Below the pieces are notes generated by a model that saw only the letters and a program-made list of their open reading frames with translations, did not search any database and was not told the DNA's origin. From the NCBI GenBank assembly GCA_013359255.1, contig JABWCF010000022.1:1-37209 (forward strand): a stretch of DNA of 37,209 nt. The letters are read 5' to 3'. Positions 1 through 37,209 of this stretch are shown piece by piece (within the stretch, counting starts at the first letter, position 1; the number at the start of each line of letters is the position of its first letter). Source of the DNA: Flavobacteriales bacterium (lineage in GTDB: Bacteria; Bacteroidota; Bacteroidia; Flavobacteriales_E; Vicingaceae). The translations under genes were made by a program, and so were the position numbers.

Positions 1-417
1 TACAATAGTAGAAATTTAAAAGGCTTTGTAGCCTTGTTTAACAGAAAGCCTAAATCGGAGAACATCTACAATAGTAGAAATTTAAAAGGCTTTGTAGCCA
101 TTACCAGCCAGCTGTGCGAGTTCCTATATCTACAATAGTAGAAATTTAAAAGGCTTTGTAGCCAATTCAGAAATAAATAATAGTGCCTTATATCTACAAT
201 AGTAGAAATTTAAAAGGCTTTGTAGCCAACGTATTTAAAAAAATGTACCATTCCATCTACAATAGTAGAAATTTAAAAGGCTTTGTAGCCACACGTTGAA
301 ATAAAGCCGGAAGCGTAATCTACAATAGTAGAAATTTAAAAGGCTTTGTAGCCAGATAAATTATTAAGTGGGGGTATTGTTATCTACAATAGTAGAAATT
401 TAAAAGGCTTTGTAGCC
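1..417 (-). CRISPR. Type V-A CRISPR array, seven repeats visible, truncated by window edge
   Basis: Seven copies of a 36-nt repeat lie at 1-33 (three bases cut off by the window edge), 64-99, 128-163, 192-227, 255-290, 318-353 and 382-417. All visible bases of the copies are identical. Six complete spacers of 27-30 nt separate them. Read on the minus strand, the repeat ends in AATTTCTACTATTGTAGAT, the classic Cas12a crRNA handle (stem TCTAC/GTAGA with a four-base loop), so the array is transcribed leftwards like the cas genes. The leader-proximal, presumably newest, spacer is 354-381. The lack of a degenerate repeat at the left edge suggests the array continues beyond position 1. By eye I saw no spacer match elsewhere in the window; targets are unknown. 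Confidence 0.99.
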
Positions 418-428
418 TCTAATGGCAA

Positions 429-458
429 CAAATATAAACTTAATCCTTTTAATACAAA
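429..458 (-). promoter_or_regulatory. Predicted promoter of the CRISPR array
   Basis: On the minus strand TTTG (458-455) and TATATTTG (436-429) are separated by 18 bp, matching the Bacteroidota sigma consensus TTTG-N(17-20)-TAnnTTTG. A start site about 5-8 nt downstream would fall just before the first repeat at 417, giving almost no untranslated leader. A 7-bp inverted repeat, ATCCTTT (443-449) and AAAGGAT (456-462), overlaps the upstream element. It could be an operator or a protein-binding site used in spacer acquisition; that is inference. Confidence 0.7.
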
Positions 459-488
459 GGATATTTATCGTTTTTTTAATTGTGTATT

Positions 489-499
489 CCCCCCCCCCC
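489..499. repeat. 11-base C homopolymer (G on transcribed strand) in CRISPR leader
   Basis: Eleven consecutive C residues sit in otherwise AT-rich DNA between cas2 and the array. Read in the cas direction it is an 11-base G tract, upstream of the predicted array promoter and downstream of cas2. The leader (418-603) contains no credible gene. Such tracts are prone to slippage, in replication or in sequencing. Confidence 0.85.
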
Positions 500-603
500 T
501 TTAAAATAAAACATGAGTAAGAAACAAGAACTAACAAACTAATAATCTGTACTTTAAATTAAAAAATAACAACTAAGTAAATTTATCAATTTCATTAGGT
601 TTG

Positions 604-882
604 TTACAATATTATTAAATCATTGTCTAACAACGCTGCACTTCCGTACCTAACCGTATCGTTATGATTAGCTGTAAATACATAAATGCTATCGCTGGGT
701 TCGAACTTTTTACTAAACTTCATTTTAATGGCATTTTGTACAATTTGCAGTACCCGTTTCGAATTTTGAATTTCATAAACAGAAAATTGCACTCTAACTC
801 CATATTTTTCTAGAAACTTAGAAAACTGCGTACGGGTTTTATCTTTCGAAATATCGTATGTTACTATAATTACATTACTCAT
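604..882 (-). CDS. cas2: CRISPR-associated endoribonuclease-like protein Cas2
   Basis: Cas2 is the small partner that bridges two Cas1 dimers in the spacer-integration complex. The 92-residue product has normal Cas2 length and the ferredoxin-like start MSNVIIVTYDIS, whose aspartate at residue 10 is the conserved Cas2 acidic residue. It is followed by the helix with Lys/Arg-rich YGVRVQFSVYEI typical of the family. The ATG at 882 overlaps the end of cas1 by 8 nt, so the two are probably translationally coupled. It is the last gene of the cas operon before the leader and array. The role in adaptation is inferred from family and position; its nuclease activity is usually dispensable in this family. 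Confidence 0.97.
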   Translation of the reverse strand: MSNVIIVTYDISKDKTRTQFSKFLEKYGVRVQFSVYEIQNSKRVLQIVQNAIKMKFSKKFEPSDSIYVFTANHNDTVRYGSAALLDNDLIIL

Positions 883-1846
883 AACTAAAATTTGGATAAG
901 AGGTTACACTTTTTTTACCCATAAAACAGCGATAATATTGTTGTATATAGTTGTATATTTCCGATTTATGGTTGATGATGGCTTCAAAAAAAACTTTTAC
1001 GTACACTTTTTTAAATTCTGATTTAAGGTAATATGCATTTTTCTTTTTTTCGAAATCGCTAGGCTTAAAAGTCCCATATTTTAACGATTTTCTAATTTGG
1101 TGTTCAATAATACATCGAAACGGTTCCATTAAATCGCAAACCAAGCTTTTTCGTCTAAACCAAAGTTGGTGGTAAACACCCATGTAGGGGTCGAAACCAA
1201 AAAGTCGGGTCATACATTCCACATAATTAAACAACATGGTGTAACCTATGTCTAAAGTAGCATTCAAGGTGTCTTGTTTTACTCTGGGCAAACGTTGTTG
1301 CCAATCGGCAAATTCAAAATAAGCATTAAAAAATAATTTTGCCGATTTTCCTTCAATTCCCATCAATTCTCGGTAATCGGTAACCGTATCAATTAAACTA
1401 AAACTATTGTTAATCGAAATTTTAGCTTTTTCAACCGACACACTTTTTTCTCTTGTTTTTACCAACAATTGTAACTGATTACTTATTTTATTTTTAATCA
1501 ACACCTTTGCTACCGGCAGTATTCCTTTGTTTTCTTCAAACTGTTTTTTTCTTAGTAGAAAATTAGCCTCTGCCATGTTTCCGTAATAAAAAACAGGTCT
1601 AAAATTGGGCTTCATCACTACTATTGGTATGCCGTGTTTGTTGCAATGTTCTATTAAGGCTGTGGTAAGCGTAGTGTGCCCAACAATCATTAAACTTAAA
1701 ATTTTTGGGAAAGGTAATTTGGTAATTGCTTTTTTAGTTTCGGTGTCTTCGAGCATTAATCTGCCACTTGAAACTTTTAGGTTTTGGTGTTCTGTGCCAT
1801 TAATCACAAACAGGCTTCTGTTTTCAATATCTTTATGCGTAAACAT
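875..1846 (-). CDS. cas1: CRISPR-associated integrase Cas1 (type V-A)
   Basis: Cas1 is the metal-dependent integrase that inserts new spacers at the leader end of the array. The 323-residue protein has an N-terminal beta-sandwich region (about 1-95) and an all-alpha catalytic domain. The metal-binding triad is visible as Glu165 (GIEGKSAK), His226 (GVYHQLW) and Glu241 (CDLMEPFR), so the enzyme looks intact. Its start overlaps the end of cas4 by 14 nt and its end overlaps the start of cas2 by 8 nt, giving a compact cas4-cas1-cas2 adaptation cassette as usual in type V-A loci. The length is typical, and no frameshift or missing residue is seen. Confidence 0.98.
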   Translation of the reverse strand: MFTHKDIENRSLFVINGTEHQNLKVSSGRLMLEDTETKKAITKLPFPKILSLMIVGHTTLTTALIEHCNKHGIPIVVMKPNFRPVFYYGNMAEANFLLRKKQFEENKGILPVAKVLIKNKISNQLQLLVKTREKSVSVEKAKISINNSFSLIDTVTDYRELMGIEGKSAKLFFNAYFEFADWQQRLPRVKQDTLNATLDIGYTMLFNYVECMTRLFGFDPYMGVYHQLWFRRKSLVCDLMEPFRCIIEHQIRKSLKYGTFKPSDFEKKKNAYYLKSEFKKVYVKVFFEAIINHKSEIYNYIQQYYRCFMGKKSVTSYPNFSYE

Positions 1847-2405
1847 GATCTATGTTGGTTTTGTCGCAAAGTGCTGCATAAATGCAATGTTGGCACTTTA
1901 CGGAGTTAACATTAATAGTTGATTCAAAATCAAATCGGGCAATTTTTCTGATGTGATTTCGTAATTCTTCAAATTCTTTTTGTTGAGGAATTTTTGCCTG
2001 ATGTGTTTTTTTATCCCGAATCGAATAAAAGGCAATTTCATCCACTTCAAAACCCATTTCGGTAAGTGCAAAATATTGAGCCCACAGTTGGTAATAATAA
2101 CCTTGATAAATGGTAGTAATGGAATATTTACTTTCCACTAGTCTTTTTTTATTCAAATACAAGGTATCTATTTTGCCGTAAACTCCCAATTTGTTAGAAA
2201 TTACATAAATGCCTTTTAAAATGGCTTTTGATGGGCTGCTTGGTTCTTCAAACGTATCAATAGCATCATGTTCTGACTTGCCTTTTTGTTGGGGTGCTGC
2301 ACTGTATAAATCATCGCTATTGTTATCAAAAACCTGATGTAAATAGATGGAGTAAGGGCAAAACACAAAATCGTTTAAATACGTAATGGGTAAAAACGTT
2401 TCCAT
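1833..2405 (-). CDS. cas4: CRISPR-associated exonuclease Cas4
   Basis: Cas4 is a RecB-type nuclease with an iron-sulphur cluster that trims prespacers and helps select those next to a PAM. The 190-residue product shows the complete signature: Cys16 (FCPYS), His46, the nuclease residues Asp80 (GKIDTL) and Glu91-x-Lys93 (VESK), Gln106 in the following helix, and the C-terminal cluster Cys171, Cys174, Cys180 (KCQHC..LC). The four cysteines would ligate a 4Fe-4S cluster. The ATG at 2405 follows a 12-bp inverted repeat and the wrecked rhuM remnant, so its distance from cas12a (380 nt) is larger than the spacing inside the rest of the operon. It may be transcribed from cas12a or from a promoter in that gap. 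Confidence 0.97.
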   Translation of the reverse strand: METFLPITYLNDFVFCPYSIYLHQVFDNNSDDLYSAAPQQKGKSEHDAIDTFEEPSSPSKAILKGIYVISNKLGVYGKIDTLYLNKKRLVESKYSITTIYQGYYYQLWAQYFALTEMGFEVDEIAFYSIRDKKTHQAKIPQQKEFEELRNHIRKIARFDFESTINVNSVKCQHCIYAALCDKTNIDHVYA

Positions 2406-2437
2406 AATCAGTTGGTTTTCAAGATGTCAAAGAACGA

Positions 2438-2472
2438 GTTATTAACAATTATTGTGCCTCATTGTTAATAAC
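2438..2472. repeat. Perfect 12-bp inverted repeat between rhuM remnant and cas4
   Basis: GTTATTAACAAT (2438-2449) is repeated in inverse orientation as ATTGTTAATAAC (2461-2472), separated by 11 bp. On the minus strand it contains the stop codon of the rhuM remnant (2467-2465), exactly where the rhuM homology breaks off, and lies 33 bp upstream of cas4. There is no T tract after it, so it is not a classical intrinsic terminator. It may be a deletion or insertion scar, an mRNA hairpin, or a protein-binding site. Confidence 0.8.
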
Positions 2473-2746
2473 CTATTGAAATAATCATATCCAGATTGTA
2501 ATGTTCAATTTCTCGCTCAACATTTCTGTTTCCTTCTTTTTGAACTGTTCGGAAATTCCGAACAGTTGCTTCTTTTGTTAATTCTCCTTCCTCAAAAATA
2601 TGTTTAATGTGTTCGCTCACATTGGCTTTGCTACTTTGATACAACTCCACCAATTGTGTTTGTGTAAGTCAAACGGTTTCATTTTCAAACTGAACTTCAA
2701 TTTGTATTGTATTGTCTTTTCCTTTATAAATTAACACTTCGTTCAT
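2465..2746 (-). pseudogene. Broken and truncated RhuM-family (virulence RhuM) gene
   Basis: Translation from the ATG at 2746 gives an N-terminus MNEVLIYKGKDN, a QIEVQFENETV stretch, then TGA at 2671-2669, then LTQTQLVELYQSS and on through EHIKHIFEEGEL to YNLDMIISIGY and TAA. This follows the N-terminal part of RhuM-family proteins, which read TVWLTQ..LAELF..S..NI..HI..IF.EGEL and YNLD.IISVGYRV. The TGA stands where the family has a conserved Trp (TGG to TGA), and the coding sequence stops about 90 codons in although family members are usually some 300 residues or more. Two independent defects therefore mark it as dead. It sits between cas12a (39-nt gap) and cas4. RhuM genes often occur in defence or mobile islands; the function is poorly defined. 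The 62 codons after the TGA remain open, so a short product cannot be excluded. Confidence 0.8.
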
Positions 2747-2785
2747 TTTCCCTATTTCTTAAGCTGTACAAAATTTAGCCATTGT

Positions 2786-5700
2786 TTACTCATTTGCTAC
2801 AACCATTTCTGTTTTAACAGTAATCTTTTTTGTATTACTTTCCTTAGCTTTTTTAGAGGCAAATGATTTTACCTCATTACCCCATTTTTGTTTATCAGAA
2901 ACCCATAAATCCCATTCTTTATCAGAAATAAACAAATCTAAATCATTTCCCTTTTCAAATTTATGCTTACCGTCATTCACCCATTGTTTAATATGCTCAT
3001 ACATTACAATTCCTTTTCGGGCTATGTTGTAAGCTCCATTTGCATCGGCATCTTTTGGAAGTTTAGGATTTTCTTGTTTTTCAAATAAACGAGAATCAAA
3101 ATGCACCCCCTGTTCGTTCCTCACAGGAGATTGAAGAAAGTTATCGTCTTGTCCTTTGGAGGTATCGCCAGAATTTCTGATTTGCTGAATAATGTCAATA
3201 ATAAAACGAAGTGTTTCCCAAGCAGTATGTTCATTGATTTTTGGTAACTCTTTTCCTTCCTGCAATTGTTGCTTTAGTGATTTCGATTTATCAAATTTTT
3301 CAAAAAGTTTATCCAACAAACTTTTCACATCAATAGATTCAACAATGTATTCATTTTTATCCTTTGCTCTTTTTGCACGATAGCGTTCTAAAGTTTTACC
3401 TTTTTCTCCTGACCTTAAAATCCATGTTTTTTGTGTGCTTTCATCTTTATATTCAAAAAAATAATCTCCGTGATTATCAACTCCTATGTTATCAAAAGTT
3501 TTAAAAATTTCAGTTTTAATTACATCTTCACTTCCCTTTTTTAAATAAATTGTTTTTCTCCATCCGGTAACAGGGTCGGTTATCGATGTGTAATTGGCAC
3601 GAGTATATAACATTACGCCTACTTGTTTTCTATTTTCAATATCTCCATAATTACTTACGGGTGGAGTTAATTGTAGTGCTTTAGCTACAGAACTTATTTC
3701 CCCGTCATTAGCATTTTTATCTACCAAATAATTGAGTTTTTTAGCCAATGCTAATTCAAATTTTTGATACACACTTTGCTCAAATTTTTGCCTGCTACGT
3801 TTGAATCCTGTGTTCAAATCTTCTAAAACAATGAAAGTTGGTTTTAAGTTCCCTTTCTCATCTTTCATTTTTTGAATAATTTCGTGAACAACCAATGAAA
3901 TATAACCATCTTTTAGGTTAGCTATATTTCCCTTTTGCTGCCAGTTTTCCTGTTTTTCTTTTCGCTTTTTAGCTGCATCGTTAATTTCTTGCAAATAGTT
4001 TTTCTTATTAATGATATCAAAGTGTCCTTGTCCATTTTCTTTTATGTTACCGTTTGCATCGAGCAATGAATAATATATCAAATGTTTTTCGCCACGGTCG
4101 ATTCCTAGAAATTGAATGTCGTTTACTTTAGTAAAATTATCGTTTACAACATCATTGACCCTTGCTTGTTTAGGTGATGGTGCTTGATAATTAATTTTTA
4201 TAGGAACATGAAAGAAGTACTTATTATTTATGAATCGTTTGTTTTTTACAATATCATGTTTAAAAATGCTTTCTTTCTTCCCATCACTTCTTCTATATAT
4301 TTTTTCATTCGCTGGATGAATAGCTTTGTCTTCTGCTTTTAATTCAACTTTTTCTCTGAAAAACAATTCTCCGCCCCCACAAAGCTGAATAGAACTGTCA
4401 TCATCAAAAAGATGCTTCCAATATTTTGTTTGAAGATTGGGGGTTCCTGTACTTTTATTACTAAAATCTTTACTATATATTTCAAATAAGTAGATTTCCT
4501 CATCAGCAACATTTTTCAAAATAACATTCCAATTCACAGGTCTGTAATTACACTCATAACATTTCGAAAGTGCATCCTGAATATCTTTATCGAAAGCTTT
4601 TTTATTATCATATTTCTTTTCCGAAACTTCTTTAAGTAAAGGATATTTTTTTACATAATTATTTTTTATAAACCCTTGTAATTTCTGTATTGCATCATCA
4701 TCTTGTTGAATATCTCCATACTTAATACCATAATCTCTAATAAATCCTTTACCTGCTAATGTTTGAAACTTCAATGTTTTTAATATTAACCGACCTATAT
4801 TCGAATCTGAAGCTTTATAAATAGGATTTTCCTCTTTCTCTGTATCAAAAACAGACCTACTTATTAAAACTCCTAAATAATACCTATCATTATTTTTCAA
4901 CAGAACTGTCCCTTTATTTTTTTCTTGTCCATCACTCCAACCCCCAGCTAAATTCGGGTTTTCAAAATTCAATTTTAACTTATTCTTTTTAGCATCATCT
5001 TGTGGTTTTTTAGTGAGATAATTTCGAACTAAATCATACCAATCCAACCAATCTGCATCATTGGCTCTAAGAATCGAATCTAACAAAACTGTTAATTCAG
5101 GATTAATATTGTTCCCTTTTACCTTTACTGCTTTTACTTCAAAATACTTGATGAGCCATAAAATATATTTTGCAGTGTCTAACCATTCTTTTATGGCTAA
5201 AATATTGTCTTCGTGTTTATAATCGGTTATTTTCAAAACAGCAACTGATTTACTAAAAAAATCAGTTGCTAAATCTTGTAAATCCGAACAAATTAAATTG
5301 ATAACATTTTCACTTGGGGACAGTTTTTCATCTATTACAGAACTCCTGTCACTCAAAATTGATTCTTTAAAAAATGATTTACTCCAACTCTCTTCTGATG
5401 TTTGATTTAAAACCGAGAACAATATAGATAATTCAACAGCATCGTTTATTTTTAATTGTTCTTCTCTTTTTTTATCAAACGAGGCAACAGAACGAAGTAA
5501 CTCTTTTTGCTCTTTTTCTTTGCTCTCCAACACTTTTTGAATACGGTCTTTTATTTCGTGCCAATTAGCAAAATATTTATTTGAAACCTTATCAACTGCT
5601 GATTTCGACCAATAAACACCATTCCAATCGGTATTGTTTTTCAGCCAATCAATTAAACTGTAAATTGTTACATCACTGTCATTGGTTGATTTTTGAAAAT

Positions 5701-6865
5701 ACTTTTTACCTGCTTTGCTAATTAATTCAATAGTTTCTTGCAAATTCAAAGGAGCATCCGAATTTTCATTCGCTTTTTGTTGTTCTTCTTTAGTATCAAA
5801 TTTCAATTCAAAAAATAAAGCCTTTTTTTCTCCACAACCAATTTGTTTGAATAATGTTTTAAATGGTTGTAAATTTTTAAAAGATTTGTCTTCTGTTTTT
5901 TTCGCTTGATTATAGAGGTTTATAAGTAAGTTATAATGCCCAATAACTTTGTTATATCCCTCAATTTCCGATTGGGCAAGGCAAGTAGAAAACCTTTCTA
6001 TGTTAAACCAATCCTCAACAATTGCTTTTGCGTCAATCATTGTATTGGTTTCCGCATCTTTTATTTTTGTTGTTCTATTGTTGTTTTTTAAAAATTCTAA
6101 TGCTCCTAAATATTCTTCTTTTCTTGAGCCATAAAATTGGACAGCATTATCACAGAACTTAGGTAAATTCTCATGTACAATTCTTGTTGCAACAGCAGTT
6201 GCTTTTTCTTCTTTGGTTACATAGTAATTCTCTCTATTTTGATTAAATCCTGAAAAATAGGTAAAGAAACTACTCAACACGACTAAATGTCCAGTCCTTT
6301 TAATTTCTTTTTTTCCTTTAGTGTTAGTTATTTCTTTCTCATCAATAAACTCTTTTATCTCAGATTCAGTAACCAACAGTTTAATATTTTTTTCAATGTA
6401 TTTTAAAATCCCTGATTGTGTAAGATACGCTACTCCGACATGTTTACCTTTATTCTTCTTGAATATAGGTATTCCTTTACCTTCCCCTACACTCTCCGCA
6501 AAATTGTTAGCAGTTTTCTCAAATGCTTTACCTAATTCATTTCTTATGGTGTTTTCAAAAGTATCTACTTTTTTCTCTTTACCTTTTTTATACTCCTCGA
6601 AGTACAGAGCAAAGTCAATCTTCTTTGCTTCCTCAGAACTTAAACTTTTATTAATAATATCTTCATGGATTTTATCTAAAACGGGTTTGAGTGCCACATA
6701 AGCTTCTTTGATTTTTCTATCCTGTTCAATAATTTTTTTAAAAATTTCATTTGTATCTCCTTGACTGAGTTGCTTACCGTTTTTTCCCACCGGCTTTAAT
6801 TCAAATCTTAATGTTTTAGAAAGTTGGTAAAGATTTGTGAATTTTTGAAGTGTTGTATTATTCAT
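2786..6865 (-). CDS. cas12a: CRISPR-associated RNA-guided endonuclease Cas12a (Cpf1)
   Basis: Cas12a processes its own crRNA and cuts target DNA with one RuvC site. The 1359-residue protein begins with the family signature YQLSKTLRFELKPVG. Catalytic residues are intact: Asp923 (GIDRGEKH), Glu1015 (VLEDLNTGF), Asp1274 (DADANGAY), with the Nuc-domain Arg1230 (IRNS). The bridge-helix region follows RuvC-I. The crRNA-processing residues in the WED domain are recognisable: His850 (AIHPANEK) and Lys874 (DIVKNKRF). The PAM-contact segment LNFENPNLAGGW (632-643) is conserved, but Gln647 stands where AsCas12a, LbCas12a and FnCas12a have Lys. After the usual family end (about 1325) a basic tail of roughly 34 residues follows. 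At about 1300 residues the usual family size is slightly exceeded. It is the first gene of the cas operon, reads towards the array, and diverges from 6995. I could not identify its promoter in the 129-bp gap. Confidence 0.99.
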   Translation of the reverse strand: MNNTTLQKFTNLYQLSKTLRFELKPVGKNGKQLSQGDTNEIFKKIIEQDRKIKEAYVALKPVLDKIHEDIINKSLSSEEAKKIDFALYFEEYKKGKEKKVDTFENTIRNELGKAFEKTANNFAESVGEGKGIPIFKKNKGKHVGVAYLTQSGILKYIEKNIKLLVTESEIKEFIDEKEITNTKGKKEIKRTGHLVVLSSFFTYFSGFNQNRENYYVTKEEKATAVATRIVHENLPKFCDNAVQFYGSRKEEYLGALEFLKNNNRTTKIKDAETNTMIDAKAIVEDWFNIERFSTCLAQSEIEGYNKVIGHYNLLINLYNQAKKTEDKSFKNLQPFKTLFKQIGCGEKKALFFELKFDTKEEQQKANENSDAPLNLQETIELISKAGKKYFQKSTNDSDVTIYSLIDWLKNNTDWNGVYWSKSAVDKVSNKYFANWHEIKDRIQKVLESKEKEQKELLRSVASFDKKREEQLKINDAVELSILFSVLNQTSEESWSKSFFKESILSDRSSVIDEKLSPSENVINLICSDLQDLATDFFSKSVAVLKITDYKHEDNILAIKEWLDTAKYILWLIKYFEVKAVKVKGNNINPELTVLLDSILRANDADWLDWYDLVRNYLTKKPQDDAKKNKLKLNFENPNLAGGWSDGQEKNKGTVLLKNNDRYYLGVLISRSVFDTEKEENPIYKASDSNIGRLILKTLKFQTLAGKGFIRDYGIKYGDIQQDDDAIQKLQGFIKNNYVKKYPLLKEVSEKKYDNKKAFDKDIQDALSKCYECNYRPVNWNVILKNVADEEIYLFEIYSKDFSNKSTGTPNLQTKYWKHLFDDDSSIQLCGGGELFFREKVELKAEDKAIHPANEKIYRRSDGKKESIFKHDIVKNKRFINNKYFFHVPIKINYQAPSPKQARVNDVVNDNFTKVNDIQFLGIDRGEKHLIYYSLLDANGNIKENGQGHFDIINKKNYLQEINDAAKKRKEKQENWQQKGNIANLKDGYISLVVHEIIQKMKDEKGNLKPTFIVLEDLNTGFKRSRQKFEQSVYQKFELALAKKLNYLVDKNANDGEISSVAKALQLTPPVSNYGDIENRKQVGVMLYTRANYTSITDPVTGWRKTIYLKKGSEDVIKTEIFKTFDNIGVDNHGDYFFEYKDESTQKTWILRSGEKGKTLERYRAKRAKDKNEYIVESIDVKSLLDKLFEKFDKSKSLKQQLQEGKELPKINEHTAWETLRFIIDIIQQIRNSGDTSKGQDDNFLQSPVRNEQGVHFDSRLFEKQENPKLPKDADANGAYNIARKGIVMYEHIKQWVNDGKHKFEKGNDLDLFISDKEWDLWVSDKQKWGNEVKSFASKKAKESNTKKITVKTEMVVANE

Positions 6866-6994
6866 ACGTATCGGATTAAAAAATAAAACGGCAATTTAAG
6901 AAATTTCTCTTTAAAATTTGCTCGTAATAAATAAACCATACTCTAATCTTTTATGTTACATTGTACACATAAAATAGTTTAAATAATAAACTCA

Positions 6995-7189
6995 ATGTAC
7001 CCCTACCACAATAAAATAAAACAACGCATTAAAAACAAGGAGCTAAAAGGTTATGAATATGTAGAAAAATACAAAACGATAAGTCCTTGTTTGCTTTTAT
7101 ATTTTACTACTGAACCTAAAATTAAGCCTATTAGAGAGCATCGGTTTAAGGAATACGAAAAATTATTTAAGGCTCTTGCTAAGAAATAA
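6995..7189 (+). CDS. Small basic conserved-looking protein of unknown function
   Basis: The 64-residue product starts MYPYHNKIKQRIKNKEL and ends in a lysine-rich helix; it has many Lys, Arg and Tyr residues, no signal peptide and no membrane segment. A central ISPCLLLYFTTEP segment and a PIREHRFKEYEKL segment look like structured, conserved motifs rather than random sequence. It seems familiar from Bacteroidota genomes as an uncharacterised protein, but I cannot name a family. It is divergent from cas12a (129 bp apart) and is followed by repeat-rich noncoding DNA. Its position could suggest a link to the CRISPR locus, or it may simply be the first flanking chromosomal gene. No clear TAnnTTTG box precedes it. 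Confidence 0.6.
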   Translation: MYPYHNKIKQRIKNKELKGYEYVEKYKTISPCLLLYFTTEPKIKPIREHRFKEYEKLFKALAKK

Positions 7190-7198
7190 AACTCTCAC

Positions 7199-7330
7199 TT
7201 CTCGATACGTTTTTCGTGCCTCAAAACACTCGAAATAACTCTATTTACCGTCATTGCGAGGGAGAAACGACCGAAGCAATCCCTCGCTTTTTACTCCGCA
7301 TTAAAAAGATTGCTTCACTACGTTGGCTAT
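7199..7330. repeat. REP-like intergenic repeat elements
   Basis: This part of the gap between 7190 and 7497 holds no credible gene. It contains TCTCGATACG...CACTCGAAATAAC (about 7200-7229) followed by CGTCATTGCGAGGGAGAAAC (7249-7268), CGAAGCAATC and, further on, GATTGCTTCACTACG. The pair CGAAGCAATC/GATTGCTTC forms an imperfect inverted repeat. The core CGTCATTGCGAGG..CGAAGCAATC is a widespread dispersed palindromic element in several bacterial phyla, including Bacteroidota. Identification is from memory of that motif; the second arm is degenerate, so this copy looks decayed. It lies at the junction between the CRISPR locus and core genes. Confidence 0.6.
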
Positions 7331-7456
7331 AACGAACAAGAAAAACAAAATTTGCTCATCGAAAGATTTTTTATTAGCTTGCTAACTGCAAAAACTTACC
7401 CAATTAGAACAAATTTTAGTAGAGAAATAAGTTTCACAAATAGAATCAACAAAAAA

Positions 7457-7481
7457 GGCTGCAATAATTGCAGCCTTTTTT
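7457..7481. terminator. Bidirectional intrinsic terminator downstream of clpC
   Basis: GGCTGCAAT-A-ATTGCAGCC (7457-7475) is a perfect inverted repeat flanked by six A residues on the left and six T residues on the right. It can terminate in both directions: clpC on the minus strand, ending 17 bp away, and any transcript coming from 6995. Confidence 0.9.
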
Positions 7482-7497
7482 ATTTACATCCAACATA

Positions 7498-10047
7498 TTA
7501 CTCTTCTGTTTCAGAACTTTTCTTTTGTCGTGGTTTCGATATTTTTATCGTTATTTCTGCTTTATCCTTATCGAAGCCAATTTTTATAGTATCGCCCTCG
7601 TTTAGTTTTGCTCTTAAAATTTCTTCGGCCAAGGGGTCTTCTAAGTATTTTTGAATAGCCCTTTTTAATGGGCGGGCACCATAAGCAATGTCGTATCCTT
7701 TTTCGGCAATAAAATCTTTAGCCTCGTCTGTAATTTGTATTTGATAGCCTAACTCATTAATTCTGCCATAAAGTTTTTTCAACTCAATATCTATTATTTT
7801 ATGAATATCTTCTCTGCTTAAAGAATTAAACATTACCACATCGTCAATACGGTTTAAGAATTCCGGGGCGAAAGCTTTTTTCAGGGCGTTTTCAACTACC
7901 GCTTTTGCATGGTCGGTAGATTGTTCTTGTTTTGCCGAAGTACTGAAACCCACTCCTTGTCCAAAATCTTTTAATTGTCTTGCTCCGATATTGGAGGTCA
8001 TAATAATAATGGTATTTCTAAAATCAATTTTTCTGCCTAAGCTATCGGTGCAATACCCGTCATCTAAAATTTGCAAAAGAATATTAAAAACATCGGGGTG
8101 TGCTTTTTCTATTTCATCTAACAATACCACTGCATAAGGTTTTCTCCTTACTTTTTCGGTAAGCTGCCCGCCTTCTTCGTAGCCTACATATCCGGGAGGG
8201 GCTCCTATTAATCTGGAAATAGCAAATTTTTCCATGTATTCGCTCATGTCTATGCGAATGAGAGATTCCTCATTATCGAATAAATATTTTGCCAATTCTT
8301 TCGCCAATTGCGTTTTACCTACACCTGTAGGACCAAGAAAAATAAAGGAACCAATAGGTTTATTAGGGTCTTTTAAACCGGCACGGTTACGTTGTATGGC
8401 TTTAACTACTTTTACAATGGCTTGCTCCTGCCCAATAACCGAGCCTTGCATTCGTTCGTTCATTTGCAATAAACGGTCGCCTTCGTTTAATGCTACACGC
8501 TGAAGCGGAATACCTGTCATCATCGAAACTACTTCGGCCACATTATCTTCCGAAACGATTTCTTTGTGAGAACGTGTTTCTTCCTCCCAAGCGTTTTTTG
8601 CTTTTTCCAACTCTTCCTGTAGATTTTTTTCGGAATCGCGGTATTTTGCAGCCTCTTCGAACTTTTGACTTTTAATGGCTTTGTTTTTTAATTCTTTTTC
8701 CTGTTCAATTTTCTTCTCAACATCTATAATATTTTGAGGCACTTTAATGTTTGTGATATGCACTCTGGAGCCTGATTCGTCAAGTGCATCAATGGCTTTA
8801 TCAGGCAAATGCCTGTCGGTAATATAGCGTTCGGTAAGTTTTACACAAGCTTCTAACGCTTCCGGAGTATACGTTACATTATGGTGGTCTTCGTATTTCG
8901 ATTTTATGTTATTTAATATAATGATGGTTTCTTCCGGAGTGGTTGGTTCTACAAGAACCTTTTGAAATCGCCTTTCTAATGCACCATCTTTTTCTATGTA
9001 TTGCCTGTATTCATCTAAAGTGGTGGCTCCAATGCACTGAATTTCGCCACGGGCTAAAGCAGGTTTAAACATATTGGAAGCATCGAGCGAACCGGATGCT
9101 CCACCCGCCCCAATGATGGTATGAATTTCGTCTATGAACAAAATAATATCTGGATTTTTTTCCAATTCATTCATTACAGCCTTCATTCTTTCTTCGAACT
9201 GGCCCCTGTATTTGGTTCCTGCTACTAATGAAGCTAAATCTAAGGTAACTACTCGCTTGTTAAATAACACCCTAGATACTTTGCGTTGAATAATACGAAG
9301 AGCAAGCCCCTCGGCAATAGCCGATTTTCCTACTCCGGGTTCTCCTATTAAAATAGGATTGTTCTTTTTTCTACGCGAAAGTATTTGAGAAACGCGTTCT
9401 ATCTCTTTTTCTCTTCCTACAATAGGATCCAATTTTCCATCTTCTGCCATCTTGGTAAGGTCTCTTCCAAAATTATCTAACACCGGAGTTTTAGATTTTA
9501 CATCTCCCTGGCGTTGCGAACCTGAGCCTCCTCCCATAAAACTACCGGCATCTTCATCATCATCTTCAGGGGTATTTCCGGGTCGTTCAGAACGAATATC
9601 TTTATCCTTGTGCCTCAATAATTCCACTTTATCGCGTACCGCCTCATAATCAACCTGAAATTTATTTAGCGCTTTGGTAGCAATATTTTCATCGTCTTTT
9701 AAAATACAGAGCAATAAATGCTCGGTACCTATAACATTGCTTTTAAAAAGTTTGGCTTCAAGATAAGTCATTTTAAGCACCTTTTCGGCTTGTTTTACCA
9801 AAGGAATATTAGATAATCGTCCAGAATTTGCTCCGCTTCCAATTTTAACAGAAGCCTCAATTGTTCTTCTTAATTCGGCTAAATTTACCCCTAACGACTG
9901 GATTATTTTAACTGCCGTACCTTCTCCTTCTCTTATAATTCCCAGCAAAAAGTGCTCTATCCCTATATAATCATGCCCTAATCGTAAAGCTTCTTCTCTG
10001 CTATACGTTATTACATCTTTAGCCCGAGGTGAAAAGTTCGTTTCCAT
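7498..10047 (-). CDS. clpC: ATP-dependent Clp protease ATP-binding subunit ClpC
   Basis: ClpC is a cytoplasmic AAA+ unfoldase that feeds proteins to ClpP. The 849-residue protein has the double Clp N-domain (about 5-145), an acidic/glycine linker (158-185), the first AAA module with Walker A GEPGVGKS (235-242) and Walker B FIDEIH (304-309), a UVR-type coiled middle region (about 445-480, [21 protein letters not shown]), and the second AAA module with Walker A GPTGVGKT (572-579) and LLDEIEKAH. The short UVR middle domain instead of a long ClpB-type propeller is why I call it ClpC and not ClpB. Length is normal. It is divergent from gyrA across a 228-bp gap and has its own terminator. clpP is not in the window. 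Confidence 0.96.
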
Positions 10048-10203
10048 ATACTATTTTTTGTAAAATTACAAATAAATCAAATTGCTTTTAAGCCTGTTAT
10101 TACTAAGTTTCCAAATGTCGTATATCCATTATTGCACCATAAAAAACAAACGCCTTTTTATCAACAAAATTTTGTTAGTAACATAGGGTAAAAAAAATGC
10201 TCT

Positions 10204-10228
10204 AATACTAGCAAAAATAGTATTTTCG
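10204..10228 (+). promoter_or_regulatory. Candidate gyrA promoter with 7-bp inverted repeat
   Basis: AATACTA (10204-10210) and TAGTATT (10218-10224) form a perfect inverted repeat with a 7-base loop. The right arm runs into TATTTTCG (10221-10228), one mismatch from the TAnnTTTG box, 47 bp before the gyrA ATG. No good TTTG upstream element is seen, so the promoter assignment is weak; the inverted repeat itself is real. Confidence 0.35.
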
Positions 10229-10275
10229 ACCTCTTTTAAAACCGATTATTTATAACCTATTAATTACTAGAAAAT

Positions 10276-12840
10276 ATGGCAGAAGGCGAAAAAATTATTC
10301 CCATTAACATTGAAGATGAAATGAAAACGGCTTACATCGATTATTCGATGTCGGTGATTGTATCTCGGGCTCTCCCCGATGTGCGAGATGGTTTAAAACC
10401 GGTACATAGGCGTATTTTATATGCCATGATGGATTTAGGTCTCTATTCCAACCGGGCTTATAAAAAATCGGCCAGAATTGTGGGCGAAGTATTAGGCAAA
10501 TACCATCCACATGGAGATATCGCAGTGTACGATGCGATGGTACGTATGGCTCAAGAATGGAGTATGCGTTACCTCTTGGTAGATGGACAGGGTAATTTTG
10601 GCTCCGTAGATGGCGACAGTCCGGCTGCCATGAGATATACCGAAGCCAGGCTGCAGAAAATGGCAGAAGAAATGATTTCGGATATTGATAAAGAAACGGT
10701 TGATTTTAAATTAAATTTTGACGATTCGCTTCAGGAACCCACCGTTCTGCCTTCTAGAATTCCTAATCTCTTAGTAAACGGAGCTTCCGGTATTGCCGTG
10801 GGTATGGCTACCAATATGGCTCCTCATAACCTTTCGGAAATTATAGACGCCACTATAGCCTACATTGATCACCGTGAAATTGATATAGCTGGTTTAATGA
10901 AATATGTAAAAGCCCCTGATTTTCCCACAGGAGGAATCATTTACGGTTACGAAGGTGTTAAGGAAGCCTTTGAAACGGGTAGAGGACGCATTGTAATGCG
11001 AGCTAAATCAACCGTAGAACCTATGGAACACGGAAGAGAACAAATAGTGGTTACCGAAATTCCGTTTATGGTTAATAAATCGGAACTAATAAAGAAAACA
11101 GCCGATTTGGTAAACGAAAAAAAACTAGACGGAATTTCCGATATTCGAGATGAATCGGACAGAAACGGGATGCGAATTGTTTACGAATTACGTAAAGATG
11201 CTGTAACCAATGTGGTACTCAACAATCTTTTCAAACACACCCCTCTTCAAAGTTCTTTTAGCGTTAACAATATAGCTCTTTCAAAAGGAAGACCCGTAAT
11301 GCTGAACTTAAAAGACTTGATTGCCGAATTTGTTGAATTCCGCCACGAAGTGGTAATTCGCAGAACCCAATACGAACTAAGAAAAGCCGAAGAAAGAGCT
11401 CATATATTACAAGGCTTAATTATTGCCATCGATAACATTGATGAAGTGATTGAGATTATTAAAAATTCACCATCGCCCGATGAAGCCAGAAACTCTTTAA
11501 TGACAAGATTTTCTCTTTCCGACATTCAATCTAGAGCTATTGTAGATATGCGTTTACGCCAACTTACCGGCTTAGAACGCGATAAATTAAGAGCAGAATA
11601 TGAAGATTTAATGAAACATATTAATTGGCTTAAATCTATATTAGATAGCGAAGAAATGAGAATGGGTATAATTAAAGACGAACTGAAAGAGGTAAAAGAA
11701 AAATACGGAGACGAACGCAGGTCGGAAATTGTTTATGCTGCAAACGACTTCAAAATAGAAGACATGATACCCGATGAGGAAATGGTTATTACCATTTCAA
11801 GAATGGGATATGTTAAACGCACTTCTCTTTCCGAATACAGAGTACAGTCTAGAGGCGGAAAAGGCTCTAAAGGAAGTTCTACCCGCGATGAAGACTTTTT
11901 AGAACATCTTTTTGTAGCTTCTACTCACAACTATCTGCTCATTTTTACCCAAAAAGGAAAATGCTACTGGATGCGTGTATTTGAAATTCCAGAAGGACAA
12001 AAAAACACAAAAGGCAGAGCCATTCAAAACCTTATAAATATTGAACCTGACGATAAAATAATGGCCTACCTGAATGTTAAAAACCTTACCGATAAAGAAT
12101 ACCTTAGCAATACCTTTATTGTAATGTGTACCAAAAAGGGAATTATCAAAAAAACAACATTGGAAGCCTATTCCAGACCAAGAACCAACGGCATTATTGC
12201 CATCAATGTACGCGAAGACGACCAACTGCTCGAATCTCGTTTAACCGGTGGAAAAGACGAAATTATGCTCGCCCTAAAATCGGGCAAAGCCATCCGCTTT
12301 AACGAATCAAAAGTTAGACCCATGGGCAGAAATGCTACGGGAGTGAGAGGGGCCACATTAGCCGGACCAAACGATGAAGTGATTGGAATGATTGCCATTG
12401 CAGACCCTCTTGAAAAAACCGTGTTGGTGGTTTCGGAAAAAGGCTACGGCAAACGCAGTTTCTTACGCGACCCCGAAACAGGCGAAGAAGAATACCGCGT
12501 TACTAACCGGGGTGGAAAAGGAGTGAAAACTATTAATATTACCGAGAAAACAGGCAATTTGATTGCCATCAAAGACGTAACCGATAACGATGATTTAATG
12601 ATTATTAATAAATCGGGAATTATTATACGTATGGAAGTATCTGAACTTAGAGTAATGGGCCGTGCCACACAAGGCGTACGACTAATTAACCTTAAAAATG
12701 GAGACGAAATTGCAGCCGTTGCAAAAGTAGAAGTTTCGGAAGAAGAAAGACAAGCCGAAAAAGAAGCAAGAGAAATGGAAAACCTCACCGACCAATCTTC
12801 TATAGACGATACAGATTCTCCTACCGAGCCACAGGAATAA
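10276..12840 (+). CDS. gyrA: DNA gyrase subunit A
   Basis: GyrA forms the DNA-cleaving A2B2 gyrase with GyrB and introduces negative supercoils. The 854-residue protein has the winged-helix breakage domain with catalytic Tyr121 (RYTEARL), the tower and coiled-coil regions, and a C-terminal beta-pinwheel. The GyrA-box QSRGGKG (524-530) supports gyrase rather than topoisomerase IV. An acidic tail ([16 protein letters not shown] onward) follows. In the quinolone-resistance region the sequence is [10 protein letters not shown]: the residue equivalent to E. coli Ser83 is Ile82 (codon ATC at 10519-10521), while the Asp87 equivalent is retained as Asp86. The neighbourhood clpC-gyrA-TPR gene is one I associate with Bacteroidota. 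A 16-bp hairpin follows the stop codon. Confidence 0.98.
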
Positions 12841-12855
12841 AAAATTAAAACAATC

Positions 12856-12904
12856 ATACCAAACCATTCAGCAATAATTTATTGAAAACTGAATGGTTTG
12901 GTAT
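12856..12904 (+). terminator. Long hairpin after gyrA, without T tract
   Basis: ATACCAAACCATTCAG (12856-12871) and CTGAATGGTTTGGTAT (12889-12904) are a perfect 16-bp inverted repeat with a 17-base loop, starting 15 bp after the gyrA stop. There is no long T run after it, so it may act as an mRNA 3'-end stabiliser or a weak terminator. Its right arm overlaps the promoter of the next gene. Confidence 0.7.
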
Positions 12905-12909
12905 ATTTG
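12882..12909 (+). promoter_or_regulatory. Predicted promoter of TPR gene 12967
   Basis: TTG (12882-12884) and TATATTTG (12902-12909) with 17 bp between them match the Bacteroidota consensus. The downstream box starts within the right arm of the gyrA hairpin. The ATG lies 57 bp downstream. Confidence 0.65.
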
Positions 12910-12966
12910 CACTCTTGGAACGATTTTTGAAAACCACTACAATTAAAAAAACTAAAAACCATTTTT

Positions 12967-14343
12967 ATGTTAAAAAAAGCAATTGCAATATGCTCTGTTG
13001 TTGCCTTAAGCACAGGAGTTTTTGCTCAAAAAGCAAAGGTAGTAAGTGCCTATAATTATTTAAATGCTTACGAAAGAGGAAAAAAATGCAGCGAACTTAA
13101 AAACGGAAAAGAAGCTATTGATGCCGCTTCCGAAAACGACCAAACTAGAAGTGAAGCTAAAACATGGTACTACCGAGGCAATATCTATTTTGCCATTAGC
13201 GAAGATAAAAATTGTAAAAGCCAAGATGCTGATGCTCTAAACAAAGCATTTGATTCATACTCCAAGGCTCTGAAATACAACATTCAAGACACAGCCTATC
13301 ATAATCTTGATATTGAAAATAACCAAGAAGATGCTGTAAAGTTTTTTCAGGCCTTAATGAATAAAAACACCAAAATGGACGACCCTGCCTATACTGCAGA
13401 TATTATAGGTGTTCGTTTTCCTATAATGAGCAACCGCTTCTTAAACCAAGGGGTAGAACAGTATCAGGGAAAAGACTTTGAGAAATCTTATGAATCATTC
13501 GGAAAATCAGTAGCTCTGGCTCAAATGGGCGGGCGAATAGATACACTGGGAATTTACTATGCTGCCATCTCTGCCGAAAAATCTAACAAGAAAAAAGAAG
13601 CCAAAGAATTGTATATTGTGCTAATTACCCTTAAATATTTTGGCGAAAAGGAAGCAATTGGAGCCATTTGCAATGATGGCACAACATCTAATGCCACTGA
13701 TAATGGTGCTTGCTCAAAACATGGAGGCGTTAAAGAATGGATTTTAAGTGAGTATGGGTATGGTCCTAAAATACATGCATATTTATCTCAACTATACAAA
13801 GAAGAAGGGGATAAAGAAAAAGCGAATGAAATAATTAAACAAGGAAGAACTCAATATCCAAACGATAAAGGTTTAATTATTGAGGAACTAGATTATTACC
13901 TGCAAAGCGGCAAAAATCAGGAAGCATTAACCAACCTAAATTTAGCCATAGAAAAAGACCCAAATAACCACTTATTACATTATGCACAAGGTACCATATT
14001 AGACAAAATGGGCGAAAATGATAAAGCAGAAGCCTCTTACAAAAAAGCCATTGAACTTAGCCCCGAATATTTTGATGCAAATTATAACCTTGGGGCTATG
14101 TATTTTAATAAAGGTGTAGAGTGGAACAACAAGGCTAATGACCTACCTTTAAACGAAAAAAAGAAATATCAGGAATATTCTAAAAATGCCGAAGACCAAT
14201 TTAAAAATGCACTTCCCTATTTAGAAAAAGCTCATCAAATAAATCCGGCCGATGTGGACGTAGCAAAGCCTTTATTAAAAATTTATCAGATGACCAACGC
14301 AACAGATAAATACAAAGCACTGAAAGATAAAATAGGAGGATAA
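12967..14343 (+). CDS. Exported tetratricopeptide-repeat protein
   Basis: The 458-residue protein starts with a signal peptide (MLKKAIAICSVVALSTGVFA, cut near residue 20) and is otherwise helical and hydrophilic, so it is probably periplasmic. TPR-like units are visible near residues 275-300 (EEGDKEKANEIIKQGRTQYP), 315-345 (AIEKDPNNHLLHYAQGTIL) and 345-385 (DKAEASYKKAIELSPEYFDANYNLG), with a further unit at 410-430. An N-terminal YNYLNAYERGKKCSELKNGKEAID part may be another, divergent repeat. No catalytic motif is seen; TPR proteins usually act as protein-interaction scaffolds. It follows gyrA but has its own promoter and is closed by a strong terminator at 14361-14406. Specific role unknown. 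Confidence 0.9.
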   Translation: MLKKAIAICSVVALSTGVFAQKAKVVSAYNYLNAYERGKKCSELKNGKEAIDAASENDQTRSEAKTWYYRGNIYFAISEDKNCKSQDADALNKAFDSYSKALKYNIQDTAYHNLDIENNQEDAVKFFQALMNKNTKMDDPAYTADIIGVRFPIMSNRFLNQGVEQYQGKDFEKSYESFGKSVALAQMGGRIDTLGIYYAAISAEKSNKKKEAKELYIVLITLKYFGEKEAIGAICNDGTTSNATDNGACSKHGGVKEWILSEYGYGPKIHAYLSQLYKEEGDKEKANEIIKQGRTQYPNDKGLIIEELDYYLQSGKNQEALTNLNLAIEKDPNNHLLHYAQGTILDKMGENDKAEASYKKAIELSPEYFDANYNLGAMYFNKGVEWNNKANDLPLNEKKKYQEYSKNAEDQFKNALPYLEKAHQINPADVDVAKPLLKIYQMTNATDKYKALKDKIGG

Positions 14344-14360
14344 ACCAAACTCGTAAAACA

Positions 14361-14406
14361 AAAAAAAACGCCTTTTTTTAATCCGATTAAATTAGGCGTT
14401 TTTTTT
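14361..14406 (+). terminator. Intrinsic terminator after TPR gene
   Basis: AAAAAAAACGCCT (14361-14373) pairs with AGGCGTTTTTTTT (14394-14406), leaving a T run at the 3' side. It lies 18 bp after the TPR stop codon and only 12 bp before the start codon of the next gene. Confidence 0.9.
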
Positions 14407-14418
14407 ACCTACTGCATT

Positions 14419-15447
14419 TTGAAAAAGAATAGCTACATATCCGTAACTTCATTGCTTATTGCATTTTTTGTTTTTAATCACTTTTTGTTTTCGCAAAATA
14501 CTTCCGAAGGCACCCTTACCTTCGAAATGATGAATATTGCAGGAGAACATTTCCGAAAAGGTGATGAGTTTTTTAAGCAAAGAAAATTCGATAAAGCAGG
14601 CGATGAATACGCCTTATCCTTTGAAACTTTAAAAACAAATAAAGATGCTGCTTATAACGCTGCAAGTGCATACTCTCTCGCAAAAAATACTCCAAAAGCA
14701 ATAGAATATTTAACAAAAGCTGTAAAAACAGGTCGGTACGATTTTGAAAACGACCCCGATTTTTCTAATATCAAAGGGACCAAAGAATATCAGGAACTAT
14801 TGGTATTGGCGGCCGACCTAAAACTAAAAATGCAGAATCAATCTATCGAGCCTCTCATTATTCTTCCAAAAAATTTCGATAAAACAAAAACATATCCCCT
14901 GCTGGTGGCATTTCATGGTTTTAATTCAAACCCTCAGGAATTTGTTTCTGTTTACGAGAATATTGCCACTAAACACAGCATGATATTGATGCTGTGCAGA
15001 GGAAGTAAAATAATAGCCTTTAATAGCTTTACATGGAGTTTTGAACAAGAAGAATATGAACGTATTTTAGAAGAAATAGAACTCGTTCAACTGAAATACA
15101 ATATTAATCCGGCAAAAATCATATTAACCGGATACTCGCAAGGAGCTAATATAGCTTATTCGCTGGGAATGGTGTTTTCTCAATTATTTTGTGGTATTAT
15201 TCCGGTAGCAGGCACCCTGCCTAAAAATGTAAGCATTACCCGAATGAAAAATAAAAACATAAAACTATACAGCATTGTCGGATTGCGTGATAACCCAAAT
15301 ATCTTAGAACAAAACCGCGAAGCTGAAAAATCGTTTACACAAAACAATATTGCCTTTAAATTAAAGGAATTTGATATTGGCCATGCCTATCCTCCTAATA
15401 AAGAGGAAGTGTTTTCTGAGGCTATTCAATGGATGTTGGCGAAATAA
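14419..15447 (+). CDS. Exported TPR and alpha/beta-hydrolase (esterase-like) protein
   Basis: The 342-residue product combines a signal peptide (KKNSYISVTSLLIAFFVF, ending about FSQ at 26), a short TPR-like helical part (about 40-135, GDEFFKQRKFDKAGDEYALS), and an alpha/beta-hydrolase domain (about 145-342). The triad is Ser240 (GYSQGAN), Asp291 (GLRDNPN) and His322 (DIGHAYPP), in the order of phospholipase/carboxylesterase-type enzymes; the oxyanion loop is AFHGFNSN. Substrate unknown. The start is a TTG at 14419; the next in-frame ATG is at residue 36-37, which would delete the signal peptide, so I keep TTG. The preceding terminator leaves almost no room for a promoter, so expression may depend on readthrough from the TPR gene. 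Confidence 0.85.
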   Translation: MKKNSYISVTSLLIAFFVFNHFLFSQNTSEGTLTFEMMNIAGEHFRKGDEFFKQRKFDKAGDEYALSFETLKTNKDAAYNAASAYSLAKNTPKAIEYLTKAVKTGRYDFENDPDFSNIKGTKEYQELLVLAADLKLKMQNQSIEPLIILPKNFDKTKTYPLLVAFHGFNSNPQEFVSVYENIATKHSMILMLCRGSKIIAFNSFTWSFEQEEYERILEEIELVQLKYNINPAKIILTGYSQGANIAYSLGMVFSQLFCGIIPVAGTLPKNVSITRMKNKNIKLYSIVGLRDNPNILEQNREAEKSFTQNNIAFKLKEFDIGHAYPPNKEEVFSEAIQWMLAK

Positions 15448-15452
15448 AAAAA

Positions 15453-16544
15453 TTATTTTACTACCTGCAATTTCGCTACTTTGGTTTGTTTACCCTGTTT
15501 AATCTGCAATAAATACATGCCACAACTAATATTCCTAAGCGGAATAATTATTTTGTTACTTCCGGTATATAATGCATCATGTGTATTTATTAATTCTTCT
15601 CCGAGAAGCGAATAAACGCCTATTTCCACTTCGCCTGAATAAAATGAATAAAACTCCGCTATAACAAAATCACTTGCGGGATTGGGAAAAAGAGCTAATT
15701 GGTCTATAAAATTATTTTGGTCAATACCTAATTGAGTAACATTTCTGAATATATCCCTATAGGTAGCATTTACTATAGGACCTGTTTTTACCAACATTAG
15801 AATAGGCACCTTGCCATTTGTTGCAAGCCACTTGTATTCGGTTTCAACCGGACGAGGAATTTTAAATCCGAAATTGTTAAAATTTAAGGTGTCCGTTTTA
15901 TGAATAACCGATTTTACCCTTAATGTATTAATAAAAGTTCCAAAAGGAGTGGTCAATTCTCCCCATCCGTCAACCGTATCTTCTCGCATAATGTATTGGC
16001 CCATATACCCTACTCCCGGAATACTAAGCCCCCAAACAGAGAACGAAGAATCGGTATTTAAATAGTTTAACGGAAAAGAATATTGCACATCAACGGGATT
16101 ATATTGTACAGAAGATGGCACACCATTTATGGTGGCTCCAAAACCTACCTGAGCATATTTTTGAGTAGAGTTCTTAAAATAATTATATACGTCTTCTATC
16201 TGAAACTGCTGAAACCCACCCATTCCCTGAGGGGAAGCTACCGCATAACTTGCCTTGTGATTGGGATACATAATTTGATTATTAAAATACAACTGGTAAG
16301 CAAACGGTGTTGAACTTACCGACTGAAACTCGTCAACTCGTTGCATATCGGCCTGCAAACTCGAAAAATTCCATGTATAATTGGCTCCGGTTAAAGCCGG
16401 ATTAAACCCCTGTACTCCGTTCTGAATACTCAGTCGAACAGTATCATTGAGCAAAGGCATATCAGAAGTTGTAATGGTAATTTGTGCCGATAAAACACTT
16501 GTTAAGAAAGGAAATAAAACAAAAATAAATTTTGGGCTCATCAT
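15453..16544 (-). CDS. Secreted protein with type IX secretion C-terminal sorting domain
   Basis: The 363-residue protein has an N-terminal signal peptide (MMSPKFIFVLFPFLTSVLSA, cut near residue 20) for Sec export and a C-terminal sorting domain (about 282-363) beginning LALFPNPASDF and ending with GMYLLQIKQGKQTKVAKLQVVK-type strands, the family type A signal read by the type IX secretion system. It is thus expected to reach the cell surface or medium, with the domain removed. The middle 260 residues, rich in Asn, Tyr, Phe and Thr, match no family I recognise and contain no obvious catalytic motif. It is convergent with the esterase gene (5-bp gap) and divergent from 16613. Confidence 0.88.
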   Translation of the reverse strand: MMSPKFIFVLFPFLTSVLSAQITITTSDMPLLNDTVRLSIQNGVQGFNPALTGANYTWNFSSLQADMQRVDEFQSVSSTPFAYQLYFNNQIMYPNHKASYAVASPQGMGGFQQFQIEDVYNYFKNSTQKYAQVGFGATINGVPSSVQYNPVDVQYSFPLNYLNTDSSFSVWGLSIPGVGYMGQYIMREDTVDGWGELTTPFGTFINTLRVKSVIHKTDTLNFNNFGFKIPRPVETEYKWLATNGKVPILMLVKTGPIVNATYRDIFRNVTQLGIDQNNFIDQLALFPNPASDFVIAEFYSFYSGEVEIGVYSLLGEELINTHDALYTGSNKIIIPLRNISCGMYLLQIKQGKQTKVAKLQVVK

Positions 16545-16598
16545 TTGCTATTTAGAATGTAAATGTAGTACAAAATCTAAAATCAACGTATTATTTAA

Positions 16599-16606
16599 TA
16601 ATTTTG
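16599..16606 (+). promoter_or_regulatory. Candidate -7 box TAATTTTG before 16613
   Basis: TAATTTTG fits TAnnTTTG and ends 6 bp before the ATG at 16613, so the transcript would be leaderless or nearly so. I see no TTTG element about 19 bp upstream, so confidence is low. Confidence 0.35.
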
Positions 16607-16612
16607 AAGCGT

Positions 16613-17260
16613 ATGAAAATAACAAGTTTGTTTGCCTTTTGTTTTTTAGTTTATTTTTCTTTCTCTATAAACAAAAAATGCCTTTCTCAAAACTATCACA
16701 AATCACTTATTCAGTTCTCTGGAGTGGTACTGGAGGGAGATAGTTTACGCCCAGCTTCTTTCAGCACCATTATCGTAAAAGGCACAAGCAGAGGTACTGT
16801 GAGTGATTATTACGGCTTCTTCTCTTTTGTTGCCTTTGAAGGCGATACCATAGAATTTTCGCACATCGGATACAAAAAAGCAAGGTACATAATACCTGAC
16901 AGCCTACAAGAAGCGCGTTATTCTCTTATTCAAATTTTACAAACGGACACCGTGTTGTTAAAAGAAACCGTAGTATATCCATGGCCTACCAAAGAACAAT
17001 TTAAAGAAGCCTTCTTAAATATGAATATACCAGATGATGATTTGGTGCGTGCTCAACGAAATCTTTCTAGAGTAGCTATGGCCGATGCTGCACAAAATTT
17101 GCCTATGGACGGTAGTTTAGCTCACAAACAAACATTAGCTCAATTTAATTCTCGCTTATACTATGCGGGACAACTTCCTCCCAATAACCTGCTAAATCCT
17201 ATAGCCTGGAGCAAATTTATTGAAGCATGGAGAAGAGGAGATTTTAAAAAGAAAGAGTAA
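16613..17260 (+). CDS. Exported protein with carboxypeptidase-like regulatory domain
   Basis: From the ATG at 16613 the product is 215 residues (a TTG three codons earlier is also in frame, but ATG fits better). It has a signal peptide (MKITSLFAFCFLVYFSFSIN) and then a beta-sandwich of the carboxypeptidase-like regulatory type at about 33-110: FSGVVLEGDSLRPASFSTIIVKGT, GTVSDYYGFFSF and IEFSHIGYKKARY are the characteristic strands, as in the N-termini of TonB-dependent receptors. Here there is no receptor; instead a roughly 100-residue C-terminal part (YPWPTKEQFKEAFLNMNIPDD onward) follows, a pattern seen in small stand-alone Bacteroidota proteins. Probably periplasmic; function unknown. Confidence 0.85.
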   Translation: MKITSLFAFCFLVYFSFSINKKCLSQNYHKSLIQFSGVVLEGDSLRPASFSTIIVKGTSRGTVSDYYGFFSFVAFEGDTIEFSHIGYKKARYIIPDSLQEARYSLIQILQTDTVLLKETVVYPWPTKEQFKEAFLNMNIPDDDLVRAQRNLSRVAMADAAQNLPMDGSLAHKQTLAQFNSRLYYAGQLPPNNLLNPIAWSKFIEAWRRGDFKKKE

Positions 17261-17318
17261 TTTCTTCTTTATTTCGTAATCCTTATATTATTTATTTTTA
17301 TTTCTTTAGTAATTGAAT

Positions 17319-17326
17319 TACTTTTG
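17319..17326 (+). promoter_or_regulatory. Candidate -7 box TACTTTTG before 17346
   Basis: TACTTTTG matches TAnnTTTG and lies 19 bp before the ATG at 17346. No upstream TTTG at normal spacing is seen. The box would be inside the coding region if the in-frame TTG at 17313 were the start, which argues for the ATG. Confidence 0.35.
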
Positions 17327-17345
17327 GTTACGAATTTCAATAAAA

Positions 17346-19421
17346 ATGATTTTTAAAATAACTCTAACCCTCTTTTTTCTTTTTACAACCTTCAGTTGTG
17401 TGTACTCTGCCAATGAAAACGAAAGAAAAGTTGATTCGCTTGTACAAGCGAACAAAAACATAGATGAATTCAAATTATTGGACTCTCTTTCGTGGGAATA
17501 CCGATATACTGACATTGAGTTAGCCATTGCCATAGCAAACAGATTACAAAAAAAAATTGAAGCTGTAAAGATTGACTCTACTTTAATAGAGTATTTAGTG
17601 AATATCTCTTCTATTTACAGACAAAACAACGAATTTGAAAAGGCCTTTGAATTGCTAGATATGGCAACTATTCATGCCCATCATAATAATAACGTAAAGT
17701 TACTGTGGAGAATTTATAATAATAAGGGGAATGTTTATAGAAACAACAACGACCTGAATAGTGCATTGAAAGCCTATTTTATAGGCTTAAAAATAGCTGA
17801 ATATTTAAAAAATGAAGGGGCTATAGCCTCTATCTACAATAACATTGGAAGCATCTATTTTTCAACAAATCGGTATAAAGAGTCCTTAACATTCTTTCTT
17901 AAAGCCTATAGAATTTATAAAAACAATCCCGCTTCTAATTCATTCCATATTGCTGCCATTGCAGATAATATTGGTATGGTTTATACAGAATTAAAACAGT
18001 ATGATAAAGCGTTGGCCTTTCACCTGCAAGCAAAAAAAGGATTTGAAAACTCGGACAATTTAGAGGCTAAATCAATAAACTTAACTTGTATCAGCAATAT
18101 TTTAGTTCAAAAAAAAATATATAAAAGTGCCCTCGAGTACATAGAAAAAGCCATCGAAACATCTGGAAATTCGAATCTTGGCAGTTTGATTATGGCATGG
18201 AATACAAAAGCTGATATTCTATTCCAATTGGGCAGATACAAAGAAGCTGAAATTCTTTTTAATAAAACTATTCATTTTTCAGATTCATTAAGTAATATAT
18301 ATGGAACAACAGAAATGTATTACGGTTTAACAAAAACTTATATCAAATTAAATGAAGATGAAAAGGCTCTAAAGAACTTAAACTTATATAGGCATTTAAA
18401 TGATTCTGTCAACTCTTCCGAATTTAAAGCAGAACTATCAACCATAGAAGCAAAGTACGCTGCAGAAAAAAAAGAACAACAAATAGCTTTGCTCGAAAAA
18501 GATAAAAAAAATAAACAGCTTATTATTTATTCTACCTCCGGAGGCTTAGTTCTTGTATTTGTATTAGCTTTAATCATATTCAGAAGTTATAGAGAAAAAA
18601 GAAAATCAAATATAACTCTTGTTCAACAAAACAACATTATTCAAAGCAAAAACAAAGACATTACCGACAGTATAAACTACGCACAACGCATACAACTTGC
18701 TATGCAACCCTCCCGAAAATTAATTCAGGAATACTTCCCAAATTCTTTTGTTTTTTACCAACCAAAAGATATTGTTTCCGGTGATTTTTTTTGGTTTACA
18801 AAACAAGAACACAATATATTTATTGCAGCAGCCGATTGCACCGGGCATGGTGTACCAGGTGCCTTAATGAGCATGATTGGCATTAATTTTTTAAACCAGT
18901 TGGTAATAGAAAATAAACAAACCGATACTTCTGTTATTTTAAATCGATTGCACAACCATGTAAAAAATGCACTCCGCTCTAATAACGAAGATGAAAAAAG
19001 AGATTCGAATGACGGAATGGATATTGCTTTAGTGCGAATTGATCAGTTGAATAATAAGGTTCAGTTTTCGGGAGCCGTTCGCCCATTTTATTATTTTGAA
19101 AACAATATATTAAAATCCGTTAAGGGCGATAAATACTCTATTGGTGGCATAAAAGACGAAACTACTCCATACGCATCTCATTCCTTTTCTTTTAATTCAA
19201 TTCAATCTTTCTATATTTTCTCCGATGGATATGCGGACCAATTCGGAGGAAAAACAAATAAAAAATTTATGCTAAAAAACTTTCAGGAACTTTTAATTTC
19301 TGTTCAACATAAAACAGTTAAAGAACAAGAAGAAGAGATAAAAAAATCTTTTAATCAGTGGAAAGGCCCGAATGAACAGATTGACGATATTCTTGTTATT
19401 GGAGTAAATTTAAATACGTAA
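17346..19421 (+). CDS. Membrane TPR protein with SpoIIE/PP2C-type phosphatase domain
   Basis: The 691-residue protein (ATG at 17346; an in-frame TTG at 17313 is less likely because it would put an 11-residue extension before the signal sequence) has an N-terminal signal peptide, TPR repeats to about residue 350 (ASIYNNIGSIYFSTNRYKES, IADNIGMVYTELKQYDKAL), a coiled coil, one membrane helix (about 392-412) and a cytoplasmic PP2C/SpoIIE domain. Metal-binding acidic residues are present: Asp480 (SGDFFW), Asp497 (ADCTGHGVPGA), Asp627 (SDGYADQ) and Asp680-Asp681 (DDILV). It should be a Ser/Thr phosphatase controlled by a periplasmic sensor. A plausible partner is the SiaC-like phosphoprotein at 33696. 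It ends base-to-base against aroK, with no terminator. Confidence 0.92.
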   Translation: MIFKITLTLFFLFTTFSCVYSANENERKVDSLVQANKNIDEFKLLDSLSWEYRYTDIELAIAIANRLQKKIEAVKIDSTLIEYLVNISSIYRQNNEFEKAFELLDMATIHAHHNNNVKLLWRIYNNKGNVYRNNNDLNSALKAYFIGLKIAEYLKNEGAIASIYNNIGSIYFSTNRYKESLTFFLKAYRIYKNNPASNSFHIAAIADNIGMVYTELKQYDKALAFHLQAKKGFENSDNLEAKSINLTCISNILVQKKIYKSALEYIEKAIETSGNSNLGSLIMAWNTKADILFQLGRYKEAEILFNKTIHFSDSLSNIYGTTEMYYGLTKTYIKLNEDEKALKNLNLYRHLNDSVNSSEFKAELSTIEAKYAAEKKEQQIALLEKDKKNKQLIIYSTSGGLVLVFVLALIIFRSYREKRKSNITLVQQNNIIQSKNKDITDSINYAQRIQLAMQPSRKLIQEYFPNSFVFYQPKDIVSGDFFWFTKQEHNIFIAAADCTGHGVPGALMSMIGINFLNQLVIENKQTDTSVILNRLHNHVKNALRSNNEDEKRDSNDGMDIALVRIDQLNNKVQFSGAVRPFYYFENNILKSVKGDKYSIGGIKDETTPYASHSFSFNSIQSFYIFSDGYADQFGGKTNKKFMLKNFQELLISVQHKTVKEQEEEIKKSFNQWKGPNEQIDDILVIGVNLNT

Positions 19422-19943
19422 CTATATTTTTTGCTTCTGCCACCAATCGTAAATATTATTTAATACTTCTTGTGTTTGTCTATCCGATACATCGGTAGTA
19501 AAATGAGCTTTTGAATAAATGTTTTCTCTTACGCTTAGCATTTCCTGAATATGGCCGAGCATATTTCCCTTCGCATTAAGTAATGGTCTGCTATTTTTTA
19601 CTAAAACACGCTTTGCAATTTCTTCCGGGGAACATTTTAAATAAATAACGACTCCTTCTCTTAACATCTTTTCCATATTTTCATAAAAACAAGGCATCCC
19701 ACCACCTGTAGCAATAACAGTGGTGCTTTCGTTTACAAGTATCTGTTGCAACACTTCTTTTTCACGTTCTCTAAAAAATTGTTCACCTTTCTCTTTAAAT
19801 AAATCTGTAATGCTTAATTTGCTTTGTTTTTCAATTTCCTCATCGGTGTCTATAAAATTATAATTTAATTTCTGAGCCAATAGGCTGCCAATGGAGGTTT
19901 TTCCAGAGCCCATAAAACCTACCAAAAAAATATTTTTGTTCAT
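19422..19943 (-). CDS. aroK: Shikimate kinase
   Basis: Shikimate kinase phosphorylates shikimate at the 3-hydroxyl with ATP, the fifth step of the chorismate pathway for aromatic amino acids. The 173-residue length is normal. Visible motifs are the Walker A GFMGSGKT (9-16), the shikimate-binding FIDTDEEIE (Asp34 and neighbours), FFREREKEVL (Arg58), the glycine loop ATGGGMP (about 78-84), and the lid Arg in NSRPLL. Its ATG overlaps the stop codon of the upstream dehydrogenase by one base (TAATG), so they are probably co-translated, although no common pathway is obvious. The stop codon directly abuts the stop of the convergent phosphatase gene. Confidence 0.97.
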   Translation of the reverse strand: MNKNIFLVGFMGSGKTSIGSLLAQKLNYNFIDTDEEIEKQSKLSITDLFKEKGEQFFREREKEVLQQILVNESTTVIATGGGMPCFYENMEKMLREGVVIYLKCSPEEIAKRVLVKNSRPLLNAKGNMLGHIQEMLSVRENIYSKAHFTTDVSDRQTQEVLNNIYDWWQKQKI

Positions 19944-20749
19944 TATTTGAAAGGCGAATTGGGTTCTTTGGCCATTTTATTAAAAACCATCTTCTCGATA
20001 AACGTTGGGAAAAATTTACCTAAAAAAACAACCATCATTCCTTCTGTAGTAAGCACAATGGTACGCTTCCGTTTAACTACCCCGTTTAAAATTTCAGAAG
20101 CCACTTCTTCGGGTTGCATCATTTTTTGCTCTTCTCTAGGCGATTCTCCTTGTACACTTCCGTTTGCTGTTAAAGCGGTATTTCGAATGTTGGAAGCCGT
20201 AAACCCCGGACATACCACCATTACATGTAATCCGGTTTTCAAATTTTCAGTCCGTAAAGCATCTAAAAAACCTTGCATGGCATATTTCGAAGCAGAATAT
20301 CCTGTGCGTGCAGGCAATCCAACATACCCCGCAATAGAAGAAACCCCAACCACTGTTCCTTTAGATTTTAATAAGTGAGGTAATGCGTATTTTGTGCAAT
20401 ACACGGTACCCCAAAAATTAATTTGCATTACCTGTTCCAATACACTTAAATCGAGTTCGGCAAAAAGAGCCCTCATAGAAATACCGGCATTGTTTATTAA
20501 CACATCTATTCGGCCAAATTTGTGTATCGTTTCATCAATTAGTTTTTTACAATCCTCTTTTTGGGCCACATCACTCTGCACAGCCAATGTTTCAATTCCT
20601 TCTTTAAGTAGGCTTAATTCGGCATTTTTCAGATTCTCGGCATTTCTGGCACTTATTACCACCTTTGCTCCCGCCTTACCAAAAGAAAAAGCACAAGACC
20701 TCCCTATTCCTGATGAGGCTCCTGTTATAATGACTACTTTACCCTTCAT
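19943..20749 (-). CDS. Short-chain dehydrogenase/reductase (SDR family)
   Basis: The product from the ATG at 20749 is 268 residues (a TTG three codons earlier is in frame but less likely; MKGKVVIITG is the standard SDR start). It has the Rossmann nucleotide motif TGASSGIG near residue 10, the NNAG motif near 88, and the catalytic Ser-Tyr-Lys set in SSIAGYVGL and YSASK. It is a classical SDR, probably NADP(H)-dependent because of the Arg in ISARNAENL. Substrate unknown. A hydrophobic C-terminal stretch (MMVVFLGKFFPTFIEKMVF) resembles that of membrane-associated SDRs. It is the first gene of a two-gene unit with aroK; the region upstream (20750-20889) carries the tRNA-Lys promoter in the opposite direction. 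Confidence 0.93.
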   Translation of the reverse strand: MKGKVVIITGASSGIGRSCAFSFGKAGAKVVISARNAENLKNAELSLLKEGIETLAVQSDVAQKEDCKKLIDETIHKFGRIDVLINNAGISMRALFAELDLSVLEQVMQINFWGTVYCTKYALPHLLKSKGTVVGVSSIAGYVGLPARTGYSASKYAMQGFLDALRTENLKTGLHVMVVCPGFTASNIRNTALTANGSVQGESPREEQKMMQPEEVASEILNGVVKRKRTIVLTTEGMMVVFLGKFFPTFIEKMVFNKMAKEPNSPFK

Positions 20750-20843
20750 ACTATTCAATTTATTGCAAATTACCGCTAAAAAATAAAAATAACACCTTGT
20801 TTACAGCATATTAATAACAAAATACAAAATAAAGCCAAGCATT

Positions 20844-20874
20844 TTTGCATTTTTAGATTATGCTAGTATATTTG
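20844..20874 (+). promoter_or_regulatory. Predicted promoter of tRNA-Lys
   Basis: TTTG (20844-20847), 19-bp spacer, TATATTTG (20867-20874): a full match to the Bacteroidota housekeeping consensus. The tRNA begins 16 bp downstream. Confidence 0.85.
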
Positions 20875-20889
20875 CACTCCAAAATTTTA

Positions 20890-20962
20890 GACTGGTTAGC
20901 TCAGTTGGTAGAGCACAACACTTTTAATGTTGGGGTCCCGGGTTCGAGCCCCGGACCAGTCA
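20890..20962 (+). tRNA. tRNA-Lys (anticodon UUU)
   Basis: The 73-base cloverleaf has acceptor arms GACTGGT/ACCAGTC, a D arm with GCTCAGTTGGTAGAGC, an anticodon stem CAACA/TGTTG with loop CTTTTAA (anticodon TTT), and a T arm CCGGGTTCGAGCCCCGG. The CCA end is not encoded. It has its own promoter upstream and a terminator downstream, so it is a separate unit from the next tRNA. Confidence 0.97.
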
Positions 20963-20970
20963 CTTACTCT

Positions 20971-20993
20971 AAGGCTGTAATACAGCCTTTTTT
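20971..20993 (+). terminator. Intrinsic terminator after tRNA-Lys
   Basis: AGGCTGTA-A-TACAGCCT is a perfect inverted repeat followed by a T run (through 20993), 10 bp after the tRNA. Confidence 0.9.
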
Positions 20994-21003
20994 AATTTTA
21001 CGT

Positions 21004-21011
21004 TATCTTTG
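21004..21011 (+). promoter_or_regulatory. Predicted -7 element of tRNA-Leu promoter
   Basis: TATCTTTG matches TAnnTTTG and lies 9 bp before the tRNA start, after the preceding terminator. The upstream TTTG element is not clear (a T-rich stretch is at the expected place). Confidence 0.6.
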
Positions 21012-21020
21012 TAAAAGTTT

Positions 21021-21104
21021 GCCCAGGTGGTGAAATTGGTAGACACGCTACTTTGAGGGGGTAGTGACCGAAAGGTTGTGCTGGTTCGAATCCAGTCCTG
21101 GGCA
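21021..21104 (+). tRNA. tRNA-Leu (anticodon GAG)
   Basis: The 84-base class II tRNA has acceptor arms GCCCAGG/CCTGGGC, the leucine-type D arm (TGGTGAAATTGGTAGACACG), anticodon stem CTACT/GGTAG with loop TTGAGGG (anticodon GAG), a long variable arm (TGACCGAAAGGTTGT) and T loop TTCGAAT. CCA is not encoded. A T-rich stretch follows but no clear hairpin terminator. Confidence 0.96.
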
Positions 21105-21150
21105 CTTTTTATTTATTTTACTTATCTTCGCTACATAAACTTGAATTGCA

Positions 21151-21510
21151 ATGAACCACTGGACAAAAAATCACTTCCTCATTTATCTATACATTATTTT
21201 AGCTGAGGCCGACTTTAATATTTCAAAGGCTGAAATGAAAAAGATAGAAATCAAAATGAAAAAACGTATTTCTAACGAAAACGAATTTCATAAAATATTT
21301 GACGAAGCCTTTGATTTGTTTGAATCGCAAAATGACGCTGCTGTTGCCGATTTCATACTCCACCAAGCCTCTCGTTTATGCGGAAGCAAAGCAGAAATAG
21401 ATTCTATTATAAACGATTTAAATGAAATCGCTTTTGCCGATGCCAACGAAAGCAACGAAGAAACCCTATCACTACTAAACATTAAAAAGATTTTATATTC
21501 TGTTTGCTGA
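21151..21510 (+). CDS. Small helical protein, TerB-like
   Basis: The 119-residue product is predicted largely helical and acidic, with MNHWTKNHFLIYLYIILAEAD followed by FNISKAEMKKIE and a later IIND.NEIAFADANESNEE. The AEADFNISKAE-type acidic loops resemble the TerB/DjlA-N metal-binding helical fold, in which such loops alternate with helices. I am not certain of the family. No signal peptide is evident. It lies 46 bp after tRNA-Leu and 42 bp before a lipoprotein gene. A weak box TATCTTCG (21123-21130) could be its promoter. It ends in TGA. Confidence 0.7.
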   Translation: MNHWTKNHFLIYLYIILAEADFNISKAEMKKIEIKMKKRISNENEFHKIFDEAFDLFESQNDAAVADFILHQASRLCGSKAEIDSIINDLNEIAFADANESNEETLSLLNIKKILYSVC

Positions 21511-21534
21511 GTTAAACCCTTTTTATTTCCTTTG
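21503..21534 (+). promoter_or_regulatory. Candidate promoter of hydrolase gene 21553
   Basis: TTTG (21503-21506), 20-bp spacer, TTCCTTTG (21527-21534), one mismatch from TAnnTTTG. The upstream element lies inside the end of the preceding gene; the ATG is 18 bp further on. Confidence 0.45.
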
Positions 21535-21552
21535 TACAAATAAAATTCAATA

Positions 21553-22509
21553 ATGAAACACTTTTACTTTCCTTTAATCATCATATTTCTACTCTTTGCT
21601 TGTACCGAACCTTCTACTGAAGAAAAAGAGGACTCCACTAAAAAGATAGAAATCAAAACAGAAGAAGTAATTGTAGAAGCAAATAATATTCAGTTTTTTG
21701 TAAAAAAAGTGGGTAGTGGTACTCCTATTCTTGTTATTCACGGTGGGCCAGGCTACTCGCACAACTATTTTTTACCGCATTTAGAAACATTGGCTCAAGA
21801 ATTTCAGTTTATCTTTTACGACCAACGCGGGTGCGGAAAAAGTTCCTTCCCAACAGATTCGGCATTTAAAATGGAAGATTATGTTGCCGACCTATCCGCA
21901 CTTGTTTCTGTGCTTAAACTCGATACGATAAACATTCTTGCTCACTCTTGGGGAGGGCTAATTGCTCTCAATTATGCAAGTACCCATGTCGATAAAATAA
22001 ATAAATTAGTGCTGAGCAACTCATATGCCGTAAACTCAACTTTCCACGAACAATCGTTAGAAAAGAAAAATGCTAAACGTTCTGAACAAGACACCAAAGA
22101 GTGGGTAGAGGTTATTATGAGTAACGAATACAAAAGCGGTAATGCCGATGCCGTAAAAAAGGCTTTTGTATTAAACGAGAAATACAATTTAGCCAAACCC
22201 GAAAACTACGAATCTGTTTTTTCTCAAATGGATTTTTCTGTGGCCGCACAAAAGCAAATGAAATTAGTAGAAGGATTAAGCGAACGGTATTTATTTAATT
22301 ATACAATGGAATCGTCATTACCGGGCATATTAACAAAAACACTTATTATTGCAGGCGATTTGGATAATATCCCCTTTGATGCCACACAAATATTGCACGA
22401 TAACTTAAAAAATTCCGAATTTGTGGTAATTAAAAATTCTTGCCATTACCCCTTTGCCGAAAATCCAGATGATTTTAATTCGGCATTCAAAAAGTTTTTT
22501 GAGCACTAA
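21553..22509 (+). CDS. Lipoprotein alpha/beta hydrolase, proline iminopeptidase-like
   Basis: The 318-residue product begins with a lipoprotein signal (MKHFYFPLIIIFLLFACTEP; lipobox LFAC with Cys17), so the mature protein is probably membrane-anchored. The rest is an alpha/beta hydrolase: the oxyanion motif HGGPGYSHNYF, YDQRGCGKS, nucleophile Ser132 (AHSWGG), acid Asp269 (IIAGDLDN) and His298 (NSCHYPFAEN). HGGPG, DQRGCGKS and a G-x-S-x-GG nucleophile together are typical of the proline iminopeptidase/tricorn-interacting factor F1 group, which remove N-terminal residues from peptides. The exact substrate is inference. Length is normal for that group plus the lipoprotein leader. Confidence 0.88.
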   Translation: MKHFYFPLIIIFLLFACTEPSTEEKEDSTKKIEIKTEEVIVEANNIQFFVKKVGSGTPILVIHGGPGYSHNYFLPHLETLAQEFQFIFYDQRGCGKSSFPTDSAFKMEDYVADLSALVSVLKLDTINILAHSWGGLIALNYASTHVDKINKLVLSNSYAVNSTFHEQSLEKKNAKRSEQDTKEWVEVIMSNEYKSGNADAVKKAFVLNEKYNLAKPENYESVFSQMDFSVAAQKQMKLVEGLSERYLFNYTMESSLPGILTKTLIIAGDLDNIPFDATQILHDNLKNSEFVVIKNSCHYPFAENPDDFNSAFKKFFEH

Positions 22510-22575
22510 TTTAGTTTACTTTTAGTTTCGCGGTTTAGCTCCAACATTTTATTTACCTAATTTTAGAACCTTATT

Positions 22576-23556
22576 ATGAAATACAACAAACTTGGTAAAT
22601 CGGGTTTAGAAGTGAGCGAAATTTCTTTCGGCTCATGGGTTACATTTGGAAATCAAATAGACGAAAAAACTGCCGAAAAGTGCATGACGGAAGCATATAA
22701 ATGCGGTGTAAATTTTTTCGATAATGCCGAAGTGTACGCCTCCGGAATGTCTGAAACTGTTATGGGAAAGATTTTAAAAAAACAAAAATGGAGCCGAGAC
22801 AGTTTTGTGGTATCAAGCAAGGTATTTTGGGGAGGCAAAGGTCCCAATCAAAAAGGGCTTAGCCGAAAAAGGGTTATGGAAGCATGCCATGCCGCACTCA
22901 AGCGTTTGCAAGTAGATTATTTAGACCTGTATTTCTGCCATCGGCCCGATGATGCAACTCCTGTGGAAGAGACTGTTCGGTCAATGCATACTCTCATTGA
23001 ACAAGGTAAAGTTTTATATTGGGGAACATCGGAATGGAATGCCCAACAAATAATGGAAGCATACAGCATTGCAAGGCAGTATAATTTAACACCACCCACA
23101 ATGGAGCAACCTCAATACAATATGCTGGTTAGAGAAAGATTCGAAAATGAATATCGAAGATTATATAGAGAAATAGGATTAGGTACAACGATTTGGTCGC
23201 CACTGGCATCGGGGGTATTAAGCGGAAAATATAAAAACGGAAAAGTACCAAAGGGAGCAAGATTATCCTTAGAAAGTTTGCAATGGCTAAAAGAAAAAAT
23301 GTTAACAAAAGAGAACATTCAAAAAATAGAACAACTGGAAGTGCTTTCAAAAAAAATAGGCATTACTACTGCCCAGTTAGCCATTGCCTGGTGCCTTAAA
23401 AATGAAAACGTAAGCACCGTAATTACCGGGGCAAGCAAAATTGAGCAGGTAAAAGAAAACCTAAAAAGTATACAAGTAAAAGAAAAAATTACATCTGAAG
23501 TAATGGAAGAAATAGAAAAAATTCTTCAGAACAAACCACAAATTCTTACTTTTTGA
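22576..23556 (+). CDS. Aldo/keto reductase, potassium-channel beta-subunit type
   Basis: The 326-residue product is a cytoplasmic NADP(H)-dependent aldo/keto reductase with a TIM-barrel fold. The catalytic tetrad is visible as Asp49 (FFDNAEVY), Tyr54, Lys82 (SSKVFW) and His122 (FCHRPD). The start MKYNKLGKSGLEVSEISFGSW and the nucleotide-binding end (STVITGASKIEQVKEN) follow the Kv-beta/YghZ-like branch (AKR6-type), which reduces aldehydes and methylglyoxal-like compounds. The actual substrate is unknown. It stands alone between a lipoprotein hydrolase and the convergent TonB receptor (13-bp gap) and ends in TGA. Confidence 0.95.
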   Translation: MKYNKLGKSGLEVSEISFGSWVTFGNQIDEKTAEKCMTEAYKCGVNFFDNAEVYASGMSETVMGKILKKQKWSRDSFVVSSKVFWGGKGPNQKGLSRKRVMEACHAALKRLQVDYLDLYFCHRPDDATPVEETVRSMHTLIEQGKVLYWGTSEWNAQQIMEAYSIARQYNLTPPTMEQPQYNMLVRERFENEYRRLYREIGLGTTIWSPLASGVLSGKYKNGKVPKGARLSLESLQWLKEKMLTKENIQKIEQLEVLSKKIGITTAQLAIAWCLKNENVSTVITGASKIEQVKENLKSIQVKEKITSEVMEEIEKILQNKPQILTF

Positions 23557-23569
23557 TTTTTCACTTCCT

Positions 23570-25972
23570 TTAAAACTCTATCATTAATCCTACCGAAGGA
23601 AGTACTGTACCTGTATAATCGGGCACTAGATAGGTTTCATAAAAATCGGTATTGTTTGCTTTGGTAATAGGGTTTCCATTCACATCTCTTCTTACATCTA
23701 AATAGGGTTGCTGCTCGGCTTGGTAGTTATATAGATTCTGTACATCGAGGTAAACATTCAACGACCATTTATTAAAAAAATAACGCTTATCCAACCTAAC
23801 ATCTAAGCCATGTGCCGGTTTTAAACGCATCGAATTTAATTGAGAATAATCAGGAATACCGCGTCCGGAAACGTCCCAAACCATTTTTACAGAAGACTGT
23901 TCTATATTAAAAGGAGTATAAGGGGCTCCACCTGTGTATCTCCATTTTACTCCAAGCTCCCAGTTTTTTTTAAATTTCTTTCCTCCTGTTACACTTACAA
24001 TATTTCCAAAATCCCATGCCGATGGTTTATATATTCCTAAACCGTTTGTAAACTCACTTCTTACAAATGTGTATGCCAATATTCCGTAAAAACCCTTGTA
24101 TAACTTTTGTTGCACTAAAACTTCGGCACCATACGTTTGACCTTTAGAAATAGAATTCGCTGGAGAATCTCCTATTACACCAAAATTGCCCCCTAAATTG
24201 GCAAGCGATACGTTCTCGTTTATTAAAAAAGGATAGTCTTTATACACTTTAAAAAAACCTTCAAATGTTATTTTTGAATTTATACCCGGATTGTATTCTA
24301 ATCCTCCTACCAAATGTTCAACCTTTATGTATTTAATTTTATTCTCTTTATTTACAAGTGCTCCGTTGGGTGCCCTATATCCTAATAAAGTGTAAGAAGG
24401 TAATTGAGTATACCTACCCAAATTAAAATTAAAGGCCATTTTTTCAGTAATAGAATAAGAGAATGATAAACGGGGAGAAAGTTGTTCTATTCCGTTAAGC
24501 ATTTCGGCCGAATACGTATTCGCATCAGTACGAAGACCAAGTGAAACTATTAATCGTTCTCCTAAAAAGCCTTTACTTACCTGAAAAAAAGCCCCTGCTT
24601 TGTGAATATCTAATGCAGAGTGGTATTCTATTACAAACAATCCGGAGGGCAAAGCTCTTTTGTTGTACGTAGAATTAAAATACTGTGCAAATTCGTAGTT
24701 TATTCCAACATTTATTTTGTAGCCATTTGTACGCAAGGTATTTTCAAACCTTAACTTATTTTCAATTTCTTCTGAATTATAATTTAGCACAAGGTTTTGT
24801 AAGGCAGATTCATCGTTATTAAAATATTTTTTGGCTGAATTATTTAAATGATTTCTGCTTACTACAATGGTTTGAAAACTATTTTCTCTAAAATGCTTAT
24901 AAACCATACCTAGTGTATAATTCCACTGCTGGTTTACCGGAAGGTTTCCTAGAATATAATTATTTCTTTGTAATGTGTTGGTATCAGAAACCCCCTTATT
25001 TACATTTTTATTTAGTTTAAACTCGTCTATTGCTCCTAATCCAATTAGGATCATCTCGTCTTTAGGCGAAAGTTTTATTTTTTGTTTAAACTGAAAATCA
25101 TTGTATGTAGGTAGAAAGGGTAATTTTAAGGCCGCAAATAAGAACTGAAGATAACTTCTGCGAGCCGAAAAAATAAATGTTGATTTTTGGGTAAGCGGTC
25201 CATCTATCGTTAAACCAATATCGCTAGAACCTACCATAATGTTGGTAAGCAACTTATCTGCATTCCCTTCTTTCTGTTTAAACTCAAAAACGGAACTCAG
25301 TGCATTACTTCGGTTGGCAGGAAAGGCTCCTGAATAAAAATCGACTTCTCGAATAAAATTAACATTAATTAATCCTACCGGCCCGCCAGAAGAACCTTGT
25401 GTGGCAAAATGATTGATATTGGGAACTTCTACACCATCTAAATAAAATCGGTTTTCGTTTGGAGCTCCACCTCGTATAATGATATCGTTTCGGAATGAAA
25501 CCGTAGAAGCAACCCCAGGCAATGACTGAATAACCTTAGAAATATCTCTGTTTCCGCCCGGATTACGTTGTATTTCTGAAACTCCGATAGTTCGCATAGA
25601 AACAGGGCTTTCTTCTGTTTTATTAAAAGGCGAAGCCACCACTTCAAAACCCTCTAGTGTGGTTGCTTCTTGTTCTAATTTAAATTCCACAAAAGTGGGA
25701 AACGCATTATTTACCTGAATTTCGAATATGGTTTTCTTTTTATAGCCAATAAAGCTGGCCTGCAAGGTGTATAAACCTGGAGTTAAATTAGAAATCACAA
25801 AATTTCCATCCACATCACTAGATACTCCTCGTTCTGTATCCTGCACCACAATGTTAGCGTAAGGAATAGGCTCGTTATTTATGGCATCGCTAATTCTTCC
25901 CTTAATAACGGCATTCTGAGAAAATATACATACCGAAAAAAAACTATTTACTATAACTAAAAAAGTACGCAT
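23570..25972 (-). CDS. TonB-dependent outer-membrane receptor
   Basis: The 800-residue product has a signal peptide (cut near residue 19, FSQ), a carboxypeptidase-like regulatory domain (about 22-105: IKGRISDAINNEPIPYANI, FIGYKKKT), a TonB plug (about 115-235: ISKVIQSLPGV, DIIIRGGAPNENRFYLDGVEVPN) and a beta-barrel ending in the aromatic-terminal strand LPSVGLMIEF. It should import a ligand across the outer membrane using the TonB-ExbBD energy system. No SusD-like lipoprotein or degradative enzymes are beside it, so it does not look like part of a polysaccharide locus; the ligand is unknown. It is divergent from the histidine kinase at 26038 (65-bp gap), which may or may not regulate it. Confidence 0.95.
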   Translation of the reverse strand: MRTFLVIVNSFFSVCIFSQNAVIKGRISDAINNEPIPYANIVVQDTERGVSSDVDGNFVISNLTPGLYTLQASFIGYKKKTIFEIQVNNAFPTFVEFKLEQEATTLEGFEVVASPFNKTEESPVSMRTIGVSEIQRNPGGNRDISKVIQSLPGVASTVSFRNDIIIRGGAPNENRFYLDGVEVPNINHFATQGSSGGPVGLINVNFIREVDFYSGAFPANRSNALSSVFEFKQKEGNADKLLTNIMVGSSDIGLTIDGPLTQKSTFIFSARRSYLQFLFAALKLPFLPTYNDFQFKQKIKLSPKDEMILIGLGAIDEFKLNKNVNKGVSDTNTLQRNNYILGNLPVNQQWNYTLGMVYKHFRENSFQTIVVSRNHLNNSAKKYFNNDESALQNLVLNYNSEEIENKLRFENTLRTNGYKINVGINYEFAQYFNSTYNKRALPSGLFVIEYHSALDIHKAGAFFQVSKGFLGERLIVSLGLRTDANTYSAEMLNGIEQLSPRLSFSYSITEKMAFNFNLGRYTQLPSYTLLGYRAPNGALVNKENKIKYIKVEHLVGGLEYNPGINSKITFEGFFKVYKDYPFLINENVSLANLGGNFGVIGDSPANSISKGQTYGAEVLVQQKLYKGFYGILAYTFVRSEFTNGLGIYKPSAWDFGNIVSVTGGKKFKKNWELGVKWRYTGGAPYTPFNIEQSSVKMVWDVSGRGIPDYSQLNSMRLKPAHGLDVRLDKRYFFNKWSLNVYLDVQNLYNYQAEQQPYLDVRRDVNGNPITKANNTDFYETYLVPDYTGTVLPSVGLMIEF

Positions 25973-26037
25973 GATTTCGGATTAACAAAGAACAAACAGA
26001 AATGTTTTTATCAAATTCAAAATGCTAATTTTATAGC

Positions 26038-27978
26038 ATGTTTAATAAGAATACAATTATTTCATTTCTCTTAATTATTTTATTAGCCTCTTCTGTAAAA
26101 GCAATTTCAGCAACGGACAGTTTACTGTACATTACCAAAACAAGCCAAGCGGACACTATTAAAATAAAAGCCTTCAATGAACTCGTAAAAAAAGTATTTT
26201 ATTACGATCCTCATCAGGCAATGGCATATTCCGATAGTGCCCTTTCTTTATCAAAAAAAATAAATAATACCTATTGGGAAGGTATTACACGAATCAATAA
26301 ATCGAGCTTGTTATACCATACCGAAAAATATAAAGAGGGAATTGAACAGGCTAGCATCTGCCTTAAAATATTTTCGTCTCTACGTTCTGAACTCAATATG
26401 GCAAAATCTTATAATAACCTCTGTTTGTTATATCAGGCCGTAGGCGATTATCCTACCGCTTTGGATTTTGCATACCAAGCTCTGCGAATTGCCGAAAAAA
26501 TAAACAATTTATCTCAACTGGCTAATATTCACAATAATATTGGCATGATTTATTATTTGTTAGGCATGCAAAATAAATCAACCGAATATTTTTTAAAATC
26601 ACTTGATGATAATATAAAAAGCGAAAACAAACAAGGTATGGCTATAGGGTACCTGAATATGAGCAGTATTTTTGTTGAAAAAAATGAATTGAAAAAAGCC
26701 CAAGAGTTCTTGCTGAAAGCACTTCAAATAAACAAAGAATTTAATCACAATGTGGCCATTGCTCAATGCTATACCCAATTATCGAATATTCAATACCTAA
26801 AGAAAAATACAGATAGTGCTCTCATCTACATCAATTGGGCAAAAGATATTTATTTACAAATAAAAGATAGTTTAGGCTTAGCAACGGTTCATTATAACAA
26901 GAGTAAATATTTAAAAAACAATAATATTCTTGCTGCTCTTGAAGAACTAATCATTGCAGAAAGATATATTGCACCCAACATAGACCTTCAGCAAAAAATC
27001 AGTATTTATTCTGCTCTTTCAGAATTATATGCCATTAAAAAAGACTACAAAAACGCATACCAGTCTTTTCATCTTGCAAACCTCCTAAAAGATAGCCTTA
27101 ACAACTTTGAACAAAAAAAGAAGGTGCAAGAAATGCAGATACGTTTTGAAACCAAACGTATGGAAAATGAAATAAGCAGACTTCAGCAAATCACAGAAAC
27201 AAAAGAAAAAGAAAACACTCAACAACAAAACGAGTTAAAAAGAAGTAAATCGCAACAAGCTCTTTTACTCTTTATTGTATCAGCTCTTGCTATCATGTCT
27301 GTTTTGCTGATTGCCATTTTAATGAACAGAACAAAACTTAACAAAAAACTTTCTTTACAAAACTTGCAGATATTAAAGCAAAAAGAAGAAAAAGAAACCC
27401 TTTTAAAAGAAATACATCATCGGGTAAAAAATAATTTGCAAATAGTAAATAGTTTACTAAGGCTTCAAAGCAACCAAATTAACGATGAAAAAATAACCGA
27501 ATTGTTTGAAGAAGCACAGAACAGAATTATAACTATGGCCCTTATACACGAAAAAATATACCGTACCGAAAACCTTGCTCAAATTGATTTTAAAGAATAT
27601 ATCGAGGCGCTTTCGGGCAATCTTGTAAAAACTTATAACTTAAACAAGCTTATTAAAATTGAAAAAAATATTGAAGTAGAACATTTTGGAATAGACCAAT
27701 TGGTACCTATTGGTTTAATACTAAACGAAATGTTGTCTAATTCTTTTAAACACGCTTTTACCAACATATTAGAGGGGAGAATTTGGATTTCTTTTAGAAT
27801 AAATTCCGAAAAAAAGTACGAACTCATAGTAGGCGATAACGGTAAAGGGTTAAATTCAATCGAGTTTGAAAACCCTAGCTCATTAGGACTTGAATTGATA
27901 AAAACCTTTACCGAACAACTGAATGGCTGTATTGAATTAAATACAAAAAAAGGAACTGAATATAAAATTGTTTTTTAG
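26038..27978 (+). CDS. TPR-containing membrane sensor histidine kinase (HisKA_2 type)
   Basis: The 646-residue protein has an N-terminal signal sequence, TPR repeats to about residue 350 (ANIHNNIGMIYYLLGMQNKS), a coiled coil (about 355-405), a membrane helix (about 406-428), a HisKA_2-type dimerisation domain with the phospho-acceptor motif EIHHRVKNNLQ (His461) and an ATPase domain with N box LNEMLSNSFKHAF (about 561) and G1 box VGDNGKGL (about 598). The sensory part would be periplasmic and the kinase cytoplasmic. No response regulator gene is adjacent, so the partner is elsewhere. Its layout mirrors the TPR phosphatase at 17346. It overlaps the end of dapA by 4 bp in convergent orientation. 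Confidence 0.93.
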   Translation: MFNKNTIISFLLIILLASSVKAISATDSLLYITKTSQADTIKIKAFNELVKKVFYYDPHQAMAYSDSALSLSKKINNTYWEGITRINKSSLLYHTEKYKEGIEQASICLKIFSSLRSELNMAKSYNNLCLLYQAVGDYPTALDFAYQALRIAEKINNLSQLANIHNNIGMIYYLLGMQNKSTEYFLKSLDDNIKSENKQGMAIGYLNMSSIFVEKNELKKAQEFLLKALQINKEFNHNVAIAQCYTQLSNIQYLKKNTDSALIYINWAKDIYLQIKDSLGLATVHYNKSKYLKNNNILAALEELIIAERYIAPNIDLQQKISIYSALSELYAIKKDYKNAYQSFHLANLLKDSLNNFEQKKKVQEMQIRFETKRMENEISRLQQITETKEKENTQQQNELKRSKSQQALLLFIVSALAIMSVLLIAILMNRTKLNKKLSLQNLQILKQKEEKETLLKEIHHRVKNNLQIVNSLLRLQSNQINDEKITELFEEAQNRIITMALIHEKIYRTENLAQIDFKEYIEALSGNLVKTYNLNKLIKIEKNIEVEHFGIDQLVPIGLILNEMLSNSFKHAFTNILEGRIWISFRINSEKKYELIVGDNGKGLNSIEFENPSSLGLELIKTFTEQLNGCIELNTKKGTEYKIVF

Positions 27979-28856
27979 CTTTTTTGAATCTTTTGAACTT
28001 CTTCAATAATTTTTTTTCGGGTAGTATCGGTAACTTCAGTAAGAGGTAAACGAACCGTTTCTTTACCAATAGAAAGATGTTGAAGAGCACACTTTACTCC
28101 GGCCGGGTTTCCATCAACAAATAATAAATGAACCAAATCATTTAATAAAAAATGAAATCTTCTAGCTGTCGCTACATCGTTTTTAATGGCATGGCGTACC
28201 ATCTCTGAAAACTGCAACGGAAAAGCATTTGCCACAACAGAAATAACTCCATCGCCACCCAAAGCCAATAAGGGAAGAGTAAAGTTATCATCACCCGATA
28301 TTACAAAAAAACCATCGGGTTTATTTTTAATTATTTTCGAACACTGTTCTAAATTTCCGGAGGCTTCTTTAATGGCTATAATGTTTTTGTGCTGAGCTAA
28401 ACGCAAAGTAGTTTCCGGAAGAATATTGGAAGATGTGCGTGCCGGAACATTATATAAAATAACAGGCAATGGAGAATGGTCGGCTATTAATGAATAATGC
28501 TTATATATTCCTTCTTGCGTAGGTTTGTTGTAATAGGGGCTTACTGATAGTATGGCCGAAAAACCGGATAAGTCTGTTTCTGATATTTCATGAAGTATTT
28601 TTTGGGTATCGTTGCCGCCTATTCCTATTACAAGTGGTATTTTATTTTCTGCAGCTGCTTTTACAATTTTTAGCACCTCATTTTTTTCTTCTTTATTTAA
28701 AGTAGCCGTTTCTCCTGTAGTACCGAGGATTACAATATAGTCGGCTTTTCCGTTAATAATATGCGAAACCAAATGTCGCAAGGCCGTGTAATCTACACTG
28801 GCATCGGGGTTAAATGGAGTTACTATAGCTACTCCTGTGCCTCTTAAAAAATTCAT
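27975..28856 (-). CDS. dapA: 4-hydroxy-tetrahydrodipicolinate synthase
   Basis: DapA condenses pyruvate with aspartate semialdehyde, the first dedicated step of lysine and diaminopimelate synthesis. The 293-residue TIM-barrel protein has normal length, the GTTGE pyruvate-carboxylate motif (45-49), Tyr135 (YNVPARTS), Arg140, and the Schiff-base Lys163 (IAIKEASG). The late GDD.FTLP and GVISVVAN motifs are also present. Its start follows the upstream unknown gene by 4 bp, so they form an operon. The end overlaps the convergent histidine kinase gene by 4 bp. Confidence 0.97.
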   Translation of the reverse strand: MNFLRGTGVAIVTPFNPDASVDYTALRHLVSHIINGKADYIVILGTTGETATLNKEEKNEVLKIVKAAAENKIPLVIGIGGNDTQKILHEISETDLSGFSAILSVSPYYNKPTQEGIYKHYSLIADHSPLPVILYNVPARTSSNILPETTLRLAQHKNIIAIKEASGNLEQCSKIIKNKPDGFFVISGDDNFTLPLLALGGDGVISVVANAFPLQFSEMVRHAIKNDVATARRFHFLLNDLVHLLFVDGNPAGVKCALQHLSIGKETVRLPLTEVTDTTRKKIIEEVQKIQKS

Positions 28857-28860
28857 TTTT

Positions 28861-29403
28861 TCAGTTTATTAAATTTAAGTAGTGTTTTAATTGTGATAGT
28901 AAAAATTTTACCGAATAATCTTGGCTAATATCAATTTGCATATCGCAAAAAGAACTATGATAGCTACCTGTCTTTCCCACTTTAAATTTGGAACGAGAAA
29001 GAGCACAAATATATTCTAAAGGAAAATGCTCGTCAATATTTAAATCTATAAGCAAATCGAAATTTGTATTTATAAAACGTTTTACTTCCGAAGTGCTAGG
29101 AATATTTAGCCAGTTTGTATTTTTTTTATTAAAGTAAAAAAAATCTAATTGTGGTTTTATAAACTCTGCCTCTTTCTTTGAGTTGACAAAACCAATTGAA
29201 ACCACTCTTTTCCCTTCTTTTTTTAATTCATGAATAAAAAGACGAATTAAGTCGTAAGTCTTTTTGTCGGTAGCATCGTATAAAACTCCCACTTCCTTAA
29301 GGCTACTGAAAGAAGAAGATTGGATTTCTCTTTTTAAAAGACTTAGCTTTTTTCTTAGTAAAAAGCGGGCTGTAGATTTTTTTATGTTTTTTACCAGTGC
29401 CAT
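28861..29403 (-). CDS. Conserved Bacteroidota protein upstream of dapA (DUF6913-like)
   Basis: The 180-residue product has no signal peptide; it starts with a basic helix (KNIKKSTARFLLRKKLSLLKRE) and then alternates strands and helices: VGVLYDATDKKTYDL, GKRVVSIGFVN, NFDLLIDLNIDEHFPLEYI and FKVGKTGSYHSS. The pattern and its tight position before dapA (4-bp gap) recall an uncharacterised family common in this phylum (I think DUF6913), but I am not certain of the number. A Rossmann-like alpha/beta fold is plausible. A TAnnTTTG box lies 8 bp before the ATG. Function unknown; co-transcription with dapA is inferred from spacing. Confidence 0.8.
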   Translation of the reverse strand: MALVKNIKKSTARFLLRKKLSLLKREIQSSSFSSLKEVGVLYDATDKKTYDLIRLFIHELKKEGKRVVSIGFVNSKKEAEFIKPQLDFFYFNKKNTNWLNIPSTSEVKRFINTNFDLLIDLNIDEHFPLEYICALSRSKFKVGKTGSYHSSFCDMQIDISQDYSVKFLLSQLKHYLNLIN

Positions 29404-29411
29404 TCGGGCAA

Positions 29412-29419
29412 CAAATGTA
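29412..29419 (-). promoter_or_regulatory. Candidate -7 box TACATTTG before 29403
   Basis: TACATTTG on the minus strand matches TAnnTTTG and ends 8 bp before the ATG at 29403, implying a very short or absent 5' leader. No TTTG upstream element is found at normal distance. Confidence 0.4.
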
Positions 29420-29483
29420 TTAATAATAGTGCTTTTGAATTCTGATGTTAAAGAAATTATAAAACAAACAGAAAATAAATCGA

Positions 29484-30200
29484 TTATTTTGTTTTGTCGG
29501 CAAAAACTTTTCTAAACTTTTCCAACTTAGGCTGAATTATAGCTTTACAGTAAGGTTGTTGTTTATTCAAATTGTAGTAATTGAGGTGTTCTTTTTCTGC
29601 CCTATAAAATTCTAGAGCCTCTGTTATTTCTGTTACTATTTTGTTTTCAAAAGCTCCTGATTTACTTAACAATTCGGTATAAGTATCTACTTTTTCTTTT
29701 TGATAGGGATAATGATAAAAAATAACCGAGCGGTATTGAGAACCTACATCGGCACCTTGACGGTTCAATGTTGTGGGATCATGAATTAGAAAGAAAACTT
29801 CTAACAATTCTACATACGCAATTACACTAGGGTCATAAGTAATTTGCACCACCTCGGCATGTCCGCTTAAACTAGAACACACTTCTTTGTATGTTGGATT
29901 TTTTAATTTACCTCCCATATAACCAGGAAACACCGATTCTACCCCTTTTAATTCCATAAAAATACTTTCCGTACACCAAAAACAACCAGCTCCGAAGGTT
30001 GCTTTTTCAAAAGTGTTTTTATTTAAATTGTAATCGCTCATTTTAATTTTCAGTTTACTCTGTTTATTGCGTAATAAGGCATAAACACATAAAGTGCTTA
30101 AAAAAGAAAAAAGCAAGACTGCACTTTTGAAATGTGTTTGTTTAAGAACAGATTTACGATTCTTTTTGTTCTGAAAGTTGTAAAAACTTTTTTGCATCAT
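29484..30200 (-). CDS. msrA: Peptide methionine-S-sulfoxide reductase MsrA
   Basis: MsrA repairs oxidised methionine in proteins. The catalytic Cys73 lies in GCFWCTE with Glu78; the later PGYMGG, YKEVCSSLSGHAEVVQ, HDPTTLNRQGADVGSQYRS and EKEHLNYY motifs are all typical. The full product is 238 residues, because it has an N-terminal extension of about 53 residues with basic flanks and a hydrophobic segment (SAVLLFSFLSTLCVYALL), which would make it membrane-anchored or exported. The extension overlaps the upstream gene by 47 nt. An alternative ATG at 30041 (MSDYNLNKNTF) gives a normal cytoplasmic-size enzyme of 185 residues. I am sure of the function but not of the start. Confidence 0.93.
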   Translation of the reverse strand: MMQKSFYNFQNKKNRKSVLKQTHFKSAVLLFSFLSTLCVYALLRNKQSKLKIKMSDYNLNKNTFEKATFGAGCFWCTESIFMELKGVESVFPGYMGGKLKNPTYKEVCSSLSGHAEVVQITYDPSVIAYVELLEVFFLIHDPTTLNRQGADVGSQYRSVIFYHYPYQKEKVDTYTELLSKSGAFENKIVTEITEALEFYRAEKEHLNYYNLNKQQPYCKAIIQPKLEKFRKVFADKTK

Positions 30201-30732
30201 GTTTTAGAATGCCTGCAAGAAGTAACGCATCTGCTTCGGAAATGTTCATAGCAAAGGGTACAAGGCTTCCATAATAGTCGAATACTATTGTTTCTCCTCC
30301 AATAACCCAATATGAAGAACTCATAATTTCAGTAAACATTCCTTTTTCTTCTTTTTTGTACAAGCGGAAGTTTTTACAACCGTTAAGTTTAAAAGTTGCA
30401 GGTATTCCTTTGTTAGCTATGTTTCTGGCTATTGTAATTTCTTTTTTATTAATTCTTATGTGTTCTTCTCCTAATTTTCTCCATCGGTAAGTTTGTAGGG
30501 CCTTAAACTCAAAGTACACCCAGAAGGCCATCCAAACAATAAAAAACACCTTTTCTTTTTGTGTATAATTTAAAAAAAACTGAGAAAAAATAAGGAGGCC
30601 GGAAAGTGTCCATAATGCAATCCATGCAAAAAACATTTTTTGCTTTACTTCATTAAAGTACGCTTTTATGATTATTTCCGTACTCTCTTCGCATCTTACT
30701 ATATCAATCCTTTTACTTACCTTTCGTTCCAT
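30154..30732 (-). CDS. Membrane protein with PH-like domain, function unknown
   Basis: From the ATG at 30732 the product is 192 residues (a GTG two codons earlier is also possible). It has two membrane helices in the N-terminal half (FAWIALWTLSGLLIFSQFFL and VFFIVWMAFWVYFEF) and a soluble C-terminal region (about 85-185) with a strand-rich pattern (HIRINKKEITIARNI, ATFKLNGCKNFRLY, ETIVFDYYGSLVPFAM), which resembles bacterial PH-like domains of small membrane proteins. I do not recognise a named family. It overlaps the LOG-family gene upstream by 20 bp and the msrA frame downstream by 47 bp, so the three genes form a tightly packed transcription unit. Confidence 0.8.
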   Translation of the reverse strand: MERKVSKRIDIVRCEESTEIIIKAYFNEVKQKMFFAWIALWTLSGLLIFSQFFLNYTQKEKVFFIVWMAFWVYFEFKALQTYRWRKLGEEHIRINKKEITIARNIANKGIPATFKLNGCKNFRLYKKEEKGMFTEIMSSSYWVIGGETIVFDYYGSLVPFAMNISEADALLLAGILKHDAKKFLQLSEQKES

Positions 30733-31501
30733 ATTCACCGAGCCACGCTTTGGGTTTTATTTTTTCTTTGGTAAGACCAAATTTTTCAACTGCATTTTTT
30801 TGAATGTAAGCAATCGCCTCCTCTACAGAATCTGTGTAATGAAAAAGGATAACGTCTTTTTCATCAATCGTTCCGGCATTCGCCATAGATTTAACAAAAT
30901 CTATCATAGGTTTGTAATATTCTTTTCCCATAATTACAACAGGAAAATCCTTTGTTTTACGAGTTTGAACCAATGTTAGAGCTTCGAAAAGTTCGTCCAT
31001 GGTACCAAAACCTCCGGGTAACACCACAAAAGCATAAGAATATTTGGTAAGCAACACTTTTCTAACAAAAAAGTAACGAAAATTCAACCAAACATCTAAG
31101 TATGGGTTAGGCATCTGCTCAAAGGGTAATATAATATTGCACCCCACCGAACGACCTCCTACTTCTTTAGCTCCTCGGTTAGCTCCTTCCATTACACCGG
31201 GGCCTCCGCCTGTCATTACGGTAAACCCCATACGGGCTACAGCGGCTCCTACCTGCCTTGCAAGAGTATAATAGGGATGAGTTTCTGCAAAGCGAGCCGA
31301 ACCAAAAATGGTAACACAAGGGCCTACAAAGTGCAAATTTCTGAAACCTCTAATAAATTCTCGCAATACGGAAAGAATCATTTTAAACTCTCGCCACCTA
31401 GATTGCGGTCCTCTTAAAAACTCTATTTCTTCTTCCGAGGGAACTCCGTATAACAGTTCGTGGGCAATATCGTGTTTTCTTGCTGTCATTTTCTCTTTCA
31501 T
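30713..31501 (-). CDS. LOG-family protein (TIGR00730 type Rossmann fold)
   Basis: The 262-residue product has the two signature motifs of the lysine decarboxylase-like/LOG family: GGGPGVMEGANRG (98-110) and PGGFGTMDE (162-170), with CVTIFGSAR at the first strand. Proven members are cytokinin riboside 5'-monophosphate phosphoribohydrolases or other nucleotide 5'-monophosphate nucleosidases; the old annotation of lysine decarboxylase is misleading. The roughly 55-residue N-terminal helical extension is usual in the longer bacterial group. It is the first gene of a unit that continues into the membrane protein and msrA, and is divergent from the thiolase (166-bp gap). Confidence 0.93.
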   Translation of the reverse strand: MKEKMTARKHDIAHELLYGVPSEEEIEFLRGPQSRWREFKMILSVLREFIRGFRNLHFVGPCVTIFGSARFAETHPYYTLARQVGAAVARMGFTVMTGGGPGVMEGANRGAKEVGGRSVGCNIILPFEQMPNPYLDVWLNFRYFFVRKVLLTKYSYAFVVLPGGFGTMDELFEALTLVQTRKTKDFPVVIMGKEYYKPMIDFVKSMANAGTIDEKDVILFHYTDSVEEAIAYIQKNAVEKFGLTKEKIKPKAWLGEYGTKGK

Positions 31502-31667
31502 TTACAAAACAAAGATATTAAAATAGAAACATGTGCCTTTTAAATGCTTATTTAATAATGACAAAGAGTTTCGCATTTAAAAACATTAATAAAAAAATGC
31601 AAAACAAAATCTAAAACCGTAAATTCGTGCAAAAATTTATCTTACGTTATTCAACACATTTTTGGTT

Positions 31668-32846
31668 ATGAAAGAAGCTTATATTGTATCGGCAGTACGC
31701 ACTCCAATTGGTAGTTTTAATGGTTCCTTGTCTGGGGTTTCTGCCAGCCGGCTTGGAGCCATCGCAATAAAAGGTGCTCTGAACAAAATAAATTTGAATC
31801 CCTCTGAAGTAAAAGAGGTACTGATGGGTTGTGTGTTACAGGCCGGCTTAGGACAAGCCCCCGCCAGGCAAGCGGCTAAATTTGCCGGTTTGCCCGATAG
31901 CACCACCTGTACTACCGTAAATAAAGTATGTGCTTCCGGCATGAAAGCAGTATCCTTGGCGGCACAAAGTATAATGCTTGGCGATGCAGATGTGGTAATA
32001 GCAGGAGGAATGGAAAACATGAGTCAGGTGCCTCATTATTTACAAGGCTCTCGCAATGGATTTAAACTAGGCGATGCAAAGCTAACAGACGGATTGGTTT
32101 TAGATGGATTAATGGACGTTTACAACAACATTCACATGGGCAATTGTGCCGAACTCTGTGCAAAAGAAAAAAAGTTTACCCGCGAAGAACAAGATGCCTT
32201 TGCCATCGAATCGTACAAAAGAGCAGCAGCGGCATGGCAAAGCGGAAAATTTAAAGAAGAAATAGTGCCCGTAGAAATACCTCAGAAAAAAGGCGATGCC
32301 ATCATTTTTGCCGAAGATGAAGAATACAAAAATGTTAAGTTCGATAAAATTCCTCAACTGGCCAGCGTTTTTCAGAAAGACGGAACCGTAACGGCAGCAA
32401 ATGCTTCTACCTTAAATGACGGGGCTGCGGCTCTTGTTCTAATGAGCAAGGAAAAAATGCAAGAACTAAACTTAAAACCATTAGCTAGAATAATTGCCTC
32501 TGCCGATGCCGAACAAGCTCCAGAATGGTTTACCACCTCGCCAACTTTAGCCATAAATAAAGCCTTAAAAAAAGCCAACTTTACCACAAAAGACATTCAG
32601 TACTGGGAATTAAATCAAGCCTTTTCGGTAGTAGGCCTTGCCAACATTAAGGAACTTGGGTTAAACCCTAAGTATGTAGATGTAAACGGAGGTGCTGTTG
32701 CCTTAGGACATCCTCTTGGTTGCTCTGGAGTGCGAATAATTGTTACGTTATTGAATGTGTTACAACAAAACGATGCCAAACTTGGAGCTGCAGCTATTTG
32801 CAATGGAGGCGGAGGTGCTTCTGCCATTATTATTGAACGATTATAA
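31668..32846 (+). CDS. Acetyl-CoA C-acyltransferase (thiolase)
   Basis: The product from the ATG at 31668 is 392 residues (TTG at 31662 is two codons upstream and less likely). It is a cytoplasmic thiolase: acyl-enzyme Cys88 (NKVCASGMKA), His348 (GHPLGCSG) and Cys378 (ICNGGGGAS), the same spacing as the Zoogloea biosynthetic enzyme. It makes acetoacetyl-CoA from two acetyl-CoA or degrades 3-ketoacyl-CoA; the start EAYIVSAVRTPIG and length fit acetyl-CoA acetyltransferase but direction cannot be told. The NlpC/P60 gene follows 10 bp downstream, suggesting one transcript despite no obvious functional link. Confidence 0.96.
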   Translation: MKEAYIVSAVRTPIGSFNGSLSGVSASRLGAIAIKGALNKINLNPSEVKEVLMGCVLQAGLGQAPARQAAKFAGLPDSTTCTTVNKVCASGMKAVSLAAQSIMLGDADVVIAGGMENMSQVPHYLQGSRNGFKLGDAKLTDGLVLDGLMDVYNNIHMGNCAELCAKEKKFTREEQDAFAIESYKRAAAAWQSGKFKEEIVPVEIPQKKGDAIIFAEDEEYKNVKFDKIPQLASVFQKDGTVTAANASTLNDGAAALVLMSKEKMQELNLKPLARIIASADAEQAPEWFTTSPTLAINKALKKANFTTKDIQYWELNQAFSVVGLANIKELGLNPKYVDVNGGAVALGHPLGCSGVRIIVTLLNVLQQNDAKLGAAAICNGGGGASAIIIERL

Positions 32847-32856
32847 AAAGTAGTAA

Positions 32857-33633
32857 ATGAACTTCGGAATTTGCCCTCTCAGCATTATTCCCTGCCGTGC
32901 AGAACCATCGGATAAAAGCGAAATGGTTACTCAGTTATTGTTTGGCGAAAATTTTAAAATCATCGAAAAACAGAATCAGTGGATTAAAATTCTTACATCG
33001 TACGAAAATTATTCTTGTTGGATAGATGTAAAGCAAGCCTTAGAAATTGATGAAGAAACATACTCTATGCTCAACAAACCCCCTCAGTTTTTATCGGGCG
33101 AAATAGCTGGAATTGCCATACAAAGCAAAACTAACGAAGCGAGAGCCATTGTGCTTGGATCCTCTTTACCTTTTTACAACTATGGAGATTTTTTATTAGA
33201 TACCGAAAAATATATATTTGAAGGACAAGCTATAGACCCTAGTGAAGAAGGTAAATTTGAAAATATACCGGAAACAGCCTTTATGTACCTTAATACTCCA
33301 TACCTTTGGGGTGGACGCACTCCTTTTGGAATCGACTGTTCGGGGTTTACGCAAATGGTATATAAACTAAACGGAATTTTTATTCCTCGCGATGCTTATC
33401 AACAAGCCGAAATGGGCGAAACTCTTAGTTTTATTGAAGAAGCTATACCCGGTGATTTAGCTTTTTTTGACAATGAAGAAGGAAAAATTACGCACGTTGG
33501 GATTGTTCTGGAAAACCAAAATATAATTCATGCTTCCGGAAAAGTTCGTATTGACAAGTTCGACCATCAAGGGATATTTAACACAGAGAGAGGAAATTAT
33601 ACCCACAATCTGCGGTTAATAAAACACCTTTAA
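32857..33633 (+). CDS. NlpC/P60 (C40) peptidase with SH3-like domain
   Basis: The 258-residue product has an N-terminal bacterial SH3-like part (about 1-60, CRAEPSDKSEMVTQLLFGE, WIKILTSYENYSCWID), a linker, and a C-terminal NlpC/P60 domain with catalytic Cys161 (GIDCSGFTQ), His213 (THVGIVL) and His225 (IIHASG). Such enzymes cleave the D-Glu to diaminopimelate type linkages of peptidoglycan peptides. There is no signal peptide at the annotated ATG, suggesting that it acts on imported muropeptides in the cytoplasm (as in recycling) or uses another export route. The gene starts 10 bp after the thiolase stop. Confidence 0.93.
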   Translation: MNFGICPLSIIPCRAEPSDKSEMVTQLLFGENFKIIEKQNQWIKILTSYENYSCWIDVKQALEIDEETYSMLNKPPQFLSGEIAGIAIQSKTNEARAIVLGSSLPFYNYGDFLLDTEKYIFEGQAIDPSEEGKFENIPETAFMYLNTPYLWGGRTPFGIDCSGFTQMVYKLNGIFIPRDAYQQAEMGETLSFIEEAIPGDLAFFDNEEGKITHVGIVLENQNIIHASGKVRIDKFDHQGIFNTERGNYTHNLRLIKHL

Positions 33634-33661
33634 AATACATTAACTATATTCTATTTTTTTC

Positions 33662-33669
33662 TATTTTTG
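33662..33669 (+). promoter_or_regulatory. Candidate -7 box TATTTTTG before siaC-like gene
   Basis: TATTTTTG matches TAnnTTTG, 26 bp before the ATG at 33696. No TTTG upstream element is seen at the right spacing. Confidence 0.45.
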
Positions 33670-33695
33670 GAATCAATAAATAAAAAAAGGTAAAA

Positions 33696-34094
33696 ATGGA
33701 AAACTTATACATAAAGGGAACTTTTAAAACCCCCACACTTAGCTTTAATTTCGAAAAAGGCGAGTTAGATATAAGTGGACGTTCCCTTCCGGAACACTCC
33801 ATAGAATTTTACAAAGAAGCTATGCAATGGCTCGATAAGTATATCGAAAATCCGAAACTAGACACAATAGTAAATGTTCAATTAGAATACTTTAATACTA
33901 GTTCCTCAAAAGTAATACTCGATATTTTTAAGAAAATAGAGTTACTACACTCTAAAGGAAATAACGTAACCGTAAACTGGTACTACGAAGAAGATGATAC
34001 CGATATGCAGGAACAAGGGGAAACATTTGCAGAAATTATCAAAATACCTATTAAGCATATTGCTGTAAAGGAGTTTGATTTTGTATTTGTATAG
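33696..34094 (+). CDS. SiaC-family regulatory phosphoprotein (DUF1987)
   Basis: The 132-residue product matches the SiaC family: MENLYIKGTFKTPTLSFNFEKGELDISGRSLPE-type start, a helix and the conserved YFNTSSSKVILDIF segment. In Pseudomonas aeruginosa SiaC, Thr68 is phosphorylated by SiaB and dephosphorylated by the PP2C phosphatase SiaA; here a Thr is also at position 68 in the matching segment. This makes a phospho-switch plausible. The gene stands alone, downstream of the NlpC gene and convergent with a Smr-domain gene. No SiaB-like kinase is in the window; a SpoIIE-type phosphatase is 14 kb away at 17346. Confidence 0.9.
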   Translation: MENLYIKGTFKTPTLSFNFEKGELDISGRSLPEHSIEFYKEAMQWLDKYIENPKLDTIVNVQLEYFNTSSSKVILDIFKKIELLHSKGNNVTVNWYYEEDDTDMQEQGETFAEIIKIPIKHIAVKEFDFVFV

Positions 34095-34101
34095 CACACG
34101 G

Positions 34102-34692
34102 CTATTTGTATAAGCCCAAAATGAGCACTTCGGTTGCTCCCATTCCATAATTTTTGAAAGAAGCATCTTTGTAGCTTATACCCGTTTGCTCTTCCAGCAT
34201 TTTTCTTAGTTCTGTTCTTAAAACCCCTTGCCCTACTCCGTGTATAAAAATCAGTTTTCTTATTTTCACTTCTTTCGCCTCTTCAATACATTTCTTAAAA
34301 TGATTAATTTGTAATTGCAGTTTTTCGTGCGGAGATAAATGCGTTTGGAACTCTACCAACTCTTCTAGATGCAAATCTATTTCTGCAAAAAGTTCTCCCT
34401 TTTTCTTGCCAGCATGTTTTGTTTGTTTTAGATATTTTTTCAGCAAAAAACTCTTTGGCGTTTTTTTTCTTTGTTTCGGTTCCTCTTTATCATTTACTGT
34501 TACCGACACTTTTCCCCACTCTGTAGATTTCTCTGTATTTACTCTCTTTACAAGCACTAAACAACTTGGCGGATATTTATTTTCAAACCCTTCATCGGTT
34601 CTAACCAGCACTTGATTTTGTGAAATAATATCAATTACTACACCTGCCCCCAGTTCGTCTTTAAACTTTACAACATCTCCAATAATAAACAT
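34102..34692 (-). CDS. Smr-domain (MutS2 C-terminal-like) protein
   Basis: From the ATG at 34692 the product is 196 residues (a TTG two codons earlier is in frame, but it lies inside a TAAATTTG box). The N-terminal part (about 1-55) has a strand-rich IGDVVKFKDELGAGVV pattern and a lysine-rich linker follows (about 72-98). The C-terminal Smr domain contains FAEIDLHLEEL and IFIHGVGQGVLRTEL, the characteristic DLH and HGxGxG motifs of nucleic-acid nicking or ribosome-associated Smr proteins. In this phylum such stand-alone proteins are annotated as DUF2027/Smr; the role is not established. TAAATTTG (34696-34703, minus) is a possible -7 box but only 3 bp from the ATG. Confidence 0.88.
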   Translation of the reverse strand: MFIIGDVVKFKDELGAGVVIDIISQNQVLVRTDEGFENKYPPSCLVLVKRVNTEKSTEWGKVSVTVNDKEEPKQRKKTPKSFLLKKYLKQTKHAGKKKGELFAEIDLHLEELVEFQTHLSPHEKLQLQINHFKKCIEEAKEVKIRKLIFIHGVGQGVLRTELRKMLEEQTGISYKDASFKNYGMGATEVLILGLYK

Positions 34693-34803
34693 ATGCAAAT
34701 TTAAATGAATCTATCTACAACGATACAAAAGCATATGAAATGAAAATAATTTCGAAATACATATTGCAAAAAATTGAACCAATCACAAATTAAATCCCTT
34801 GAA

Positions 34804-34830
34804 ATTGTTTTATTTAAACAATAAAACAAT
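34804..34830. repeat. 10-bp perfect inverted repeat upstream of rnpB
   Basis: ATTGTTTTAT (34804-34813) and ATAAAACAAT (34821-34830) are separated by 7 bp and lie just upstream of the predicted rnpB -7 box. It may be a binding site, or a weak hairpin in AT-rich DNA. The rest of the gap 34693-34860 holds only the rnpB -7 element and a possible promoter box of the Smr gene. Confidence 0.5.
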
Positions 34831-34848
34831 AATATCAATTCTTTAACC

Positions 34849-34856
34849 TAACTTTG
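34849..34856 (+). promoter_or_regulatory. Predicted -7 element of rnpB promoter
   Basis: TAACTTTG matches TAnnTTTG and ends 4 bp before the predicted 5' end of the RNase P RNA. No TTTG lies at the expected upstream distance. Confidence 0.6.
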
Positions 34857-34860
34857 TCGC

Positions 34861-35253
34861 GAGAGCCAACCTATCGCTCTGTAGAATACACAGAGAGGAA
34901 AGTCCGGGCAGCAAAGGGTGCCGCACCTTGCGAAAGCAAGGGTGCAAGTCGCAAAGTCTTGTAACAGACAGTGCCACAGAAATCAGACCGCCCCCTGCTA
35001 TGCCGGGGGCAAGGGTGAAAAGGTGGGGTAAGAGCCCACCGATGTAAAAGGCAACTTTTACAGTCAGGAAAACCTTGCGGGCTGAAAGACCAAATAAACC
35101 CTGCTTTTGGGGTTACTCGCTCCAGTTAGTTTTTCACTACGGCAGGAAGGGTAGGTCGATTGTGGTTATGTGCAAACATAATCCCAGATAAATGATAGGT
35201 AATGTAGTTTAGACTTCTAAACTACAAAACAGAACCCGGCTTACAGGCTCTTT
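34861..35253 (+). ncRNA. rnpB: RNase P RNA, bacterial class A
   Basis: The universal RNase P elements are present: GAGGAAAGTCCGGGC (34895-34909) near the 5' side and ACAGAACCCGGCTTACAG (from 35229) near the 3' side, with AGATAAATGATAGGT before it. The ends pair as helix P1, GAGAGCC (34861-34867) with GGCTCTT (35247-35253), including one G-U pair. It processes the 5' ends of tRNA precursors together with RnpA. Length (about 393 nt) is normal. A terminator hairpin begins right after P1. Confidence 0.97.
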
Positions 35254-35290
35254 ACGCTAAAGCCGCAACTGTTTGCGGCTTTAGTGTTTT
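35254..35290 (+). terminator. Intrinsic terminator of rnpB
   Basis: ACGCTAAAGCCGCAA (35254-35268) pairs with TTGCGGCTTTAGTGT (35273-35287) with one G-U, then a short T run. The hairpin adjoins the 3' end of the RNase P RNA and precedes the helicase gene. Confidence 0.9.
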
Positions 35291-35312
35291 GTAATTTTTA
35301 AATCTATATAGA

Positions 35313-37088
35313 ATGACGTTTAACGAACTTGGACTTGACCACGAACTTTTAAAAGCAATAGAAACACTGGGATTTGTCCAACCCAGTCCCATTCAGGAAA
35401 AAGCGATACCTGTATTATTAAGTGGCGAACGAGATTTTGTTGGGCTTGCTCAAACAGGAACCGGAAAAACAGCAGCTTTTGGCTTACCACTATTACAACA
35501 ACTCGATATTTTTAATCCTACAGTTCAAGGAATTATTCTTTGTCCTACACGCGAACTATGCATGCAAATTACGAAAGACTTGCAGGTTTTTGCAAAGTAT
35601 AAAGGGGCAGTTCATATTGTTCCTGTGTATGGAGGAGTTAGCATCTCTAATCAAATTCGCGATTTAAAAAGAGGAGCACACATTGTAGTAGCTACCCCTG
35701 GCAGATTATTAGACCACATTGAAAGAGGCACAATTAAACTGAATACAGTGCGATTTGCAATACTTGATGAAGCAGATGAGATGCTGAACATGGGTTTTCA
35801 AGATGATATAAACGATATACTTTCTCAAACTACTAAAGATAAACATGTATGGTTATTCTCCGCAACAATGCCCAAAGAGGTAGAGCAAATTGCAAGAAAA
35901 TACATGAACAATCCAGAAAGAATTACCATTGGAAAAGTAAATGCAACAGCCGAAAATTTAGAACATCAGTTTTGTGTCGTTTCTGCTAAAGATATGAATA
36001 AAGTATTGGCACGATTTATCGACTATTACCCAGAGATGTATGGCATTTTATTTTGCAGAACCAAAAGAGACACTCAGGAACTTGCAAATAAATTAATGAA
36101 AGACGGATACAATGTGGATGCCCTTCATGGAGATTTATCTCAGCAACAACGCGATACCGTGATGAATCGCTTTAGAACAAGAAATATTCAGATGCTAATT
36201 GCAACCGATGTGGCTGCTAGAGGAATTGATGTAAACGATGTAACACACGTTTTGCATCTTAATCTGCCTGATGATTCAGAAAATTATACCCACCGTAGCG
36301 GAAGAACTGCCAGAGCCGGAAAATCCGGAATTTCACTGGTTATTATTAATAGCAGAGAAACCGGAAAACTTCGTTCCTTAGAAGGACGCATTGGAAAAAA
36401 ATTTAAAAAAGTAATGGTTCCTACAGGAAAAGAAATTTGCGAAAAACAACTTTTCTCCTTGATAGATTCTATTAATAATGCAGAAGTTGATGAAACTGCA
36501 GTTGCCACGTATATGCATAAAGTTTTTACTGAATTTGAAAAATTCAGTAAAGAAGAATTAATAAAAAGACTTATCTCTGTAGAATTCAATAGGTATTTAA
36601 AATTGTATGGAAAAGCCCCGGATTTAAACCTATCGGATACCAGTAAAAACAGCGATAGAAGAGAAAAACGAGAAGGAACACAGGAAAGAACAGATGTAAG
36701 CAACGAATTATTTATTAATGTAGGAGCAATGGATGTTAATGACAAGTCGGGTTTTTTAGCCTTTCTGTGCGATGTTTCGGGTGTAAGTGGTAGAGATATT
36801 GGACGTATTAATTTAAAAGATTCATATTCCTTTTTTGGAGTGGAAGATGTTGAAGCTGCCAATAAAATTATAAAGTCTCTCAATGGAGAAGAAATTGAAG
36901 GAAGGAAAATTCGGGTAGAATTTTCAGGAGGAGCAGGATCTGTAAATTCAAATAATTCTAACAACAAAGGAGGAGGTAGTGGATTCAAATCGAAAGGTAG
37001 AGGATTTGATAAAAACAAACAAAGAAGTGGAGGCCGAGATTTTAACAGATCTTCAGGTGCAAAGAAAAACTACTCTAGAGGAAGATAA
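35313..37088 (+). CDS. DEAD-box ATP-dependent RNA helicase with RNA-binding domain
   Basis: The 591-residue product has all helicase motifs: Q motif FVQPSPIQEK (21-30), Walker A AQTGTGKT (46-53), DEAD at 152-155 and SAT near 184, and HRSGRTARAG (327-336). After the helicase core comes a linker, a DbpA-type RNA-binding domain (about 466-540, FINVGAMDVNDKSGFLAF, SYSFFGVEDVEAANKII) and a glycine/arginine-rich tail (to 591). It is of the CsdA/DeaD type that assists RNA folding, ribosome assembly or cold adaptation; a broader role is inference. The gene follows rnpB, but the rnpB terminator separates them and the promoter would have to lie in the 22-bp gap or in readthrough. It is followed by a 56-bp palindrome. 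Confidence 0.96.
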   Translation: MTFNELGLDHELLKAIETLGFVQPSPIQEKAIPVLLSGERDFVGLAQTGTGKTAAFGLPLLQQLDIFNPTVQGIILCPTRELCMQITKDLQVFAKYKGAVHIVPVYGGVSISNQIRDLKRGAHIVVATPGRLLDHIERGTIKLNTVRFAILDEADEMLNMGFQDDINDILSQTTKDKHVWLFSATMPKEVEQIARKYMNNPERITIGKVNATAENLEHQFCVVSAKDMNKVLARFIDYYPEMYGILFCRTKRDTQELANKLMKDGYNVDALHGDLSQQQRDTVMNRFRTRNIQMLIATDVAARGIDVNDVTHVLHLNLPDDSENYTHRSGRTARAGKSGISLVIINSRETGKLRSLEGRIGKKFKKVMVPTGKEICEKQLFSLIDSINNAEVDETAVATYMHKVFTEFEKFSKEELIKRLISVEFNRYLKLYGKAPDLNLSDTSKNSDRREKREGTQERTDVSNELFINVGAMDVNDKSGFLAFLCDVSGVSGRDIGRINLKDSYSFFGVEDVEAANKIIKSLNGEEIEGRKIRVEFSGGAGSVNSNNSNNKGGGSGFKSKGRGFDKNKQRSGGRDFNRSSGAKKNYSRGR

Positions 37089-37100
37089 ATTATTGCAATA

Positions 37101-37156
37101 TACCATAACCCACAAAAAAAGGAGGCTTAAGCCTCCTTTTTTTGTGGGTTATGGTA
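37101..37156. terminator. 56-bp perfect palindrome, bidirectional terminator
   Basis: The left half TACCATAACCCACAAAAAAA then GGAGGCTT (37101-37128) is exactly complementary to the right half AAGCCTCC then TTTTTTTGTGGGTTATGGTA (37129-37156), with no spacer. The seven A and seven T runs flanking the GGAGGC/GCCTCC core form a standard bidirectional intrinsic terminator, and the outer 13 bp on each side extend it. It closes the helicase unit. The last 53 bp of the window show no identifiable gene. Confidence 0.95.
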
Positions 37157-37209
37157 TTCTGTTTTTCTATTATTTGTGTGTCCGCTCGTCTGATACGGTA
37201 AGTCGCTTT

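What the first reader, a model, noticed from the sequence alone, without database searches (positions are those of the whole stretch)
4840..4960. Cas12a has Gln at the PAM-contact position that is Lys in As/Lb/FnCas12a
Aligned by eye from the conserved LA.GW segment, Gln647 lines up with AsCas12a Lys548, LbCas12a Lys538 and FnCas12a Lys613, which contact the PAM duplex. Neighbouring positions corresponding to As Ser542 and Asn552 are Gly641 and Lys651. The canonical KMLPK motif region (As Lys607 equivalent) is also replaced by TLAGKGF near residues 702-708. The PAM preference may therefore differ from TTTV.
Basis: partly seen in the sequence, partly recalled or inferred. Interest (0 to 1): 0.5.

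Follow-up and report, generated by a model that had tools for sequence, protein, structure and literature searches.

The report
Cas12a with a divergent PAM-reading module
This bacterium's Cas12a lacks one of the two lysines that well-studied Cas12a proteins use to read the short DNA tag beside their target, and comparison with relatives suggests that the whole tag-reading part is swapped between otherwise similar enzymes; which tag this one reads is still unknown.

Summary
The residue call is right: Q647 (codon 4927-4925, minus strand) aligns gaplessly from the conserved GW to As K548, Lb K538 and Fn K613. G641 and K651 match As S542 and N552, but Gly is also wild-type Lb (G532). 'TLAGKGF' does stand in the KMLPK region, yet its Lys (K706) may itself be the K607 counterpart, so loss of K607 is unproven. 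The REC1 Thr (As T167) is kept as T202.

Non-Lys at 548 is not peculiar to this protein: it holds in all 8 members of its clade and in 14 of 41 modules examined.

The larger result: the stretch from just before GW to WED-III (hairpin plus PI domain) behaves as an exchangeable cassette. Of 37 pairs with at least 60% identity downstream, 26 are under 40% identical in PI; core and cassette trees reject each other. Residue 548 lies just inside the upstream edge.

The PAM stays unknown: no convincing protospacer was found. A non-TTTV PAM is plausible, not shown. By sequence the locus is otherwise a complete type V-A system.

The parts
2786..6865 (-). cas12a, 1359 aa
   Evidence: TIGR04330 541.6 bits against a cut-off of 300; phmmer to 26 distinct PDB Cas12a sequences, E from 2.5e-110 to 1.3e-80
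4925..4927 (-). codon of Gln647, aligned to As K548 / Lb K538 / Fn K613
4943..4945 (-). codon of Gly641, aligned to As S542 and Lb G532
4913..4915 (-). codon of Lys651, aligned to As N552 / Lb Y542 / Fn N617; Lys here in 3 of 41 modules
4502..4963 (-). PAM-reading cassette, residues about 635-788: WED-II GW hairpin plus PI domain; edges are approximate, taken from where swapped relatives lose and regain identity
4742..4762 (-). TLAGKGF, residues 702-708, in the KMLPK region; K706 (4748-4750) is a possible K607 counterpart
6260..6262 (-). codon of Thr202, counterpart of As T167 in REC1
1833..2405 (-). cas4 (type V, TIGR04328)
   Evidence: 214.6 bits, cut-off 70
875..1846 (-). cas1 (type V, TIGR04329)
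   Evidence: 402.1 bits, cut-off 300
604..882 (-). cas2 (TIGR01573)
   Evidence: 43.7 bits, cut-off 24.5
1..418 (-). CRISPR array, 7 repeats and 6 spacers, cut by the contig end at 1; the repeat reads ...AATTTCTACTATTGTAGAT on the minus strand
   Evidence: a further 5 repeats and 4 spacers at the end of another contig of the same genome

Best explanation
This is, by sequence, a complete type V-A system whose Cas12a carries a divergent PAM-reading cassette. In Cas12a the stretch from just before the WED-II 'GW' hairpin through the PI domain evolves as a unit that is exchanged between enzymes, and residue 548 (Q647 here) lies just inside its upstream edge. Among 41 modules the window's cassette type (Gly at 542, Gln or Glu at 548, Lys at 552, TLAGKGF-like in place of KMLPKVF) was seen in three: the window, L009 and L010. 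Shown: the residues, the clade-wide absence of Lys at 548, and the conflict between core and cassette trees. Inferred: recombination as the cause of that conflict, and that Q647 with K651, perhaps helped by K706 and the kept T202, reads the PAM in a way that differs at least in detail from K548/K607. Most likely outcome: a PAM still rich in T or pyrimidine, but not exactly TTTV.
For: Clade of 8 with 100/100 support and none with Lys at 548. Cassette exchange: L169 and L171 are 83% and 86% identical on the two sides but 53% in the hairpin and 33% in PI; L172 and L170 64% and 79% against 31% and 25%; L183 and L170 24% and 38% in the flanks but 56% in PI. Nucleotide identity of L169/L171 is 83% in the 100 codons upstream, 52% in the cassette, 81% downstream. 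26 of 37 close pairs have PI under 40%. Six AU tests reject groups of one tree on the other, p from 2.45e-5 to 1e-98. The pair L166/L165, which shares a PI type, shows no dip there. 548 differs with PI type between near relatives: L169 K and L171 N, L172 K and L170 F, L164 K and L167 Q. Literature passages on K548/K607 and on a conserved lysine and GWxxxK motif in active Cas12a. The hairpin SDGxEKNKG of window, L009 and L010 is invariant except at 647.
Against: No PAM was determined. Seven of 37 proteins keep K548 without the K607 motif, so the two are not locked together, and on independent pairs the association is not significant (10 pairs, same way 4-5, opposite 0-1, sign test p 0.06 to 0.38). 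The groups for the AU tests were named after the trees were seen. No donor of the window's own cassette was found; that this one was swapped in is inferred from relatives. Gln can contact adenine in the major groove (recalled), so T at that PAM position may be unchanged. Structure models were poor.
Confidence: 0.6

Rival explanations
1. The PAM is unchanged, T-rich and TTTV-like. Gln647 reads the same adenine that Lys548 reads, K706 takes the place of K607, T202 and shape readout do the rest; the sequence change is turnover without a change of PAM.
For: T202 is kept; K706 can be placed on K607 with one gap (by hand; hhalign is unsure); repeat, cas1, cas2 and cas4 are of the ordinary V-A kind. 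The majority of PAMs identified in PMC7757703 were T-rich.
Against: Close relatives L009 and L010 have Glu, not Gln, at this place in an otherwise invariant hairpin; Lb K538S or K538A lost most cellular activity unless Arg was added nearby.
Confidence: 0.3
2. Charge relocation: loss of Lys at 548 is offset by Lys at 552, a natural counterpart of the engineered RVR and RAR enzymes, shifting the PAM towards TATV-like sequences. (A special case of the best explanation.)
For: Lys at 552 occurs in 3 of 41 modules, just the three with the TLAGKGF-like cassette. RVR reads TATV and Lb RAR/RSR read TTTa, TATa and TACa, as printed in the passages seen.
Against: The window has Gly, not Arg, at 542; other non-Lys cassettes (L167, L171, L037) have no Lys at 552; no PAM data.
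Confidence: 0.15
3. The PI differences are fast divergence under phage pressure, not recombination.
For: REC1 also has strong dips near residues 100-200 in some pairs, so fast local divergence does occur in this protein.
Against: The same PI type recurs on distant cores: L183, L170, L174 and L037 join at 100/100 in the cassette tree, while the core tree rejects them as a group, p-AU 1e-49.
Confidence: 0.1

Closest known systems
AsCas12a, LbCas12a, FnCas12a
   Same: Family, domain order and repeat handle by sequence; RuvC motifs; REC1 Thr; Gly at the 542 position as in Lb
   Different: Gln at 548, Lys at 552, no KMLPK string, shorter hairpin-PI module (151 residues against 168-199); 21-35% identity in the structure alignments
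Cas12a families mined from metagenomes (PMC7757703; parts 1 and 2 of 4 read)
   Same: Divergent V-A effectors with ordinary repeats; that paper reports PAMs from T-rich to YYN
   Different: [quoted passage not shown] the window has GWSDGQ. Whether its untested families include this clade was not checked
AsCas12a RVR and LbCas12a RAR/RSR (engineered; passages seen)
   Same: Loss of Lys at 548 with a basic residue nearby (552 in RVR)
   Different: The window has Gly at 542 and Gln at 548, and is natural
Cas9 PAM-domain variants in Neisseria (Edraki et al., as told in passages of PMC7822910)
   Same: Orthologs alike everywhere except in the PAM-interacting domain
   Different: Another enzyme family; there the change of PAM was tested

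Membership tests
Cas12a (type V-A effector) | Score over the curated cut-off of the family model | tested here: met
   TIGR04330 541.6 bits, cut-off 300
Cas12a (type V-A effector) | RuvC catalytic motifs present | tested here: met
   IDRGEKH at 922, VLEDLN at 1013, ADANGAY at 1273; the roles of the residues are recalled. No activity test
Cas12a (type V-A effector) | Array with the UCUAC-N-GUAGA handle, read on the strand of cas12a | tested here: met
   AATTTCTACTATTGTAGAT exact in 10 of 13 matches found in this genome, those 10 in the two array pieces
Cas12a (type V-A effector) | cas4 and cas1 of type V, and cas2, alongside | tested here: met
As/Lb/Fn-type PAM lysines (GWxxxK and KMLPK) | Lys at the 548 position | tested here: not met
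   Gln647
As/Lb/Fn-type PAM lysines (GWxxxK and KMLPK) | Lys at the 607 position | tested here: inconclusive
   K706 possible, gap placement ambiguous
Cas12a with a TTTV PAM | Protospacers flanked by TTTV | tested here: inconclusive
   No convincing protospacer
Cas12a2 | RNA-triggered collateral nuclease of its own effector family (recalled) | not tested
   Considered only; the full-length match to the Cas12a model and to Cas12a structures made it unlikely

The most novel reading that the evidence does not exclude
Natural Cas12a enzymes change their PAM by whole-cassette exchange of the WED-II hairpin plus PI domain, and the window's clade holds cassettes that read the PAM without Lys at 548, with a lysine at 552 instead in the window's trio, giving PAMs outside TTTV.
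Probability: 0.35. Interest if true: 0.7.

Novelty: new variant of a known kind. Interest (0 to 1): 0.5.

Why it matters
If PAM reading in Cas12a travels as a cassette, PAM preference cannot be predicted from overall relatedness, and the natural set of cassettes becomes a ready source of Cas12a with other PAMs. It would also be a way for hosts to answer phages that lose PAM sites (inference). [quoted passage not shown] natural cassette exchange would be one direct, testable reason for this in Cas12a.

Tried and rejected
Protospacers. Ten spacers of this genome (6 in the window, 4 on contig C33) and 81 of five relatives' arrays were read. Viral contigs were scanned 8 times, one pattern each: 5 of the 10 own spacers (20, 17, 17, 15 and 16 bases) and 3 of 27 L010 spacers (with wobble positions open). 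Searches gave nothing; in the other five no hit continued convincingly: best 19 of 30, 24 of 31, 21 of 28, 25 of 30. One search found 95 stretches; I take them for a common coding motif, which I did not check. All 6 window spacers were searched in phages: two without match, four with weak matches, E 0.05 to 0.6, in phages of unrelated hosts. I read the flanks of three: Citrobacter phage CF1, 25 of 30 with ATTT upstream; a Mammaliicoccus phage, 22 of 28 with AAAT; an Alteromonas phage, 22 of 28 with CCTT. None is trusted. One spacer was searched in plasmids (none) and in 46 genomes of the order (only the array itself). The 91 spacers were also compared with the loci then held: chance level only.

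Structure. Models of residues 560-940 (mean pLDDT 49.9) and 1-1195 (47.4) were poor. VIA-align matched the first to Cas12a chains at Z up to 8.5, rmsd mostly 8-10; model residue 77 meeting As 537 fits the gapless register but proves little. Both models have a strand near 690-698 and a helix within 700-712, over TLAGKGF. K607 could not be placed by structure.

Association of 548 with the 607 motif on independent pairs was not significant. The 607 motif was scored by a coarse pattern: L178 (MLRKV) and L017 (MLPHA) count as lost.

Rows dropped. Of 50 ORF segments, 10 fragments were left out of the 43-row alignment, which includes 3 references; L177, in two pieces, fell out of the 41 modules; the core tree has 37 rows. 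The core set keeps 19 window columns of the hairpin region (636-640 and 652-665).

Literature. Nine paper searches; one search found nothing. No listing showed natural exchange of the Cas12a PI domain. The library lacks most subscription papers and supplements were closed, so this is no proof of absence.

Full report
Observation. The window holds a type V-A locus on the minus strand: cas12a 2786-6865, cas4, cas1, cas2 and an array at the contig start. An array with the same repeat stands at the end of contig C33, where the last repeat is degenerate; the join between the two pieces was not seen. Lb itself has Gly at the S542 position.

Is it unusual? I collected Cas12a by the TIGR04330 model in 395 genomes of the phylum (2 with matches), 294 of the class of G314 (3), 379 of the phylum of L012's genome (13), 60 relatives (4) and 392 of the phylum of L011's genome (24), plus 4 loci from genome contigs. 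Some genomes recur between these draws, the window's own among them. After merging duplicates and dropping fragments, 41 hairpin-PI modules (38 from loci, window included, and 3 references) could be read: Lys at 548 in 27, other residues in 14 (Tyr 3, Phe 2, His 2, Glu 2, Gln 2, Asn, Pro and Arg 1 each). The second Gln is L167, on a different core. So non-Lys is a minority state, with at least 7 changes on the core tree.

The clade. That the window's organism is a Bacteroidota is my inference from type IX secretion domains. None of the eight has Lys at 548: window Q, L010 E, L009 E, L183 Y, L011 F, L181 H, L012 H, L027 P. L011, L012 and L181 have an extra residue, so their letter depends on the gap, but neither placement seen gives Lys. 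In the window's own family, three other genomes carry Cas12a of the ordinary kind (1443 to 1533 bits), which lie elsewhere on the tree. The patchy hosts suggest transfer of the clade; this was not tested further.

The cassette. Comparing near relatives shows a sharp fall in identity a few residues before GW and recovery at the WED-III strand YLFQIYNKDF. L169 and L171 are 83% and 86% identical on the two sides but 33% in PI; L172 and L170 64%, 79% and 25%. In both pairs the deepest 60-residue dip in the protein starts 49-68 residues after GW, while L166 and L165, which share a PI type, show none there. Of 666 pairs among 37 proteins, 37 have at least 60% identity after the cassette; 26 of these have under 40% in PI, and the values fall at 43 and below or at 52 and above. 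The reverse also holds: L183, of the window clade, has a PI 53-56% identical to those of L174 and L170, whose parts after the cassette are 38-39% identical to it. A cassette tree joins L183, L174, L170 and L037 at 100/100, and L167 with L171 at 100/99; the core tree rejects these groups and the cassette tree rejects core groups, six AU tests in all, with the warning that the groups were named afterwards. Several of these genes lie on contigs of 0.25 to 2.7 Mb (L167, L169, L174, L183), which makes assembly chimeras an unlikely cause for them.

What this says about Q647. Residue 548 is four residues after GW, inside the cassette. Between near relatives the PI type and residue 548 differ together: K and N (L169, L171), K and F (L172, L170), K and Q (L164, L167). 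Of 37 core-tree proteins 16 have both K548 and a K607-type motif, 13 neither, 7 only K548 and 1 only the motif (L180, with Arg at 548); the phylogeny-aware test is too small to be significant. The hairpin of window, L009 and L010 is SDG(Q/E)EKNKG, identical but for 647, and among 41 modules these three alone have Lys at 552.

Mechanism. Passages read: As K548 contacts the PAM from the major groove and K607 from the minor groove; Lb K538S or K538A cut activity sharply unless Arg is set nearby, and the resulting RAR and RSR enzymes also accept TATa and TACa (PMC7817983); RVR reads TATV and K607 bonds at position -2 (PMC6546366); Lys548, Met604 and Lys607 lie at the PAM (PMC11754666). [quoted passage not shown] From this I infer a changed or loosened readout at one PAM position, with Q647 and K651 on the major-groove side, K706 possibly on the minor-groove side and T202 kept. 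That Gln pairs well with adenine is recalled, and is why an unchanged T at that position remains a serious rival.

PAM. It could not be inferred; Tried and rejected lists each search and near-match.

Verdict. A correct residue observation that is ordinary within its clade, leading to a broader and testable pattern of PAM-cassette exchange in Cas12a. In the nine paper searches made I saw no report of such natural exchange in Cas12a; Cas9 has a known parallel (PMC7822910, passages).

Noticed in passing
window 490-499: A run of about ten C in the AT-rich stretch between cas2 and the first repeat (leader side); could be a variable homopolymer or a sequencing artefact.
   Followed up: no
window 1-34 and L013 9098-9385 (contig C33 end): The array appears split between two contigs; the distal end on C33 has a degenerate repeat, and spacers may be missing between the two pieces.
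   Followed up: partly
L010 array, spacers 15 and 22: Two spacers begin with the same ACCCCGAT and then differ first at every third base, as if taken at the same site of homologous genes.
   Followed up: partly
window 2888-2941: A 27-base tandem near-duplication (74%) inside the 3' part of cas12a.
   Followed up: no
REC1 of window, L009 and L010, residues about 100-200: A second region of very low identity between members of the same sub-clade (down to 13-18% in 60-residue windows).
   Followed up: no
L011, L012, L181 and L027: Other cassette types inside the window clade (KSTT and KTIYG types) without a KMLPK-like motif.
   Followed up: partly
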